Assembly (NCBI GenBank): GCA_009781855.1
Contig: WQUY01000003.1
Location: 1-61,011 of the forward strand
Reading direction: 5' to 3'
Source of the DNA: Oscillospiraceae bacterium
Lineage (GTDB): Bacteria; Bacillota; Clostridia; Oscillospirales; Oscillospiraceae
Length of the DNA: 61,011 nt
Below, piece by piece: positions 1 to 61,011 of this stretch (positions are counted from its first letter, which is position 1; every line of letters starts with the position of its first letter). The position numbers were made by a program, and so were the translations under genes. The notes under the pieces were generated by a model. The model did no database searches, was not told the origin of the DNA, and worked only from the letters and a program-made list of their open reading frames with translations.

Positions 1-265
1 GTCACAATTCTCATCCAAGCAACCATCGCATACGTCGCACAGGTCACAGTCGCAAGTGCCAACAACCGGACAATCACAAGGGGTGCACTCATCACAGTCA
101 CAATTCTCATCTAAGCAACCATCACAGATGTCGCACAGGTCACAGTCGCAAGTGCCAACAACCGGACAATCACAAGGGGTGCACTCATCACAGTCACAAT
201 TCTCATCTAAGCAACCATCACAGATGTCGCACACATCACACTCGCAAGGCTCGCCGCCGCCATTG
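1..265 (-). repeat. 96-bp tandem repeat encoding a 32-aa Cys/Asp-rich unit
   Basis: Units start at 1, 97 and 193. The period is exactly 96 bp, so it stays in frame. Units 2 and 3 are identical for about 40 bp and then diverge at the array border; units 1 and 2 differ at a few bases. Each encoded unit has ten Cys and about ten acidic residues, with cores such as CDICDGCLDENCDCDEC. The array continues beyond the window, so its copy number is unknown. Confidence 0.92.
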
Positions 266-3200
266 TCATCTGGGTTATGCAACACAACTTCAAGCCTCTG
301 GTTAAATACAACGATGCTAAAGTCAATAAATTCCCATGGGGCATTTCTATTTACGTCAATCATCGTTATCTCATCGCCTGTTATCGGGCGCAAGAGAATC
401 AGATGTAATGCACATGCTCCGGTGTCCCTATTTGTTGCAACCATGGTGCTTGTTGCCGAACGTGGTATTGGTGTATTGACACCATCAAACTGTGTCCACA
501 TGCGAATCGTACCCCCGGCAGCAAGTGACGCATTCGGAGTGCTTGGGCTGCCCTCCGGCCCATTGTTAAAGATGTTTAGACCAAACCAACCCGGGAACAG
601 GTCATTGACCAGAAGCACTGTCACAGTTTGACCATATACTGTCATGGAGAATGTAATAGTCTCCCATGGCATATATTTACGTGCATCAATAGAGCGAACC
701 AATCCATCAACATAGTTGACACGGATAAACTGCATCGCAACATTGCCGTCTTGATCAACAGCGGTCATCGCTGTATACGGTACATCAGCATCTACATCCA
801 TAAGCCGTGTCCACATACGAATCAGTCCGGCATTTTGTAAGCTTTCGTTGGGGCGCGGGTATTGTGCTCCGCCCGGGCCATTATTAAATATATGAAGACT
901 AAAGTATCTGCTGTTGACCAACAATATTTCATAATCTTCGCCACACACGGTTATGGTGAGTGTAATCGTTTGCCAGGGCGCATTTTTGTTTACATCAATA
1001 TTGACAAAGTAATCTGCCCAGCCTGTACCGTCAACCCACTGTCTATTCACAGTTACAAACTGCATAGCATTACCGAAATCTTGATCAAGCGCCACTATGG
1101 TATCTGCTACCGCAAGTGGTATATTAGTGCCCACTCCGTCAAACTGCGGCCACATACGGATTGTGCCGCTTGCCGCTAAGCCTGGATTCGCTGTGGAGGG
1201 CGCCCCACCCGGGCCGTTGTTGAAAATGCCAAAACCAAATTCCGGACACGCACTGCAATCTTGACATTCACCGCAATCCGGACAAGGATTACATACCTTG
1301 AAATCTCCATTATGCAGCACAACATGAAGCGTTTGACCAAATACAGTTATTTCGAGATCAATAAACTCCCAAGCACTATCTTTAACGACATCAATGCGAT
1401 TGAGGTATTCTACCCAACCTGTACCATCTACCCACATCCTGCTTATAATCAAAAAATCTCGAGCACATGCACCGGTTTCTCTTACAGTAGCCTCTATGGT
1501 ACTTGCAAATGCAAATGGAATACGCATATTTGTGCCACCAAGCTGAGTCCACATGCGAATTATTCCGTTGGCGGCATGACCTGCATGAGGTCTGGAGGGA
1601 CAACCCCGTGGACCGTTATTGTAAATATCGAAAGATAAGAATCTGCTGTTGACCAACAATACAGAATGCTCTTCGCCGCACACGGTTATGGTGAGTGTAA
1701 TGGTTTGCCAAGGGGCATTTTTGTTTACATCGATGAAGTTAAAGCGATCTACCCAACCTTCACCTGCTACCCACATTTGGTTTATGCTCACAAAATCATC
1801 CATGACACAGTTGCCTTCTTGATCAACAGCCTCCACGGTAGCTGCTGCACCGGACAAAGACAGAGGTCTATTGTTACCGTCGGCTGTCGTGCCAAAGCCC
1901 GGCCACAGGCGAATCGTGCCTGAACTTGCTAAACCGGGGTTCGGTCTGGACGTAGAACCACCGGGGCCATTATTAAAGATGTCAAAGCGGAAGTCTAAAC
2001 ATACACTGCAATCTTCACACGCACCGCAATCAGGACACAAATTACAGGGGAATCCCGAGTTGGCATCACAACAGTCACATACAGCAAAGAGCGGATTATC
2101 ACCATTAAGCGAGAATTCAACTCTGTGTTGTACCAAACAACAATAATCAAATGTTACCACTGCGTCCCTAAAGTTGGGATAGTCGATGAGTAACCAGATT
2201 ACATCGCTCTCTTGAGCAGCATTTACAATCCAACCATTAGATTGCATACGTACGTTAGAAACACCCTGAGGGACTGTTATATAATCAAAATATGCAGAAA
2301 GGTCAACATATAGATATTCATAACCATCATCGTAGCCCTCAGAAGTCATTCTGGAAAGTGGGAAGAAGCCGGTTCTGCTCAAACGTACTTCATATGCTCT
2401 GTTATTGAAAACGGTGAAAGCGTTTCCGTCCACTTCACAGGCAATAACGCCATTGTCTACCCAGTTGCTGCCAAAACCGCCGCCCACAACACCGAGCGTA
2501 TTGCCTGCAACCGGCACGCCCCGCACATAGAGTTGTATCACAGGTGCGTCAATTACATAAACGCCGTCGGCTGTTATTTCGCGGCTATAAACCAATCCGT
2601 CTCTGAGTGCTCTTACGACAGTTGCACCAAGTGCATCAAACGCAACAGAATCATCAAATGGGCCTCCGGCAAGAGTCTGCCAAGTACCTGTCCAATATTG
2701 CACAATCATGTTTTCCATGCCGGGGAAATTAAAGGTTATACGGCCTGCGAGTGCACAGACACACTCTTCACAATGTACACAACGTCCGCAAAGGTCACAA
2801 AAACTGCAAACTCTCCATTGACATTCATCACAACAAATCAAAAAGTCGCAGTCACAAAGCTCATGAAAGTGATTAATCAGTGTTACCGATTGGGGTTCAA
2901 ACCCATCTATCAATACTACAAGCGTCATTTCTTCCCATGGGAATGATGTTATCCCTTGCGCCGCACGATCTCCGATAGCAAGCGTATTGGCAGGCAATGA
3001 GCGTCCAAAAGCAACTGAAATCTGATTGGCGTTAACTAAACGAATCAAGCCTAATTCAATGGCACATCTTCCATCATTCAAGGTTGCAGACTCTAGCTCG
3101 GTAATTATACTTTCATTTGCCCATCTATAACCAGTTCCACCGATATGTGCCGGGCGCGAACCATAAGCAAAAATTTGACTCCACAGGCGAATTGTTCCGC

Positions 3201-3429
3201 CATTGTATAGATCCAGATTAGCCCCTGCACCAGTGCCTTCTGCGTTGAACTTGTTAAAACGGAAGTCACCCACCTCGGGTGTGGAAAGTGCTTCGATTTC
3301 TAAAACTGCCGACTCGGCCAGTGGTGGTTGCACCTCCACCGCCATTGCGGGGAACGCGGATGATGTCATCATCGTGATTACAACAATTATTGCGAGTAAC
3401 TTTCTCAATCCCTGTTTTTTCATTTTCAA
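1..3429 (-). CDS. secreted modular Cys-rich repeat protein, C-terminus beyond window
   Basis: An uninterrupted minus-strand frame of more than 1,140 codons runs off the left edge without a stop. It begins with a Sec-type signal peptide (MKKQGLRKLL, a hydrophobic stretch, then FPAMA). GGAGG lies 6 nt before an in-frame TTG at 3429 and 12 nt before the ATG at 3423, so TTG is preferred; the ATG is the alternative. After an N-terminal region come Cys clusters of CxxC type, then five tandem modules of about 110-135 residues that each begin near IFNNGP and contain GTIRMW and DVNKNAPW. The C-terminal part is a 32-residue Cys/Asp-rich repeat. I recognise no enzyme domain. A cell-surface or secreted structural or metal-binding role is inference. 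Several plus-strand frames across this region are shadows. Confidence 0.85.
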   Translation of the reverse strand, partial: MKMKKQGLRKLLAIIVVITMMTSSAFPAMAVEVQPPLAESAVLEIEALSTPEVGDFRFNKFNAEGTGAGANLDLYNGGTIRLWSQIFAYGSRPAHIGGTGYRWANESIITELESATLNDGRCAIELGLIRLVNANQISVAFGRSLPANTLAIGDRAAQGITSFPWEEMTLVVLIDGFEPQSVTLINHFHELCDCDFLICCDECQWRVCSFCDLCGRCVHCEECVCALAGRITFNFPGMENMIVQYWTGTWQTLAGGPFDDSVAFDALGATVVRALRDGLVYSREITADGVYVIDAPVIQLYVRGVPVAGNTLGVVGGGFGSNWVDNGVIACEVDGNAFTVFNNRAYEVRLSRTGFFPLSRMTSEGYDDGYEYLYVDLSAYFDYITVPQGVSNVRMQSNGWIVNAAQESDVIWLLIDYPNFRDAVVTFDYCCLVQHRVEFSLNGDNPLFAVCDCCDANSGFPCNLCPDCGACEDCSVCLDFRFDIFNNGPGGSTSRPNPGLASSGTIRLWPGFGTTADGNNRPLSLSGAAATVEAVDQEGNCVMDDFVSINQMWVAGEGWVDRFNFIDVNKNAPWQTITLTITVCGEEHSVLLVNSRFLSFDIYNNGPRGCPSRPHAGHAANGIIRMWTQLGGTNMRIPFAFASTIEATVRETGACARDFLIISRMWVDGTGWVEYLNRIDVVKDSAWEFIDLEITVFGQTLHVVLHNGDFKVCNPCPDCGECQDCSACPEFGFGIFNNGPGGAPSTANPGLAASGTIRMWPQFDGVGTNIPLAVADTIVALDQDFGNAMQFVTVNRQWVDGTGWADYFVNIDVNKNAPWQTITLTITVCGEDYEILLVNSRYFSLHIFNNGPGGAQYPRPNESLQNAGLIRMWTRLMDVDADVPYTAMTAVDQDGNVAMQFIRVNYVDGLVRSIDARKYMPWETITFSMTVYGQTVTVLLVNDLFPGWFGLNIFNNGPEGSPSTPNASLAAGGTIRMWTQFDGVNTPIPRSATSTMVATNRDTGACALHLILLRPITGDEITMIDVNRNAPWEFIDFSIVVFNQRLEVVLHNPDDNGGGEPCECDVCDICDGCLDENCDCDECTPCDCPVVGTCDCDLCDICDGCLDENCDCDECTPCDCPVVGTCDCDLCDVCDGCLDENCD
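270..1992 (-). repeat. five tandem ~110-135-aa protein modules (IFNNGP modules)
   Basis: Module starts, marked by an F-x-I-F/Y-N-N-G-P motif, lie near 1990, 1640, 1238, 905 and 586 on the minus strand. Each has GTIRMW about 25 residues later, then a V-N-x-x-W-V-D-G stretch, DVNKNAPW, and a hydrophobic strand ending VLLVN. A Cys-rich linker (CPDCGECQDCSAC type) precedes modules 1 and 3. Sequence identity is moderate, so these are diverged protein modules, not recent DNA duplications. Confidence 0.8.
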
Positions 3430-3498
3430 CTTGAACCTCCAAATCTAAAATTAAAATTTACAGTAAATTTACAACGTTCCAATGTAAGAATATAGCAA

Positions 3499-3528
3499 AA
3501 CATATCATTTAAGTCCATATTTTGTCAA
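3499..3528 (-). promoter_or_regulatory. sigma-A type promoter of the surface-protein gene
   Basis: On the minus strand TTGACA (3528-3523), an 18-bp spacer and TATGTT (3504-3499) give a good vegetative promoter about 70 bp upstream of the start codon. The 21-bp direct repeats at 3530-3588 abut its -35 box. Confidence 0.6.
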
Positions 3529-3529
3529 C

Positions 3530-3588
3530 AACTTGCGTAAAATTGAGGGTAAGTTGCGCAAAAACGAGGGTAAGTTGCAAAAAGATAG
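3530..3588. promoter_or_regulatory. 21-bp-period direct repeats, possible LytTR-type operator
   Basis: Units start at 3530, 3551 and 3572 with a period of exactly 21 bp. TAAGTTGCG at 3550 and TAAGTTGCA at 3571 are 9-mers separated by 12 bp; a degenerate AACTTGCG lies at 3530. LytTR-family regulators bind two direct 9-bp boxes 12 bp apart, and these boxes fit that layout and its core GTT. The repeats sit directly upstream of the -35 box at 3528. Identification of the regulator is inference. Confidence 0.45.
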
Positions 3589-3664
3589 AAAATCTGTGCA
3601 ATATTTAGATGATGAAAAACGCAGGGAAAGCCATGAACAATCTGCCGATCAGACGCTACATGCT

Positions 3665-3708
3665 ACAGTTCAGAGCTCAGCGGCTCGACCGAGTACCCAC
3701 TGAACTGT
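3665..3708. repeat. inverted repeat ACAGTTCAG / CTGAACTGT
   Basis: Perfect 9-bp arms lie at 3665-3673 and 3700-3708 around a 26-nt loop that itself contains a short GCTCGACCGAGT-like stem. No T-tract follows. It lies in the 600-bp gap between the surface-protein gene and the next gene. I see no coding region in 3430-4030: it holds the promoter and operator, this hairpin and the dispersed repeat at 3789-3945. Confidence 0.5.
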
Positions 3709-3788
3709 AACTGCTGCGTTGCAAATGATGAAAGCAATTCAAATTTGATATTGTGACACAAGCAGTAATATGATATTCTTTAAACTGA

Positions 3789-3945
3789 TATAAAAGGTAT
3801 TAACCCCAGGGCAGAGCCCTGGACCCCGCACTTCGTGCGTGTTGCGCGGCAAAGACCGCGCGGTTTTGAACCTTGTGAAATCTGCGCTCGTTCGGTCATG
3901 ACCGAGCCAAGCTCGGTCGCGACGCTCTCTTCGCTTGATTATAAA
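3789..3945 (+). repeat. dispersed structured repeat, long copy
   Basis: About 157 bp from TATAAAAGGTATTAACCCC to TTGATTATAAA. The reverse complement of 41727-41845 matches it closely along its length, except for about 38 bp present only here. It contains several nested palindromes: CCAGGGCAGAGCCCTGG, GCACTTCGTGC, GCGCGGCAAAGACCGCGC and a TCGGTCATGACCGA core. There is no coding capacity. It is probably a REP- or MITE-like intergenic element. Confidence 0.85.
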
Positions 3946-4030
3946 ACCATGCCGGGTGCCGGATTTGCTCCGACGCCCAACAGACCAATAAAAGATTATT
4001 AATGAGCAAACACGAAAGGAAACTGCATTA

Positions 4031-4789
4031 ATGAAGGGATTTATCGACCGGCTTCTGCGTAATCCGATAACATTCGAGATTACGTCGATTTTTGTTTATG
4101 CGTTTTACTGCATAGTTTTTTCGGTTGCGACAATCCCATCAGCATTACTGATTCACTGGGGAATCCGGTTTGTTGGAAGCAGCGTCCTCATGTTTTTTGT
4201 GTTTATTGTGATATGTTTTTTTGCATTTTATATTTTTCTGGTTTTTTCAACAATTGTGGTTGGATTTGCGGAGCGTGTACTTACTCTGGGACTCCGGCCT
4301 GGGGCATATTCAACTGACTCACCGGTCTTCTTTCGCTGGCTCGTTTATTCAGGACTCCACCTGTGGGCGGTGAATATTGTTCTGCCATTTTTACGAGGAA
4401 ACAATTGGATTAAGATATATTTGAGAATTGCCGGTGCAAAAATCGGCAAGGAAGTATTTATAAATACAAAGGATTTTTATGATTCTTATTTGCTCAAAAT
4501 AGAGGACAATGTAATTATTGGTGGAGAGTCGTTTGTCAATTGCCATATTTTTGAGGATGGGCATTTGATATTGGGGGAAATCATAATTGGAGAGGGCACG
4601 ACAGTCGGTGCAAAAGCATATTTGACACCGGGAACAAAAACCGGAAAAAATAGTAGAATAGGAATGTATACTTACCTGCGCCGCAACACCGATGTTGGTG
4701 ATGGTGAGGCGCTGATTGCATCACCCGGAATGAGCAGACGACAAATCGTAAAGATTATGCGCATGAACGGCAGGGATAACAAGCATTAA
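4031..4789 (+). CDS. membrane-anchored hexapeptide-repeat (LbH) acyltransferase-like protein
   Basis: A 252-residue protein. Hydrophobic segments at about residues 18-45 and 50-80 look like membrane spans, and another hydrophobic patch lies near 105-125. From about residue 130 the sequence has the imperfect hexapeptide pattern of left-handed beta-helix proteins (IAGAKIGKEVFIN, IGGESFVNCHIF, IGEGTTVGAKAYL). This arrangement resembles the C-terminal region of Pls/PosA-type NRPS proteins, where a transmembrane part precedes an LbH domain; that family link is from memory and uncertain. Here it stands alone with no adenylation domain nearby. The acyl donor and acceptor are unknown. AGGAAACTGCATTA precedes the ATG. 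Confidence 0.65.
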   Translation: MKGFIDRLLRNPITFEITSIFVYAFYCIVFSVATIPSALLIHWGIRFVGSSVLMFFVFIVICFFAFYIFLVFSTIVVGFAERVLTLGLRPGAYSTDSPVFFRWLVYSGLHLWAVNIVLPFLRGNNWIKIYLRIAGAKIGKEVFINTKDFYDSYLLKIEDNVIIGGESFVNCHIFEDGHLILGEIIIGEGTTVGAKAYLTPGTKTGKNSRIGMYTYLRRNTDVGDGEALIASPGMSRRQIVKIMRMNGRDNKH

Positions 4790-4819
4790 GCTGACGGGAA
4801 TTCGACGCCCATCAGCTTA
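4787..4819. terminator. shared hairpin between convergent genes
   Basis: TAAGCTGA (4787-4794) pairs with TCAGCTTA (4812-4819), with an inner GGG/CCC pair. The arms contain the stop codon of the upstream plus-strand gene and that of the minus-strand response regulator. A short T-poor tail makes it a weak intrinsic terminator. Related elements lie at 18371 and 53426. Confidence 0.5.
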
Positions 4820-5419
4820 AGCTTGATAATAAACAATCCCAAGTTGGGTACGGTTTGTTACGTTAAGTTTTTCCATAATGACAACAATATTGTTGCGCAC
4901 TGTTCCTTCGCTGAGGAAGAGCTGTGCAGCGATTTCTTTGTTTGTGAGGCCTTGTGCGACAAGGCGTGCAATGTCGCGCTCTCTTTGCGTCAACTCTTGA
5001 AGCGCTGGGTTTTCGGTTGCTGCGAGGTTTTTTAACACATCCGCACCAAGCACACCTGTGCCATCAACCATAATGCGCAGTTTCCCCGCGATATCTGATA
5101 TTTTATCAGTCTTGATTAAATATCCATCTGCTCCGGCGGTAAGCGCTTGCTGGATGTTTGCTTTGTCGTCGAAAGTAGTAAGCATCATGATTCGTATTTG
5201 TGGGTAGCGCTGCTTGATGAGTCTTGTGGCGGCGATACCATCGACTCCCGGCATCCGTATGTCCATGAGGAGCATGTCCGGAGTAAGGGTTTTGCAGAGT
5301 TCAATCGCCTCAGCCCCGTCAGATGCAGTGCCGACAACAGTGATGTCGGATGCTCTCGAAAGGGTGAGCGAAAGGGACTTGCGAATCAAGGCATCGTCAT
5401 CTACTATCAATAGTTTCAT
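4817..5419 (-). CDS. LuxR/NarL-family response regulator (LnrK-like)
   Basis: A 200-residue two-domain regulator. The receiver domain starts MKLLIVDDDA; the acceptor Asp is in LLMDIRMPGVDG near residue 54; the conserved Thr is in MLTTFDD and the Lys in GYLIKTD. The C-terminal helix-turn-helix (LTQRERDIARLVAQGLTNKE...LSEGTVRNN) is typical of the NarL/LuxR class. The frame is open further upstream, but GGAGG lies 7 nt before the ATG at 5419, which fixes the start. It follows the histidine kinase gene by 63 nt and ends the exporter operon. It probably controls that operon through the palindrome near 9050. Confidence 0.9.
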   Translation of the reverse strand: MKLLIVDDDALIRKSLSLTLSRASDITVVGTASDGAEAIELCKTLTPDMLLMDIRMPGVDGIAATRLIKQRYPQIRIMMLTTFDDKANIQQALTAGADGYLIKTDKISDIAGKLRIMVDGTGVLGADVLKNLAATENPALQELTQRERDIARLVAQGLTNKEIAAQLFLSEGTVRNNIVVIMEKLNVTNRTQLGIVYYQA

Positions 5420-5482
5420 ACTTAATCCTCCGGATTTTAAGCATCTCAATGAGGTTCCGAGCCACGCCCGGAGTGACGAGGG

Positions 5483-6559
5483 TTATACCGATTGGGAGAT
5501 TAACGGCACCACGCACACGACTCGGAATATCTCGCCTGCATCAACTGATAAATTGCCTCCCGCAGCGGTGGCTCGATGTCGCATATTGCGCAGGCCGCTT
5601 CCAAGCAAACCGGTTGGATTTGTCGCACCATCATTTTCAACGCAAAGTCTGACTAAATGAGGAGTTACGTCAAGATTGACCTTGACATAACTTGCGGCTG
5701 AGTGACGCGCTGTGTTTGTAAGACACTCATTGAGGCAAGCTTCAAGAATATTCCAGATATAAACAGGGATTTTTGTTGTATCGCCATATGCGTTAAACGC
5801 AACATCATATTTTGGGAATCGGCGGCAGATGTCATGCAGCGCTTCCGTACCCAGAGCCATAACGACAGACAAGTTGTGAACGGTGTCGCGAATTTTGCCG
5901 GTACCGATATTCAGACGTTCGAGCGCAGCATCATATAATTCGAGTGCGTCCGGGTCTGCACCGTCGAGCAAAACCCGTGCCGTTTGCAAAGACATATATG
6001 CGGCTATAATTTCATGCCCTGCATTATCGTGAATATCCCTTGCAATTCTGGTGCGCTCTGCGACCACAGTCATCCGCTCAACTTGTGACAGCGCTGCGGT
6101 CAGTTCTGATTGCAGCGCTTCGAGTGCATAGTATTTGCCTGCGGATTTGTCGAGTGCAACGAGCTTTTTCTGCTGTTCACGATGCCACATGTTCAGTAGA
6201 ACCCCAGATAATGCTGAGTATGCGAAAATGGTGGTCAACAATGGGTCGAAGCTTTGCAATAAATACAGTCCTGCAAACACCGCCCAATATAAGCCGAAGA
6301 ACATAGCGGAAAATAGTGGGATTGCTATTGCGTATTGCGCATAATCAAAGTGAAAAGCCAGTATGATGCATAATATGATATCCGCAGCAACTGTCGGGTT
6401 AAGCTTTGGTATGCGCCAGCGCAGCAAAGTAAGTGTGATAAGAGGTAACAACAGGAAATAGCCTATTATTTCCCCGCTGTTGACCCAAAGCGTGAAAATC
6501 AGGCTAAATCCAATGATTAGGCATATTCTGAAACAATTCCGAGGTGTCAGAAAAGTCAA
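5483..6559 (-). CDS. membrane sensor histidine kinase, HisKA_3 family (LnrJ-like)
   Basis: A 358-residue kinase. The first ~125 residues are hydrophobic, with five or six probable membrane spans and no extracellular domain of any size, as in kinases that sense envelope stress or a transporter. The dimerisation and phosphoacceptor box is RIARDIHDNAGH (His near residue 177). The N-box is ECLTNTARHS and the glycine box is GLLGSGLRNMRHRA, followed by a normal C-terminal end. It starts at TTG with GGAG 7 nt upstream. It lies 27 nt downstream of the last permease gene and is followed by its response regulator. Confidence 0.88.
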   Translation of the reverse strand: MTFLTPRNCFRICLIIGFSLIFTLWVNSGEIIGYFLLLPLITLTLLRWRIPKLNPTVAADIILCIILAFHFDYAQYAIAIPLFSAMFFGLYWAVFAGLYLLQSFDPLLTTIFAYSALSGVLLNMWHREQQKKLVALDKSAGKYYALEALQSELTAALSQVERMTVVAERTRIARDIHDNAGHEIIAAYMSLQTARVLLDGADPDALELYDAALERLNIGTGKIRDTVHNLSVVMALGTEALHDICRRFPKYDVAFNAYGDTTKIPVYIWNILEACLNECLTNTARHSAASYVKVNLDVTPHLVRLCVENDGATNPTGLLGSGLRNMRHRATAAGGNLSVDAGEIFRVVCVVPLISQSV

Positions 6560-6586
6560 TGTCTCTCTCCCTAGTGTGGCTCACCC

Positions 6587-7273
6587 CTACACAATTCTGC
6601 GTTTGCTGCCATAGAGCAGGAACGCTGCGGCGAACACAAGCATAGCTGCAATCGACGTCCAGAAAACTCCGTTTATGACACCGGTCTCTAAAACATAATG
6701 CAGCGCTCTTGCCGTCCAGTATGCAGGAAATATTGCGCCAATGTACTGAATGATACCGGGAAACACTTCTAGCGGGAAAATGAATCCGCTTAAAAACGCC
6801 ATTAAGGTCACAATAAACCCAAACCCCGCATTACTTGCGTCTTTACTCTTAAACAAGCAGTGCCACGCAAAAGCCATTGCGACGGATGCAAGAGTGAGTA
6901 CAGTATAGCACAGGAAGACTACAATTGAAAGTGTCAGACCCCAATCGTACAGGGCAACGCCGAGCAGCGATACTAATAGGACTTGTACAAGCAACGGAAC
7001 CATGCAAGCCAAAAGATTTTCTGTAAGATAGCGGCGCATTGTTATGGGGGCTGCCAAAATCCGGACAATTGCGCCATCTGTTTTGTCAGTGAGAATGCTG
7101 AGGCTCATCAGATATGCGCCGCTCATCACGGCAAATGCGATGAAGAAGAATCCGGTTGCTCCATCAATCCAAAACGGACGTATAAACATCAGTATTATCG
7201 GAATGATGCAGTTTACTGCCATGGATGCAGGGTTCCGAATGCCGCGGAGGAGTGCGTAGCGAAATATAATCAT
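6587..7273 (-). CDS. ABC-2 type exporter permease (LnrN-like)
   Basis: A 228-residue integral membrane protein with about six hydrophobic helices and the ABC-2 permease pattern: a short cytoplasmic N-terminus (FRYALLRGIRNP) and a central AAPITMRRYL segment before the third helix. Its ATG overlaps the stop codon of the upstream permease by 4 nt, so the two are translationally coupled and probably form a heterodimer. The ATPase is encoded first in the operon. Substrate is not evident; the linearmycin-type comparison rests on gene order and subunit types only. Confidence 0.85.
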   Translation of the reverse strand: MIIFRYALLRGIRNPASMAVNCIIPIILMFIRPFWIDGATGFFFIAFAVMSGAYLMSLSILTDKTDGAIVRILAAPITMRRYLTENLLACMVPLLVQVLLVSLLGVALYDWGLTLSIVVFLCYTVLTLASVAMAFAWHCLFKSKDASNAGFGFIVTLMAFLSGFIFPLEVFPGIIQYIGAIFPAYWTARALHYVLETGVINGVFWTSIAAMLVFAAAFLLYGSKRRIV

Positions 7274-8034
7274 AACGAGCGTCTCCTTCCAAGCAAATAA
7301 ACGATACCGCCCAAAACAACTGTCAAAGCAGCCAGGATGCCCACGTTAAATATAGCGCTGCTCATGTCGTCCAGAATTGGCCCGGCAAATAGTATTGCAC
7401 GGTATCCAAGTGAAATCGGGGTGGCGTAGGAGGTTATGAAAGTTGCAACCGGGCCGTCACCGAAAGAAACAAACAGCATTCCGCTTAAAAACATCATGAA
7501 AAACCCAAGTCCACCCATAATGCCGCTTGCAACCTTGCGTGTCGATACGGTAAGGGCTATCAGTGCGCCGATGAGCTGGCACATAATGGACGTCAGCAGC
7601 ACTACTGCGATAAAGATTAGGGGATTGCCCCAATATACATCAAAGAATATGGATGCCACAGTGAAAATAGCTACAGCTTGAACAACATTGAATATCCAAC
7701 AAGCTAATGAGCAACCTATGACAAAGGTGCGCTGCGTGACAGGTGTTGCATACAATCTGGAACTAATCGGGCCTCTGAGGTCATTATATATATTGTGGAT
7801 GATGAAGTCGCCGGAGAAAAATTGAAAAGACACCATGAACATTGCTGCCAGCAGTGTTGCTGTTGCAGCGAGGTCTACGGAATCAGATTCGCCTGCTAAG
7901 TTAACGAATCCAATAGCTCCGACCATGTTTAATACAATCAGGCCAACAGGTAATAGGAGAAAGAATATAATGCCCGACGGGTCGCTGAAATTTCTACGGA
8001 AATAGTGCTTGAATATGAGTGGAAGTCTGCTCAT
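7270..8034 (-). CDS. ABC-2 type exporter permease (LnrM-like)
   Basis: A 254-residue membrane protein. It has the N-terminal amphipathic region (FKHYFRRNFSDPSG), a first long helix, a large loop with GPISSRLYATPVTQRTF, and four further helices ending in a basic tail (LLGRRRSL). It begins 2 nt after the stop of the ATPase gene and overlaps the second permease gene by 4 nt. The pair with the ATPase is a complete three-gene exporter. Confidence 0.85.
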   Translation of the reverse strand: MSRLPLIFKHYFRRNFSDPSGIIFFLLLPVGLIVLNMVGAIGFVNLAGESDSVDLAATATLLAAMFMVSFQFFSGDFIIHNIYNDLRGPISSRLYATPVTQRTFVIGCSLACWIFNVVQAVAIFTVASIFFDVYWGNPLIFIAVVLLTSIMCQLIGALIALTVSTRKVASGIMGGLGFFMMFLSGMLFVSFGDGPVATFITSYATPISLGYRAILFAGPILDDMSSAIFNVGILAALTVVLGGIVYLLGRRRSL

Positions 8035-8036
8035 TT

Positions 8037-8978
8037 TTACACCTCGCCTTCATCACGCAGGCACTTGCCGGTCAGTGTCAGAAATACATCTTCGAGATTT
8101 GGTTTGTCTTCTGAGAATGAGGTTACGCCACCGTTTCTTTGTGCGATTTCCATAATGCGGTTGACATTGCCACTGTCAGCACCGGAAACGATTGTATATT
8201 GGTTGTCGGAAACAACGACATGCTTCACCCCGGAAATAGCTTTGAGTTCTTCTGTCAATGTGTCGGATGGCAAAGCGGCAGTAAGATGGATGCGATCCTC
8301 ATATTGAATGCGCCCCATAAGCTCATCCAGCGAACCCTCAGCTATTGTTCTGCCTGCATCCATGATTGAAATGCGGTTGCTTATAGCCTGCACCTCTTCC
8401 ATGTAATGTGAGGTGTATATAACAGTTGTTCCATTTTGAGCGATTTTTTTGACAGACTCTAAAATGTGGTTGCGTGATTGTGGGTCGATGCCAACGGTGG
8501 GCTCATCCATGATGACCAGCTTTGGTTTGTGGACCAGTGCGCAGGCAATATTTAATCTGCGCTGCATACCGCCTGAGAAAGTTTTCGGGCGTTTTTTTGC
8601 AAATTCAGAGAGCTCAACAAAGTCCAACACTTCTTTGACATTGGCACTAAGTTCTGCTCCGCTCAAGCCGTATAGTCCACCAAAGTAACGCAAGTTTTCT
8701 GATACAGAAAGATCGGTGAATATTGTGATCTCTTGTGTAACAAGACCCATTTGCTGACGCGTTTTCAGGTTGTGCATGTTCTGAGTTTGCCCGAAAACTT
8801 GTACTTCGCCTGCATCGGCGTTAATCAGTCCACAGAGGACTTTTATTGCAGTTGTTTTACCCGCACCATTCGGGCCGAGCAGACCAAGGATTTCACCCTC
8901 AGCTATGTCTAAATTCAAATGATCCAATGCGACGGTGTCGCCATAACGTTTGACTACGTTTTTCATGCTTGCTATCAT
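8037..8978 (-). CDS. ABC exporter ATP-binding protein (LnrL-like)
   Basis: A 313-residue nucleotide-binding subunit. Walker A is GPNGAGKTT (near residue 35), the Q-loop is in LVTQEITIF, the signature is FSGGMQRR, Walker B is LVIMDEP and the H-loop is TSHYMEE. The last ~90 residues are the accessory C-terminal domain common in drug and antibiotic exporters. It is first in a five-gene minus-strand operon with two permeases, a HisKA_3 kinase and a LuxR-type regulator, the same set as B. subtilis LnrLMN with LnrJK. The function is probably export of, or resistance to, a membrane-active compound; the substrate is unknown. Confidence 0.9.
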   Translation of the reverse strand: MIASMKNVVKRYGDTVALDHLNLDIAEGEILGLLGPNGAGKTTAIKVLCGLINADAGEVQVFGQTQNMHNLKTRQQMGLVTQEITIFTDLSVSENLRYFGGLYGLSGAELSANVKEVLDFVELSEFAKKRPKTFSGGMQRRLNIACALVHKPKLVIMDEPTVGIDPQSRNHILESVKKIAQNGTTVIYTSHYMEEVQAISNRISIMDAGRTIAEGSLDELMGRIQYEDRIHLTAALPSDTLTEELKAISGVKHVVVSDNQYTIVSGADSGNVNRIMEIAQRNGGVTSFSEDKPNLEDVFLTLTGKCLRDEGEV

Positions 8979-9015
8979 GATTCATTGCTCCTTAACTTCG
9001 TTTTATTATGTGCTG

Positions 9016-9057
9016 AGTATATCGTGGATTTAAATATCTGGGTAGTGACATTTGTCA
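9016..9057 (-). promoter_or_regulatory. activator-type promoter with TGACA-N2-TGTCA palindrome
   Basis: On the minus strand a -10 box TATACT (9021-9016) is preceded at 17 bp by a poor -35 (TACCCA, 9044-9039). A perfect palindrome TGACA-AA-TGTCA (9057-9046) lies one base farther upstream. A weak -35 with an adjacent dyad is the usual layout of a response-regulator-activated promoter, and the operon encodes its own LuxR-type regulator. Confidence 0.45.
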
Positions 9058-9106
9058 TTTTAATGATTCGACTCCTGTCAGCTTATAAAAAACTTATGAA
9101 AATAGT

Positions 9107-9133
9107 TAAGTTGGGTGCGAAAGTACACGATAT
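9107..9133 (+). promoter_or_regulatory. possible sigma-28 (SigD) type promoter of the first flagellar operon
   Basis: TAAG (9107-9110), 15 bp, then CACGATAT (9126-9133) matches the flagellar sigma consensus TAAA-N15-GCCGATAT with three mismatches and the correct spacing. It lies about 100 bp upstream of the first rod gene. Confidence 0.35.
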
Positions 9134-9229
9134 TTATGATAAGAAAGATATTGATGGTGAACAGTTTTAATAAGCACAGGTGAAAAACGGTGTGGCTGGA
9201 ATCCTGAATGCGGAAACAGGAGCGGAAGT

Positions 9230-10000
9230 ATGGTCAGAGGATTATATATCTCAGCCAGCGGAATGATGTTGCAGCGCAGGCACATGGATGTGATAACAAA
9301 CAATATTGCAAATGCCGAAACAACAGGATTTCGAAGGCAGCAACTTGTATCGCACAGTTTCGATGATGTTTTGACCAGACGTATAAATGACCCGGCGATC
9401 GTTGCAAGCCGTCGTTTTGGGAATATCTCAGCGGTAGGCCCTATGACACTGGGCACACAGGTAGATGAGCTTGTGACAAATTTCGATGAGGGCAGACTCA
9501 ATGCCACCGAGTTCAGTACCGACCTTGCCATAGTCGGTGATGCATTCTTTGTAATACAGACCCTAGATGGTGAGCGATATACAAGAAGTGGTGCTTTTCA
9601 TCTGGACAGTCTTGGACACATAGTTGATTTTGAAGGCAACTTCCTACTTAGCGAAAACGGGCCGATACGCACAGGAACTTTGAATTTCACTGTTGATCAT
9701 GAAGGGACTGTCCGAATCGGGGGCGAAATCATAGACGTGATTCGTAGGGTATCGTTTGCTGATAACAATGTGCTCAGACAACAGGGGCATAATTTGTTTT
9801 TTGCACTCCAGCCGCCTCTGGACGTGCCAAACCAAAACCAAATCGCTCAGGGATTTTTGGAAAGCTCAAATGTTGAAATTGGGCGAGAAATGGTTGATAT
9901 GCTCAGCGTTTTTCGTGTATACGAGACCAACCAGCGGATGCTAACGATGATTGATGAAACTGTCGGGTTGGCCGTCAATGAGATAGGGAGATTGAGATAA
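9230..10000 (+). CDS. flgF: flagellar basal-body rod protein (FlgF/FlhO type)
   Basis: A 256-residue rod protein. The N-terminal flagellar signature is GLYISASGMMLQRRHMDVITNNIANAET, where the NNIAN motif marks the rod/hook axial family. A central D1-like region contains DLAIVGDAFFVIQ. The C-terminal coiled region (SSNVEIGREMVDMLSVFRVYETNQRML) matches the rod consensus. It is first in an operon ending with csrA and shares one base (TAATG) with the next rod gene. Two FlgF/FlgG-like genes in tandem are usual in Bacillota (flhO-flhP in B. subtilis); which is proximal or distal rod cannot be settled here. Confidence 0.88.
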   Translation: MVRGLYISASGMMLQRRHMDVITNNIANAETTGFRRQQLVSHSFDDVLTRRINDPAIVASRRFGNISAVGPMTLGTQVDELVTNFDEGRLNATEFSTDLAIVGDAFFVIQTLDGERYTRSGAFHLDSLGHIVDFEGNFLLSENGPIRTGTLNFTVDHEGTVRIGGEIIDVIRRVSFADNNVLRQQGHNLFFALQPPLDVPNQNQIAQGFLESSNVEIGREMVDMLSVFRVYETNQRMLTMIDETVGLAVNEIGRLR

Positions 10001-10773
10001 TGTTTGGTGCTAAAATGACCGCCGCAGCTGGAATAGTAGGCCAGCAACGCCGTCTTGATGTGATTGCAAACAATGTTGCGCATGTGAATACTGTTGGATT
10101 CAGAAGTGCAAGGGTGGATTTCAAAGATGCGATATACACAGCAGGCGTGACGCCAGGCAGCGCAAGAACCCCTGAGGGCAATCAACAAAGAGGTCACGGC
10201 GTAGTGATAGGTGCAACAACCAAAAACTTTGCCGGCGGTGAAATCCAGTTGACCGGAAGAGATTTGGATGTGGCGATAAATGGTGATGGCTTTTTTACAC
10301 TTTCTGATTTAAGTGGCAACATCTCTTATACCCGAAATGGTGTATTTCACATAAGCCACGAGCGCGGCGAGCGATTTTTGGTTGAGGCTAATGGACTGTA
10401 TGTGCTGGATGCAAATGGTGAGCGGATATTGATGCCAGGTGATGCACAGGGGATATTCATAGACCAGAGCGGTGGGATTAGATGGCATGACCATCAAATG
10501 CAACCGGAAACCACAATTGCGGTATATAGCTTTGTAAATAAAATGGGTTTGCTGGCATCTGGCAATGGAACATATACACAAACCCCGGCATCGGGAGAAA
10601 GACTTCCGTCACAAGATATGCAAGTTGTGCAGGGCGCATTAGAAATGTCTAATGTAAACCTGATGGAACAAATGACGACAATGATTCGTACACAACGGGC
10701 ATTCCAACTCGCATCGCGGGCGCTCACCACAGTGGATGAAATGGATGCAATTGCCAACAATATGCGCAGATAG
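10000..10773 (+). CDS. flgG: flagellar basal-body rod protein (FlgG/FlhP type)
   Basis: A 257-residue rod protein with N-terminal VIANNVAHVNTVGFRSARVDF, central DVAINGDGFFTL, and a C-terminal axial motif ALEMSNVNLMEQMTTMIRTQRAFQLASRAL, all characteristic of FlgG. Translation is coupled to the preceding rod gene through a 1-nt overlap. It forms the rod joining MS ring and hook; its hook counterpart FlgE is encoded at 24999. Confidence 0.88.
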   Translation: MFGAKMTAAAGIVGQQRRLDVIANNVAHVNTVGFRSARVDFKDAIYTAGVTPGSARTPEGNQQRGHGVVIGATTKNFAGGEIQLTGRDLDVAINGDGFFTLSDLSGNISYTRNGVFHISHERGERFLVEANGLYVLDANGERILMPGDAQGIFIDQSGGIRWHDHQMQPETTIAVYSFVNKMGLLASGNGTYTQTPASGERLPSQDMQVVQGALEMSNVNLMEQMTTMIRTQRAFQLASRALTTVDEMDAIANNMRR

Positions 10774-10828
10774 ACTCGTGTAACGCATTCCAAATAACTG
10801 GCCTTTTCTTAAGGGAGGTGCGCAGGAA

Positions 10829-11236
10829 GTGAATATAAGGCAATGCAGTTTTTGCAAAAGACCATTTCAAAGCCTCGGCAAGAGGATTTGTCCAGCTTGC
10901 CTCCTGCAGATTGACAAGGATTTCTTTGTTGTCAGAGACTACATATATGAAAATAAACAAGCCAATATGGATGAAGTTTTTGAGAAAACAGGGATATCGA
11001 AGCAAGTCATACTATACCTCCTGAAAGAAGGTCGGCTTGTCCTGGACGATGACGGCGGAAGTGGCGGGATGCTGAAATGTGAAGTGTGTAAGAAAGCGAT
11101 TAACTCCGGCAGGCTATGCAAAACGTGCAAAGATAGAGTTGCAAATACGATGCAAAAAAGCTATGATGCCCGACCTGCAGTAGCTGTGACAAGTGGTTTG
11201 GAGCATTTCAAAGGAACGGCTAAACTGAAAAAATAA
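10829..11236 (+). CDS. flagellar operon zinc-ribbon protein (YvyF-like)
   Basis: A 135-residue protein with two paired-cysteine clusters: CSFCKRPF...CPAC near the N-terminus and CEVCKKAI...CKTC near residue 90. An intervening segment (MDEVFEKTGISKQVILYLLKEGRL) looks like a MerR-type helix-turn-helix. This matches the flagellar operon protein family of B. subtilis YvyF, which lies beside flgM. GTG start, with GGAGG about 10 nt upstream. Function is not established; a regulatory or anti-sigma-associated role is inferred from position. Confidence 0.75.
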   Translation: MNIRQCSFCKRPFQSLGKRICPACLLQIDKDFFVVRDYIYENKQANMDEVFEKTGISKQVILYLLKEGRLVLDDDGGSGGMLKCEVCKKAINSGRLCKTCKDRVANTMQKSYDARPAVAVTSGLEHFKGTAKLKK

Positions 11237-11261
11237 GGCAGAGATATAGAAGGTGGATTCA

Positions 11262-11540
11262 ATGAAAATAAGTCCGATTATCAATCCGAATGTACTGGGA
11301 AGCTATCAAACAACTAAATCAGTTTCGGCGCTGCAAACGGCAATGAGTGAGCGTGACCAGGTTAATTTTTCCGATGAGGCACTAAGTTTTTCAAAGGCTC
11401 TTGCCGAAGCGAGGGAAATGATTGAGCAGCGTACACCGGCAGAAACGGCACATATCGCCGATATTAAAAGCGCTGTAAGGCAGGGCCGATACAGCATAAA
11501 CAGTGAAGATGTTGCAAAAAGAATCCTTTTGAATGTGTAG
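11262..11540 (+). CDS. flgM: anti-sigma-28 factor FlgM
   Basis: A 92-residue protein with the FlgM pattern: a disordered N-terminus and a C-terminal sigma-binding region with DIKSAVRQGRYSINSEDVAKRIL, the family's best conserved stretch. It holds the flagellar sigma factor inactive until hook completion. An in-frame GTG lies 9 nt upstream, but AGAAGG is placed 8 nt before the ATG at 11262, which decides the start. The stop codon TAG lies inside the first GGGGCG mini-repeat. Confidence 0.85.
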   Translation: MKISPIINPNVLGSYQTTKSVSALQTAMSERDQVNFSDEALSFSKALAEAREMIEQRTPAETAHIADIKSAVRQGRYSINSEDVAKRILLNV

Positions 11541-11600
11541 GGGCGAACTGTGTTCGTCCGCAGCAGAAAGTATGTGGGGGCGAATTGTGTTTGCCCGCAG
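11538..11600. repeat. two tandem GGGGCG palindromic mini-repeats
   Basis: GTAGGGGCGAACTGTGTTCG (from 11539) and GTGGGGGCGAATTGTGTTTG (from 11573) are diverged copies of a ~27-bp palindromic unit ending CCGCAG or CCCGCAG. They separate flgM from flgN, and the second abuts the flgN ribosome site. A related unit lies at 15107 after flgL and a partial one inside queA at 36570. Confidence 0.7.
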
Positions 11601-11614
11601 TTGGAGGGATTATA

Positions 11615-12121
11615 TTGAGACAGGCTTTGAAAGAATTATGCGCCATGCTTATCGAGCAAAAAGCTGTGCTTTCTCACATGCTTGAACTTTCCAAGCAAGA
11701 GCGTCAAGCGATCTCTTCAGGAGATTCGGTAGAACTTGAAAGTGTTGTGCGCTTGCAATTGCGCGAGCTATCGCAGCTTGGGCGGATAGAAAAGAGAAGA
11801 GCCGCTTTAAACGATGCCATAGCCTCCGAATTAGGAATAACCGGGCAGAAACTGACGGTCAGCGCCATTGCCCTAAAAGCAAAGCCGGACGAACGAAAAG
11901 AGATTGTCGCACTTCAGACGGAGCTTACAGAACTTGTTCACCAGCACAATGCATTGAATCTGGAAAACAGGGAGTTAATCAAAGAACATCTGGAATATTC
12001 GGAGGCGATGATAGAACTTATGACAGGGTCTGATGACCCGCTTAATAATTTCTACGGTGCAAACGGAAAAGCGACCGGAGACAGGAAGACATCGACCGGC
12101 TTATTCAATAGACATGCATAG
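11615..12121 (+). CDS. flgN: flagellar export chaperone FlgN
   Basis: A 168-residue, almost entirely helical protein (KQERQAISSGDSVELESVV...RIEKRRAALNDAI), typical of the FlgN chaperone, which binds FlgK and FlgL before export. It is encoded directly before flgK and flgL, its usual clients. Start is TTG at 11615, 7 nt after GGAGG; the open frame upstream crosses the mini-repeat and is not counted. Confidence 0.8.
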   Translation: MRQALKELCAMLIEQKAVLSHMLELSKQERQAISSGDSVELESVVRLQLRELSQLGRIEKRRAALNDAIASELGITGQKLTVSAIALKAKPDERKEIVALQTELTELVHQHNALNLENRELIKEHLEYSEAMIELMTGSDDPLNNFYGANGKATGDRKTSTGLFNRHA

Positions 12122-12153
12122 GATTGAGCCAAACGAAAGGAATGTTCATCATT

Positions 12154-13905
12154 ATGAGAGGCACATTTTTTGGACTCGAAATAGGCAGGACAGGCCTGAA
12201 TATGGGTCAGCTTGGGCTTGATATAACAGGTCATAATATAGCGAATGTCAACACAAGAGGGTTTACGCGACAGCGCATAATTCAGACAGCAAATGACCCT
12301 TTTGGTGCAATTCAAATGGTAAAACCTGCCGAGCAGGCACGTGTCGGCGGCGGCACAAGAGTGCAAATACATGATCAGATACGATCAGCGTTTTTAGACA
12401 GGCGATTCCGGACTGAAAATACCGCAAATGGGTATTGGGAAAGACGCACCCAAGAGCTGAGAAGCTTGGAATCATTTTTTGATAATGTCGAAGAGCGTAC
12501 AAGCATAAACCATAGTTTAGCGAGATTCTTTTCTGCGATAAGTGTTATGGCAGAAGACCCTGTTGCCCCCGCGCCACGCATGCAAATCCGCACGTCCGCA
12601 CTGGATATGGTGCAGCAATTTAACACGATTCACACAGGGCTTGTTGAGCTGCAGCGCAATCAGGACAGGGCTGTTGTGGCGTATGTTGAGCTTATAAATG
12701 AAAGCGCTGCGCAATTGGTTGAACTCAATAGAGCCATATATAGTTTTGAGCTCACAGGGAAGATTGCCAATGATTTGCGGGATCAACGAAATATATTGCT
12801 GGATGATTTGTCTGCGATTGTTGATATAGAATACGAGGAAACATCTGACAAATTCGGAAACGCAAATTTAACTGTCCGGATAATCGGAAATCACGAAAGG
12901 CATTTTCTGGTCAGCCATGATGAGCGCACAATTATGGGTGTCCGGGAAGAGCGCAGGGATATAGGGTTATCGCCGGTGAACATGCCGGTCTGGGTAGGGA
13001 GCGCCAGGCCAAATAATGAAACCGGCAGAATAGTGGAAACAATGTGGGAAGAGGACTTTAGATGGGATGTAAATCTGGCGGCGGATAAGGGTTTGCTCCG
13101 TGGGCTGATGGACATGAGAGATGGTATAGATGAGCTGCGTCCCGGTATCCCCGCTTCAATTGAGCATCTGAATAATCTGGTCAGGGCACTTGTCCAACAT
13201 GTGAACCATATACACCGTCAAGGGTGGAGTGACCACCCGTTTCAGGACTCCAGAGATGGCATAAACTTCTTTTGCGAAAATGCAGCAATAGAGTTTGTCG
13301 ATGGTGTGGGAGGGTCTCTGACATGGGATGCACGGCTTAGTGCATGGGTTGATGATACAGACAATCCGACGGCTTCTTTTGCAACTCAAGAAGCGGCAGA
13401 GGCCGCCGGATTTACCGCAAATTTCGACATAAGTCGAATCAATATTACAAATATTGCGCTTTCTACTGAGATTATGGAAAGTGAATTCAATATAGCAGCG
13501 TCATCTGTTCAAATCATAAGGGATGGGCCACCGGAAAACCAGCAGCGTGGGAATAACGAGAATATGAATGCCATCTATGCTTTATTCGGCAGAAATAATC
13601 TTTTCCTAGAGACGCTTGATCTGGAGAATCGCATAGCTATCGGCAGTTTTGACGATTTTGCCACAGGCATCAGAACAGCAGTTGCAAGCCAAACGCGCAC
13701 ATCCAGAAGCAATGCTGAGATGACCCGAAATCTTGCACTTGCGGCAGAAAATCACAGGTTGTCTGTAGCGGGAGTTTCACTTGACGAAGAAATGACACAT
13801 ATGATCAAATTTAACCATGCGTATAACGGTGCAGCGCGTGTAATCACTGCGATGGACGATGCTTTGGACAGATTAATTAACGGGACAGGCCGAGTGGGAC
13901 TCTAA
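12154..13905 (+). CDS. flgK: flagellar hook-associated protein 1 FlgK
   Basis: A 583-residue hook-filament junction protein. The N-terminus FGLEIGRTGLNMGQLGLDITGHNIANVNTRG is the FlgK axial motif. Near residue 80 RRFRTENTANGYW and later LDDLSAIVDI follow the family. The C-terminus ends with SLDEEMTHMIKFNHAYNGAARVITAMDDALD, the conserved FlgK tail. The frame is open to a TTG at 12124, but homologous starts and the AAAGGA site 12 nt upstream favour ATG at 12154. It is followed after 16 nt by flgL. Confidence 0.92.
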   Translation: MRGTFFGLEIGRTGLNMGQLGLDITGHNIANVNTRGFTRQRIIQTANDPFGAIQMVKPAEQARVGGGTRVQIHDQIRSAFLDRRFRTENTANGYWERRTQELRSLESFFDNVEERTSINHSLARFFSAISVMAEDPVAPAPRMQIRTSALDMVQQFNTIHTGLVELQRNQDRAVVAYVELINESAAQLVELNRAIYSFELTGKIANDLRDQRNILLDDLSAIVDIEYEETSDKFGNANLTVRIIGNHERHFLVSHDERTIMGVREERRDIGLSPVNMPVWVGSARPNNETGRIVETMWEEDFRWDVNLAADKGLLRGLMDMRDGIDELRPGIPASIEHLNNLVRALVQHVNHIHRQGWSDHPFQDSRDGINFFCENAAIEFVDGVGGSLTWDARLSAWVDDTDNPTASFATQEAAEAAGFTANFDISRINITNIALSTEIMESEFNIAASSVQIIRDGPPENQQRGNNENMNAIYALFGRNNLFLETLDLENRIAIGSFDDFATGIRTAVASQTRTSRSNAEMTRNLALAAENHRLSVAGVSLDEEMTHMIKFNHAYNGAARVITAMDDALDRLINGTGRVGL

Positions 13906-13921
13906 GTAAGGAGGGATACAA

Positions 13922-15103
13922 ATGCGTGTGACGAATACAATGATGGTCAACAACCTAAATAGAAACATAGCCGGGAACTTGGTCAGGATGGATGCGCTTC
14001 AAAATCAAATGTCTACCGGCAGAAAGTTTGCACACATCAGTGATGACCCCATAGCTCTGATATACAGTCAGGCAGCCCGGAATACGATGACACGTATAGT
14101 AAACTTCCAAAGGTCTGTTCAAACAGCCGGGGATTGGCTGATGCAAGCCGAAGATGGCATTATGGACATGCAGCGCACGATGCAAGATCTTTATGCAGCG
14201 ACACTGGATGCATCAACTGACGCAAAAGGCATTGGCGACGAAAGTGATAAGAGGAATATTGCACCTGTCATAGCACAGCTCCGTGATAACATACTGGATA
14301 ATCTCAATATCACACTTGGCAACAGGTTTATGTTTGGCGGTCACAATACACCAGGCGATCCTGCGGAAACAATTGATGACAAGACGACAAGGCCATTCAC
14401 CATTGAGCGGGGAAACCTGCATTTCAACGGGTTTAACATTTCACAATTTGATGGGATACCCTCGGCCATATTCAACAATCTTTTCAGTAGCGCAAATCCG
14501 CCGAGTCAAGTGGAAATAGATGATGCATTTGCCGGGACAGGTTTTAATCCGGAAGATTTTGGAATTGTTGATGAATTTGGCGTTGATACCGGAAATGCCG
14601 CGATAATGCACAGGCTAATGAATGATACTCCGACACTTGCTGTAGGGCCTGGAAGCAATATGCCGATAACAGTCAATGGTATTGATTTGGCGCTTTTTAT
14701 GACACCTGGGGTTGACGAAAATGGTGTGCCGCTGGTGGATTCTAACGGCAATCGCGTGATGGTGATGCGCAACTTATGGAATGTTGCTGATGATTTGTAT
14801 GAAAAAGTAAACAGTGGTGCGCCTGCAAATGAAATCGACGTGTCCATAAGGCCGCTCCAGGATGCCCAGAATTATCTTTTGACAAAAGCCGCAGAAATCG
14901 GCGGCAGAGTCAGACGGCTGGAAATGCTCGAAGCCCGATATGAGCAGAGTATGATCAATTTTGAAAGAATTCGTTCCGAAGCTGAGGATGTGGATTTTGC
15001 AGAAACGCTGATGCATTTCAAGATGGCAGAGGCGGTCTATCAGGCGGCACTGTCGGCAGGTGCAAGAATTATACAGCCGACACTAATGGACTTCCTGCGT
15101 TAA
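13922..15103 (+). CDS. flgL: flagellar hook-associated protein 3 FlgL
   Basis: A 393-residue junction protein. It starts MRVTNTMMVNNLNRNI with the flagellin-like N-terminal helix (LQNQMSTGRKFAHISDDPIALIYSQ) and ends with the paired C-terminal helix (DVDFAETLMHFKMAEAVYQAALSAGARI...TLMDFL). The middle 230 residues are a variable D2/D3 region, longer than in many FlgL. GGAGGG precedes the ATG. It caps the hook together with FlgK and accepts the filament. Confidence 0.92.
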   Translation: MRVTNTMMVNNLNRNIAGNLVRMDALQNQMSTGRKFAHISDDPIALIYSQAARNTMTRIVNFQRSVQTAGDWLMQAEDGIMDMQRTMQDLYAATLDASTDAKGIGDESDKRNIAPVIAQLRDNILDNLNITLGNRFMFGGHNTPGDPAETIDDKTTRPFTIERGNLHFNGFNISQFDGIPSAIFNNLFSSANPPSQVEIDDAFAGTGFNPEDFGIVDEFGVDTGNAAIMHRLMNDTPTLAVGPGSNMPITVNGIDLALFMTPGVDENGVPLVDSNGNRVMVMRNLWNVADDLYEKVNSGAPANEIDVSIRPLQDAQNYLLTKAAEIGGRVRRLEMLEARYEQSMINFERIRSEAEDVDFAETLMHFKMAEAVYQAALSAGARIIQPTLMDFLR

Positions 15104-15157
15104 AAATGTAGGGTGCGGAGTGTGGTGTCCGAATAAGAAAAAAGGCAGGTGTTTACA

Positions 15158-15772
15158 ATGTCAAAGGTACAAAGAATCATGATTGAGCATCAACTGGCCG
15201 AGCTGGGGATTCGGAAAACTCCAGCAAGACTGAACATTAAAGCACCTACGGCAGAACTCAGAATTACATCCGAGAGTGCTCAAATGGAAATCCAGAGGAC
15301 AAACCCCACCTTTCGACTGAGTAGGCGCAGAGCCAATGCCGAGTCTGGACTGTCAGGGCCGTCGGATCTGGCGCGTCAGCTCGGAGAGGCTGGGCGGCAA
15401 GGGGCGAAGCGCGGAGCAAGGAAAGCTGTTGCTGATGGGAATTTTCTTGGGGAAATGCGAAGGAGCGGCGATAGGGTTGGTCAGCTTGCGCAAAATAAAG
15501 CGATGGATGCAATTGCGCGAGGCAGAGATATAAACATTGGACTCATGCCGACGAGTCCGCCTGAGGTCGTATGGGATATGGGTGAAATGAACATCAACTG
15601 GTCAAAGCATAGTGTCTTGATTGACTGGGATGGCGAATTTATGCCGGAGCTTACGGTAGACCCCAAACACTCAATTGAAATATTCCTACGTACGGAGCCA
15701 TATTTCAGAGTTTCCATTGAAGAGACAGTAACCACAATCATAACAGGGAAGTATGTAGATGATGCAATTTGA
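15158..15772 (+). CDS. DUF6470-type flagellar-cluster protein (YviE-like)
   Basis: A 204-residue soluble protein between flgL and fliW, the position of B. subtilis yviE. It begins with an amphipathic segment followed by ...TPARLNIKAPTAELRITSES, a pattern of repeated strand motifs, and ends with an IDWDGEFMPELTVDP region. No catalytic motif is visible. An in-frame GTG lies 9 nt upstream, but AGG is spaced 8 nt from the ATG at 15158. The function is unknown; its conserved place suggests a role in filament assembly or FliW-CsrA control. Confidence 0.7.
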   Translation: MSKVQRIMIEHQLAELGIRKTPARLNIKAPTAELRITSESAQMEIQRTNPTFRLSRRRANAESGLSGPSDLARQLGEAGRQGAKRGARKAVADGNFLGEMRRSGDRVGQLAQNKAMDAIARGRDINIGLMPTSPPEVVWDMGEMNINWSKHSVLIDWDGEFMPELTVDPKHSIEIFLRTEPYFRVSIEETVTTIITGKYVDDAI

Positions 15773-15785
15773 GAAAAGAGGCATT

Positions 15786-16274
15786 ATGCAGATAGAAACC
15801 TTACGATTTGGCATGGTTGAAATCGACGACACCAAGCTGTTGACATTCGACGATGGGATTCCCGGTATGGAGGACTACAAAACATATGCATTGCTTCAGT
15901 TTGAAGAGAGCTATCCTATAGTTTGGTTGCAGTCAATTGAAGAGCGTGGTATATGCCTTCCGGTCATAGACACATTTGTGGTGTTGCCAGATTATGTGTT
16001 TGAAATTAGTGATGAAGATGTAAGCGCACTTGAACTTAAAGGGCCGGAAGCGTTGCATGTAGTTAATGTTCTGGTTATACCCACGGATGTAAAAGGGATG
16101 ACAGCCAATCTTGCCGCACCAATCATCATCAACATTTTAACAGGAAAGTCAAAGCAGATCATGCTTACCGACAGTGCATTTAACGTCAGAGCTCCCATAT
16201 TTGCTGATATTTGTCAAGTGGTAAACAAGGAGGAGGGCGACGGCGATGCTGGTACTGTCAAGGAAGCTGAATGA
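15786..16274 (+). CDS. fliW: flagellar assembly factor FliW
   Basis: A 162-residue protein with the FliW signature: [50 protein letters not shown] and [22 protein letters not shown]. FliW binds flagellin and antagonises CsrA. The frame opens earlier at 15759, but AGAGG lies just before ATG 15786 and family proteins begin at this point. Its 3' end overlaps csrA by 29 nt in another frame, tying the synthesis of antagonist and target. Confidence 0.9.
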
Positions 16275-16491
16275 AACCATCCTAATAGGCGAAAATATTA
16301 GAATAACACTTCTGGGGATAGATGGTGATAAAATAAAAATAGGTATAGATGCCCCAAAGGAGGTAAAAGTTTTTAGGGAGGAGTTGCTTGAGGCGACAAG
16401 AGATACGAATAAGCAGGCACTCAATGCTCCTATTATTTCGTTTGATTTATCCAAAGTGAAAAGGGTGCAGGGCAAGATAAGCACAGACTAA
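16246..16491 (+). CDS. csrA: carbon storage regulator CsrA
   Basis: An 81-residue RNA-binding protein starting [20 protein letters not shown], the invariant CsrA N-terminus, followed by [23 protein letters not shown]. In Bacillota it represses flagellin translation and is titrated by FliW. It starts inside the end of fliW after GGAGG. It is the last gene of the operon and is followed by a strong hairpin. Confidence 0.95.
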
Positions 16492-16515
16492 ATTGCACCT
16501 TGCATACCCAGTCAT

Positions 16516-16540
16516 AAGCATCCGGTTTTGCCGGATGCTT
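16516..16540 (+). terminator. intrinsic terminator after csrA
   Basis: A perfect 10-bp stem AAGCATCCGG/CCGGATGCTT with loop TTTTG, followed by GATTTTC. It separates the flgF-csrA operon from the fliF operon. Confidence 0.75.
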
Positions 16541-16656
16541 GATTTTCGCTGACGGCAGCCTGAAGCAAAAAAATTATAGTGTTGTTAAGGCTTGTGGTCA
16601 CAAGGGAATTCGGTTTACATAAAACACATAAACGACAAATTATGTTAAACATGTGC

Positions 16657-16685
16657 TTGCAAATGCATATAAAAAATGTTAGTAT
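16657..16685 (+). promoter_or_regulatory. sigma-A type promoter of the fliF operon
   Basis: TTGCAA (16657-16662), 17 bp, TAGTAT (16680-16685). It lies 57 bp before the fliF start, in an AT-rich spacer that contains no gene. Confidence 0.6.
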
Positions 16686-16741
16686 TTGATTGCTGCAATT
16701 ATTGTAAGGTTTAGTTCAGGCATTGGATCAGGGGGTCAAAA

Positions 16742-18367
16742 ATGCGAGAACAAATAGATAAGATGTGGACTCAGCTAAAGGGATACTTTAGCAAAATGTC
16801 CAAGGCAAACAAGGTTAGGCTGGCGATATTGTCAGCAATAATCATAATATTGGCAATCGTTGCGGTAAGTATGATCAGTCATACTCATTTTGTGCTGCTT
16901 ATCGTAGCTCAGGATTATGCTGAGGCCGGACAAGTGCAAACGGCGATTCGTGAAATAGGCGTTCCGATGCAAATTGATGGACTTAGAATATTTGTTCCGG
17001 AAGAGAGGGCTTCCGAACTCAGGGCGACATTGTCGCTACAGGGTGTTATCGGACCCGGCACTCGTGATTTGGGCATCATGTCGCGAGCGGAGGGGTTTGC
17101 AGTCACGGATGCCCATGCAAGGGAACTCTACGATCATCAACTGTCGGAAGATATCCGAATGGCAATATTGCAGTCACCCAGAATACAAAACGCCATTGTT
17201 ATTGTCAGGCAAGGCGAAACATCACCGTTTCGTGCTGCACATGGTGTCAGAGCGCCTCATGCAGCAATTATGCTTACCATAAGAGGTGGTGAGCGGCTTT
17301 CAAATATGGAAGCGCAGGCAATTGCTGATTATATCAGAGGAGCTGTGCCGGGCATTGGGTTTGAAAATATTCATATAACCGACTCGAATTTCAACTCATA
17401 CAGAGTTGGAGAGCAGCTGACTATAGATGCTGAATCGGAAATGGCCATGCGCATCACAATACAAAATGTGCTGACCGAACAAATAAGGACAACAGCAGAG
17501 CAAATGCTGATGCCGATTTTTGGAGTCAAGAATATACGAATAACCCCTTATGTCAGCCTGAATTGGGATAGGGTTGCGCAAGAGGTTGTTGAGTTTGCCC
17601 CGCCTGTGGCGGGAGAACTGCAAGGGATGTTCCGCAGTGCGCTGAGTACATGGGAAGCAGCAAGGGGGGATGATCTCGCCATGGGCATTCCGGGAACCGA
17701 TTCTAACGAATTAGGAGCCGCTGAGTATCCGTTTGGAACGCTTGAGGATGGAGCGCTTTACGAAAGGCGCGTAAGCGAGAGAAACTACGAACTCAATCAA
17801 ACGACCACGGTGATAGAGCGCGCGCAAGGGAGCGTTGAGTCGGTAAGTATAGCGGTTTTGCTCAATAGTGAGGCGATAGAAGGGGATTTTGCAACCGAGG
17901 TTGCAAATCTGGTGTCTTTCGGGTTTGGTATTCCCGCTGCACGGGTGACTGTGCAAAGTGTTCCGTTTGGATATGTAGATACAGCACTTGAAGAAATGTA
18001 TGAGCAGTGGCAGGCGTTACAGGCACAGCAGAGGACACGTGAACTTATTTCAACGATTATCCAATATGTTTTGATAGTGCTTATAGGTGTTATGGTTTTG
18101 CTTCTGGTAAGGATTATAGTCAGGGCAATTAAGCCACCGGAGCCGGAGCCCCTGCTGGCAGTTGCGAGTGGCTTGGAATATATAGTAGATGATGAAGAAG
18201 ACGATAATGATAGTGATGATGAGATACAGCCGATAGAGGATGTGGTTGAGTATGATGATTTTAAGCTGCAAACAAAAACAGTAGGGCTTGAACAGATTGA
18301 GAGATTTATTGATAAAGATCCCGCAGCAGTTGCACAGCTTCTGCGCAATTGGTTGACCGACGAATAG
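16742..18367 (+). CDS. fliF: flagellar MS-ring protein FliF
   Basis: A 541-residue membrane protein. Transmembrane helices lie near residues 24-44 and 435-460. Between them are the YscJ-like domain (LIVAQDYAEAGQVQTAIREIGVP) and the FliF C-domain (SERNYELNQTTTVIERAQGSVESVSIAVLLN). The acidic tail (DDEEDDNDSDDE) and final AVAQLLRNWLTDE segment contact FliG. It is first in the second flagellar operon; flgB, flgC and fliE, which usually precede it in Bacillota, are absent here. Confidence 0.95.
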   Translation: MREQIDKMWTQLKGYFSKMSKANKVRLAILSAIIIILAIVAVSMISHTHFVLLIVAQDYAEAGQVQTAIREIGVPMQIDGLRIFVPEERASELRATLSLQGVIGPGTRDLGIMSRAEGFAVTDAHARELYDHQLSEDIRMAILQSPRIQNAIVIVRQGETSPFRAAHGVRAPHAAIMLTIRGGERLSNMEAQAIADYIRGAVPGIGFENIHITDSNFNSYRVGEQLTIDAESEMAMRITIQNVLTEQIRTTAEQMLMPIFGVKNIRITPYVSLNWDRVAQEVVEFAPPVAGELQGMFRSALSTWEAARGDDLAMGIPGTDSNELGAAEYPFGTLEDGALYERRVSERNYELNQTTTVIERAQGSVESVSIAVLLNSEAIEGDFATEVANLVSFGFGIPAARVTVQSVPFGYVDTALEEMYEQWQALQAQQRTRELISTIIQYVLIVLIGVMVLLLVRIIVRAIKPPEPEPLLAVASGLEYIVDDEEDDNDSDDEIQPIEDVVEYDDFKLQTKTVGLEQIERFIDKDPAAVAQLLRNWLTDE

Positions 18368-18370
18368 GAA

Positions 18371-18399
18371 AGCTGACGGGAGAGCGACTCCCACCAGCT
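18371..18399. repeat. hairpin element between fliF and fliG
   Basis: AGCTG-AC-GGGAG and CTCCC-AC-CAGCT arms around AGCGA. The sequence resembles the elements at 4787 and 53426 (AGCTGACGGGA...CGAC..CCC..CAGCT), so it belongs to a small dispersed family at gene 3' ends. It has no T-tract and probably moderates rather than ends transcription. Confidence 0.5.
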
Positions 18400-18443
18400 C
18401 ATGGCAGCTTATTCACGACCATAACCGGTAAAGGTGAAAATAC

Positions 18444-19451
18444 ATGGCAAACCTGGACATGTCCGCAAAAGAAAAAGCAGCAGTATTGCTGATAAGCCTT
18501 GGCAAAGAGTATTCTGCCGAGCTGTATAAATATCTGTCTGAAGAAGAAATAAGCGATATGACGCTCAGTATAACGACGACGCGCAGGGTAGAGCAGCATA
18601 TAAGAGAGCAGATAGTCAACGAGTTTTATGAAATGTGCCTGACGCAAAAATTCATTGCTGAGGGTGGCATAGACTATGCGCGTGAGATTCTCGAACAAGC
18701 GATAGGGTCTGACAAGGCGGAGGAAATGATTAGGAAGCTTTCTTCGTCCCTGCAGGTGCGCCCGTTTGACTTTATAAGACGGGTTGACTCAAACCAAATA
18801 CTCAATGTTATTCATAATGAACACCCACAGATTATCGCTCTTGTTTTATCATATATTGAGCCGAAACAGTCGGCTCAAATTATAGCTTCGCTTCCCTCAG
18901 AAAGGCAGACAGAAATCATAAGTCGCATTTCAACTATGGGCAGCACTTCGCCAGAATATGTCAAGGAAGCAGAACGTATACTTGAGCGAAAAATAACCTC
19001 GATGGGATTTACCGAAAATATTATTGTTGGCGGTATAGACACAATTGTTGAAATCATCAACTCTTTAGACCGGTCTTCGGAAAAGAATATTTTGGAAAGT
19101 TTGGATGAAGGCGACAGTGCGTTGGCGGATGAAATCAGAAGACGTCTCTTCGTATTTGAAGATATTGCAAAGCTCAACAATGTTACGATTCAGCGTGTTC
19201 TTCGGGAAATTAACAATGCCGACTTAGCTGTTGCGCTAAAGATGGCTACCGAGGATGTTACAAAAACGATATTCGGCAATATATCCAAACGCCTGCAAGA
19301 AATGATTAAAGACGATATGGAGGTAATGGGGCCGGTGCGTGTGCGTGATGTCGAAGAAGCTCAGCAAAGAATAGTTAATGTTATTCGCCGACTTGAAGAT
19401 GAAGGTGAGATTGTTGTCGCGCGCGGAGAGGGGGATGCTTTGATTGTTTAG
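18444..19451 (+). CDS. fliG: flagellar motor switch protein FliG
   Basis: A 335-residue switch protein. The N-domain is MSAKEKAAVLLISLGKEYSAELYKYL; the middle contains the EHPQ motif (NEHPQIIALVLSYI); the C-domain carries the charged torque helix region (DRSSEKNILESLDEGDSALADEIRRRLFVFEDI). It links the MS ring, FliM and the stator. It overlaps the fliH start by 8 nt. Confidence 0.95.
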   Translation: MANLDMSAKEKAAVLLISLGKEYSAELYKYLSEEEISDMTLSITTTRRVEQHIREQIVNEFYEMCLTQKFIAEGGIDYAREILEQAIGSDKAEEMIRKLSSSLQVRPFDFIRRVDSNQILNVIHNEHPQIIALVLSYIEPKQSAQIIASLPSERQTEIISRISTMGSTSPEYVKEAERILERKITSMGFTENIIVGGIDTIVEIINSLDRSSEKNILESLDEGDSALADEIRRRLFVFEDIAKLNNVTIQRVLREINNADLAVALKMATEDVTKTIFGNISKRLQEMIKDDMEVMGPVRVRDVEEAQQRIVNVIRRLEDEGEIVVARGEGDALIV

Positions 19452-20217
19452 AATAGACAGGACTCATGTAAACCTAGGTGCAATGAAACATCTTAGAGCT
19501 ACTGGTGAGGACGTCACAGAATCTGATTCAACGGAGCAAAAAGTACAGGTGGAGGATTCTGCCGATGGGTTGGCACAAGTGCAGATGCATAATATGCTTG
19601 CGCAGGCAAAGGCAGAGGCCGAGCAGCAGGCAAAGCAAATAGTTGATAATGCAAGAGATGAAGCGGCTGTAATCATGCTTAATGCCCAGGAGCAGGCCGA
19701 GCAGGAGTGTAGCCGAGCATTTCAGGAAGGTTATGCCGAAGGCGTGCAGGAAGGCAAGCGTTTATATGATGAGCGGTTGGCAGTGAAAATCAATGAAGAT
19801 GATGAGGTGCTAAAGCGTGTTCTACGCGAGATTTACGATGAGATGAAGCGCATGTATGATGGGCTTGAAGAAGAATCGGTGGGACTGGCTATTGAGATAG
19901 TCAGAAAGGTTATTGCTCCTGCCGAAGAGGCAGTAGGCGGTGTGTTTGAGTCACTGATAAGAAACGCACTCAGGCAGATAACTCCTGATGGAAAAATTAT
20001 CATTCGGGTCAGCCCCACAGAGTATGATAGGTTTTTTTCTTCCGGAAGCAGTACGATAGCGCTGGATAATGATGTGGTAGTTGCGGCATCAGTTATCCGT
20101 GATGCTACTCTTGCCGGAGGTGACTGCATTATAGATGCCGAAAATGAGACAATCAATGCGGGGTTGAGTTCGCAGCTCAAATATATAGCCTTGGCATTTA
20201 AAGAGCAGACATCATAG
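19444..20217 (+). CDS. fliH: flagellar assembly protein FliH
   Basis: A 257-residue protein with a long coiled coil at residues 45-140 (AKAEAEQQAKQIVDNARDEAAV) including GxxxG-like EGYAEGVQEG, then a globular C-domain (LAIEIVRKVIA...IIIRVSPTEYDRF...DRDATLAGGDCIIDAE pattern) shared with V/F-ATPase E-type subunits. It regulates the FliI ATPase. TTG start inside the end of fliG; the gene lies between fliG and fliI as usual. Confidence 0.88.
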   Translation: MFRIDRTHVNLGAMKHLRATGEDVTESDSTEQKVQVEDSADGLAQVQMHNMLAQAKAEAEQQAKQIVDNARDEAAVIMLNAQEQAEQECSRAFQEGYAEGVQEGKRLYDERLAVKINEDDEVLKRVLREIYDEMKRMYDGLEEESVGLAIEIVRKVIAPAEEAVGGVFESLIRNALRQITPDGKIIIRVSPTEYDRFFSSGSSTIALDNDVVVAASVIRDATLAGGDCIIDAENETINAGLSSQLKYIALAFKEQTS

Positions 20218-20296
20218 TTGTTTCCGAATCGGTACACGAAAATGACGCAGCGGCCACACACAGTACCTATAGGGAAGCCGAGCGGAGCAAAGTATT

Positions 20297-21616
20297 ATGA
20301 AAATAGATTTCTCAAAATATCATACCGCACTTGAAAATGTCGAAACCCTCGAACATGCGGGCAGGGTAACAAAAATCGTCGGTCTTGCTGTTGAAGCAAC
20401 CGGACCTGCTTCGAAAATAGGTGATATCTGTGAGATGTACACGCTGGATGGTGAGCGCAGTATGCGTGCAGAGATTGTCGGCTTTAGGGATGGTCAGACT
20501 TTGCTGATGCCGTTTGGAAGCGTCGAGGGGATTGGATTGGGGAGTTATGTAGTTTACACGGGCACATCACTCAAAGTGCCTGTTGGAAAAGAGCTGGCCG
20601 GCAGGATTCTTGATGCATTGGGGTATCCCTTTGACGATTTGCCGCGCCCCAAGGTCGAAGCATGGTATCCGGCAGAGAATGTGCCGCCCAATCCACTTGC
20701 ACGAGAACGCATCAGCGAAGTGTTGCCTTTGGGCGTTAAGGCAATTGATGGAATGCTTACCGTTGGGCGTGGTCAGCGACTCGGAATTTTTGCAGGTTCA
20801 GGTGTTGGCAAAAGCACATTGCTTGGCATGATTGCCAGATATGCGGTTGCGGATATAAATGTCATTGTTTTGGTTGGTGAGAGAGGGCGCGAAGTTCGAG
20901 ATTTTATTGAAAGGGATTTGGGAACGGAAGGTCTTAAAAAGTCAGTGCTTGTCATCGCAACTTCCGACCAACCGGCGCTTTTGCGATTAAAATGTGCGAT
21001 GACCGGTACTGCGATTGCAGAATATTTCAGAGATTGCGGCTATAAGGTGCTGTTGCTGATGGATTCGTTGACACGCTTTGCAATGGCTCAGCGTGAGATT
21101 GGAATGGCGGCAGGTGAACCTCCTGTCTCAAGGGGATTTCCACCCTCGGTTTATGCTGTTTTGCCCAAATTGTTGGAACGCTCCGGCATGTCTGATAAGG
21201 GGTCGATTACCGGCCTTTATACGGTGCTTGTCGAGGGTGATGATATGAATGAGCCTATATCTGATACCGTAAGGGGGATTTTAGATGGGCATATCGTTCT
21301 TTCAAGGTCTATAGCAAACAGCAATCACTATCCACCAATAGATGTTTTGGGCAGCGTAAGTCGTGTTATGCCGGATATAGTCACTCGCGAGCATTTAGAG
21401 GCGTTTGGCTTTATAAAGAATATGCTCGCAGTTTATCGTGAGGCTGAGGATCTTATTAATATAGGGGCTTATAAACAAGGGGCGAATGCGCAGATTGACA
21501 AAGCGATAAGCCTCCGCTTATCGATTCAGTCTTTTTTGAAGCAGGATAAGGGAGATAGTTTTACTTTTGAGCAGATGCTTGAGATGATGACAAATATTGC
21601 AGATGATAATAATTAA
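20297..21616 (+). CDS. fliI: flagellum-specific export ATPase FliI
   Basis: A 439-residue ATPase of the F1-beta family. Walker A is FAGSGVGKST (near residue 167), the catalytic region is VGERGREVRDFIE, Walker B is VLLLMDSLTRFAMAQREIG, and PVSRGFPPSVYAVLPKLLERSG is the FliI signature. It energises flagellar type III export. It starts 79 nt after fliH and is followed by fliJ. Confidence 0.95.
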   Translation: MKIDFSKYHTALENVETLEHAGRVTKIVGLAVEATGPASKIGDICEMYTLDGERSMRAEIVGFRDGQTLLMPFGSVEGIGLGSYVVYTGTSLKVPVGKELAGRILDALGYPFDDLPRPKVEAWYPAENVPPNPLARERISEVLPLGVKAIDGMLTVGRGQRLGIFAGSGVGKSTLLGMIARYAVADINVIVLVGERGREVRDFIERDLGTEGLKKSVLVIATSDQPALLRLKCAMTGTAIAEYFRDCGYKVLLLMDSLTRFAMAQREIGMAAGEPPVSRGFPPSVYAVLPKLLERSGMSDKGSITGLYTVLVEGDDMNEPISDTVRGILDGHIVLSRSIANSNHYPPIDVLGSVSRVMPDIVTREHLEAFGFIKNMLAVYREAEDLINIGAYKQGANAQIDKAISLRLSIQSFLKQDKGDSFTFEQMLEMMTNIADDNN

Positions 21617-21621
21617 CGCAT

Positions 21622-22062
21622 ATGAAAAAATTCAAATTTTCACTTCAGGCATTGTTCGACTACAAAATTACGGTCGAAAAAATGCAAAAAGCCGAACTGA
21701 AAAAAGCAGAGCAAGCACTAACAGAACTTCTAAGCGAAGAAAAACGTCTGTTAGATGCATATGCCGGAAACGAGCAATCGCTCCAGCGGATTCTGGAAGC
21801 AAACAGCAATGTTGCTTTGGCGCTGGTTGAGCATGATGCATATTTTAGGTTTCTGAGAGATGCGTTGAGTGTTGTCAGGAAAAATATTGTGGAAGCGGAA
21901 GAGGTTGTGTGTGCGTGTCAGGAGCGGTTGATTGTGACAATGAAAGAAATAAAAACTTACAATAAACTGAGGGATGAGCAGTTTCAGGAATATAAAAAAG
22001 AAGTTCAGACAGAAGAGACAAAAGAAGTTGAGGATTTGGTGCAGCATGTGCGAAATGGCTAA
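21622..22062 (+). CDS. fliJ: flagellar export protein FliJ
   Basis: A 146-residue coiled-coil protein starting MKKFKFSLQALFDYKITVEKMQKAELKKAEQAL, matching FliJ (F1-gamma-like rotor of the export ATPase). Helical throughout, no hydrophobic segment. It begins 5 nt after fliI stops. A long opposite-strand frame over this and the next gene is a shadow. Confidence 0.88.
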   Translation: MKKFKFSLQALFDYKITVEKMQKAELKKAEQALTELLSEEKRLLDAYAGNEQSLQRILEANSNVALALVEHDAYFRFLRDALSVVRKNIVEAEEVVCACQERLIVTMKEIKTYNKLRDEQFQEYKKEVQTEETKEVEDLVQHVRNG

Positions 22063-22132
22063 TATGTAAATCCCCCACAGCGTATCAGTAATACAAACAC
22101 AACCCAATGCGCATAATACCATGGAGAGCAAA

Positions 22133-22882
22133 ATGGCAGAAGATATTACCGATTTGACAGAAAACGAAGAACCAAAAACAAAGCAGAAAAAACCGCTGAA
22201 AGAAAAAAAGAAAAAAGAGCAAAAAATACCTAAAACGAAGAAAGAGGGTTTGGGTGAGACTTCCAATGGAAAGCGGTTAAGCCTCAAGGGTAAGCTAATT
22301 ATTTTTGGAATTCTTGCAATTGTGCTAATCATTGTTATGCTCGGCACTCTGATGTGGTTTAACCTGTTTGGCGTAAGGGACATGACCGGCGCATTTCTGT
22401 ATGAACCGATAATAGCTGTGGCCGTGTGGTTTAACTCTGAACTGACAACCCTGGAAGAAAAGCTGCAAATAGCGAGTGACCAACGAGAAAGTGCGCTTGA
22501 CATACGCGAATCTGAGCTGAGCAGAAGAGCGCAGGAATTAACTGCGCGAGAGGAAGAAATTGCCGTGCGAGAGCTTGGTCTGGATAACCGCAGCACTGCG
22601 CTCGATAGGCGCGAAGAGCAATTAAATGACCTATTAGACACCTCTATACCCATATTCAGACGTGAGATGACTGATGAACAACGAGAGGATATGTTATCTT
22701 TGAGCAACACTTTAGCCCAAATGTCGCCTGATGATGCAGCACACATATTGGTTGAATTACCCGAAGCTATCGACGCCGCAGTTGTATTGTTTTTTATGGC
22801 TGAACGTAATGCAGGGGCTATATTGGCAGAGATGGAACCGGAATTTGCAGCAGATATCATACAGATACTGCTGGGCAACTGA
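22133..22882 (+). CDS. MotE-like membrane coiled-coil protein (YlxF-like)
   Basis: A 249-residue protein. It has a Lys-rich N-terminus, one transmembrane helix (IIFGILAIVLIIVMLGTLMW, near residues 52-72), a long coiled coil with repeated RE-E motifs (IRESELSRRAQELTAREEEI), and a C-terminal MgtE-N-like domain (MSPDDAAHILVELPE...GAILAEMEPEFAADIIQILL). This architecture is the MotE/YlxF family found between fliJ and fliK in Bacillota. An ATG 12 nt upstream is in frame, but GGAG is 6 nt before ATG 22133. Its role is poorly known; a motor or stator-associated function is inferred. Confidence 0.75.
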   Translation: MAEDITDLTENEEPKTKQKKPLKEKKKKEQKIPKTKKEGLGETSNGKRLSLKGKLIIFGILAIVLIIVMLGTLMWFNLFGVRDMTGAFLYEPIIAVAVWFNSELTTLEEKLQIASDQRESALDIRESELSRRAQELTAREEEIAVRELGLDNRSTALDRREEQLNDLLDTSIPIFRREMTDEQREDMLSLSNTLAQMSPDDAAHILVELPEAIDAAVVLFFMAERNAGAILAEMEPEFAADIIQILLGN

Positions 22883-22988
22883 CGGGTCGCGCATCTGGAT
22901 ATTTTTGGCTGTAGCTTTGCGTGCTTTACATTTGTTTTGCTAATCTTTACCGACGTTATTACGATAAATAAAATGAGGAGGTGAAGAA

Positions 22989-24323
22989 ATGCAGGCACCT
23001 ATAGAAATCATGACTCAAATGATGAAAACGGCAGACTCAGCTATGGGCAGAAAATTCAGAGTAGAATCAAGCAGACAACCGGGCACAAAGTTTGAAGAAA
23101 TGTTCGGAAATGCACTTGTAGAATCTCAGGCACAGCTCAGTTTGCAATCGAGACCGCCCGAAATAATGGAAGCGGAAAGTGAAAAGATATCCGAAAGCGT
23201 GCATGAGCCTGAACCATGCATAGGCGAAACCCAAGCAGCCGCAGTCATCACAAATCAAAATGAGATTATGCTTATGCTTGAAAGAGATAAGGAATCTGCT
23301 GCAACTCCTAAAGAGCGTGTGTATGCAGACCCACATAGCGGCATTGAAGACGGCGAGGTATTACTGTTAGCAAAACAGGCTGAAATAAAACAAATGAAAC
23401 CTCAACCTGACCCGCAGCAGCAAGGCGCTGAAACAAAGATGTTTGAGGAAGTGGTTCATGAGGAAATAAAAACCATCCTCAAAGCTGACGTGCGCGAGAC
23501 GGTGGGAACTGAGCAAGTAAATCGCGCAGGAATCGGAAGAGCGGAAATAGCAAATATACACAATAATTATGGTGGGATATCAGGGGATACAATGGCATGG
23601 ATGCCACAAATAAGGACATCAGAACAACGTGGAAATCATGAAGACAACTTCAGAAATTCCCAAAATGACAATCTGAGCCCGTTGGAGAATGAAAATGATA
23701 CAGCCCTGGCGGAGGGACGAAGTGAGCGCACCTTTGCCGAAAAAACTGAAGCAGCAATGGACAATACTCCTGTTGCGGCAGAGCAGTTATGTTATACGAT
23801 CCCACTTTCAGACGGTATAGCGCCAGAACAGTTTCGGTCTGAGCAGCAGATGAGGCAAGCTTTTCATGATATGCCGGTCAAACCGGAGCATCTGTTTGAT
23901 GAGATGATATCACGCCTCGAATCTATGAAAACAGAGTCGCAACGCACAATGACCATACACTTGAAACCTGAGTTTTTGGGTAAAGTTGCATTGGAACTGG
24001 CAATGGATGCTGCCGGGATTCATGTCAAGATCAGTGCAGCGGACAGTGGAGTTAAAACCATGATCAGCGGACAGATAACAGCGCTGATCGAATCGCTACA
24101 GGGCAAAGGGCTTGAAGTCGTTGAGGTTGAAGTGATATATACCGGAGTTGACAATGGTTCGTTTAAAGAAAACCGGGAACGCTCCTGGCAACCGAGTGGA
24201 AAGAGGCAAGCCCATCCGGAAAGTGATGCTACTGATGCAGTGACCTATTATATTGCACAGCAGCTAAGCTCAATAGATTATTACTTGGAATCCGGAGTCA
24301 GCTCTGTACAATACAGTGTTTGA
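22989..24323 (+). CDS. fliK: flagellar hook-length control protein FliK
   Basis: A 444-residue protein with a long, polar, low-complexity N-terminal region rich in Glu and Gln, and the C-terminal Flg_hook domain (TMTIHLKPEFLGKVALELAMDAAGIHVKISA...MISGQITALIESLQGKGLEV). It measures the hook and switches export specificity. GGAGGTG lies 7 nt before the ATG. It lies directly before the hook genes flgD and flgE. Confidence 0.88.
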   Translation: MQAPIEIMTQMMKTADSAMGRKFRVESSRQPGTKFEEMFGNALVESQAQLSLQSRPPEIMEAESEKISESVHEPEPCIGETQAAAVITNQNEIMLMLERDKESAATPKERVYADPHSGIEDGEVLLLAKQAEIKQMKPQPDPQQQGAETKMFEEVVHEEIKTILKADVRETVGTEQVNRAGIGRAEIANIHNNYGGISGDTMAWMPQIRTSEQRGNHEDNFRNSQNDNLSPLENENDTALAEGRSERTFAEKTEAAMDNTPVAAEQLCYTIPLSDGIAPEQFRSEQQMRQAFHDMPVKPEHLFDEMISRLESMKTESQRTMTIHLKPEFLGKVALELAMDAAGIHVKISAADSGVKTMISGQITALIESLQGKGLEVVEVEVIYTGVDNGSFKENRERSWQPSGKRQAHPESDATDAVTYYIAQQLSSIDYYLESGVSSVQYSV

Positions 24324-24345
24324 CGCTGATGCGGAGGTTTAGATT

Positions 24346-24984
24346 ATGTCAGCAATTGATATGGTAAGCGCATTACAAAATCAAACTGCAATACAAAATC
24401 GCAATGCACAATCTAACGGAAATGCCGGTGATGTGATGGGCAGGCATGATTTTCTGATGCTTCTGTCTGCACAACTTCGGCATCAAGATCCGTTAAACCC
24501 TCAAAGCGATGCAGATTTTGCAGCGCAACTGGCACAATTTTCTGCACTGGAACAGATGATGAATATGAGCCAGTCGCTCACCTCAATGCAGGCATTTAGC
24601 CTGGTTGGCCAATATGTAATAGCCGAATCGCTCATTGATGGTAGAAAGATGGAAATTGCCGGTATCGTGGATAGTATATTTACTATGGATGGCAGAAAAT
24701 TTGCGCAAATAGGTGCGCATCATGTGCCGGTATCGGATATAACTGAGGTCTTTGACGGTAGCATATTCCCTACCCCAGAGCAATTGATACAAACTTCAAA
24801 CAACCTGATCGGGCGTATAATCAAGGCTCGGATTGGCGAGGGCGTTTTCGAAGGTGTCGTCATCGGTGTGTCTGTCAGTGAAAAAGGTCAAATGCAGGCT
24901 GCGATTGGGCTTGAAGACGGCGGAACAAAACTTGTGCCGGTGGGCAGCATCTTTGATATCAGAAGCGGAAGCGAAGTCCTATAA
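24346..24984 (+). CDS. flgD: hook capping protein FlgD
   Basis: A 212-residue scaffold protein. The family signature is FLMLLSAQLRHQDPLNPQSDADFAAQLAQFSALEQM, with the QDPLNP core intact. The remainder contains the FlgD/Tudor-like region (SLVGQYVIAESLIDG...KAQIG). It caps the growing hook and is exported before FlgE, encoded 14 nt downstream. Confidence 0.92.
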   Translation: MSAIDMVSALQNQTAIQNRNAQSNGNAGDVMGRHDFLMLLSAQLRHQDPLNPQSDADFAAQLAQFSALEQMMNMSQSLTSMQAFSLVGQYVIAESLIDGRKMEIAGIVDSIFTMDGRKFAQIGAHHVPVSDITEVFDGSIFPTPEQLIQTSNNLIGRIIKARIGEGVFEGVVIGVSVSEKGQMQAAIGLEDGGTKLVPVGSIFDIRSGSEVL

Positions 24985-24998
24985 GGAGGAACCATATT

Positions 24999-26051
24999 AT
25001 GATGCGCTCATTATTTTCCGGAATTTCCGGCTTAAGAAACCACCAGACGAGAATGGACGTTATAGGTAACAACATTGCAAATGTAAATACTGCGGGATAT
25101 AAGACCAGCCGTGTTGTATTTCAGGATATATTCAGTCAGACAATGGCTGCGGGTCAGGCAAACACAGGGATTCAAGGCGGAACAAATCCTATACAAATAG
25201 GCCTTGGCATAAGGCTTTCGTCAATTGATATACTGCACACACGTTCGGCATTTTCTTCCACTGGCAGCCCAACTGATATGATGATAGACGGCGATGGATT
25301 TTTTATTTTGGGTGTTGAGAACGAGGATGGCAGCGGATACGATAGGCTCTATACCAGAGCCGGCAATTTCTCTATAGACAATGATGGATTTCTGGTTTCG
25401 AGCCACGGATTTTTCGTGATGGGATGGCAAAATCCAATAGTCTGGGGAATACTTTCCGAGGCGGTAGAGGAAGTTCCGGCAATCCCACCGGTAACAGACC
25501 CGGGTACGGGTGACATAATCACACCGGGCGTTCCGGGGACTCCGGGGCGCGATGAAATATGGGGATGGATTGACAATACCGGCGGTGATCCAGACTTAGG
25601 AGAAACTGCCCCGCGGTTCGGACGCATTTATGTCGGTGGGCTGGATTTTGGCCCTGACGGTGATTTTGGTTGGGATTGGCCGTCCATTGCAACCGGCGGC
25701 AGACTGCCCAATTTCTCAGTTTCTGAAAACGGGTCTATTTCTGTATTGGCAAATAACAGAGAGCTGGTCATAGGGCAGATTGAAGTAGCTGTATTTTCAA
25801 ACCCGGCAGGATTGACAAAAGCCGGCAGTAGCCTATTTATTGAAACCGCATCCTCGGGGCCGCCAAATGATTCGGTGCCGGGGCTTGATGGAGCGGGAAT
25901 CATTATGGGTGGCGGACTTGAAATGAGTAATGTTGATTTGGCAAACGAGTTTACAGATATGATCGTCACACAACGTGGATTTCAAGCCAATTCCAGAATT
26001 ATCACAGTATCCGACACAATGCTCGAAGAGCTTGTTAACCTCAAGCGCTAG
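24999..26051 (+). CDS. flgE: flagellar hook protein FlgE
   Basis: A 350-residue hook subunit. N-terminus MMRSLFSGISGLRNHQTRMDVIGNNIANVNTAGYKTSRVVFQD is the FlgE signature. DMMIDGDGFFIL lies in D1, and the C-terminal motif is LEMSNVDLANEFTDMIVTQRGFQANSRII. A Pro/Gly-rich insert (near residues 155-185) lies in the surface-exposed domain. AGGAGG is 9 nt before the first ATG. Confidence 0.94.
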   Translation: MMRSLFSGISGLRNHQTRMDVIGNNIANVNTAGYKTSRVVFQDIFSQTMAAGQANTGIQGGTNPIQIGLGIRLSSIDILHTRSAFSSTGSPTDMMIDGDGFFILGVENEDGSGYDRLYTRAGNFSIDNDGFLVSSHGFFVMGWQNPIVWGILSEAVEEVPAIPPVTDPGTGDIITPGVPGTPGRDEIWGWIDNTGGDPDLGETAPRFGRIYVGGLDFGPDGDFGWDWPSIATGGRLPNFSVSENGSISVLANNRELVIGQIEVAVFSNPAGLTKAGSSLFIETASSGPPNDSVPGLDGAGIIMGGGLEMSNVDLANEFTDMIVTQRGFQANSRIITVSDTMLEELVNLKR

Positions 26052-26090
26052 TTAACTCCTACCCCCCCACGCCCAGCAATGGAGGTAATT

Positions 26091-26288
26091 ATGATCCTTG
26101 TAACCAGAATCAACAGAGTCTCTCAATTTTATGTAAACGAGGACATGATAGAATTTATCGAGGAAACGCCGGATACGATTTTGAGTCTCAGTACCGGCAA
26201 AACAATTGCGATAATGGAATCGCCACTCCAAGTCATTGAGATGATTCGTTCGGAAAAAATACGAATCAAACTTGCAACTGAATTTTAG
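26091..26288 (+). CDS. flbD: flagellar protein FlbD
   Basis: A 65-residue protein beginning MILVTRINRVSQFYVNEDMIEFIEETPDTILSLSTGKTI, the conserved FlbD pattern. GGAGG 5 nt before ATG 26091 decides the start over an in-frame ATG 12 nt upstream. It lies between flgE and the switch genes; motA, motB and fliL, often next, are absent. Function is poorly defined (swarming motility protein SwrD in Bacillus). Confidence 0.85.
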   Translation: MILVTRINRVSQFYVNEDMIEFIEETPDTILSLSTGKTIAIMESPLQVIEMIRSEKIRIKLATEF

Positions 26289-26332
26289 TGTGTGGATAAA
26301 ATCGTATATTTTGACAAAGGAGTGAATATAGT

Positions 26333-27349
26333 TTGTCAGAGATATTATCACAATCCGAAATAGACGAACTATTAAACACGCTCATGGCAGGCGATTCCGC
26401 TAGCTCAACAGAGCCTGTCGAGGGAACATCCGCAATAAAAGTCAGAGAGTACGACTTCCGAACTGCCAATAGATTTCCGAAAGAGCAAATGCGTACATTC
26501 CAAGTTGTTTTTGAAACATTCAGCCAGTTGTTTTCCAACAGGCTGTCGAGCATTTTGAGAGTGTCTTGTGAATGTGAGATACTTTCGATAGAAGAGTGTT
26601 CCTACAGTGAATTTAACAATTCACTTTCTGCACCGGTAGTTCTGGCAATAATGAATGCACCACCATTACTGGGTTCGCTAGTGCTACAAATATCTCCCGA
26701 GTTTGCATATATGCTCATCAGCAGGCTTTTTGGCGGAGGTAGTGCAGGGGAAAACTCAAAACAATTTACCGAAATAGAACTGGCTTTGATAGAGCGGGTA
26801 TTGCGACAATCGGTAGCAATGTTTGATGAAGCTTGGGATAAGGTTATAGCGCTTTCTACGCAAATCGATAGAATCGAAACCAGCCCCCAGTTTGCACAGG
26901 TAACAGCCCCCAATGAGCCGGTTGCAGTAATAATTCTCAACATTACCATGGGTGAAGAAACAGGTCTTATAAGCCTTTGCGTCCCTCATACGGCAATCGA
27001 GCCGGTATCACAGCAACTGAACACCCGCATGTGGTTTTCATCAAGTGGGTTGCGCGACGATGATGGCAAAAAAGCAGAAAGGTCTTTGATGCTTGCCGGC
27101 AAGCTTTTGCAAACCCCCATCCCAATCACCGCACTTTTTGAACAAACTCCGGCCACCGTATCAGATATTTTTAACCTTCAAATCGGCGATGTCATCAAGC
27201 TGGATCATGCGATTCGGCAACCCCTTACTATTAAGATTTCACACATTCCAAAGTTTCGAGCCGTGATTGGAACTTTCGGGCAAAAATACGCAATGCAAAT
27301 CGTCGATGTTATCCAAGAGGAGAAGCCTAATGAATCTATCGCAAGATGA
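26333..27349 (+). CDS. fliM: flagellar motor switch protein FliM
   Basis: A 338-residue C-ring protein. The N-terminal CheY-binding motif is SEILSQSEIDELLNTL. The CheC-like middle domain contains NRLSSILRVSCECEI and a LIERVLRQSVAMFDEAWDKV helix. The C-terminal SpoA domain is LQIGDVIKLDHAIRQPLTIKI. TTG start with AGGAG 10 nt upstream. It overlaps fliY by 20 nt. Confidence 0.93.
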   Translation: MSEILSQSEIDELLNTLMAGDSASSTEPVEGTSAIKVREYDFRTANRFPKEQMRTFQVVFETFSQLFSNRLSSILRVSCECEILSIEECSYSEFNNSLSAPVVLAIMNAPPLLGSLVLQISPEFAYMLISRLFGGGSAGENSKQFTEIELALIERVLRQSVAMFDEAWDKVIALSTQIDRIETSPQFAQVTAPNEPVAVIILNITMGEETGLISLCVPHTAIEPVSQQLNTRMWFSSSGLRDDDGKKAERSLMLAGKLLQTPIPITALFEQTPATVSDIFNLQIGDVIKLDHAIRQPLTIKISHIPKFRAVIGTFGQKYAMQIVDVIQEEKPNESIAR

Positions 27350-28802
27350 AATACAAACCTTGCTTGCAGACGATGCTTTAGAAGATGACGCTGATGTGGT
27401 ATCTGAAGAAATAATGTCACCAGAGGAGATTGCTGCAATGCTTGACGAAACTGCAGGAGAGGGATCTGGTGACGGCGACTTAGGTTCGGACGACACCATG
27501 AATCTTGAAACCATTGCGGCAGATGCAGAGAATTCAGACTCTGCTGATGGTGTTGATATATTAGACGGTTCGGCGGCGGGGGCAGCAGATACACCTGTAG
27601 AACCAAGTAAACATACAAACGATTCTTCGATAAGTGAAAATGCAATTTCGGGAATGTTGACTGACGAGGAGGTTGATATTCTCGGTGAGATTGGGAATAT
27701 AAGCATGGGTGCAGTTGCGACCACGATGTATTCACTTCTGGACAGAAGAGTCAGCATAACCACCCCACGAGTCAATGTTTATAATGCAAAAGACGTATTG
27801 TCTATCTATAAGATTCCTTTCGTTGTAGCAACTATAGAATATGTTGAAGGTATAGACGGAACAAATTTGCTGGTTTTGAAAGTCGAAGATGCTGCGCTTA
27901 TTACGAATTTGCTCATGGGTGGGGATGGGGTTGTTCCGCAGCCTATAGAACTCAGCGAGCTGCATATAAGCGCAATGAGTGAGATAATGAACCAGATGAT
28001 GGGCGCATCCTCGACTTCTTTGTCCAAACTGCTCAAAGAGCATATAAATATTTCTCCGCCTAAAAGCATAGAAGTTGATGCAGGATTTGATGTTTCGATT
28101 CTGTTTGACAATATTGACATGGTCACAAAAATCAGTTTCGATATGGAAATCGACGGGCTACTCAAAAGTGAACTGATTCAGTTAATGCCATATGATGTCA
28201 GCAGAGATTTTGCAAAGAGGTTTATGCATACGGATATCAGCGCGCCAGCTTCAATGTCTCCGCTGGAAAAGGCTTCTGCGGAAGTGCAACCAAAGCCTCC
28301 ACTTTTAAAAACGCAGAGCCCACAGACGCAGCCTTCCCAAACGCCCACCCCACCTGTGCCCTCATCGCCCCAATCAAACCCACATCAGCAACAGTCGGCT
28401 GTGCCTGCGGCATCTTATGCACAGGGGTACCAACAGCAATCGCCATATTATCCACAACATCCGTCTGAGTCTTATCCGTCATATCCTGCGCAAGGTCAGG
28501 GCAGACTTGTAGATGTTCACCCGATGCAGTTTCAGGCGTTTGATGCTCCGAGCTTGCAAGGGGAGTCAAAGGGTATAGGCCTTGTTTATAACATTCCTTT
28601 GCAGGTGACCGTTGAGCTGGGTAAGACAAAAAAAGAGATCAGTGAAATCTTAGAGTTTAATACCGGAACAATAGTTGTGCTTGACAAAGTTGCAGGAGAT
28701 CCGGTTGAGATTGTTGTAAATGGTAAGCTTATTGCCAGAGGTGAGGTAGTCGTTATAGATGATAATTATGGTGTCAGAATAACTGACATCATGGGCGGGT
28801 GA
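27330..28802 (+). CDS. fliY: flagellar motor switch phosphatase FliY (FliN domain)
   Basis: A 490-residue protein. The N-terminus NLSQDEIQTLLADDAL is a CheY-P-binding-like motif. An acidic stretch follows, then two CheC-type phosphatase motifs (VDILGEIGNISMGAVATTMY near residue 112 and SELHISAMSEIMNQMMGASS near 210). A Pro/Gln/Ser-rich linker of about 100 residues leads to the C-terminal SpoA/FliN domain (VELGKTKKEISEILEFNTGTIVVLDK). It is both a C-ring subunit and a CheY-P phosphatase in B. subtilis. ATG 27330 follows GAGGAG; a longer frame inside fliM is rejected. Confidence 0.92.
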   Translation: MNLSQDEIQTLLADDALEDDADVVSEEIMSPEEIAAMLDETAGEGSGDGDLGSDDTMNLETIAADAENSDSADGVDILDGSAAGAADTPVEPSKHTNDSSISENAISGMLTDEEVDILGEIGNISMGAVATTMYSLLDRRVSITTPRVNVYNAKDVLSIYKIPFVVATIEYVEGIDGTNLLVLKVEDAALITNLLMGGDGVVPQPIELSELHISAMSEIMNQMMGASSTSLSKLLKEHINISPPKSIEVDAGFDVSILFDNIDMVTKISFDMEIDGLLKSELIQLMPYDVSRDFAKRFMHTDISAPASMSPLEKASAEVQPKPPLLKTQSPQTQPSQTPTPPVPSSPQSNPHQQQSAVPAASYAQGYQQQSPYYPQHPSESYPSYPAQGQGRLVDVHPMQFQAFDAPSLQGESKGIGLVYNIPLQVTVELGKTKKEISEILEFNTGTIVVLDKVAGDPVEIVVNGKLIARGEVVVIDDNYGVRITDIMGG

Positions 28803-28837
28803 AGAGCAGTTATCTATTTTGAAAGGACGTGAATAGT

Positions 28838-29800
28838 GTGGGTATAGTTGATACCAATATCCTTCTGGAAACCGGTACGAACGAGTTGGAAATACTTGAG
28901 TTTGTCATAACAGGAAACAGCTATGGCATCAACGTGGCCAAAATCACCGAACTGATGCAAATTCAGGAGGTTCAAGAAATGCCGCTTTCGCATCCATGTG
29001 TTGAAGGCGTGTTCCAACCGCGCAGTGAAGTTTATACGATTGTTGACCTTGCAAAATATCTTGGAATGAGGGAGTCGGAATTTCCCGAAAAAGATATTTT
29101 CATCATTACTAATTTCAATAAGATGAACATCGCTTTTCACGTTCATGCTGTTGAGAGCATTTTTCGTATTTCTTGGCAAGATATTGAAAAGCCTGACAGC
29201 ATAATTTACGGTGGGCAAGAAGGTGTCGTAACCGGTATTGCTAAAGTAAATGATAGGATAATATCAATACTTGATTTTGAAAAAATCACATTTGACATCA
29301 GTCCGGAAACAGGCATTGATTTGGATACGGTCAAAGAATATCAGGGGCTGGACAGGGAACACATTCCAATCGTTGTGGCTGAAGATTCCGCACTTCTGAG
29401 AAAGATGCTGACCGAAGCGCTTCATACTTCGGGGTATTATAATCTGCACATATTCAATAATGGTGAGGAAGCTTGGGAATATATCAACACAGTCAAAGCG
29501 GAAAATCCACTTGAAGTTTTATCAAAAATAAGTTGCGTGATAACCGATATTGAAATGCCAAAAATGGATGGGCATAGACTCACAAAGCTCATAAAATCAG
29601 ATGCACAGCTAAAGGATATGCCGGTCGTTATATTCTCTTCTCTTATTGATGAGAATATGCAAAAAAAGGGCATTGAGGTTGGAGCGGATGCTCAGCTCTC
29701 AAAGCCCGAGATTGCTAACTTGGTCGGAGTTGTGGATGATATGATAGTCCAAAACAGGGTGATGACAAGTTGTGCAACTTTGCAGATGCAGCCTGGGTGA
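28838..29800 (+). CDS. cheV: chemotaxis protein CheV (CheW-receiver fusion)
   Basis: A 320-residue protein. Residues 10-150 form a CheW-like coupling domain (EILEFVITGNSYGINVAKITELM...PRSEVYTIVDLAKYLG). Residues 180-300 form a receiver domain with VAEDSALLRKML, phosphoacceptor CVITDIEMPKMDG and the LSKPE lysine. This is the CheV architecture, which couples receptors to CheA and adapts through phosphorylation. A GTG 9 nt upstream is too close to AAAGGA, so GTG 28838 is preferred. It ends the fliF operon and adjoins a convergent terminator. Confidence 0.88.
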   Translation: MGIVDTNILLETGTNELEILEFVITGNSYGINVAKITELMQIQEVQEMPLSHPCVEGVFQPRSEVYTIVDLAKYLGMRESEFPEKDIFIITNFNKMNIAFHVHAVESIFRISWQDIEKPDSIIYGGQEGVVTGIAKVNDRIISILDFEKITFDISPETGIDLDTVKEYQGLDREHIPIVVAEDSALLRKMLTEALHTSGYYNLHIFNNGEEAWEYINTVKAENPLEVLSKISCVITDIEMPKMDGHRLTKLIKSDAQLKDMPVVIFSSLIDENMQKKGIEVGADAQLSKPEIANLVGVVDDMIVQNRVMTSCATLQMQPG

Positions 29801-29837
29801 CGACCTAAGCGTGGCACTTTTTTGCTCGCAATGCGTA

Positions 29838-29874
29838 GGGCGTGTATCAAAACGAAGAGTTTTGGTACACGCCC
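29838..29874. terminator. bidirectional terminator between cheV and the HD-GYP gene
   Basis: A 16-bp stem (29838-29853 with 29859-29874; one G-U wobble) and loop GAAGA. Convergent genes end on either side, so it can serve both strands, although the T-tracts are short. Confidence 0.7.
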
Positions 29875-29888
29875 GTTTAATATAGCCA

Positions 29889-30965
29889 CTAAAGCTTATC
29901 TCGATAGCTCTCTTCAATGCTCCGAAACACAGCGCTGACCTCGGGAATAATGTCAACAAGATCAGGGTCAAATTGAGAGCCACGCCCCTCTGCAATGATT
30001 TTGAGTGAAACGTCATGAGAATAAGCACCTTTGTAACAACGGGGATTGACCAGCGCATCGTACACATCAACTATTGAGATAATCCTTGCCGAGAGAGGGA
30101 TTTCTTCGCCCTTCAAACCGCAGGGATAACCCAGTCCGTCCCAGCGTTCATGATGATAGTGACAAATATCATTAGCATGTTTTAAGTACATATCAGTGTC
30201 CGGCAATGTTGCCGAAATATTATCTATAATCTGGTTCCCTATAGACGTGTGCGCCTTGATAATGTCAAATTCCTCTGGTGATAACTTTCCGGGCTTTAGC
30301 AGAATGTTGTCGGAAATGCCAATCTTGCCGATATCATGGAGTGCCGAGGCTTTGATAAGTGACAAAACATTTTCAGCAAGCAGTGTGGTTCGGAATTTCT
30401 CCATTTCAAGCATCTTGGCAATCAAAATCTCGGTAAGCAGCGTGGTTCTTCGGATATGAGCGCCGGATTCAAGATTGCGATACTCAATGATTGTCGCAAG
30501 AATTTCAAGGGTTTGCTCATATGTCCTTGTGACTTCTGCGGCTTTTTTCTCGACAAGCTGCTCAAGCCGATAACGATAGCGTGCTAGGTTGATGTGGTTA
30601 TCCACACGTGCTCTGACTATATCATGATTAAAAGGCTTTGTGACATAATCAGCAGCACCGGATTTTAGTCCGAGCGACTCAGTCTCTTCGGAATCCGCTG
30701 CAGTGATGAACAGCACTGGAATATGTTTGGTGCTGCTTGTGTTTTTCATTCTTTCAAGAACTTGAAAGCCATCGATATCGGGCATCATGATATCAAGGAG
30801 GACAACAGTCGGGGACAAGTTATCCTCAAAAAGGATTTTGAATGCCTCGCCGCCACTGCCTGCCTCTACGATATCGTAATCATCTTTAAGCATTTCCGCC
30901 AGAATAATTCGATTGATCTCAATATCATCAACAATAAGGATGACATCACGAGCTTCATGCTTCAT
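29889..30965 (-). CDS. response regulator with HD-GYP domain (probable c-di-GMP phosphodiesterase)
   Basis: A 358-residue protein. The receiver domain (residues 8-125) has VDDIEINR, acceptor VVLLDIMMPDIDG and DYVTKPFNHD. A short coiled linker leads to an HD-GYP domain with ALHDIGKIGI, HTSIGNQII, YHHERWDGLGYPCGLKGEEIPLSARI, so the metal-binding HD and the GYP triad are intact. It probably hydrolyses cyclic di-GMP under phosphorelay control. The HPt gene lies 13 nt upstream on the same strand, a likely phosphodonor partner. No kinase is encoded nearby. Confidence 0.9.
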   Translation of the reverse strand: MKHEARDVILIVDDIEINRIILAEMLKDDYDIVEAGSGGEAFKILFEDNLSPTVVLLDIMMPDIDGFQVLERMKNTSSTKHIPVLFITAADSEETESLGLKSGAADYVTKPFNHDIVRARVDNHINLARYRYRLEQLVEKKAAEVTRTYEQTLEILATIIEYRNLESGAHIRRTTLLTEILIAKMLEMEKFRTTLLAENVLSLIKASALHDIGKIGISDNILLKPGKLSPEEFDIIKAHTSIGNQIIDNISATLPDTDMYLKHANDICHYHHERWDGLGYPCGLKGEEIPLSARIISIVDVYDALVNPRCYKGAYSHDVSLKIIAEGRGSQFDPDLVDIIPEVSAVFRSIEESYRDKL

Positions 30966-30978
30966 TAATATGTCCTCA

Positions 30979-31317
30979 TTACGACTGGATTTCAGAAATA
31001 ATCTGCTCAGTTACATTATAAACGTCTTTGAGCTCTTCTAATTTGGCGGTATGGTCAAGTCCGTCTTTAATAAGCAACTCTAATTCGGCAGAAACCGCCC
31101 TGAGCTTAATCAACGAAAGATTTGCAGCAACGCCTTTCATGGAGTGCACTGCACGAGAAGCCTCTTCAGGAGTTCCATGCTCAAGCGCTTTTTCAAGTTC
31201 GCCTAGCGGCTTGCTGTCAAGAAAACGCCCGAGTAGCTTATGATAAAGCCCGGCATTTCCCCCCACACGCTTCAGCGCATCATCAATATCAATATATTCA
31301 CTATTTACATAATTCAA
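30979..31317 (-). CDS. histidine phosphotransfer (HPt) domain protein
   Basis: A 112-residue single-domain HPt protein. The phosphorylated His lies in RAVHSMKGVAANLSLIKL, with flanking helices LGELEKALEHGTPEEA and AELELLIKDG. Start is TTG at 31317, 8 nt after AGGAG; the open frame farther upstream has no ribosome site. It precedes the HD-GYP regulator by 13 nt and follows dapB by 51 nt with no visible terminator, so it may be transcribed with the lysine genes. Confidence 0.85.
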   Translation of the reverse strand: MNYVNSEYIDIDDALKRVGGNAGLYHKLLGRFLDSKPLGELEKALEHGTPEEASRAVHSMKGVAANLSLIKLRAVSAELELLIKDGLDHTAKLEELKDVYNVTEQIISEIQS

Positions 31318-31368
31318 ACGAATCACTCCTAAGCAAATACTATCACTTTTAAAGCTAAAAAGCAATAT

Positions 31369-32124
31369 CTATCCGAGCACATCACTCATATCATATAATC
31401 TGGGTTTGGTTACCTCTGCCATGAATCTGGCGGCTTTGATAGCGCCGGTAGCAAAAACCTCGCGAGATGAAGCGGAGTGTCGCAACTCAATGACTTCGTG
31501 CGGCCCTGCAAAAATGACTTCATGTTCTCCGACAATAGTGCCGCCCCGAACAGCCGAAATCCCAATTTCGAAAGAACTGCGTGGCTCACGCGTGCGCTCC
31601 CGCTCATAGACATACTTTGCCTCATAAGGCAACGCAGACGATGCAGCATCGGCAAGCATCAAGGCGGTTCCGCTGGGTGCATCGACTTTACGCCTGTGAT
31701 GGCGCTCAACAATCTCAACATCAAACTCTTTGCCGAGCACTGTGCAGGCTCTCTTGATCAGGTCGGCCAGAAGGTTTATACCGAGCGACATATTGCCTGA
31801 GCGGAAAACAGGGAAACTCATTGCCGAACTTTCTATCAAGGCAGATTGCTCCGGTGCATACCCTGTTGCGCAAAGCACCAGCGGTATTTTCCTAATCTTA
31901 GAAAATGTCAGTAGGTGTTCAAGTGCTGAGGCGCTTGAAAAATCGACAAGGACATCTGCATCGCCTTTGAAATCAGCAGGATTCGAAAAAACAGGGAAAC
32001 CATCAAGTTGCCGGCTATCGATATCGAAACCGGCAACTATAGTAATATCTTTTTCACCTGATGCAATTGCGGTGACCGCCTTGCCCATAAAGCCGTTACA
32101 TCCGGATATGATAAGCTTTAGCAT
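31369..32124 (-). CDS. dapB: 4-hydroxy-tetrahydrodipicolinate reductase DapB
   Basis: A 251-residue enzyme. The nucleotide-binding start is LKLIISGCNGFMGKAV. The catalytic segment VEIVERHHRRKVDAPSGTALMLAD contains the conserved HH, R, K and SGT residues. It reduces HTPA to tetrahydrodipicolinate in the DAP/lysine pathway. It overlaps dapA by 7 nt. Confidence 0.93.
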   Translation of the reverse strand: MLKLIISGCNGFMGKAVTAIASGEKDITIVAGFDIDSRQLDGFPVFSNPADFKGDADVLVDFSSASALEHLLTFSKIRKIPLVLCATGYAPEQSALIESSAMSFPVFRSGNMSLGINLLADLIKRACTVLGKEFDVEIVERHHRRKVDAPSGTALMLADAASSALPYEAKYVYERERTREPRSSFEIGISAVRGGTIVGEHEVIFAGPHEVIELRHSASSREVFATGAIKAARFMAEVTKPRLYDMSDVLG

Positions 32125-33008
32125 GACAGAAGCCCCATTGCATCCAGAGATTTGCGTAGCTTCTCAAGATTTCCCGGCGCAAGCTCACAAAGCGGCATAC
32201 GTGGCTCACCGACATCCAAACCCATCAGGTTCAGCGCAGCCTTTACAGGCATTGGGTTAACTTCGATAAACAATTTGTCGATGAGGTCGAGATATTTGAG
32301 TTGTATCTCCGCACCGCGCTTGAAATCCCCCTCAAGGCAATATCTGGTCATATCGGCGACGGCCTGCGGCACTACATTTGCAAGTACCGAAATAACGCCC
32401 TTTGCACCAATAGACATCATAGGAACCGTATCCTCATCGTTGCCGCTCCATATATACAACTCGTCGCCGCATAAAGCCAGCGTTGATGAAATAAGCGAGA
32501 AATTACCGGAGGCTTCTTTGATGCCGTTTATGTTGGGGTGCTTTGCCAGCGTGACATAGGTCTCCACAGTAAAAGACATGCCTGTCCTACCGGGAACGTT
32601 ATATAGGATTACCGGTGTGTTTACTCTGTCTGCAACATAACTAAAATGTTTTATAAGACCGAGCTGAGAAGTCTTGTTATAATACGGAGTGACCAAAAGA
32701 AGTGCATCGGCGCCTGACTTTTCAGCCTCTTGCGAAAGGAAAAGCGCATCTTTTGTATCATTGCTGCCGGTTCCGGCGATGACTTTGACCCGGCCATCTA
32801 CATATTTGACACAATGGTCAGTTGTTTTGATGTGTTCTTCGAGCGATTGCGTTGAGTTTTCTCCGGTAGTTCCGCAAATAGTTATCGCGTCGATACCTCT
32901 ATCTATTTGGAAATCAATAAGTTCGTCAAGTTTTTTAAAATCTACTTCACCGTTGCGAAATGGAGTCACGATTGCTGTTGCTGCGCCTGTAAAAACCGGG
33001 GTTTTCAT
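32118..33008 (-). CDS. dapA: 4-hydroxy-tetrahydrodipicolinate synthase DapA
   Basis: A 296-residue TIM-barrel aldolase with FTGAATAIVTPF, ICGTTGEN, the Tyr motif ILYNVPGRTG and the Schiff-base Lys in INGIKEASGN. It condenses aspartate semialdehyde and pyruvate. ATG 33008 gives the standard N-terminus; an in-frame ATG 12 nt upstream sits directly on the AAAGGA site. It lies between asd and dapB. Confidence 0.93.
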   Translation of the reverse strand: MKTPVFTGAATAIVTPFRNGEVDFKKLDELIDFQIDRGIDAITICGTTGENSTQSLEEHIKTTDHCVKYVDGRVKVIAGTGSNDTKDALFLSQEAEKSGADALLLVTPYYNKTSQLGLIKHFSYVADRVNTPVILYNVPGRTGMSFTVETYVTLAKHPNINGIKEASGNFSLISSTLALCGDELYIWSGNDEDTVPMMSIGAKGVISVLANVVPQAVADMTRYCLEGDFKRGAEIQLKYLDLIDKLFIEVNPMPVKAALNLMGLDVGEPRMPLCELAPGNLEKLRKSLDAMGLLSC

Positions 33009-33140
33009 TCTATTAAACATCCTTTCAAGATACAGACAAAGGAGTCAGTGAACCAAACCCACTTGTTGAGGGCTGATATACTTGTTGCCGCAGAGATTGT
33101 GAGTATCCGGTTCGTAGTTACAAACTCCATTTGTCAATTG

Positions 33141-34226
33141 TTAGTTGCTTATGTACCCATCAGCACACAGAAGTTCTGCCAGTAGAACAGCCCCGCCGGC
33201 TGCGCCGCGCAATGTATTGTGGCTAAGGCCTATGAATCTGTAATCGTACTGTGTATCCGGGCGCAAACGACCGAGTGAAACGGCCATGCCGTTTTCAAGC
33301 ATACGATCCAGTTTTGTTTGAGGGCGATTTTCTTCTTCAAAATAATGAAGAAACTGCTTTGGCGCTGATGGAAGAGAAAGTATTTGTGGACGGCCTTCAA
33401 ACTCGCTCCAAAAACACTTGATTTCTTCAATTGTGGGTTTTTCGTTGAAAGCCATGAATACTGCGGCCATGTGGCCATCAGTCGCCGGAACACGGATACA
33501 CTGAGATGTGATTTGAAGCGAATCAGAAGGCACAATAGCTCCATCGGTTATCTTACCCCAAATTTTCAGTGGTTCCTGCTCAGACTTTTCTTCCTCGCCG
33601 CCAATGTATGGAATCACATTGTCCACCATTTCAGGCCATGTTTCAAAGGTTTTGCCTGCGCCGGAAATAGCCTGATATGTACATACAAGGGCGCGAGTGA
33701 GTCCGAAGCGTTCTTTGAGGGGATGAAGCGCAGGAACATAGCTTTGGATTGAGCAATTGGACTTGACCGCTATGAATCCGCGCCCCGTCCCCAATCGCTT
33801 TCGCTGTGCCTCAATTATCTCAAGATGCTCTGGGTTTACTTCCGGAATGACCATTGGAACATCAGGAGTCCAGCGATGAGCACTGTTGTTGGACACAACA
33901 GGGCATTCTGATTGCGCATAAGCAAGCTCAAGAGCCTTGATTTCGTCTTTTTTCATATCAACCGCAGAAAAAACAAAGTCAACGCGTTCTGCAATAGCCC
34001 GTATATCATTTTCAGCAGAAAGGACTTTAAGGCTCTTTGCAGATTCCGGTAAAGGATTGCTGATTTGCCATCGGCCTGAGACAGCCTCTTCATAGGTTTT
34101 GCCTGCAGAACGAGTGCTCGCGGCCACAACTTCAAGCTCAAACCATGGGTGATTATTTATGAGAGAAATGAAACGCTGACCTACCATTCCAGTAGCTCCA
34201 AGCACCCCAACTTTATACTTTTTCAT
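33141..34226 (-). CDS. asd: aspartate-semialdehyde dehydrogenase Asd
   Basis: A 361-residue dehydrogenase of the longer (archaeal/fungal-like) subtype. NADP-binding VGVLGATGMVGQRF, catalytic Cys in VKSNCSIQ and the later VPATDGHMAAV segment are present. It supplies aspartate semialdehyde to dapA downstream. GGAGG 8 nt before ATG 34226 fixes the start. Its leader contains an attenuator-like hairpin at 34249-34285. Confidence 0.92.
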   Translation of the reverse strand: MKKYKVGVLGATGMVGQRFISLINNHPWFELEVVAASTRSAGKTYEEAVSGRWQISNPLPESAKSLKVLSAENDIRAIAERVDFVFSAVDMKKDEIKALELAYAQSECPVVSNNSAHRWTPDVPMVIPEVNPEHLEIIEAQRKRLGTGRGFIAVKSNCSIQSYVPALHPLKERFGLTRALVCTYQAISGAGKTFETWPEMVDNVIPYIGGEEEKSEQEPLKIWGKITDGAIVPSDSLQITSQCIRVPATDGHMAAVFMAFNEKPTIEEIKCFWSEFEGRPQILSLPSAPKQFLHYFEEENRPQTKLDRMLENGMAVSLGRLRPDTQYDYRFIGLSHNTLRGAAGGAVLLAELLCADGYISN

Positions 34227-34248
34227 AACAATATCCTCCGGGAAAATC

Positions 34249-34285
34249 AAAAAAAATCATCAGCAGGACTAGTCAACCAGCTGAT
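34249..34285 (-). promoter_or_regulatory. terminator-like hairpin in the asd leader (attenuator?)
   Basis: Read on the minus strand: ATCAGC-T-GG, a 9-nt loop, CC-T-GCTGAT, then GA and eight T. It lies 22 nt before the asd start codon. The upstream gene on the other side is divergent, so no minus-strand gene needs terminating here. I could not recognise an L-box (lysine riboswitch) in the leader. Confidence 0.5.
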
Positions 34286-34461
34286 TTTGTAATATAATGT
34301 CACGAGATGTTACCACTGCGTAACAAATTTATACCATCAAAAACAGATAGCGCTCCGCCTTATGGTGGTTATTGCCGGAACAAACACGGCATAAAATTGC
34401 GTATGCGCCGTTATGAAGTTTCAACGGGTTTGATGATGTTTTAACTTGGGATTCACGATAT

Positions 34462-34469
34462 CATACATA
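34462..34469 (+). promoter_or_regulatory. possible sigma-E -10 element (CATACATA)
   Basis: CATACATA resembles the mother-cell sigma-E -10 consensus and lies 32 bp before the SpoIID-like gene. The -35 region is not convincing, so this is weak. Confidence 0.25.
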
Positions 34470-34500
34470 AAAGTGAATGTCAATAAAAAGGAGATGTTAT

Positions 34501-36252
34501 ATGAGATTAGCCAGAAAGTGGCGGGGTCTGTTCACCTTACTTATCGTAGTATGTATATTGATGCCGCTTGCACAACCTGCGGCGGCATCGTTTCGCCCTC
34601 AGTTTACAACACTAAGAATAGGTTTGTTTTTTGGTTCAACAGCCTTGCCATCTGCAAACCTCCAAAATGCTGATGGGTTCGGCAGAGGATTTGACTTTGG
34701 GGTTTTCGACAACAACAGGAACTTTGTTCCAATCGGGGCAGGAACAAATGAAACCAGAATAACGATAGTTATTGACCGCAACATGGTTTGGAATCCTGAT
34801 GCGGCAGAAGGCCGGGGAGAATTTCGTGAAGGGACGTCGGGGAATGTCGTGCTCGGGGCATTCCACGTTAAATTAAATCCCGGATTTGCTACATTCGAAG
34901 AAGCAAGCGCTGAGGCTGCAAGACATCAGGGCGCTTTTGTCAGATATATGGCGGGGCAGCCAAACCCGTTTTTTGTTATGATTGGGCAGCATACCACCAG
35001 AGAAGCGGCTAATGCAGCTATGGCAAATCTTGCAATAGCCAACTCCGAGGTTTGTGCAGGTACACAACATACGATTAAGATTGTGCGAACCGGTACAAAT
35101 GTTGTTTTATTTGAGTTTGATGCCGGTGCAACGCCGTTGGGAATCATGCCGAGGTCGATTGCCGGGGAAAATCCTGAAACATGGTTTCGCGGCCTGAGAT
35201 ACCACGGTGGATTTTCATATCAAAGGCGTGACAACGGGCTGCTCACTGTAATCAATATGGTAGATATCGAGGACTATGTCAAGGGAATATTGCCATACGA
35301 AATGAGTAATACTTGGCCGATTGAAGCGCTGAAAGCACAGGCTGTGACAGCGCGAACATTTGCAATCCGCTCGCTGGGTAGACATGCTTCATCAGGATTT
35401 GATCTCTGTGTTGAAGTACATTGTCAGGTATACCGTGGCAGGGGGCTAGCCAACGAAAGAACAGATCAGGCAGTCAGGGATACAAGAGGTATGTACGTAA
35501 CTTTCGAAGGCAGACCTGCGGAGACAGTCTATGCGTCATCTAATGGCGGAGCTTCCGAGAATGTAGAAAATGTCTGGGTGGAGTCGCGCCCGTATTTGCG
35601 CGGTGTGATTGATCCTTTTGAGGCGGATGTTGCAAGAAGAATTGCAGGATATAACTGGACTGTGCGGCACACGCCTGCACAGCTCACTGCGCGCCTGCGT
35701 GAGCGAATTACAGGATTTAACCTTTCAACAGTTGCTGCGGTAAGGGTTTCGCAGCGGTCTCCTACCGGCAATGTAATCGGTGTTACGATTACTGATGTAA
35801 ATGGCAGAACCCATACGCTCAATGGAAGGGCGCAGTTGGTTGCGGGTCTTGGCACTCCGACCATGAACTTTGATATAGTCGGGGGCGAGACATGGCAGCC
35901 GGGCGGTATATTTGCAAATGATCCGGCACGCCAAGTAAATCATGGTGCACAGGTGTTCGCTATTGATGGCAGTGGCTCGGCAAGTTCTGTGTCATCGGCC
36001 AATATGCGTGCGATAACCGGCACAGGAAGTGTTGAGACAATTACCGGAGAAGCGGCCGGAGGTGGCACCGGGGGTGGCACAGGTTTAATAGGCGGTGTGT
36101 TCACCTTTAATGGAACCGGTAGCGGCCATCAGGTTGGAATGAGCCAATGGGGCGCGTTTTCAATGGCACACTATCATGGACTTACGTTCAGGGATATCAT
36201 ACATTTTTATTTCACCGGAGTGGAGATTACAGAAACATATCCCGGATGGTAA
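34501..36252 (+). CDS. SpoIID/LytB-domain protein
   Basis: A 583-residue secreted protein. The signal peptide is at residues 1-29 ([20 protein letters not shown]). An N-terminal region of about 220 residues contains an SPOR-like segment ([21 protein letters not shown]). The SpoIID domain (residues ~245-500) has [31 protein letters not shown], the catalytic glutamate motif (PYEM), CQVYRG and YASSNGG, then after a Gly/Thr-rich linker [17 protein letters not shown] near the C-terminus. SpoIID is a lytic transglycosylase of engulfment; related proteins act in vegetative cells. AAGGAG 7 nt before ATG 34501 fixes the start. queA follows 22 nt later. Confidence 0.85.
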
Positions 36253-36274
36253 TATAAACGAAAGAAGAAGTATA

Positions 36275-37357
36275 ATGCAAAAGAGTGATTTTTATTTTGA
36301 CCTCCCGGAGGAGCTAATCGCACAAACACCAATCGAACATCGCGAACAATCAAGGCTATTGATGATGGACAGAAAAACCGGAGCGTTGGCGCACCATCAT
36401 TTTTATGAACTTCCCAATTTGCTTCGTAAAGGCGATTGCCTTGTACTTAACGATTCTCGCGTGATTCCGGCAAGGCTGCTTGGCAGAAAAGACACAGGAG
36501 GTGCGGTAGAACTCGTCCTTTTGCGTGAGATGGAAGCACCTGCCAATCAGATGTTGGCGAATAACACCTCTGTAGGGGCGCACGCACCCGGTAATACAAT
36601 AACATGGGAATGTTTGGTTAAACCTGGGCGTAAAATCAAAGCAGGTGCAAAACTCATCTTTGGCGATGGAGAACTAACCGCCGAAGTCACCAATGAGACA
36701 GACGGCGGAAACAGGCTTATAAAATTCTTTTTTGATGGCATATTTATGGAAGTGCTTGAAAGGCTAGGCAGGATGCCGTTGCCTCCATACATCCATGAGG
36801 AACTGGAAGACGCAGAGCGCTACCAAACAGTGTACTCCAAAGTCAGCGGCTCGGCAGCAGCACCTACGGCTGGGCTTCATTTTACGAATGAGCTGCTCGA
36901 AGAAATCGCCGCCCGAGGTATTGAAATACGTTACATAACGCTTCATGTGGGGCTTGGCACATTCCGTCCGGTTAAAGTTGATGATATAGAAGATCACCAA
37001 ATGCATGCAGAGTATTTTATAATCCCAGAAGATACGGCAGAAACGGTCAATCGTGTAAGAGCAAACGGCGGGCGTGTCGTAGCAGTAGGAACGACTTCTT
37101 GCCGCGCACTCGAATCCTGTGCCGATGATGCGGGTATCATCACCCCATTTTCAGGGTTTACAGAAATATTTATTTACCCCGGATATACCTACAGGGGAAT
37201 CGATGGGCTTATAACAAATTTCCACCTGCCCGAAAGCACATTGATCATGCTGGTTTCCGCATTTTGTGGCAGAGAGAACACCCTCAATGCCTACAAAGAG
37301 GCCATTGAAAAACGTTACAGGTTCTTTAGTTTCGGGGACGCAATGCTGATCGTGTGA
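36275..37357 (+). CDS. queA: S-adenosylmethionine:tRNA ribosyltransferase-isomerase QueA
   Basis: A 360-residue enzyme of queuosine biosynthesis, with [55 protein letters not shown] and [15 protein letters not shown]. It ends with [10 protein letters not shown], so it is full length. Compared with B. subtilis QueA from memory, residues ~88-110 hold an insertion of about 20 residues (near [18 protein letters not shown]) whose DNA begins TGTAGGGGCG like the mini-repeats near flgM. The longer upstream frame overlaps the SpoIID gene and is rejected in favour of ATG 36275. Confidence 0.92.
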
Positions 37358-37561
37358 TAGGGTCTTCTGACCACGTGACTTACGCAGGCTTCTGGTGCCG
37401 ACTCCCGGCAGCCTGAAATGAAATTCATGAAAGATAGTATAAGCTTTCTGAGTTGCAGGTATGGCATATAGCTACATAAGAGTTGAGTAAAGCTGAAACA
37501 GCGTGCTATAGTAGCATAATTGATATGTGACAAATAAAAAAAGAATAATGGCACCCGAAAT

Positions 37562-37605
37562 AAAGTCTGCATGGATCAAATGCGTTGAGCCCATGCAGAC
37601 TTTTT
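37562..37605. terminator. repeated bidirectional terminator, copy 1
   Basis: A perfect 13-bp stem AAAGTCTGCATGG/CCATGCAGACTTT with a 16-nt loop ATCAAATGCGTTGAGC and T-runs on both strands. It lies between convergent queA and gatB. The exact reverse complement of this 42-nt unit occurs at 43656-43697. The rest of 37358-37635 holds no gene; a smaller hairpin (AGGCT...AGCCT) lies near 37388. Confidence 0.85.
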
Positions 37606-37635
37606 GAGTGCCCTCTGTATGTGTTTTACAATTTT

Positions 37636-39066
37636 TTACGACAGCATCTTTTTGAGCAGCTCATTAACAGACTGAGGATCAGCCTTTCCGGCTGTTTTTT
37701 TCATAACCTGTCCGACAAGAAATCCAAATACTTTTTGGCTTCCGCCCCGATACTCCTGCACTGATTTCTCGTTTTCCGCAATCACCGCTTGTACGGCGGC
37801 TTCTAAAAGTCTGGTGTCACTGACCATTGCAAGCCCATTTTCTTCAACATAAGCCTTAGGGTCAATGCCCTGTTCATATACTTTCAATAGAAGCTTCTTA
37901 CCCACAGCACGATTGACTATTTTATCATCAACCAATGCGATTACCGCAGCAAACTTTTCACAGTCTATATCAATCTCATCATCGCTTACACCTGCCGTTT
38001 TAGATATACTCAGCAAATCACCCATAATCCAATTTACAACTTCTTTTGGCTTGCTTACATGCCCGAGTACTGCGTCAAAAATCCGGCATAGGTTCAGGCT
38101 GCTTGTGATGATTCTGCTGTCGTATTCAGGAAGCTGCAGCTGCATTGTCATGCGCTCAAATCTTACATGCGCCGGTTCAGGCAGTGTTTTGCGAACATGA
38201 TCAATCCACGCCTCATCAATGAAAACCGGCATGAGTTCGGGATTCGGGAAATAGCGATAGTCGGCGGCTTCTTCTTTTTCTCTCATGGAAAACGACATGC
38301 CGTTATCATCATCCCAGCGCCTCGTTTCCTGAACCAGTTTCTCAGCTTTGGTTTCCAGCGCATTGATGTGCCTCTGGGATTCAAATTCAATCGCCCGGGC
38401 TATTGCTTTTATTGAATTCATATTTTTTATTTCAGTCCGTGTCCCCAGTATATCGCTGCCCATCTCACGCACGGAAATATTCACATCACAACGCATCGAC
38501 CCTTCTTGCATCTTGCAATCTGAAATACCTGCGAAACTGAGCAACGACCGCAATTTGTCAAGATATGCGGTGACCTCATCAGCTGTGCGGAAATCAGGAT
38601 TCGAAACAATTTCAACAAGTGGAACAGATGTCCGGTTATAGTCTACTAAAGTCGAGCGCGTGCGTGGGTCATGTACAAGCTTTCCGGCATCCTCTTCGAT
38701 GTGGATTTGTTTCAGTGTAATGCGTTTTGAGCCTGCTTCCGTTTCAATATCCACCCATCCATTTTGGCATATGGGCGCAAAAAATTGGGTGATTTGATAT
38801 CCGGTGGGCAAATCCGGATAGAAGTAGTTTTTTTTGTCAAATGTCATAACAGCGCTAATCTCACTGTTTGTCACCAAAGCTGCAGCGATGCCCAACTCTA
38901 CCGCCCGCTTGTTTATCACTGCAGGCATTCCGGGCATTCCGGAACATGCCGGGCAAACATTTTCATTCGGGTCTGCCCCGAATTTGGCAGAGCATGAGCA
39001 AAAAAGCTTTGATTGCGTTGATAGTTCTACATGGACTTCAAGACCCATTACCACTTCATATTTCAT
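37636..39066 (-). CDS. gatB: aspartyl/glutamyl-tRNA amidotransferase subunit B
   Basis: A 476-residue kinase-amidotransferase subunit that looks intact. It has VMGLEVHVEL, the zinc cysteines CSCSAKFG...CPACSGMPG, the catalytic region KQIHIEEDAGKL, DYNRTSVPLVEIVS, EGSMRCDVNISV and ADYRYFPNPEL, with a normal C-terminal YqeY-like tail. It activates Glu or Asp on misacylated tRNA by phosphorylation and uses ammonia normally channelled from GatA. Here its partner GatA lacks catalytic residues. It overlaps gatA by 4 nt (ATGA). Confidence 0.94.
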   Translation of the reverse strand: MKYEVVMGLEVHVELSTQSKLFCSCSAKFGADPNENVCPACSGMPGMPAVINKRAVELGIAAALVTNSEISAVMTFDKKNYFYPDLPTGYQITQFFAPICQNGWVDIETEAGSKRITLKQIHIEEDAGKLVHDPRTRSTLVDYNRTSVPLVEIVSNPDFRTADEVTAYLDKLRSLLSFAGISDCKMQEGSMRCDVNISVREMGSDILGTRTEIKNMNSIKAIARAIEFESQRHINALETKAEKLVQETRRWDDDNGMSFSMREKEEAADYRYFPNPELMPVFIDEAWIDHVRKTLPEPAHVRFERMTMQLQLPEYDSRIITSSLNLCRIFDAVLGHVSKPKEVVNWIMGDLLSISKTAGVSDDEIDIDCEKFAAVIALVDDKIVNRAVGKKLLLKVYEQGIDPKAYVEENGLAMVSDTRLLEAAVQAVIAENEKSVQEYRGGSQKVFGFLVGQVMKKTAGKADPQSVNELLKKMLS

Positions 39067-40181
39067 ATATGCTTCCTATCTTTTAGTACCGTATTTAAAA
39101 CATCCTCCCGCCCAGGAGCAACCATCAGCGTGAGCGCATTTCCTCCGCACGGCATAGTCACTGCGGGCAAACCGCAAAGCCTCGAAAGGCACGGAAATGG
39201 AGCGGCAATAATATCACATTGGTCAAATTGCAGCGCATCTCTCATCAGCCGCCTGATGCGCATTGCTTTATCGTAGAGTCTTGTATAGTTTTCCTGTGAC
39301 AAAACCAAAGCGCCCATGAGTGCAGCCAGCTTAACCTCCAAGCCAAATGCCTCAGTACGGCTCTTTGTGTAGAGTTCTTGAAGGCTGGTATACTCTTTTG
39401 TTCTATATCCGAATTTAATACCATCATATCTGCTGATGTTATTTGAAAACTCCGCACAACAAAGAATTTGCATGACTGGGGCATATAGCTCGGAATATTT
39501 GAGTTCGATATCAACAATCTCAACATCGCCGAGCCGCTCCAGTAAATGTGAGCTTATCGAATCGAAATTGTCAGAAAACACGTTTTTTGGTAAAGCGATT
39601 CTTAGTTTATGTTCTGGATGTTCCATGGGTTGAGCGTTATCATTATCTAAGCGCTGCTCAGCCTGCATCACCCCGTCCTTATCATCAAATCCCGAAATGA
39701 TCGAAAGCGCACGAAAGCCCTCCACCAGAGACTTACATATAATGCCAATCTGATCCATTGACGCAACGGCTGGAACCAGTCCATATCGTGAAACTGTGCC
39801 ATAGGTTGGCTGAATATAATATAGTCCGAGCGCAGCCGCTTCCAAACTGACCGCTCCGGTATAGTCGTTACACAACGCAAATGCCGCAACGCCATCGGCA
39901 ACAGCGGCGGCGGCTCCAGAGCAGGAGGAGGTTTCAAGCGACGGAAAGAGTCCCCCGACGCCAAATTCATCCATGCGCATCTTGCCAAGAATCGTCACCC
40001 CGGCTGATTCGAGCTTCGTCACTGCGGTTGCATCGATTGGCGATATAAAATCTGCCAGCATTCTTGAACCGGCAGTCACAGGACTGCCTTTTTTCATAAT
40101 CGAATCTTCCAAAACAGCGCAATCTGCGCCACCAGAATGGTTTGTATCATATTTTGTAACGAAATAATCCAAACTTTTCAT
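39063..40181 (-). CDS. gatA: degenerate GatA-like amidase subunit, catalytic residues lost
   Basis: A 372-residue protein; GatA is usually about 485. It aligns without gaps to the GatA core (MDEFGVGG; IQPTYGTVSRYGLVPAVASMDQIG; RYDGIKFGYRTKEYTSLQELY). The catalytic Lys of the KDN motif is Glu25 (LEDSI), and the nucleophilic Ser of the DTGGS motif is Ala110 (NDYTGAVS); the cis-Ser equivalent may remain as Ser86. About 54 N-terminal residues, about 14 residues before the Ser motif, and the C-terminal loop carrying the glutamine-binding Asp are missing. The short N-terminus is real, because gatC ends 12 nt upstream. It is probably not a glutaminase; a scaffold or tunnel role is inferred. The frame is intact and within the gatCAB operon, so it is not a decaying pseudogene. 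Confidence 0.85.
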   Translation of the reverse strand: MKSLDYFVTKYDTNHSGGADCAVLEDSIMKKGSPVTAGSRMLADFISPIDATAVTKLESAGVTILGKMRMDEFGVGGLFPSLETSSCSGAAAAVADGVAAFALCNDYTGAVSLEAAALGLYYIQPTYGTVSRYGLVPAVASMDQIGIICKSLVEGFRALSIISGFDDKDGVMQAEQRLDNDNAQPMEHPEHKLRIALPKNVFSDNFDSISSHLLERLGDVEIVDIELKYSELYAPVMQILCCAEFSNNISRYDGIKFGYRTKEYTSLQELYTKSRTEAFGLEVKLAALMGALVLSQENYTRLYDKAMRIRRLMRDALQFDQCDIIAAPFPCLSRLCGLPAVTMPCGGNALTLMVAPGREDVLNTVLKDRKHI

Positions 40182-40193
40182 ACCTCACATTAT

Positions 40194-40469
40194 CTAATCC
40201 AGCGTTCCTGGGACTTGAAAATACCCATCATACTGCTCAGGTGCATTTTTCAAAATCTCATCACGAGACATCATTTTATCAGCGACATCCTCTCGCAAAA
40301 CATTTTGTAGCTGAGGCACCGAAACTAAAGGCAAAATGCCGCTTGTATCTACTGAGTCAAGCGCAGAAAAGCTTTCTTTCAAGCCTTCTATGTGCATAGC
40401 GAGTTGCTTTCGCTCCGCTTCGTCCAAATCAAGCATTGCCATAGCTTCGTATCCATTAATTTCAAGCAT
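40194..40469 (-). CDS. gatC: aspartyl/glutamyl-tRNA amidotransferase subunit C
   Basis: A 91-residue protein with the GatC pattern: LDEAERKQLAMHIEGLKESFSALDSVDTSGILPLVSV, then a conserved tail LREDVADKMMSRDEILKNAPEQYDGYFQVP. It is the belt that holds GatA and GatB together. It is first in the minus-strand gatC-gatA-gatB operon and diverges from the transhydrogenase genes. Confidence 0.88.
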   Translation of the reverse strand: MLEINGYEAMAMLDLDEAERKQLAMHIEGLKESFSALDSVDTSGILPLVSVPQLQNVLREDVADKMMSRDEILKNAPEQYDGYFQVPGTLD

Positions 40470-40529
40470 AGTCGATTCACCCTAAATTCATTTCTTTGTA
40501 AACACTGACATAAAGATATCATGAATTTG

Positions 40530-40558
40530 TTGACATGTCGATATAAAATAATTATTAT
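40530..40558 (+). promoter_or_regulatory. strong sigma-A promoter of the pnt operon
   Basis: TTGACA (40530-40535), 17 bp, TATTAT (40553-40558): near-consensus. Predicted transcription start is near 40565, about 50 nt before the GTG start. Confidence 0.75.
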
Positions 40559-40617
40559 TCTAGTTGTGTGGCGTAATTGATTTAACTCCGCATAATAATT
40601 CAGTTAGGAGAATGTCT

Positions 40618-41733
40618 GTGACTAAGGTTTTTCTGTGCAAAGAGACAACTAAGGATGAGACCCGTATTGCACTGGTGCCATCTGATGTCAAATCACTCGC
40701 CGCAATGGGGTACGAGATTGCGGTTGAAAGCGGCGCTGCGCAAAACATCGGCTATACCGATGGGGATTATGCCGCAGCGGGAGCAAAAATAGTCTCAACA
40801 CTCAACGAAGGATATGATTTTGCTGAAATCATCGTCCGCATAAACAAACCCGATAGCGTAGCAGGAATTAAGGAAAACACGTTGCATATAAGTTCATTCG
40901 ATGTCTTTAACGAAAAGGCATCTGTCCATGAATTTGCCAATGCAAAAATTTCAACTATTAGTCTGGAAATGATGCCCAGAACGACACTCGCACAAAAAAT
41001 GGACATCCAAAGCTCACAAGCCTCTCTTGCGGGTTATTATGCGATTATCCTGGCAGCGTCAAAGCTGCCTAAAATTTTCCCAATGATGATGACACCATCC
41101 GGAACCATATCTCCGGCCAAAGTGTTTATCATTGGCGTAGGTGTAGCCGGGCTTCAGGCCATAGCCACCGCAAAAAGACTTGGAGCGCGAGTAGAGGCAT
41201 TTGATACCAGGCCGGTTGTTGAAGAGCAGGTCAAATCTCTGGGTGCAAAGTTTGTGAAAATTGACCTGGGTGAAATGGGGCAAACAGAGCAGGGATACGC
41301 TAAAGAGCTGACACCGGAGCAAATCGAACTTCAGAGAAATGCACAAGCAAAAGTCTGTGCACAATCGGACATCGTTGTAACAACTGCTAAGGTGTTCGGG
41401 CGTAAAGCCCCACTATTGCTTACAAAAGATATGATCCAGCAAATGAAACCCGGTTCAATCATCATAGACATGGCCGTAAAGACAGGTGGTAATGTTGAAG
41501 GCTCCGACCCCGAAAAAGAGGTGTTCCTTGATAACGGTGTAAGCATAATAGGCGGAGACAGTCTCGAACGCTTTATTCCCAAGGATGCATCAAATATGTT
41601 CTCAGGCAATGTCTTTGCATTGCTAGAGCATTTTTGGGATGCGGAGAACAAAAAGTTTTGTCTCAATACCGAGGACGAAATAATCCAAGGTTGTCTGATC
41701 ACTGCTGACGGAAAAATATTACGCGCTTTATAA
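40618..41733 (+). CDS. pntAA: NAD(P) transhydrogenase alpha subunit part 1
   Basis: A 371-residue NAD(H)-binding domain I. It starts TKVFLCKETTKDETRIALVPSDVKSLAAMGYEIAVESGAA; the dinucleotide-binding motif is VFIIGVGVAGLQAIATAKRLGA; RVEAFDTRPVVEEQVKSLGAKF and GSIIIDMAVKTGGNVEGS follow. AGGAG lies 7 nt before GTG 40618; the upstream in-frame ATG at 40564 lies at the predicted transcription start. The final codons and stop TAA overlap the end of the dispersed repeat at 41727. The subunit is split, as in many bacteria. Confidence 0.92.
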   Translation: MTKVFLCKETTKDETRIALVPSDVKSLAAMGYEIAVESGAAQNIGYTDGDYAAAGAKIVSTLNEGYDFAEIIVRINKPDSVAGIKENTLHISSFDVFNEKASVHEFANAKISTISLEMMPRTTLAQKMDIQSSQASLAGYYAIILAASKLPKIFPMMMTPSGTISPAKVFIIGVGVAGLQAIATAKRLGARVEAFDTRPVVEEQVKSLGAKFVKIDLGEMGQTEQGYAKELTPEQIELQRNAQAKVCAQSDIVVTTAKVFGRKAPLLLTKDMIQQMKPGSIIIDMAVKTGGNVEGSDPEKEVFLDNGVSIIGGDSLERFIPKDASNMFSGNVFALLEHFWDAENKKFCLNTEDEIIQGCLITADGKILRAL

Positions 41734-41845
41734 TCAAGCGAAGAGCGCGTCGCGACCGAGCCGAGCTCGGTCATGACCGAACGAGCGCAGATTACACGAG
41801 GTTCAAAACCGTGCGGTCTCTGCCCTGGGGTTAATACCTTTTATA
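41727..41845 (-). repeat. dispersed structured repeat, short copy
   Basis: About 119 bp, the reverse complement of 3789-3945 with high similarity. It lacks the ~38 bp that lie between GGCAGAG and GGCAAAG in the long copy, as expected for a deletion between short direct repeats. It fills most of the pntAA-pntAB gap, and its outer end TTTATAATC includes the pntAA stop codon. Confidence 0.85.
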
Positions 41846-41913
41846 GTGCCTGCACCAAAATCACAAATTAATGTTACACAAACCCCTAATCCCTAAAAAT
41901 AAGGAGTGGAAAT

Positions 41914-42207
41914 ATGGATACAATCCTTCTGATATTTATTTTTGTTATCGCTGCATTCCTTGGAAAAGAGCTGATTTCCAAAGTTCCATCGCAACTTCAT
42001 ACGCCCCTGATGTCTGCAACAAATGCCATATCGGGAATCACCGTCGTCGGAGCATTCGTCGCACTTGCCGCATCTGCTGGGGGCGGCACATTGGGTATGG
42101 TTCTTGCGTTTATAGCTATTGTGCTTGCGACCATAAACCTCGTTGGTGGATTTATGGTAACAGAGCGTATGCTTGAAATGTTTCGCAAAAAGGAGGATAA
42201 GAAATAA
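41914..42207 (+). CDS. pntAB: NAD(P) transhydrogenase alpha subunit part 2
   Basis: A 97-residue membrane protein with three hydrophobic helices and the family segment TPLMSATNAISGITVVGA, followed by LATINLVGGFMVTERMLEMFRKK. It forms part of the proton channel domain II. AAGGAG precedes the ATG, and it shares a base with the pntB start. The 180-nt gap from pntAA is largely the dispersed repeat. Confidence 0.93.
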   Translation: MDTILLIFIFVIAAFLGKELISKVPSQLHTPLMSATNAISGITVVGAFVALAASAGGGTLGMVLAFIAIVLATINLVGGFMVTERMLEMFRKKEDKK

Positions 42208-43616
42208 TGATTATCAACCTTGCTTATATCATCGCGTGTGTACTTTTCATATTGGGCATAAAAAATCTGAACAAACCCTCTACTGCGCGTAAAGGTAACA
42301 TGCTTGCTGCATTGGGTGTGCTGATTGCTGTGGTCGCAGTATTTTTTGAAAATGATGTCGTCCAATCATGGAATGCGGATAATTTCATGCAAAACGGTTA
42401 TGTCTGGATCATCATTGCATTGGTTATCGGCTCAATCATAGGCCTTATCTGGTCGAAAAAAGTGAAAATGACCGGGATGCCGGAATTGGTTGCGTTGTAT
42501 AACGGCTTCGGTGGACTGGCCTCAGCCTTGGTTGCTTTTGTGCAGTTTCTCCAGGCACCCGAGGGCAACGATGCAATAGCCTCTGTCGCCATTGGCATAG
42601 CCATCTTCATCGGTGCTCTTGCATTTTCCGGCTCAATGCTTGCGTGGGGTAAGCTTTCAGAAAAAATTACAGGGCGGGCGATTGTATTTAAAGGACAAAA
42701 CGCCTTGAATCTGCTTTTACTACTTGTTGTGATTGCAACCATTGTTATTTATGCCCTGCCAGGCATAGATTCATCAATAAGGTTCACCGCAATCATTGTG
42801 CTGTCTGCGGTCTCGCTTGTGTTTGGTATAACCTTTGTCTTGCCGATAGGCGGGGGAGATATGCCGGTGGTTATTTCCTTGATAAACAGCTTCACAGGCC
42901 TCGCAGTGGCGGCGGCAGGCTTCATCATTTCCAACACAGTGCTTATCGTAGCCGGGTGTTTGGTCGGTGCATCAGGCACTATTTTGACACTAATCATGTG
43001 CAAGGCGATGAATCGTTCTGTCGGCAATCTCCTATTTAGCGGCTTTGGCGCAGTTGATTCCGGCTCCGGAAAAGGCCCCGGAGCGGAGCCAAAATCCATC
43101 TCTGCTGAGGACGCTTATCTGATTTTGGAAGCGGCCCAATCTGTCGTTTTCATTCCCGGTTATGGTATGGCTGTTGCACAGGCGCAGCATGTCGTCAAGG
43201 AACTTGCCGAAAAGCTTGAAGCAAACGGTGCAGAGGTAAATTATGCAGTCCACCCGGTTGCAGGCAGAATGCCGGGGCACATGAATGTGCTTTTAGCGGA
43301 AGCGGACATTCCGTATGAGCAACTGAAAACGATGGACGATATGAACCCGGTCATGCCCACTCAGGATGTGGCCATTGTCATCGGGGCAAACGATGTGGTC
43401 AACCCAGCTGCTGAAACAGATCCTTCCTCACCAATTTATGGTATGCCCATAATCAAGGCATATCAGGCAAGAACCGTGTTTGTGCTCAAGCGCGGCAAAG
43501 GGCGTGGCTTCTCAGGCATTGAGAATGAGCTGTTTTCAATGCCCAACACATTGATGATTTATGGCGATGCCAAAGGCACCATATCGTCGCTTTCAGGTGA
43601 GTTTAACGCGGAGTGA
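42207..43616 (+). CDS. pntB: NAD(P) transhydrogenase beta subunit
   Basis: A 469-residue protein with about eight or nine N-terminal membrane helices (including GGADMPVV-like GGGDMPVVISLINSFTGLAVAAAGF) and a C-terminal NADP(H)-binding domain III (VVFIPGYGMAVAQAQHVVKELAEKLEANG, VNYAVHPVAGRMPGHMNVLLAEA, VIGANDVVNPAAETDPSSPIYGMPI). With PntAA and PntAB it couples the proton gradient to NADPH formation. The operon ends at the terminator repeat at 43656. Confidence 0.93.
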   Translation: MIINLAYIIACVLFILGIKNLNKPSTARKGNMLAALGVLIAVVAVFFENDVVQSWNADNFMQNGYVWIIIALVIGSIIGLIWSKKVKMTGMPELVALYNGFGGLASALVAFVQFLQAPEGNDAIASVAIGIAIFIGALAFSGSMLAWGKLSEKITGRAIVFKGQNALNLLLLLVVIATIVIYALPGIDSSIRFTAIIVLSAVSLVFGITFVLPIGGGDMPVVISLINSFTGLAVAAAGFIISNTVLIVAGCLVGASGTILTLIMCKAMNRSVGNLLFSGFGAVDSGSGKGPGAEPKSISAEDAYLILEAAQSVVFIPGYGMAVAQAQHVVKELAEKLEANGAEVNYAVHPVAGRMPGHMNVLLAEADIPYEQLKTMDDMNPVMPTQDVAIVIGANDVVNPAAETDPSSPIYGMPIIKAYQARTVFVLKRGKGRGFSGIENELFSMPNTLMIYGDAKGTISSLSGEFNAE

Positions 43617-43652
43617 TTTCGTGTAGTGCTTTTTAGTGTAATGTAAATCGTG

Positions 43653-43699
43653 AAAAAAGTCTGCATGGGCTCAACGCATTTGATCCATGCAGACTTTTT
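43653..43699. terminator. repeated bidirectional terminator, copy 2
   Basis: The 42-nt core at 43656-43697 is the exact reverse complement of 37562-37603, loop included (GCTCAACGCATTTGAT). A and T runs flank both sides. It lies between convergent pntB and the carB-dapF gene. Confidence 0.85.
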
Positions 43700-43747
43700 C
43701 GATTGATTTTTAAGTGCGTAGCAAGAGCATGCAAATCACTTATGTGC

Positions 43748-46700
43748 TTACATCTCGATTACACCGTCAAAACATTTTGTCGCTTCACCTGTCATAAATA
43801 CGCGCTCGCCGTCATAACGAATGACCAAATCTCCGCCACCCATCTTCACCAGAATGTCAGTGTTCTTTTGACAAAAGCCATTCTCAACCGCTGCAATCGC
43901 AGCAGCACAGGCACATGTTCCGCAAGACTGTGTCTCACCATTGCCGAGCTCCCATTGGCGAAGCATCAAGGAGGTTTCGTTTATGACTTGTACAAACTCG
44001 ACATTTACACGGTCGGGGAATATCGCGTCGTTTTCAAATGCCGGGCCAATTTTGTCAAGGTCAAGTGTATGCACATCGTCACTAAATACAACGCAGTGGG
44101 AGTTGCCGATATTCAGCAGCGTAACATTGTGTTTTTTGTTGCCGATTTTTATTGGCTTGTTAAGGATTTTATCGCCTTTCAACGTTGCCGGGATGCTTTC
44201 AGGGCTAAAGTCCACATAACCCATATCTGCGGTGATTTTTGAGACGATGTTGCCGGTTGTGGAGACTTGCAGCCTGCGGACAAACCCATCAGTTTCAATG
44301 TGGACTTCGGGTTTGCGCACGATGCCCTCATCGTAGAGGTATTTGCAAACGCAAGACAGGGCGTTTCCACCTACGCCGCCGCAGGTTCCGTCCATGTTGT
44401 AAATACTTATCTTCGCATCGGCCTTTTCAGATGGCTCAATAAGTACCACGCCATGTCCACCAATACCCAAGTGACGGTCGCTGAGCTTAATGCTCAGACT
44501 TTCCGGGTCTGTGATTTTTTTGTAATCAAGACAGTTGAAATAAATATAGTCATTGCCGCAGGCTTGCATTTTCGTAAATTGAAGATGGCGTTTGCCTGCA
44601 CGCATGTTATTGATGTCAACAAGCTCAATTGTAGTATCCCAATACTTACTCATCAGGCAATCTGCAATCGCATCTGCCGTATCAACGGATGTCAAGCATG
44701 GGATTGAACGCTCAACAGCCTTACGCCTCATCTTCACGCTGTCTCTGTCGGGATCGCGCCCTTTCGTTGAGGTGGAAATCACATAGCTGATTTTCCCACT
44801 CTCGATGAGTGGCAAGATATTATTCTCGCTTTCATAAATTTTGCCGACAGAAACGGTTTCCAGTCCAACGCTCTTCAGCTTTTCGGCAGTGCCGCCAGTT
44901 GCGTATAGGCTAAAGCCCAATTTGGCAAACTTATGTGCAACATGAATCATCTGCGCTTTATCCTGATCTTTAACAGAGATGAAGATACCGCCTTTTTTGT
45001 TCATCTTATATCCGGCTGCACGCATACCCTTATAAAGCGCCTCTTCACGAGTCGAAGCGATGCCGAGCACCTCGCCGGTTGATTTCATTTCAGGGCCAAG
45101 CTGTGTATCGACATTACCCAGTTTCTCAAATGAGAATACCGGAACTTTGACCGCGACATAAGGCGGTTGCTTTGCAATCCCTGTGCCAAAGCCCATGTCC
45201 ACCAGTTTTTCACCAAGCATACAACGTGAAGCCAGCTCAATCATCGGTACGCCGGTCACTTTGCTTATGTACGGAACAGTACGAGATGAGCGCGGATTGA
45301 CTTCTATGACATAGAGCTCCCCATCACTCAACAGATATTGAATGTTGACTATCCCACTGACTTCCAATGCCATTGCAAGACGCTTGGTGTGGTCGATTAT
45401 TTTTTCGCACAAATAATCATCGACATTCCATGCAGGATAAACGGCGATGGAGTCCCCAGAGTGGACGCCCGCGCGTTCAACATGCTCCATGATTCCCGGA
45501 ATAAGGATGTCTGTGCCGTCGCATATCGCATCAACCTCAAGCTCGGTGCCGATAAGATATTTATCAATGAGAATCGGATTTTCTATTCCTTGTCTGAGAA
45601 TTATTTCCATGTACTCACTGATATCTTCCTTTGAAAAAGCGATGATCATGTTTTGCCCGCCAAGCACATATGAAGGACGCATCAAAACCGGATATCCGAT
45701 ACGCGCAGCCACACTGATGGCCTCTTTTTCTGTCATCACCGTGCCGCCCTCAGGCCTGAGGATTTTCAGGTCTTCAAGCAGTGCGTCAAAACGCTCACGG
45801 TCTTCGGCTGCATCAATGCTGTCTGGTTGTGTGCCAAGTATTTTAATGCCAATGCTTTTGAGGTAAGATGTGAGTTTAATTGCTGTTTGTCCGCCGAATG
45901 CGACAACCACTGCATACGGATTTTCTGTCTTGATTATGTTGTGGACATCTTCGCCTGTCAGCGGGTCAAAGTACAGTCTGTCGGCTGTGTCATAGTCGGT
46001 GGAGACTGTCTCAGGATTGTTGTTGGCAATAACCACATCATAACCGGCAGCTTTGAGCGCCCAAACACAATGTACAGAAGCGTAGTCAAACTCAATACCT
46101 TGTCCGATGCGGATTGGCCCCGAGCCAAACACGATGACGGTTTTCTTATCTTTGCCATGATTTTTCATTTGCTTGGTCTTGATTTCAAGCGCCTCGTTTT
46201 GCTCGTCAAATGTAGAATAGAAATAGGGGGTTTCTGCTGCAAATTCAGCGGCGCAGGTGTCAACCATCTTATATACCGGAGCAATCGGATTTTTGACTTT
46301 CTTGCCTGATAGCCGCTCAATCACAAGATCAGGCCATCCCATGCGTTTTGCTTTGAAATATGTCGCCTCGTCAAAGTTTCCACCACTGAGGGTCTTTTCC
46401 ATCTGAACAAGATTGTTGAGCTTGGTTAAAAACCATTCGTCAATTTTATTTATTTCATAGATTTCGTCAATGGTGATGCCTCTGCGTAATGCCTCATACA
46501 CAACAAACAGGCGTTCGTCTGTGCTGTCATGCAGGCGCTTTCTGATTGTCTCGGTGTCCTGCGTTTCCAAAAACTTATCGATCAGGCAGTCCTTACCCAG
46601 TTCTGCCCCTCTGACCGCTTTCATGATGGCTTCTTCAAATGTTGTGCCAATCGCCATGACCTCGCCGGTGGCTTTCATTTGTGTGCCCAATGTGCGTTTT

Positions 46701-47809
46701 GCATAAACAAATTTGTCAAATGGGAATTTCGGGAATTTGACAACAACATAGTCTAGTGCAGGCTCAAAACAGGCGCTTGTTTGCTTGCCGGTCACTGCAT
46801 TTTTGATTTCATCCAATGTGTATCCAATGGCAACCTTTGTCGCCACTCTGGCAATGGGGTATCCGGTAGCCTTTGAGGCAAGAGCCGATGAGCGAGATAC
46901 TCTGGGATTAACTTCTATTACTGCATACTCGAAGCTGTCAGGATGGAGTGCAAGCTGAACATTACAGCCACCCTCAACGCCCAGAGAGCATACGATATCA
47001 AGACTTGCTTTGCGCAGCATCTGATATTCTTTGTCGGCAAGCGTTACAGCCGGTGCGATAACGATACTGTCACCGGTATGGACACCGACCGGGTCAATGT
47101 TTTCCATTGAACATACTGCGACAGCATTGTTTTGCGTATCGCGCATGATCTCAAATTCTATTTCTTTCCAACCCGCGATGGATTGCTCTACCAGAATCTG
47201 GCCGATGGGGGACATGCGTATGCCGTTTCCTGCGATTTCGGTGAGTTCTTCCGGATTGTGGGCAATGCCGCCACCGGTGCCGCCGAGCGTAAATGCCGGA
47301 CGAATAATGCAAGGGAAGCCAATGACTTCGTTGACAAACTTGTGTGCAGCGTCGAGGTCAGTAACAACCTTTGAGGGAATAACAGGCTGACCAATTTCAA
47401 TCATTGTATCTTTGAAAATTTGTCTGTCCTCGGCCTTGTCGATTGTAACAGGATTTGCGCCAAGCAGCTTCACATTGTGCTTTTCCAAAAATCCTGATTT
47501 TGCCAGTTGCATGGAAAGCGTCAACCCCGTTTGCCCACCAAGCGTAGAGAGCAGACTGTCGGGTTTTTCTTTCTTTATGATTCTTTCAAGAACGGGTATA
47601 GTCAGCGGCTCTATGTATATTCTGTCAGCCATTTGATTATCTGTCATAATGGTTGCAGGGTTAGAGTTGACGAGCACTATTTCGATGCCCTCTTCGCGCA
47701 ATGCGCGGCAAGCCTGAGTGCCTGCATAGTCAAACTCAGCAGCCTGCCCAATGACTATAGGGCCGGAGCCTATAACAACAATTTTCTTAATATCCTTATT
47801 GAGCGGCAT
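43748..47809 (-). CDS. carB: carbamoyl-phosphate synthase large subunit fused to a DapF-like domain
   Basis: A 1,353-residue fusion. Residues 1-~1070 are a complete CarB: VVIGSGPIVIGQAAEFDYAG, first ATP-grasp (RPAFTLGGTGGG, DPVGVHTGDSI, IEVNPRVSRSSALASKATGYP), second ATP-grasp (RPSYVLGGQNM, VHSGDSIAVYP, IEVNPRSSRTVPYISKVTGVP) and the MGS-like allosteric domain (FAKLGFSLYATGGTAEKLK). After a short linker (AGKRH), residues ~1076-1353 are a diaminopimelate epimerase fold: FTKMQACGNDYIYFN, GNSHCVVF, SCGTCACAAA. In that domain the MCGNG motif is VGGNA (first catalytic Cys is Gly1147) and WERG is WELG, so epimerase activity is doubtful. The start overlaps carA by 14 nt. The DNA shows one continuous frame across the junction. 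Confidence 0.93.
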   Translation of the reverse strand: MPLNKDIKKIVVIGSGPIVIGQAAEFDYAGTQACRALREEGIEIVLVNSNPATIMTDNQMADRIYIEPLTIPVLERIIKKEKPDSLLSTLGGQTGLTLSMQLAKSGFLEKHNVKLLGANPVTIDKAEDRQIFKDTMIEIGQPVIPSKVVTDLDAAHKFVNEVIGFPCIIRPAFTLGGTGGGIAHNPEELTEIAGNGIRMSPIGQILVEQSIAGWKEIEFEIMRDTQNNAVAVCSMENIDPVGVHTGDSIVIAPAVTLADKEYQMLRKASLDIVCSLGVEGGCNVQLALHPDSFEYAVIEVNPRVSRSSALASKATGYPIARVATKVAIGYTLDEIKNAVTGKQTSACFEPALDYVVVKFPKFPFDKFVYAKRTLGTQMKATGEVMAIGTTFEEAIMKAVRGAELGKDCLIDKFLETQDTETIRKRLHDSTDERLFVVYEALRRGITIDEIYEINKIDEWFLTKLNNLVQMEKTLSGGNFDEATYFKAKRMGWPDLVIERLSGKKVKNPIAPVYKMVDTCAAEFAAETPYFYSTFDEQNEALEIKTKQMKNHGKDKKTVIVFGSGPIRIGQGIEFDYASVHCVWALKAAGYDVVIANNNPETVSTDYDTADRLYFDPLTGEDVHNIIKTENPYAVVVAFGGQTAIKLTSYLKSIGIKILGTQPDSIDAAEDRERFDALLEDLKILRPEGGTVMTEKEAISVAARIGYPVLMRPSYVLGGQNMIIAFSKEDISEYMEIILRQGIENPILIDKYLIGTELEVDAICDGTDILIPGIMEHVERAGVHSGDSIAVYPAWNVDDYLCEKIIDHTKRLAMALEVSGIVNIQYLLSDGELYVIEVNPRSSRTVPYISKVTGVPMIELASRCMLGEKLVDMGFGTGIAKQPPYVAVKVPVFSFEKLGNVDTQLGPEMKSTGEVLGIASTREEALYKGMRAAGYKMNKKGGIFISVKDQDKAQMIHVAHKFAKLGFSLYATGGTAEKLKSVGLETVSVGKIYESENNILPLIESGKISYVISTSTKGRDPDRDSVKMRRKAVERSIPCLTSVDTADAIADCLMSKYWDTTIELVDINNMRAGKRHLQFTKMQACGNDYIYFNCLDYKKITDPESLSIKLSDRHLGIGGHGVVLIEPSEKADAKISIYNMDGTCGGVGGNALSCVCKYLYDEGIVRKPEVHIETDGFVRRLQVSTTGNIVSKITADMGYVDFSPESIPATLKGDKILNKPIKIGNKKHNVTLLNIGNSHCVVFSDDVHTLDLDKIGPAFENDAIFPDRVNVEFVQVINETSLMLRQWELGNGETQSCGTCACAAAIAAVENGFCQKNTDILVKMGGGDLVIRYDGERVFMTGEATKCFDGVIEM

Positions 47810-48899
47810 TTGTACAGCCCCCTTCCATCAATGTTTTGAATTTTTCGAGTATTTCTTCATTTGGGTCGAATTGTATTGAAAACGCAGGAATGCCCTTATA
47901 TTCTATGCCCTCGCATGTTCCGTCATTGACGTTTTCATGGCTCATAACTGCATTACTTTTCAGGGAGCCTGGAACCACGGCATATCCGTGATTTTGTGTT
48001 GAAACAAAAGCACGAGTGGAATTTACTTCCTTTACGGCCTGATTTGCACCCCTGTGTCCAAAATGAAGTTTCTGTGTTTTTGCACCATGGGCGAGTGCAA
48101 GCAGTTGATGCCCCAGTCCAACGGCGAAAATGGGCACGTCTTTTTTACAAAGTGCCTTTATTTCACTAATAATCTTTGAATTTTCGGTAGGGTCGCCCGG
48201 CCCACCGGAAAGTGCAACGCCGCATGGCTTTCTATCTATGATTTTTTGCGCAGTTTCGTCAAATTTTGCAATCGAAACATTGAAACCATATTGAGTAAGT
48301 ACTTCAGCGAGCCTGTATGCACCGCCAAAATCCCAAACAACTACATTGAATTTGGAATTTTCGGATAGCGCCGCTGCATTTCCTTTCAATTGTTTATTTT
48401 CAATTTTTAATGCTCCATTTGCACCACAAGCTGCTTCTACAGCTCCGGTCACCTTATACCCTTTAAGCTTAGCCAGCTGATCTTTGGTAAGCTCAGGTGT
48501 TTTAGAAATAATGGCATTCATTGTTCCGTGTTCGCGAATCTCCCTTGTCAGCTTGCGGGTGTCTATGCCAAATAAGCCCGGAATCTTCTTTTTGCGTAAA
48601 AAAGAATCAAGATTTCCTTCGCTTCTGAAATTCGAAGGCTCTTGACACCAATCTCTAACAATATACGCTTTTAAATGTGCCGCTCCCGGTCCGAAATCCT
48701 CGCTGATGGCACCATAATTGCCAATCAATGGGAATGTCTGCAAAACAATCTGTCCATAGTACGCAGGGTCGGATAGGGTTTCGAGATATCCGGTCATGCC
48801 TGTTGAGAAAACGAGTTCACCGATGGCTTCTCCATCGTAACCGAACGCTTTCCCCTTGAAAACAGCTCCGCTTTCAAGTATTAAATATAAGTCTTGCAA
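47796..48899 (-). CDS. carA: carbamoyl-phosphate synthase small subunit, glutaminase triad lost
   Basis: A 367-residue protein with a complete CarA fold: FSTGMTGYLETLSDPAYYGQIV, FGIDTRKLTREIREHGTMNAI, ALSGGPGDP and FGHRGANQAV...TQNHGYAV. The class I amidotransferase nucleophile motif GICLGHQ reads AVGLGHQ (Cys to Gly, near residue 261). The C-terminal HPE reads DPN in FSIQFDPNEE (His to Asp, Glu to Asn). All three triad positions are therefore substituted and it should not hydrolyse glutamine. TTG 48899 follows GGAGG at 8 nt; a TTG 15 nt upstream lies over the ribosome site. An ammonia-dependent synthase, as in vertebrate CPS I, is inferred. Confidence 0.92.
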   Translation of the reverse strand: MQDLYLILESGAVFKGKAFGYDGEAIGELVFSTGMTGYLETLSDPAYYGQIVLQTFPLIGNYGAISEDFGPGAAHLKAYIVRDWCQEPSNFRSEGNLDSFLRKKKIPGLFGIDTRKLTREIREHGTMNAIISKTPELTKDQLAKLKGYKVTGAVEAACGANGALKIENKQLKGNAAALSENSKFNVVVWDFGGAYRLAEVLTQYGFNVSIAKFDETAQKIIDRKPCGVALSGGPGDPTENSKIISEIKALCKKDVPIFAVGLGHQLLALAHGAKTQKLHFGHRGANQAVKEVNSTRAFVSTQNHGYAVVPGSLKSNAVMSHENVNDGTCEGIEYKGIPAFSIQFDPNEEILEKFKTLMEGGCTNAAQ

Positions 48900-48925
48900 A
48901 GTTGTCACCTCCAATTATTCGCCAA

Positions 48926-48954
48926 ATAATATCACAATAAATTGTACATGGCAA
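48926..48954 (-). promoter_or_regulatory. sigma-A promoter of the carA-carB operon
   Basis: Minus strand TTGCCA (48954-48949), 17 bp, TATTAT (48931-48926). The predicted leader is only about 20 nt, leaving no room for PyrR-type attenuation. Confidence 0.6.
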
Positions 48955-49054
48955 GAAGAAAAACATGAAAATTCTGTGAACATTGTATATATATGCATTA
49001 TATATGCACTGTTGCAAAATGTTTGCGGACAGTCTCAGAAAGTATGTTTTCAAA

Positions 49055-49109
49055 AATCATTACAACTTTATAATATCAAGTTGTAATGATTCCTATATAG
49101 TTATATAAT
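49055..49109 (+). promoter_or_regulatory. rmuC promoter overlapped by a 14-bp inverted repeat
   Basis: Perfect arms AATCATTACAACTT (49055-49068) and AAGTTGTAATGATT (49078-49091) around TATAATATC. A promoter TTGTAA (49081-49086), 17 bp, TATAAT (49104-49109) has its -35 box inside the right arm. A second TATAAT lies in the spacer of the dyad. The layout suggests a repressor or activator operator. Confidence 0.55.
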
Positions 49110-49178
49110 GCTTCTGTTGTGGTGGCAGTCAGTTCGAACGATTACTGATTAAAGAACCCATGCTTGGAGGAAGAATAA

Positions 49179-50558
49179 TTGGAATTTGCGATATTAGGTA
49201 TAGCTATAATTATTTTGGCTATTTCCATAGCCGGTTTATTAAAAACACTGAAAGAACCCAGCATACGCGCGATTGAGGAATCTGTACGCAAGTCGCTTGG
49301 CGATATCCAAAGCCTTATATTGCAGGAAAATAGCATGATGCGCGAAGAATTTGATCAAAAACTGGGTCGCACCCGTGACTCATTGACTGCGATGCTCATT
49401 GATTTGAGAGAGGCACAACAAAAATCTTTCGGGGAGCAGTCCATAAGGATTGCCGAAAATTTGGAGCAACTGAGAGCCAGAACTGATGAAAGACTCAGCC
49501 AAACCAGTGAAAGTCAGAATAGACGGCTGTCCGAACTCATGACCTCAAGTGCAGGCAATATGGAAGGAATCAGAAATAAAGTTGATGAACGTCTGGACAA
49601 GATTCAATCAGAGCTTGAAAAAGAACTCGGTGCGCTTCTGCGCTCTAACGAAAAAAAACTTGAAGAAATGCGCCTGACTGTAAACGAAAAACTGGAAAAG
49701 ACGCTGGAGACACGTCTCCAAAAGTCGTTTGAAACCGTCAGCACTCAACTCGAAAGTGTAAATAAAGGCCTTGGCGAAATGCGGACAGTCGCGGAGTCTG
49801 TGGGGTCGCTAAATAAAGTGCTTGCAGGTGCAAAAACAAGAGGTATACTTGGGGAGCTGCAACTAGGGAAAATTATCGAGGACATGCTTCCGTCGCAGCT
49901 ATATGAAGTTGAGGTTCCGACAATCAGCGGTTCGAAAGAGCGAGTCGAATATGCTATAAAATTTCCGGGCTCGCAAGAAGGCAAGCATATATATCTGCCC
50001 ATAGACTCAAAATTTCCGCTTGAGGACTATTATCGTCTGCTCGAAGGATATGAAACCGGCGATACAGCTTTAATCGAATCATCACGCAAGGCGTTGCTTG
50101 ACAGGGTAAAGTGGTTTGCAAAAGAAGTCAGGAGAAAATATGTTTCGCCACCGGAGACAACCAATTTTGCGGTTATTTTTCTGCCGACAGAGAGTTTGTA
50201 CTCGGAAGTAGTGCGCGATGCAGTATTTTTAGACGATTTGCGGAAAGAAAATGTAATCATAACCGGGCCATCAACACTTTCCGCTATGCTGAGCTCAATG
50301 CAAGTCGGATTTAAAACTTTGCAGATACAAAAAGGTGCCGCTGAAATTGAGCGAATGCTCGGCGCAGTAAAAAAGGAATTTGAAAACTTTGAGACGGTGC
50401 TTACTAAGGCGCGTGACAAAGTCCGGCAAGCGGGCAACGACCTTGATGCGCTTGCCGGAACCAGAACCAGAGCGATAAACAGAAGTCTGCGGGATGTTCA
50501 GATATACACAGGAGAAAGTGCCCAAGCCATTTTGGGCATTGAAGAGCCTTTGGATTAG
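49179..50558 (+). CDS. rmuC: DNA recombination protein RmuC
   Basis: A 459-residue protein with one N-terminal hydrophobic helix (residues 3-21), a long coiled coil (residues 30-190) and the RmuC nuclease-like domain with LGELQLGKIIEDMLPSQLYE, YLPIDSKFPLEDYYRLLEGYE and NFAVIFLPTESLYSEV. It limits DNA inversion and rearrangement in E. coli. TTG start with GGAGG 8 nt upstream. Confidence 0.9.
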   Translation: MEFAILGIAIIILAISIAGLLKTLKEPSIRAIEESVRKSLGDIQSLILQENSMMREEFDQKLGRTRDSLTAMLIDLREAQQKSFGEQSIRIAENLEQLRARTDERLSQTSESQNRRLSELMTSSAGNMEGIRNKVDERLDKIQSELEKELGALLRSNEKKLEEMRLTVNEKLEKTLETRLQKSFETVSTQLESVNKGLGEMRTVAESVGSLNKVLAGAKTRGILGELQLGKIIEDMLPSQLYEVEVPTISGSKERVEYAIKFPGSQEGKHIYLPIDSKFPLEDYYRLLEGYETGDTALIESSRKALLDRVKWFAKEVRRKYVSPPETTNFAVIFLPTESLYSEVVRDAVFLDDLRKENVIITGPSTLSAMLSSMQVGFKTLQIQKGAAEIERMLGAVKKEFENFETVLTKARDKVRQAGNDLDALAGTRTRAINRSLRDVQIYTGESAQAILGIEEPLD

Positions 50559-50729
50559 GATAAGCACAAAGTACAAAGCACAAATTGCAAAATGCAAGGC
50601 ACAAGTTACGTGGTGAGGGTAATGCAAGTGGTCTGAGCGGAGCGCGGCCGGCTATGCTGGAGAGGGGTCGGAAGAGCCCGTGACAAGGTCTCGAGAACCG
50701 AAAGGCTATCGCAGTGATACTTTTAACTG

Positions 50730-51464
50730 TTACTGCATTGCCGCAGCCAGTGTCTCGCCAATCGGATCACGAATAATCAAATTTGCCTGGCTATCGTAAG
50801 ATGTCTCAGACTTATTTATAAGTATAAGCATACTGCCCTTAAAGTGCTGAATAAGCCCTGCAGCAGGATAAACATTTAATGACGTGCCGCCGACAATGAG
50901 TATATCCGCATTTCGGATAGCACTTACCGAGCGTTGTATCACATCCTGATCCAGCGATTCTTCAAACAATACAACATCCGGACGGATTCTGCCTCCACAG
51001 GTACAAACAGGGACATCCTTTGCTTTAAGAACAATGTCCATGTCATAATTTTTGCCGCAGCTCATGCAATAATATCTGCTGCGTGAGCCATGTAATTCAA
51101 GCACATTGACACTACCGGCTTTATGATGCAAGCCATCTACGTTTTGCGTGACGATGGCTTTAAGTTTGCCCATGCGCTCTAATTCGACCAGCGCAAGATG
51201 GGCTTTGTTGGGCATTGCATTGGGATGGAGCATTTTATTCTTGTAAAACTGATAGAATTCGATTGGGTTTTGCATGAAAAAAGTGTGCGAGAGGATCGTT
51301 TCGGGAGGATAGGCATATTTCATATTATATATACCGTCTTCGCTGCGAAAATCCGGTATGCCGCTTTCCGTAGACACGCCAGCACCTCCGAAAAATACGA
51401 TGTTAGAGCAATTTTCTATAGCTTCTTTTAGTTTGATTGTTTTATCATTCATAGCAGTGTTCAT
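50730..51464 (-). CDS. NAD-dependent protein deacylase, Sir2 family
   Basis: A 244-residue sirtuin. It has GGAGVSTESGIPDFRSEDGIY, TQNVDGLHHKAGS, the catalytic His in LELHGS, four zinc cysteines (CMSCGKNYD...CTCGG), RPDVVLFEE and GGTSLNVYPAAG. All catalytic and zinc positions are intact. AAGGA 6 nt before ATG 51464 is preferred to an ATG 15 nt upstream. It is probably monocistronic. Confidence 0.9.
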   Translation of the reverse strand: MNTAMNDKTIKLKEAIENCSNIVFFGGAGVSTESGIPDFRSEDGIYNMKYAYPPETILSHTFFMQNPIEFYQFYKNKMLHPNAMPNKAHLALVELERMGKLKAIVTQNVDGLHHKAGSVNVLELHGSRSRYYCMSCGKNYDMDIVLKAKDVPVCTCGGRIRPDVVLFEESLDQDVIQRSVSAIRNADILIVGGTSLNVYPAAGLIQHFKGSMLILINKSETSYDSQANLIIRDPIGETLAAAMQ

Positions 51465-51750
51465 GACCCTTCCTTTCATATTTCGTCAGGCGATGGGGCG
51501 TTACTTAGTTTGAATTTGTCTAAACTAATAATACTGTAGCAATAAGGCTTTGTATACTATATTTTTTTCGCAAACGTGGTGGGGTAACTTCAATAGTAAT
51601 AATTATATCAAAATATGTTGCGTGCGTATGATTGCTGTGATATCATCAACAGTATAGCGTATACGAAACAAGTTGTTGGTTTTGGACTCATGTCCACTCT
51701 ATCTAAGACAGTATTGGCAAAAAGGTGGGGAGGGATAGGAGTATTTTTTT

Positions 51751-53439
51751 ATGAAAAATCTTAGAGTTTCTGCAAAGTTGACCATTAGTTTCATGATAGT
51801 GATTGTTTTTGCTATCGCAGTTGGCGTAATCGGAATGTACGGAATGTACTCAATCAATGCTGCAGAAGACGCGCTGTATCATGAAAATATAGTAGCAATT
51901 AGTGCGCTGGGTGCGATTCGCGAAGTCGTTCAAGACCAGCGGGTACACCTTTACAATATGGTTATTAATGCCGGTGATGCAGACCAAATTCGCGCGTTGC
52001 AAATCAGTTTGGAAGGTCTTGAAATGGAACTGGCTGATCAAATAGAGATTTATAAAGACACGATTGTAGATGAGAATGAGGAAAGCCACTTCAGGGCGGC
52101 AACGCAAGCATACAACACCGTATTTGCTGAGCTGAAAAGAAATGTCCGCGAGGCAAGCCTTGTGAGTTTTGAGGCTGGGCTTGCAGCGGTTAACGCTCCG
52201 GGCGCTGCACAAGCAGTAAATACTATGGTAACCGGGTTCGATACGGCCATGCGCAATAATGACCAATGGGCATTAGATTCAGTAAATGAAAACACGGCTC
52301 TTTTTAGAACCATGCTGACAATCCAGATTATTCTGTTAGTTGCTGCGGTAGCCGTTGCGTTATTCTTTACGTTTTATATATCAAATATCATAAGTAAACC
52401 TTTGGGTTTGCTTTCCGCATTCATGAACAAAGCGGGTGCTACAGGAGCCATTGAGCTGAGTCCTGATGAGGAAAAAAATATAACTGAAATGGGACAATAC
52501 AAAGATGAGATTGGTGTGGCAATAAAAAGCACGGCTTCATTTGTTTCGCATGTAACGCATATATCTGAAAAGCTCAAAACGATTGCGAGTGGAGATTTGT
52601 CGGTGCAAATCAAACTGTTGTCAAATGAAGATACCATGGGTTTGTCCATGCGACATATGCTCCTGAATCTCAATGATATGTTTGCCAATATACAGCGGTC
52701 TACAGCGCAGGTTTCAATGGGCTCAAAGCAAGTCGCTGACGGGGCTCAATCGCTTGCTCAGGGTGCAACTGAGCAGGCTTCGTCAATACAACAGCTCTCC
52801 GCTTCCATAACCGAAATAGCATCAAGTACTAAAGCCAACGCCCTTACAGCAGAAAAGACTGCCAAATTATCACAAACCATCATGGACAAGGCCGAGAAAG
52901 GCAGTCATCAGATGGATGAAATGATTACGGCGGTCAAGGATATCAATGAAGCAAGCCAGTCCATAAGCAAGATTATCAAGACTATTGACGATATAGCGTT
53001 TCAGACAAACATTCTTGCACTTAATGCGGCCGTTGAGGCAGCCCGTGCGGGTCAGCATGGCAAAGGGTTTGCGGTTGTCGCTGAGGAAGTCCGGAATCTT
53101 GCATCAAAGAGTGCAGAGGCAGCCAAGGATACCGGCAATATGATTCAAAACTCGATGGAGAAAGCGGAGTTGGGGTCGCGCATAGCAAGTGAGACGGCGA
53201 TAAGCCTCAAAGAGATAGTTGAGGGTATCCATGAATCAACTCAGCTTGTAAGTGAAATTGCCAATGCGTCTGAATCGCAGTCGGAAGGAATATCGCAGAT
53301 AAATGTCGGGATAGATCAAGTCGCACAGGTTGTTCAGCAAAATAGCGCCACTGCGGAGCAGAGCGCTGCGGCTTCGGAAGAAATGAGCAGCCAATCAACG
53401 ATGCTCGAAGAGCTGATTTTGAAGTTTAAGCTGACATGA
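51751..53439 (+). CDS. methyl-accepting chemotaxis protein
   Basis: A 562-residue receptor. Transmembrane helix 1 is at residues 9-32, a four-helix-bundle type sensor domain spans 35-185, transmembrane helix 2 is at 188-210 ([20 protein letters not shown]), and HAMP follows. The signalling domain contains [50 protein letters not shown]. There is no C-terminal pentapeptide tether. The ligand is unknown. It feeds CheA/CheW and the CheV encoded at 28838. GTGGGGAGGGA precedes the ATG. Confidence 0.92.
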
Positions 53440-53475
53440 ATCGAACGCCCGTCGGTTCGACGCCTACAAGCTTAA
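53426..53475. repeat. hairpin element after the MCP gene
   Basis: An outer stem TTAAGCT/AGCTTAA and an inner TCGAAC/GTTCGA surround a loop. Its flanks match the element at 4787 (TAAGCTGAC..GAAT..CG and CAGCTTAAGCT / CAAGCTTAAGCT), so the two are related with an inserted inner stem here. It includes the MCP stop codon. Confidence 0.5.
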
Positions 53476-53485
53476 GCTAAAGAGC

Positions 53486-53527
53486 GAATAAAAAAACAAT
53501 GCCCTCGGAAAAACCGTAGGCATTGTT
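53486..53527 (-). terminator. intrinsic terminator of rpmB
   Basis: Minus strand: stem AACAATGCC/GGCATTGTT (53527-53495) with an inner CGG/CCG pair, followed by a run of seven T. Confidence 0.75.
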
Positions 53528-53541
53528 ATAATGTCGATTGG

Positions 53542-53730
53542 TTATACTGCGCGGGTTACTTTTCCGCTACGGAGACAACGTGTGCAAACATGGACACGAC
53601 GAGGTGAGCCATCGACTACCGCCGCAACACGCTTGACATTCGGTTTCCACATGCGGTTACTACGCCTGTGTGAGTGACTGACCTTAATTCCAAAGGAAAC
53701 ACCCTTTCCGCAATAATCACATTTTGCCAT
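53542..53730 (-). CDS. rpmB: 50S ribosomal protein L28
   Basis: A 62-residue protein: MAKCDYCGKGVSFGIKVSHSHRRSNRMWKPN, ending VHVCTRCLRSGKV. It is the zinc-binding C+ form of L28 with two CxxC pairs. GGAGG lies 9 nt before ATG 53730; the longer open frame upstream is rejected. Confidence 0.95.
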   Translation of the reverse strand: MAKCDYCGKGVSFGIKVSHSHRRSNRMWKPNVKRVAAVVDGSPRRVHVCTRCLRSGKVTRAV

Positions 53731-53919
53731 CTGCTTGCACCTCCTTGCATGTGTCAATTTGCTTGCCGGACAACGTAAAAGCTCAGTAATATCCGGACAG
53801 TGCCCCTTATGATAACAGAATGGAAAAGAAAATGCAAGTATTAATTTCATATATCTCAGAAAAAATCTCAGAAAAACAATTGAGTTTCGAAAAAACTTGC
53901 AAACGCTGTACATTTTGTA

Positions 53920-53947
53920 TAGACTGTAACCGATTGCGAGGTATAAT
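53920..53947 (+). promoter_or_regulatory. promoter of the hprK-murB-rapZ-whiA cluster
   Basis: TAGACT (53920-53925), 16 bp, consensus -10 TATAAT (53942-53947), about 70 bp before hprK. Confidence 0.45.
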
Positions 53948-54015
53948 GATGCGTGGGGACAGTATGTGATCGTATCACATGCGCCCTTGCAGGCTCGCAT
54001 TGAAGGAGCAAGCAT

Positions 54016-54975
54016 ATGGAGCAGACATATAGCTATAAACTCTCTAAACTCACTGAAGATATAGGAACAGAAATCATTTACAAATCCTCAGACTTTGAGC
54101 ATGTATTGATATACACAGGTGATGTGCACAGGCCGGGTTTGCAGCTTGCAGATTATTTTGATCATTTTGAGCCGTCACGTATACAGCTTATTGGCAAGAT
54201 GGAATCGGCATATATGGATACCCACCCTCGTGAAGAGCGTGTCAGGAAATGGGAAGCGCTCATGCGGCATAAAATACCAGCGCTTATTTTATGTCATGGT
54301 GCTGAAGTTACCGAAGAGCTTTTGTCAGCAGCAAAAAACTATGATGTGACTGTGCTTTTTACAACAGCGCATACAACTGACATCATGTCGTCAGTGATCA
54401 GGATTGTCAAAAAAGAATGTGCACCGCGTCTGACGCGTCACGGCGTACTTGTTGAGGTCTATGGAATCGGGCTGCTGCTGGTTGGTGAAAGCGGCGTTGG
54501 TAAGAGTGAAACGGCGATTGAGCTATTGAAAAGAGGACACCGCCTTGTGGCAGATGATGCGGTAGAAATAAGAGCTATTGATGTCAATGTGCTTCAGGGG
54601 GAAGCACCGGAGCTGATTCGCCACTACGTTGAGCTGCGGGGGTTGGGCATCGTAGATGTCAGGAAGATTTTTGGTTTGGGTTCAATCAAAGCTTATCAAA
54701 ACATACACCTGGTTGTAAATCTTGAACAATGGAAAGATAGGGCGAATTATGACAGGCTTGGAATTGATGATAATACCATTGAAATTCTGGGGGTAAAGGT
54801 GCCAACCATAACTATTCCCGTAAAACCCGGACGAAATCTTGCAGTCATTCTCGAAGTGGCCGCAATGAACCAAAGGCAGAAACTGATGGGATATAATGCG
54901 GCGGTAGAGTTTACTAAGATGATTGACAGACATTTTGAAGAAAACAGTGTAGCAAGTGCAGCAATAGATGAATAG
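54016..54975 (+). CDS. hprK: HPr kinase/phosphorylase
   Basis: A 319-residue bifunctional enzyme. The N-terminal domain is MurF-like; the C-terminal domain has RHGVLVEVYGIGLLLVGESGVGKSETAIELLKRGHRLVADDAVEI (P-loop and catalytic Asp) and the signature ELRGLGIVDVRKIFGLGSI. It phosphorylates HPr on Ser-46 for carbon catabolite control. It overlaps the frame of murB by 8 nt. Confidence 0.94.
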   Translation: MEQTYSYKLSKLTEDIGTEIIYKSSDFEHVLIYTGDVHRPGLQLADYFDHFEPSRIQLIGKMESAYMDTHPREERVRKWEALMRHKIPALILCHGAEVTEELLSAAKNYDVTVLFTTAHTTDIMSSVIRIVKKECAPRLTRHGVLVEVYGIGLLLVGESGVGKSETAIELLKRGHRLVADDAVEIRAIDVNVLQGEAPELIRHYVELRGLGIVDVRKIFGLGSIKAYQNIHLVVNLEQWKDRANYDRLGIDDNTIEILGVKVPTITIPVKPGRNLAVILEVAAMNQRQKLMGYNAAVEFTKMIDRHFEENSVASAAIDE

Positions 54976-55900
54976 GATTAATACAAATATGGACAAGTTT
55001 TCCTCGGTGATTAGAAATATAACACAAAGTTTGCCTCAGTTGAAACTGCGTGAAAATGAACCGATGAAAGACCACACTTCCTTTAAAATCGGGGGCCCGG
55101 TGCGGGTGATGTTCTTCCCGGAAACGGCGCAAGAAGTTGTGTGCATTTATGATTTGCTGACGAAAGCGGAGTTGCCGTCGTTCATTTTAGGAAATGGGAC
55201 AAACCTTCTGGTCAGTGACGAGCGGATGGAGCTTGCCGTAATAAACACGATGGGTTTATCATTGGTTAAGCGCACCGGAGCGCATGAGATTTCTGCTGGT
55301 GCAGGGGTGAAGCTGTCAAAATTGGCGATGTTTGCATGTCAGTGTGGCCTGTCTGGGCTCGAGTTTGCACGTGGAATTCCCGGTAGTTTAGGCGGTGCAG
55401 TGTATATGAACGCTGGAGCCTATGGCGGAGAAATGAAAGATGTTGTGTGCAATACGGTGGCTTATGGGTTCGAGCTTGGTTTGCAGGATATAGTCGGAGA
55501 TGCGCACGACTTCTCATACAGGCACAGCAGGTTTTTGTTCAGTGGTGAAGCAGTGCTGTCTTCCATCATTCGTTTGCAGGAAGATGATGTTCATAATATC
55601 CGGACAAAAATGGATGAATTCAGTGTGCGTAGGCGTGAAAGTCAGCCGCTGGATTTGCCGAGTGCGGGCAGTGTGTTTAAGCGTCCTAAGGATGGATATG
55701 CGGGTTCGATGATAGAAAAGGCAGGTCTCAAAGGATATAGGGTCGGTGGAGCTATGGTTTCGGAAAAACATGCCGGATTTATTGTCAATAGCGGTGGAGC
55801 ATCATTTTCGGATGTCTTAGGGGTAATTGAACATGTGAAAGAAACCGTTTGCAAACAGTTTGGAGTAATGCTTGAAACAGAGATAAAGATAATATCGTAG
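54968..55900 (+). CDS. murB: UDP-N-acetylenolpyruvoylglucosamine reductase MurB
   Basis: A 310-residue FAD enzyme of the short (type II) subfamily. DHTSFKIGGPVRVMFFP, LGNGTNLLVSDE, GLEFARGIPGSLGGAVYMNAGAYGGEM, the catalytic Ser in LPSAGSVFKRP, and the C-terminal Glu in GVMLETEIKII are present. It makes UDP-MurNAc. The start may instead be the ATG at 54989, 11 nt after AGGA. Confidence 0.92.
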   Translation: MNRINTNMDKFSSVIRNITQSLPQLKLRENEPMKDHTSFKIGGPVRVMFFPETAQEVVCIYDLLTKAELPSFILGNGTNLLVSDERMELAVINTMGLSLVKRTGAHEISAGAGVKLSKLAMFACQCGLSGLEFARGIPGSLGGAVYMNAGAYGGEMKDVVCNTVAYGFELGLQDIVGDAHDFSYRHSRFLFSGEAVLSSIIRLQEDDVHNIRTKMDEFSVRRRESQPLDLPSAGSVFKRPKDGYAGSMIEKAGLKGYRVGGAMVSEKHAGFIVNSGGASFSDVLGVIEHVKETVCKQFGVMLETEIKIIS

Positions 55901-55963
55901 GTAGTGCTTATATATGAATTGGCAATAAAGTCATAGCTGTTTGCCACCTTAAGGAGGATCATA

Positions 55964-56821
55964 ATGGATATAATAATAATTTCTGGCCTGTCCGGTGCAG
56001 GCAAAAGCCGTGTTGCAGCAGTACTGGAGGATATGGACTTTTATTGCGTGGACAACATGCCGCTGACAATGATGCCGAAGTTTGCTGAATTATGCCTTGC
56101 CACCCACGGCAGATATGAGCGTGTTGCGCTTGTAACTGATGTCCGAGCACTCAAAAATATGCCGGAACTCTTTTCGGCCTTTGATGAGATGCAAGAAATG
56201 GGATGCACATTGAATGTTTTGTTCGTTGAAGCTGAGGTCGAGACAATCGTCAGGCGCTATAAAGAGACGCGTCGCCGCCATCCGCTTGACGGCCCCGGCG
56301 AGACAATCGAAGATGCAGTCAAAAAAGAAATAGAAATGCTTGCACCGATTAGGCAGCTTGCAACAGAGATTATAGACACCACAGGTTTGACTTTGAACAA
56401 ACTTCAGCGCCGCTTGTACAAGCTTATGGATGGTCAGGATCAAAAAGCCATTAGTGTCACAGTCAAATCGTTTGGATTTAAATATGGTTTGCCCATTGAG
56501 GCCGATTTGCTTTTTGACGTAAGATTTTTGCCAAATCCATATTACATACCTGATCTTAAAGACAAAACAGGATTGGATGATCTCGTTAAAGACTATGTTT
56601 TCGGCCTAGGGCATAGCAATGAGTTTTTTGAGCGGGTATGCGATATGTTGAACTTTTTGCTACCACACTATATTGAAGAGGGTAAGAGATATCTGGTTAT
56701 CTGCTTTGGTTGCACAGGTGGCAAACACAGATCGCCTGCACTGACGCAAGCTTTGCTTGAATATCTGGCGGAACAAGGATATCCAGTGGATTGTATTCAC
56801 AGAGATATTGAAAAGGAATAG
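55964..56821 (+). CDS. rapZ: RNase adapter / nucleotide-binding protein RapZ (YvcJ)
   Basis: A 285-residue P-loop protein. Walker A is SGLSGAGKS, with VLEDMDFYCVDNMPLTM, RYKETRRRHPL, SFGFKYGLPIEADLLFDVRFLPNPYY and the C-terminal FGCTGGKHRSPALTQ, all RapZ/YvcJ signatures. It binds nucleotides and has RNA-regulatory roles. AAGGAGG precedes the ATG. In Bacillota rapZ, yvcK and whiA are usually contiguous; yvcK is absent here. Confidence 0.93.
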   Translation: MDIIIISGLSGAGKSRVAAVLEDMDFYCVDNMPLTMMPKFAELCLATHGRYERVALVTDVRALKNMPELFSAFDEMQEMGCTLNVLFVEAEVETIVRRYKETRRRHPLDGPGETIEDAVKKEIEMLAPIRQLATEIIDTTGLTLNKLQRRLYKLMDGQDQKAISVTVKSFGFKYGLPIEADLLFDVRFLPNPYYIPDLKDKTGLDDLVKDYVFGLGHSNEFFERVCDMLNFLLPHYIEEGKRYLVICFGCTGGKHRSPALTQALLEYLAEQGYPVDCIHRDIEKE

Positions 56822-57011
56822 CGCGTACAGGTGCAGAAAATGGGCAGCATATGGTTTGTGTTGAGAGCGGGACGAGATCTGAAGAGCCGAAAATAAGGCC
56901 CGATGAATGAAAAGCGTTGGTGGAATCGACATAACCATTGCAGTAACTACTGTTTTTGTCAAGCTCAACGCTCGTGATTCTGCACCATAAGTTCTGCAAA
57001 CGGAGTGAAAT
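56822..57011. other. structured rapZ-whiA intergenic region
   Basis: A 190-nt gap with nested inverted repeats: GGTGCAGAA (56830-56838) with TTCTGCACC (56978-56986), and inside it AGCGTTG (56913-56919) with CAACGCT (56966-56972). No convincing ORF. It occupies the usual place of yvcK. A structured leader of whiA or a small RNA is possible; I cannot assign a family. Confidence 0.35.
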
Positions 57012-57911
57012 ATGTCTTTTTCTTACAACACAAAAAGTGAATTATGCAGGTTCAAACCTGAGCAAACTTGCTGCGATACAGCTGAAAGCTATGGAGTGCT
57101 GATGTTCTGCAACACATTTACAGCTGGTGAGATAAGAATAATAACCGGTAATCATACTTTGGGTTCAAGGCTTGTAGAAATGTTTGAATCAGCATTTTCG
57201 GTTTCTTTTGATATAATGCCGGAGCCGGAAAAAAAGGGAAAACAAGCATATATCATCACTGCGCCAGGCAAACTCAATCGCATTTTTGACAAGTTCGGGA
57301 TTTCGCCAGAGAGCTTGCTGGCACACCATGTGAATCTTGGGGTTCTGGAAGAAGAGTGTTGCCGAAGAAGCTTTGTTCGCGGGGCGTTTTTGGCGGGAGG
57401 TGCGATTACAAATCCGGAGAAGAGCTATCACCTGGAGCTTGTAACAGATCATTTTAACGTGAGTCGTGAGACATATTCGCTGCTACTTGATATGGGTTTT
57501 TCACCAAAAGAAACGTCAAGGAGTGGGAACTATATAATATACTTCAAGCAAAGCGCAGCAATAGAGGATTTTTTGGCGCTCATAGGCGCACCGATTCATG
57601 CGATGGAGTTGATGTCGGCAAAGATTGAAAAAGATATGCGAAACAGTGTCAACAGGAAAGTAAACTGTGACACAGCAAATGTTATAAAGACAGTCGATGC
57701 ATCTATTGCGCAGATAAAGGCAATTAGGCATATAGAGGATGCTGGAATGTTTGATATCTTGCCAGAGAAGCTGAGGCAAACGGCAGAGATAAGGGTTTCT
57801 AACCCGGAGTTGAGCATCAAAGAGCTTGCAGAGCTGTCTGCTCCACCTGTGACTAAATCATGTCTCAATCATCGGTTGCGCAAGTTGGTTGAGATTTCAA
57901 AAGGGATATAG
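57012..57911 (+). CDS. whiA: DNA-binding protein WhiA
   Basis: A 299-residue protein with the WhiA pattern: SFSYNTKSELCR at the N-terminus, the LAGLIDADG-like domain containing RRSFVRGAFLAGGAITNPEKSYHLEL, and the C-terminal helix-turn-helix (NPELSIKELAELSAPPVTKSCLNHRLRKLVEI). It affects cell division and chromosome segregation in Bacillota. Full length. Confidence 0.94.
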   Translation: MSFSYNTKSELCRFKPEQTCCDTAESYGVLMFCNTFTAGEIRIITGNHTLGSRLVEMFESAFSVSFDIMPEPEKKGKQAYIITAPGKLNRIFDKFGISPESLLAHHVNLGVLEEECCRRSFVRGAFLAGGAITNPEKSYHLELVTDHFNVSRETYSLLLDMGFSPKETSRSGNYIIYFKQSAAIEDFLALIGAPIHAMELMSAKIEKDMRNSVNRKVNCDTANVIKTVDASIAQIKAIRHIEDAGMFDILPEKLRQTAEIRVSNPELSIKELAELSAPPVTKSCLNHRLRKLVEISKGI

Positions 57912-57977
57912 TTCGGGTTGCTGCTGTTTTGAGGTCACTCAAACTCTGCTCGGAACCAAGTCATTTGAAATTTATTG

Positions 57978-58007
57978 TTGACAAAGCGGTTTTCTTGGTG
58001 CTATAAT
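57978..58007 (+). promoter_or_regulatory. promoter of infC-rpmI-rplT
   Basis: TTGACA (57978-57983), 18 bp, TATAAT (58002-58007). Both boxes are consensus. Transcription would start near 58014, giving a 200-nt leader. Confidence 0.75.
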
Positions 58008-58013
58008 CAGCCA

Positions 58014-58217
58014 GTAGTAAGCAGAACGGCATCCCCGTCCTCACCCGGCCGCCACAGGAGCGCGCTGAGGTCAATGAGCAAAAACCTCGTCTTGGTTTTA
58101 AGATGGAGTCTTGGGTTCGCGGATGCAAAAGCGTCCGCGTTTTGTTTTTGTAAGTTCTGTGCAGGGGTTGGACGTAAGTCCTCTGCCAATAGTTTATCAC
58201 GATGGAGGTGTTTTAGT
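58014..58217 (+). ncRNA. L20-type ribosomal protein leader with attenuator
   Basis: A leader of about 200 nt before infC. It contains a strong terminator: CGCGGATGC (58118-58126), loop AAAA, GCGTCCGCG (58131-58139), then TTTTGTTTTTG. In B. subtilis the same operon has an L20-binding leader that controls premature termination. Position and terminator fit; I did not verify the L20-binding fold base by base. Confidence 0.7.
58118..58149 (+). terminator. attenuator terminator in the infC leader
   Basis: A 9-bp stem with an AAAA loop followed directly by a T-rich tract, 69 nt before the infC start. It lies within the leader, so it acts as a conditional terminator. Confidence 0.8.
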
Positions 58218-58745
58218 ATTAGCAGCGTGAGCTATCAGATTAACGAGGATATCACCGATAAAGAAGTCCGAATGATAGACGAGGATGGTACTCAACTGGG
58301 AATCATGACGTCGCAGGAGGCATTTCGAATTGCAGTTGAAAAAGAGCTTGACTTGGTAAAAATTGCTCCAACTTCAAATCCACCTGTATGTAAGATTATG
58401 GATTATGGTAAATACCGATTTGAGCAAGCCAAGCGTGAAAAAGAGGCGCGTCGCCATCAGCATATTGTTGAGGTAAAAGAAATACGCATGTCTCCAAGCA
58501 TCGGGATAAACGATTTCAACGTTAAGCTGAATCACGGGCAGAAGTTCCTTAGAGAGGGCGATCGGCTAAAAGTAACAATTCGTTTCAGAGGCAGGGAAAT
58601 GGCTCACACAGATATTGGTGAGAAGCTGCTCAAAAAATTTGCCGCCGAATGCGCAGAATTTGGAACCGTGGATAAAAACCCGAAACTGGAAGGCCGACAT
58701 ATGTCGATATTCCTTACGCCAAAAGCAGCAAAGCAATCAAATTAG
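58218..58745 (+). CDS. infC: translation initiation factor IF-3, AUU start
   Basis: A 175-residue factor: YQINEDITDKEVRMIDEDGTQLGI, VKIAPTSNPPVCKIMDYGKYRFEQAKREKEAR, EIRMSPSIGINDFNVKL and VTIRFRGREMAHTDIGEKLL. The start is ATT at 58218, 9 nt after GGAGG. No ATG, GTG or TTG fits; the ATG-started frame from 57975 would begin upstream of the promoter -35. AUU is the known autoregulatory start of infC. It is first in infC-rpmI-rplT. Confidence 0.93.
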   Translation: MSSVSYQINEDITDKEVRMIDEDGTQLGIMTSQEAFRIAVEKELDLVKIAPTSNPPVCKIMDYGKYRFEQAKREKEARRHQHIVEVKEIRMSPSIGINDFNVKLNHGQKFLREGDRLKVTIRFRGREMAHTDIGEKLLKKFAAECAEFGTVDKNPKLEGRHMSIFLTPKAAKQSN

Positions 58746-58799
58746 TATATTTTATGGCTTTTCGAAGCGCTAAGATAAGTATGACAGGGAGAGATAAAA

Positions 58800-58997
58800 A
58801 TGCCAAAACTAAAAACGCATAGTGGGGCGAAGAAGAGATTCAAACTCACTAAATCAGGTAAGGTCAAACGTGCGTGCGCCTATAAGAACCACATCCTCAA
58901 CAAAAAGTCGACAAAGCGCAAAAGAGGGCTGCGCAAGGGCGGATATGCCGATGTCACAAATGAAGCCGTGATCAAGAAACTGATCCCGTATAAATAG
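58800..58997 (+). CDS. rpmI: 50S ribosomal protein L35
   Basis: A 65-residue basic protein: [25 protein letters not shown]...[17 protein letters not shown], the L35 consensus. It lies between infC and rplT. Confidence 0.96.
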
Positions 58998-59009
58998 GAG
59001 GATAGTGTA

Positions 59010-59369
59010 ATGGCCAGAGTTAAACGCGCTGTAACTACGCGCGCAAGAAGAAAGAAGATATTAAAACTAGCTAAAGGTTACTGGGGTTCAAAGTCGAAAC
59101 ATTTCAAAATGGCAAATCAGGCTGTTATGAAATCGCTGACTTATGCATATGTTGGACGCAAACGTAAGAAGAGGGATTTCCGCCAGCTTTGGATAACCAG
59201 AATTAGTGCTGCTTGCAAGTCAAACGGTATGAACTATTCTCGCTTTATGCATGGATTGAAGCTCGCAGGCATAAACCTAAATCGCAAGATGCTATCTGAG
59301 ATGGCAATTCATGAGCCGGATGCGTTTTCTGAGCTTGTGGGCGCTGCAAAGGAAGCAATCGGAGCGTAA
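59010..59369 (+). CDS. rplT: 50S ribosomal protein L20
   Basis: A 119-residue protein: [68 protein letters not shown], matching L20 along its length. In Bacillota it also binds the operon leader to repress its own synthesis. Confidence 0.96.
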
Positions 59370-59440
59370 ATGTCAGGATGTAGGATGAGCTGAAATAGCC
59401 TCTCTACGTGCGAGGTAAGATCTTAATATGATATGCAAAG

Positions 59441-59473
59441 CAAGAATCGGATAATCTCCGGTTCTTGTTTTTT
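59441..59473 (+). terminator. intrinsic terminator after rplT
   Basis: CAAGAATCGG/CCGGTTCTTG stem (one G-U pair) with a 7-nt loop, then TTTTTT. Confidence 0.85.
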
Positions 59474-59526
59474 GTGCGTTATGGGTATTACTAATGATTT
59501 TGTCGAGATTTTCACTTTAAAGACTA

Positions 59527-59555
59527 TTGATACTTTCAAAAAATTCGATTATAAT
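59527..59555 (+). promoter_or_regulatory. sigma-A promoter of the ATPase gene
   Basis: TTGATA (59527-59532), 17 bp, TATAAT (59550-59555), about 50 bp before the ATG at 59606. Confidence 0.65.
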
Positions 59556-59605
59556 GGAGTCAGATTCCAAAATAATCGAAAATGTTCGCGAGAGGAGCGA
59601 AACCA

Positions 59606-60835
59606 ATGTACTACCCAAGACATATAGAATCCGTAGTTGCACGAATTTCCAAACGTAAGCCTGTCCTTGTTTTAACAGGCGCACGCCAAGTTGGTAAATC
59701 CACAATGCTAAAAGAAGTCTACAAAGATGTAAACTATGTAACACTAAATCGCCCACTTGTGCGGGAAAGTGCAAAAGAAAATCCTTCGCTATTTTTTGAT
59801 ATAAACAAGCCGCCCATTATTGTAGACGAGATACAAAAGGCGGCGGAGCTTTTTGATTATATAAAAGATGTTGTTGACGAGGACAAATCAAAAGGGCAGT
59901 TTTATCTCACAGGCTCGCAAAGTATTAAGCTAATGAAAAACGTCAGCGATAGTTTGGCGGGGCGAGCGGGCGTTATAAAAATGCTTGGCCTATCTATGCG
60001 AGAGCTTAATCATGTTGCATATCGTGAGCCATTTTTGCCTGCAACCGACAAAATGAACGAACGGAGCAAAGAACCCACAACTTTCGACTATTCCAAAATC
60101 GTTTCTTTCATCCATAAAGGTTCTTTCCCGGAGCTATATGAAGCAGAAAGCGACTTGCACGATTGGTCGGATTATTACAGCTCGTATTTTCAGACCTATA
60201 TCGAAAAGGACATTAAAGATGTTTTGAATATTCAAGACGAATCTGCATTTATTAAATTCGTAAAAGCCACCGCATCTTTGACCGGTGAAGTACTAAACCT
60301 CTCCACCATCGCTGAAATTTGCGGCAAAGATGTTAAAACTATTCGCTCTTGGCTGTCCGTTTTGGAGTCTAGCGGCCTCGTTTATTTGCTAGAGCCATAC
60401 CACAACAACCTTAACAAACGCATGATAAAAACGCCCAAGCTGTACTTCCTAGACACAGGGCTTGCTTGCTGGCTAATGGGTTGGAACACCCCGGAACAGC
60501 TTACAAGCGGCGCGATGTGGGGGCATATTTTCGAGAGTTTTGTTTTTGCTGAAGTTCTAAAAAGCTACTACAACGACGGCATCGTAAAACCACCGCTTTA
60601 CTACTATCGTGATACAGATAAAAATGAAATAGACTTGGTTATTGCCGATGGAGATTATCTTCACCCGGTAGAAATAAAAACAACCAGTGACCCGAAAAAA
60701 TCTATGGTAAAGGCGTTTCGTCAGCTTGAAAATATCCCTGCTAAAAAAGTTGGCACGGGCGCTGTAGTTTGCTTTGCTAAAGAGCGGCTACCACTAGCCG
60801 ATGATGTTTGGGTTTTACCGGTGCAGATGATTTAA
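59606..60835 (+). CDS. AAA ATPase with DUF4143 domain
   Basis: A 409-residue protein. Walker A is LTGARQVGKST (near residue 27) and Walker B is PPIIVDEIQKA, with a sensor-like FYLTGSQSIKLM, typical of AAA_14 ATPases. The C-terminal half is a DUF4143 domain (IYLLEPYHNNLNKRMIKTPKLYFLDTGLACWLMGW...YYYRDTDKNEIDLVI...HPVEIKTT), which resembles PD-(D/E)xK nucleases. Many copies occur in gut anaerobes and archaea; function is unknown. AGGAG 8 nt before ATG 59606 fixes the start. It has its own promoter and no partner gene. 60836-61011 holds nothing recognisable. Confidence 0.88.
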   Translation: MYYPRHIESVVARISKRKPVLVLTGARQVGKSTMLKEVYKDVNYVTLNRPLVRESAKENPSLFFDINKPPIIVDEIQKAAELFDYIKDVVDEDKSKGQFYLTGSQSIKLMKNVSDSLAGRAGVIKMLGLSMRELNHVAYREPFLPATDKMNERSKEPTTFDYSKIVSFIHKGSFPELYEAESDLHDWSDYYSSYFQTYIEKDIKDVLNIQDESAFIKFVKATASLTGEVLNLSTIAEICGKDVKTIRSWLSVLESSGLVYLLEPYHNNLNKRMIKTPKLYFLDTGLACWLMGWNTPEQLTSGAMWGHIFESFVFAEVLKSYYNDGIVKPPLYYYRDTDKNEIDLVIADGDYLHPVEIKTTSDPKKSMVKAFRQLENIPAKKVGTGAVVCFAKERLPLADDVWVLPVQMI

Positions 60836-61011
60836 CGGAAAGTTGCAGTGCCGTTGACAATCCGTAACAATGTTGCAAGGTAAAAGCAATGATATCATAA
60901 AATATATGGATAGCCATGCTGCAAACCGCGCAAACGAAAGTACCGCCGACTAAGGCATCATAACCTGAAAATGTCGAGCAGACTTTTAGTTTGACAGTAA
61001 TAAACCATTAA

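Follow-up and report, generated by a model that had tools for sequence, protein, structure and literature searches.

What supplies the nitrogen when the glutaminase subunit of an amidotransferase has lost its catalytic residues? Glutamine is the textbook carrier of reactive nitrogen, and the channelling of its ammonia between active sites is regarded as near universal. The question is raised by a block of genes from an Oscillospiraceae bacterium, located in a window of 61,011 nucleotides (contig WQUY01000003.1, positions 1 to 61,011), the whole stretch of DNA analysed here. The source genome, hereafter G000, is a 2.4-Mb draft estimated to be 92% complete, and the relatives with which it was compared are draft genomes of uncultured bacteria, several of them from termite guts. 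Given draft assemblies and first-filter searches, gene absences in these genomes do not amount to proof. All reading frames of the block are open, and its features are as follows:

37636–39066, minus strand: gatB, transamidase subunit (476 aa)
39063–40181, minus strand: gatA, Lys-less (pseudo-GatA; 372 aa)
40194–40469, minus strand: gatC (91 aa; Pfam GatC, 63 bits), the gene that opens the gatC-gatA-gatB operon
40564–41733, plus strand: transhydrogenase alpha subunit (PntA-like), between the gat and car operons
42207–43616, plus strand: transhydrogenase beta subunit (PntB)
43748–47809, minus strand: carB-dapF fusion (1353 aa), with the CarB part spanning residues 1 to ~1055
43748–44614, minus strand: DapF domain of the fusion (residues ~1066–1353)
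47796–48914, minus strand: carA (372 aa, TTG start)

Two of these features, gatC and the CarB-DapF fusion, were missing from the gene list of the initial annotation.

Loss of catalytic residues in GatA and CarA

The initial annotation described both glutaminase subunits as catalytically dead, and alignment confirms this. In GatA, the catalytic Lys is replaced by Glu25 (AVLEDS versus VKDN), the cis-Ser by Cys87, and the nucleophilic Ser by Ala110 (CNDYTGAVS versus SDTGGSIRQ). As a control, the Lys and three Ser columns are present in 72 of the 80 best GatA loci among 582 recovered in a GTDB scan, the remaining eight being of the Lys-less type. The window GatA retains 63 of the 131 columns whose conservation reaches 97% or more among 71 canonical GatAs, and GatB retains 95 of the 110 columns conserved to the same degree in 67 canonical GatBs, scoring 540 bits against the NCBIfam gatB model (cut-off 315). 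GatA scores 229 bits against TIGR00132, below the curated cut-off of 481, and is encoded in one operon with gatC (40194–40469) and gatB (37636–39066); its structure was predicted with a mean pLDDT of 72.5. Even so, no NCBIfam model fits it better than TIGR00132, and the top PDB matches of its profile are GatA chains; a free-standing amidase is therefore rejected.

In the GATase domain of CarA, the Cys, His and Glu of the Escherichia coli enzyme are replaced by Gly, Asp and Asn, respectively. The CPSase small-chain domain is retained (PF00988, 162 bits) and the gene adjoins carB. The protein passes the glutamine-hydrolysing model TIGR01368 (342 bits, cut-off 307) although its nucleophile is lost, which should serve as a warning for annotation. 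The CarB part of the fusion scores 1489 bits in NCBIfam and, like GatB, is highly conserved; both synthetase partners, and GatC as well, appear intact. At E-values up to 0.001, neither a second amidase nor any class I GATase domain other than that of CarA was found in the source genome, so that within its 92% completeness no second complete gatA or carA came to light.

Decay in the block extends beyond glutaminases. DapF, which is not an amidotransferase, has lost a catalytic Cys: in the domain fused to CarB, alignment to relatives places Gly at what we take to be the first of the catalytic Cys positions. An ammonia-using diaminopimelate dehydrogenase could cover this loss. The proposed link between the transhydrogenase encoded between the two operons and ammonia assimilation is speculative.

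Glutaminase losses among relatives

A Lys-less GatA adjoining a conserved GatB was found in 14 of 19 genomes of the genus. The substitutions recur in these relatives, with the Lys absent from all 14 proteins and the nucleophilic Ser from 12 of them. The GatBs adjoining pseudo-GatA form a single clade (support 100/100) separate from the canonical GatBs included in the tree. Between relatives GatA is more variable than GatB, and pseudo-GatA carries conserved residues of its own. In the sole pair close enough for the test (G008 and G009), GatA has a dN/dS of 0.22 and GatB one of 0.09, showing that, in this pair, pseudo-GatA is under purifying selection. A canonical GatA is additionally present in G003, G014 and G016, and the Lys-less form is the only one found in G002 and G004 (both 98% complete), G012 (96%) and G010 (92%), each with contamination of at most 3%.

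The matching CarAs of G004 and G016 are dead too, and in G007 the protein is reduced to its N-terminal domain (139 aa), encoded immediately before CarB, the whole GATase domain being missing. CarAs with Cys and His are found in G004, G006, G012 (where Glu is lost), G014, G016 and G018. Those of G004 and G006 are located in a non-ribosomal peptide cluster, with condensation domains nearby in both genomes and a phosphopantetheinyl transferase in G004, the only one of the two scanned for it; no CarB match was found in the surrounding stretch. In view of these neighbours and the missing CarB match, the intact CarA of these two genomes is rejected as a plain housekeeping copy, although it could serve CarB in trans.

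Other amidotransferases are affected as well. The catalytic Cys is missing in 7 of the 13 PurLs found in the genus, and 9 of 16 genomes searched encode a GuaA that lacks the GATase domain, the frame ending at a stop codon in each (G008, where the frame is cut by a contig end, was left out of this count). PyrG was found in three of the same 16 genomes and not found in 13; PyrG-like sequences are present in G016 and G018, both outside that set. The his operon reads hisB-hisA-hisF, without hisH, in G002, G003, G004 and G010. The search for class I GATases gave no match at all in G010 and only two each in G002 and G007, one of which is a C26 peptidase in either genome. Several relatives contain both versions of an enzyme. 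Conversely, the PurF Cys is retained in all eight PurFs aligned (source genome and seven relatives), and a glutamine synthetase match was obtained in 16 of 16 genomes searched. In the source genome, the intact PurL site and the PurF Cys rule out that all amidotransferases are dead, and since these sites and glutamine synthetase remain, glutamine is still available in this cell.

Termite-gut genomes account for six of the eight named Lys-less loci among the best 80 of 582 in the GTDB scan, and all six come from humus or soil feeders, according to the host feeding habits given in PMC7024585. High ammonia is reported for soil-feeder hindguts (PMC4675541), although in one study gut ammonia did not track feeding guild.

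Ammonia as the candidate nitrogen donor

The reading that we favour, with a probability of about 0.7, is that GatCAB and CarAB act as ammonia-dependent synthetases, caught at one point in a wider loss of glutaminases, several of the relatives living in ammonia-rich termite hindguts. The sequences themselves establish which residues and domains are lost, that the partners are conserved, and which genes are present and in what order; the nitrogen donor, the role in asparagine supply and the ecological cause are inferred from them. GatB, assisted by GatC and by a GatA that is purely structural and does not hydrolyse glutamine, would amidate Asp-tRNA(Asn) using free ammonia, which would be the likely asparagine route of the cell. 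CarB would form carbamoyl phosphate from free ammonia, CarA being retained as a structural or regulatory part, and glutaminase functions would have been dropped repeatedly, one gene at a time, among the relatives.

The genes for tRNA charging bear on the first of these roles. GlnRS and AsnRS are both present in the source genome, and GatCAB is therefore probably unneeded for Gln-tRNA. Neither AsnA nor AsnB was found in this draft genome with E. coli queries (residues 1–300 for AsnB); an AsnB-like match was obtained in G012. With GatA and CarA as the only copies found, both synthetases present and AsnA and AsnB not found, GatCAB most likely makes Asn on tRNA, fed by ammonia. In related loci, aspS stands immediately before gatC-gatA-gatB (L162, L164 and L165) or is fused to gatC (L016, encoding an AspRS-GatC fusion). 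Of 15 loci matched in relatives, 11 have a tRNA-Asn with the U1-A72 pair and four are matched only in part; a pattern search detected none in the source genome.

The initial annotation had proposed that ammonia replaced glutamine as nitrogen donor in at least two essential pathways of this lineage. As judged by comparison of genomes, the replacement itself is well supported: Lys-less GatA recurs in most of the genus, is under purifying selection in the pair that could be compared, accompanies conserved GatB and CarB, and has parallels in the losses affecting PurL, GuaA, PyrG and hisH. A wholesale switch does not hold for the source genome, given its PurL, PurF and glutamine synthetase, nor is the loss complete across the lineage: GatA in its canonical form, or CarA in intact form, occurs as well in some relatives. 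With less assurance, we lean towards a lineage-wide ammonia economy, in which ambient ammonia would have replaced glutamine pathway by pathway (Asn-tRNA, carbamoyl phosphate, GMP, histidine, FGAM and possibly glucosamine 6-phosphate), dead subunits, trimmed subunits and deleted genes being the intermediates and the Lys-less GatCAB an ammonia-only tRNA amidotransferase.

Alternatively, the dead subunits could be scaffolds, with an unlinked glutaminase or asparaginase supplying GatB and CarB with ammonia in trans. In archaea, GatE receives its ammonia from GatD in this manner, and in the source genome PurF and PurL each have a glutaminase site that looks intact, alongside a glutamine synthetase. 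However, the searches of that genome recovered no other Amidase or class I GATase, and the losses in relatives hit unrelated enzymes, every one of which would need feeding by the same supplier; we consider such a supplier unlikely. A new tRNA- or RNA-related job of the GatA-GatB complex, with amide transfer no longer needed, would fit the conserved residues peculiar to pseudo-GatA, as well as the presence of GlnRS and AsnRS, owing to which neither Gln-tRNA nor Asn-tRNA strictly depends on GatCAB. It is nevertheless improbable, considering the association of aspS with the operon in relatives and the asparagine gap in the source genome, where no AsnA or AsnB was found, a gap that GatCAB would fill.

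We give little credence to the possibility that the block is simply decaying as import of asparagine, pyrimidines or arginine renders GatCAB and CarAB dispensable. The lost Cys of DapF, the variability of GatA relative to GatB and the failure to find PyrG in 13 of 16 genomes are in line with decay, but the frames are open, 14 of 19 genomes keep the Lys-less GatA, GatB and CarB are highly conserved, and the dN/dS values of the one pair indicate constraint. Very improbable, finally, is an artefact of draft assembly, whereby canonical gatA and carA would lie on contigs missing from the bin and some relatives would be mixtures of species. The 92% completeness of the source genome, the co-occurrence of both versions of an enzyme in several relatives and the different positions of G018 in the AsnRS and GlnRS trees leave room for it; against it, the four genomes with at most 3% contamination listed above show the Lys-less GatA only, and one contig of G014 encodes a dead PurL together with a canonical GatA.

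If our preferred reading of GatCAB and CarAB as ammonia-fed enzymes is correct, close relatives that have dispensed with glutaminases, each in its own set of enzymes, would tell whether the need for glutamine can be relaxed by ambient ammonia and nothing else. Such a natural series would also show the order in which enzymes lose their glutaminases and reveal the remaining role of a dead subunit, such as GatA or the N-terminal half of CarA in G007.

Comparison with known systems

No description of dead GatA or CarA, of a Lys-less GatCAB or of serial glutaminase loss was found in searches of the open-licence PMC literature, but precedents exist for ammonia-using forms of such enzymes. Vertebrate carbamoyl phosphate synthetase I retains a Cys-less glutaminase domain beside an ammonia-using synthetase, and the window CarA is likewise a Cys-less glutaminase domain beside CarB. 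Here, however, the enzyme is of the bacterial two-subunit type, His and Glu are lost as well, and G007 dispenses with the GATase domain altogether. Bdellovibrio bacteriovorus is described as possessing GatCAB, AsnRS and GlnRS but no asparagine synthetase (PMC4206432). The source genome has the same set, gatCAB, GlnRS and AsnRS, with AsnA and AsnB not found. The difference lies in GatA, which in Bdellovibrio is taken as an ordinary glutaminase and in the window lacks the Lys, Ser and Ser.

The short, sugar-isomerase-only GlmS-like protein of the source genome has as its best NCBIfam match GlmD, a glucosamine-6-phosphate deaminase (NF041128), although its 105 bits are far below the cut-off of 580, and G005 and G018 hold such a protein alongside a full GlmS. 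The stand-alone ATP-pyrophosphatase subunit of the archaeal two-subunit GMP synthetase is reported to use external ammonia in vitro (PMC10526850), and the GATase-less GuaAs resemble it in consisting of that part alone; the archaeal enzyme keeps a separate GATase subunit, whereas no class I GATase was found in G010. Finally, the NAD synthetase family includes close relatives with or without a glutaminase partner, free ammonia being given as the physiological donor of the typical single-domain form, which is argued to be ancestral (PMC3376133). In the lineage studied here, by contrast, the glutaminases seem to have been lost secondarily and in many pathways.

Glutaminase residues in the gat and car loci

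The source genome (G000) is a 2.4 Mb draft in 134 contigs, 92% complete, of which the window is one entire contig. The genes of interest are the following:

31369-34250, asd, dapA and dapB
37636-39066, minus strand, gatB, in one operon with gatC and gatA
39063-40181, minus strand, gatA, in the gatC-gatA-gatB operon
40194-40469, minus strand, gatC, in the operon with gatA and gatB
between the gatCAB operon and carA/carB-dapF, plus strand, transhydrogenase
43748-47809, minus strand, carB-dapF fusion
43748-44614, minus strand, DapF domain at the C-terminus of CarB, with Gly at the position of the first catalytic Cys
47796-48914, minus strand, carA, adjoining the carB-dapF fusion

Reading frames are open throughout gatC, gatA, gatB, the transhydrogenase gene, carA and carB-dapF. 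Compared with canonical GatA, the window protein carries Glu25 in place of the catalytic Lys, Cys87 in place of the cis-Ser and Ala110 in place of the nucleophile Ser, and in CarA the catalytic Cys, His and Glu are replaced by Gly, Asp and Asn. This bears out the initial annotation, which described both subunits as dead and proposed that ammonia replaces glutamine as nitrogen donor. First-filtered searches of G000 (E <= 0.001) with the Pfam Amidase family and for class I glutamine amidotransferase (GATase) domains matched only the window GatA and CarA, respectively; therefore, within the 92% completeness of the genome, no second gatA or carA was found to set against that proposal. The DapF position is likewise Gly in the congeneric genomes G001, G004 and G016 and Ala in the family member G021, and the Cys is kept in G007 and one G014 copy; this decay shows that the changes in the gatA/carA block are not confined to glutaminases.

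In G004 and G016 the corresponding CarA is dead as well, with Asp or Gly at the Cys position and Ala or Asn at the His position, and that of G007 is reduced to a 139-aa N-terminal domain, its frame running into the CarB start. No CarA was found upstream of CarB in G001, G012, G018 and one of two G014 copies. In G002, G003 and G010, CarB is more distant in sequence; no CarA adjoins it and none was identified by the class I GATase search. However, CarAs retaining Cys and His occur in G004, G006, G012 (Glu lost), G014, G016 and G018. Those of G004 and G006 are intact but divergent and are encoded within a non-ribosomal peptide cluster, near synthetase genes (loci L149:5925-7004 and L151:3035-4132), with no CarB match in the stretches examined around them. 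G021, 100% complete and used as a control, encodes a CarA with Cys, His and Glu adjoining CarB, as well as GlmS and AsnA; its further class I GATase matches are GuaA, PyrG and HisH, judged from frame length and neighbours, and its Amidase search gave no match.

Spread and conservation of the Lys-less GatA

As a control, the best 80 of 582 GatA loci from a scan of GTDB genomes were compared: 72 preserve the Lys and each of the three Ser columns, and the remaining eight are Lys-less. Within the genus, GatA of the window type is present in 14 of 19 genomes (G000-G004, G006-G010, G012-G014, G016); the Lys is missing in all 14 and the nucleophile Ser in 12, G012 and G013 having Ser in that column. 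G003, G014 and G016 encode both the Lys-less and a canonical form, G005 and G018 a canonical GatA only, and G017 a single, distant amidase with Lys and Ser in place; the Amidase search matched nothing in G011 and G015. Genomes G019, G046, G047 and G059, together with one from goat omasum (L205), have a second, related Lys-less type, the nucleophile column still being Ser in G046 and G047. At G003:C13, G014:C1, G044:C1 and G037:C33, no more than about 5 kb separates a canonical GatA from a glutamine synthetase match, with an AsnRS/AspRS-like gene between the two in G044.

In 71 canonical GatAs, 131 columns reach at least 97% conservation; the window GatA retains 63 of these and has gaps at 15, and the window GatB retains 95 of 110 near-invariant GatB columns. 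The closest pair among the genomes compared, G008 and G009, gives dN/dS values of 0.22 (GatA) and 0.09 (GatB), the former indicating that Lys-less GatA is under selection. In the GatB tree, the 20 sequences encoded beside Lys-less GatAs form a single fully supported clade, outside which fall nine canonical GatBs, including those of G003, G014 and G016. The best PDB matches of a 12-sequence Lys-less GatA profile are GatA chains of GatCAB; the structure model of the window protein has a mean pLDDT of 72.5, its low-confidence stretches including residues 28-50, just past the former Lys.

Six of the eight named Lys-less loci among those best 80 of 582 come from termite-gut assemblies (codes Th196, Emb289, Lab288, Cu122), labelled by submitters as Oscillospiraceae (four), Defluviitaleaceae (L164) and Spirochaetes (L163). 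L205, from goat omasum, and L162 (source unstated) make up the eight. The codes denote the humus feeders Termes hospes and Embiratermes neotenicus and the soil feeders Labiotermes labralis and Cubitermes ugandensis (PMC7024585). Ammonia is reported to be high in the hindguts of soil feeders; gut values of 69-900 umol per g dry weight, unrelated to feeding guild, were measured in that same study (PMC4675541).

Other glutamine-dependent enzymes of the genus

Across 16 genomes (G000-G015), GuaA lacks the GATase domain in nine, with a stop-closed frame whose alignment starts at E. coli residues 211-221; G008, its frame interrupted by a contig end, was left out of this count. Full-length GuaA occurs in three (G005, G011, G014), of which G011 and G014 have both forms, and none was found in five, including G000. 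PyrG is present in three of the 16, and PyrG-like sequences occur in G016 and G018, outside that search. The PurL GATase Cys is intact in six of 13 PurLs (G000, G003, G004, G005, G011, G012) and Gly in seven; PurL was not found in three of 16 genomes. The his operon is hisB-hisA-hisF, hisH missing, in G002, G003, G004 and G010, and an E. coli HisH query had no match in these operon regions; elsewhere in G003, HisH accompanies a second HisF adjoining GdhA (L266:3230-4943). Full-length GlmS was detected in six of 14 genomes (five of 13 genus members and G021) and not in eight, G000 included, and the GltB N-terminal part in none of 14. All 16 genus genomes have a glutamine synthetase match. PurF keeps its Cys in all eight proteins aligned (G000 and seven relatives); its glutamine loop, however, deviates in seven of the eight, and the Arg73 equivalent is Lys or Asn in five.

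A proposed role in asparagine synthesis and its precedents

The glnS/asnS check suggested by the initial annotation revealed both GlnRS and AsnRS in G000 (53% and 57% identical to their E. coli counterparts), so GatCAB is probably dispensable for Gln-tRNA. Neither AsnA nor AsnB was found in G000. The order aspS-gatC-gatA-gatB (AspRS by Pfam) occurs in the related loci L162, L164 and L165; in L205, aspS lies upstream of gatA-gatB with an intervening GatC-like frame recognised by eye, and in G059 a fused AspRS-GatC protein (L016:2510-3958) precedes Lys-less gatA and gatB. The tRNA-Asn genes of relatives have U1-A72 in 11 of 15 matches, the other four being partial; a tRNA-Asn pattern search of G000 gave no match. 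In the partial matches L324, L325, L332 and L334 (G002, G006) the 5' part differs, and these are possibly attachment sites of mobile elements. We infer that GatCAB here serves ammonia-fed, tRNA-dependent asparagine synthesis, against which stands an AsnB-like match in one relative, G012.

The main doubts concern the draft state of the genomes, the canonical copies in some relatives, the DapF decay in the same block and possible mixed bins, the last because G018 is placed differently in the AsnRS and GlnRS trees. In the literature searched, we found no description of GatCAB without glutaminase residues or of serial glutaminase loss across one lineage. Single steps do have precedents: the ATP-pyrophosphatase parts of GMP synthetase are reported to accept external ammonia in vitro (PMC10526850), and ammonia is described as the physiological donor for a typical single-domain NAD synthetase (PMC3376133). 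For the proposed role, the set found in G000 (GatCAB, GlnRS and AsnRS, with no AsnA or AsnB detected) is the same as that reported for Bdellovibrio, in which a non-discriminating AspRS and GatCAB make asparagine on tRNA (PMC4206432).
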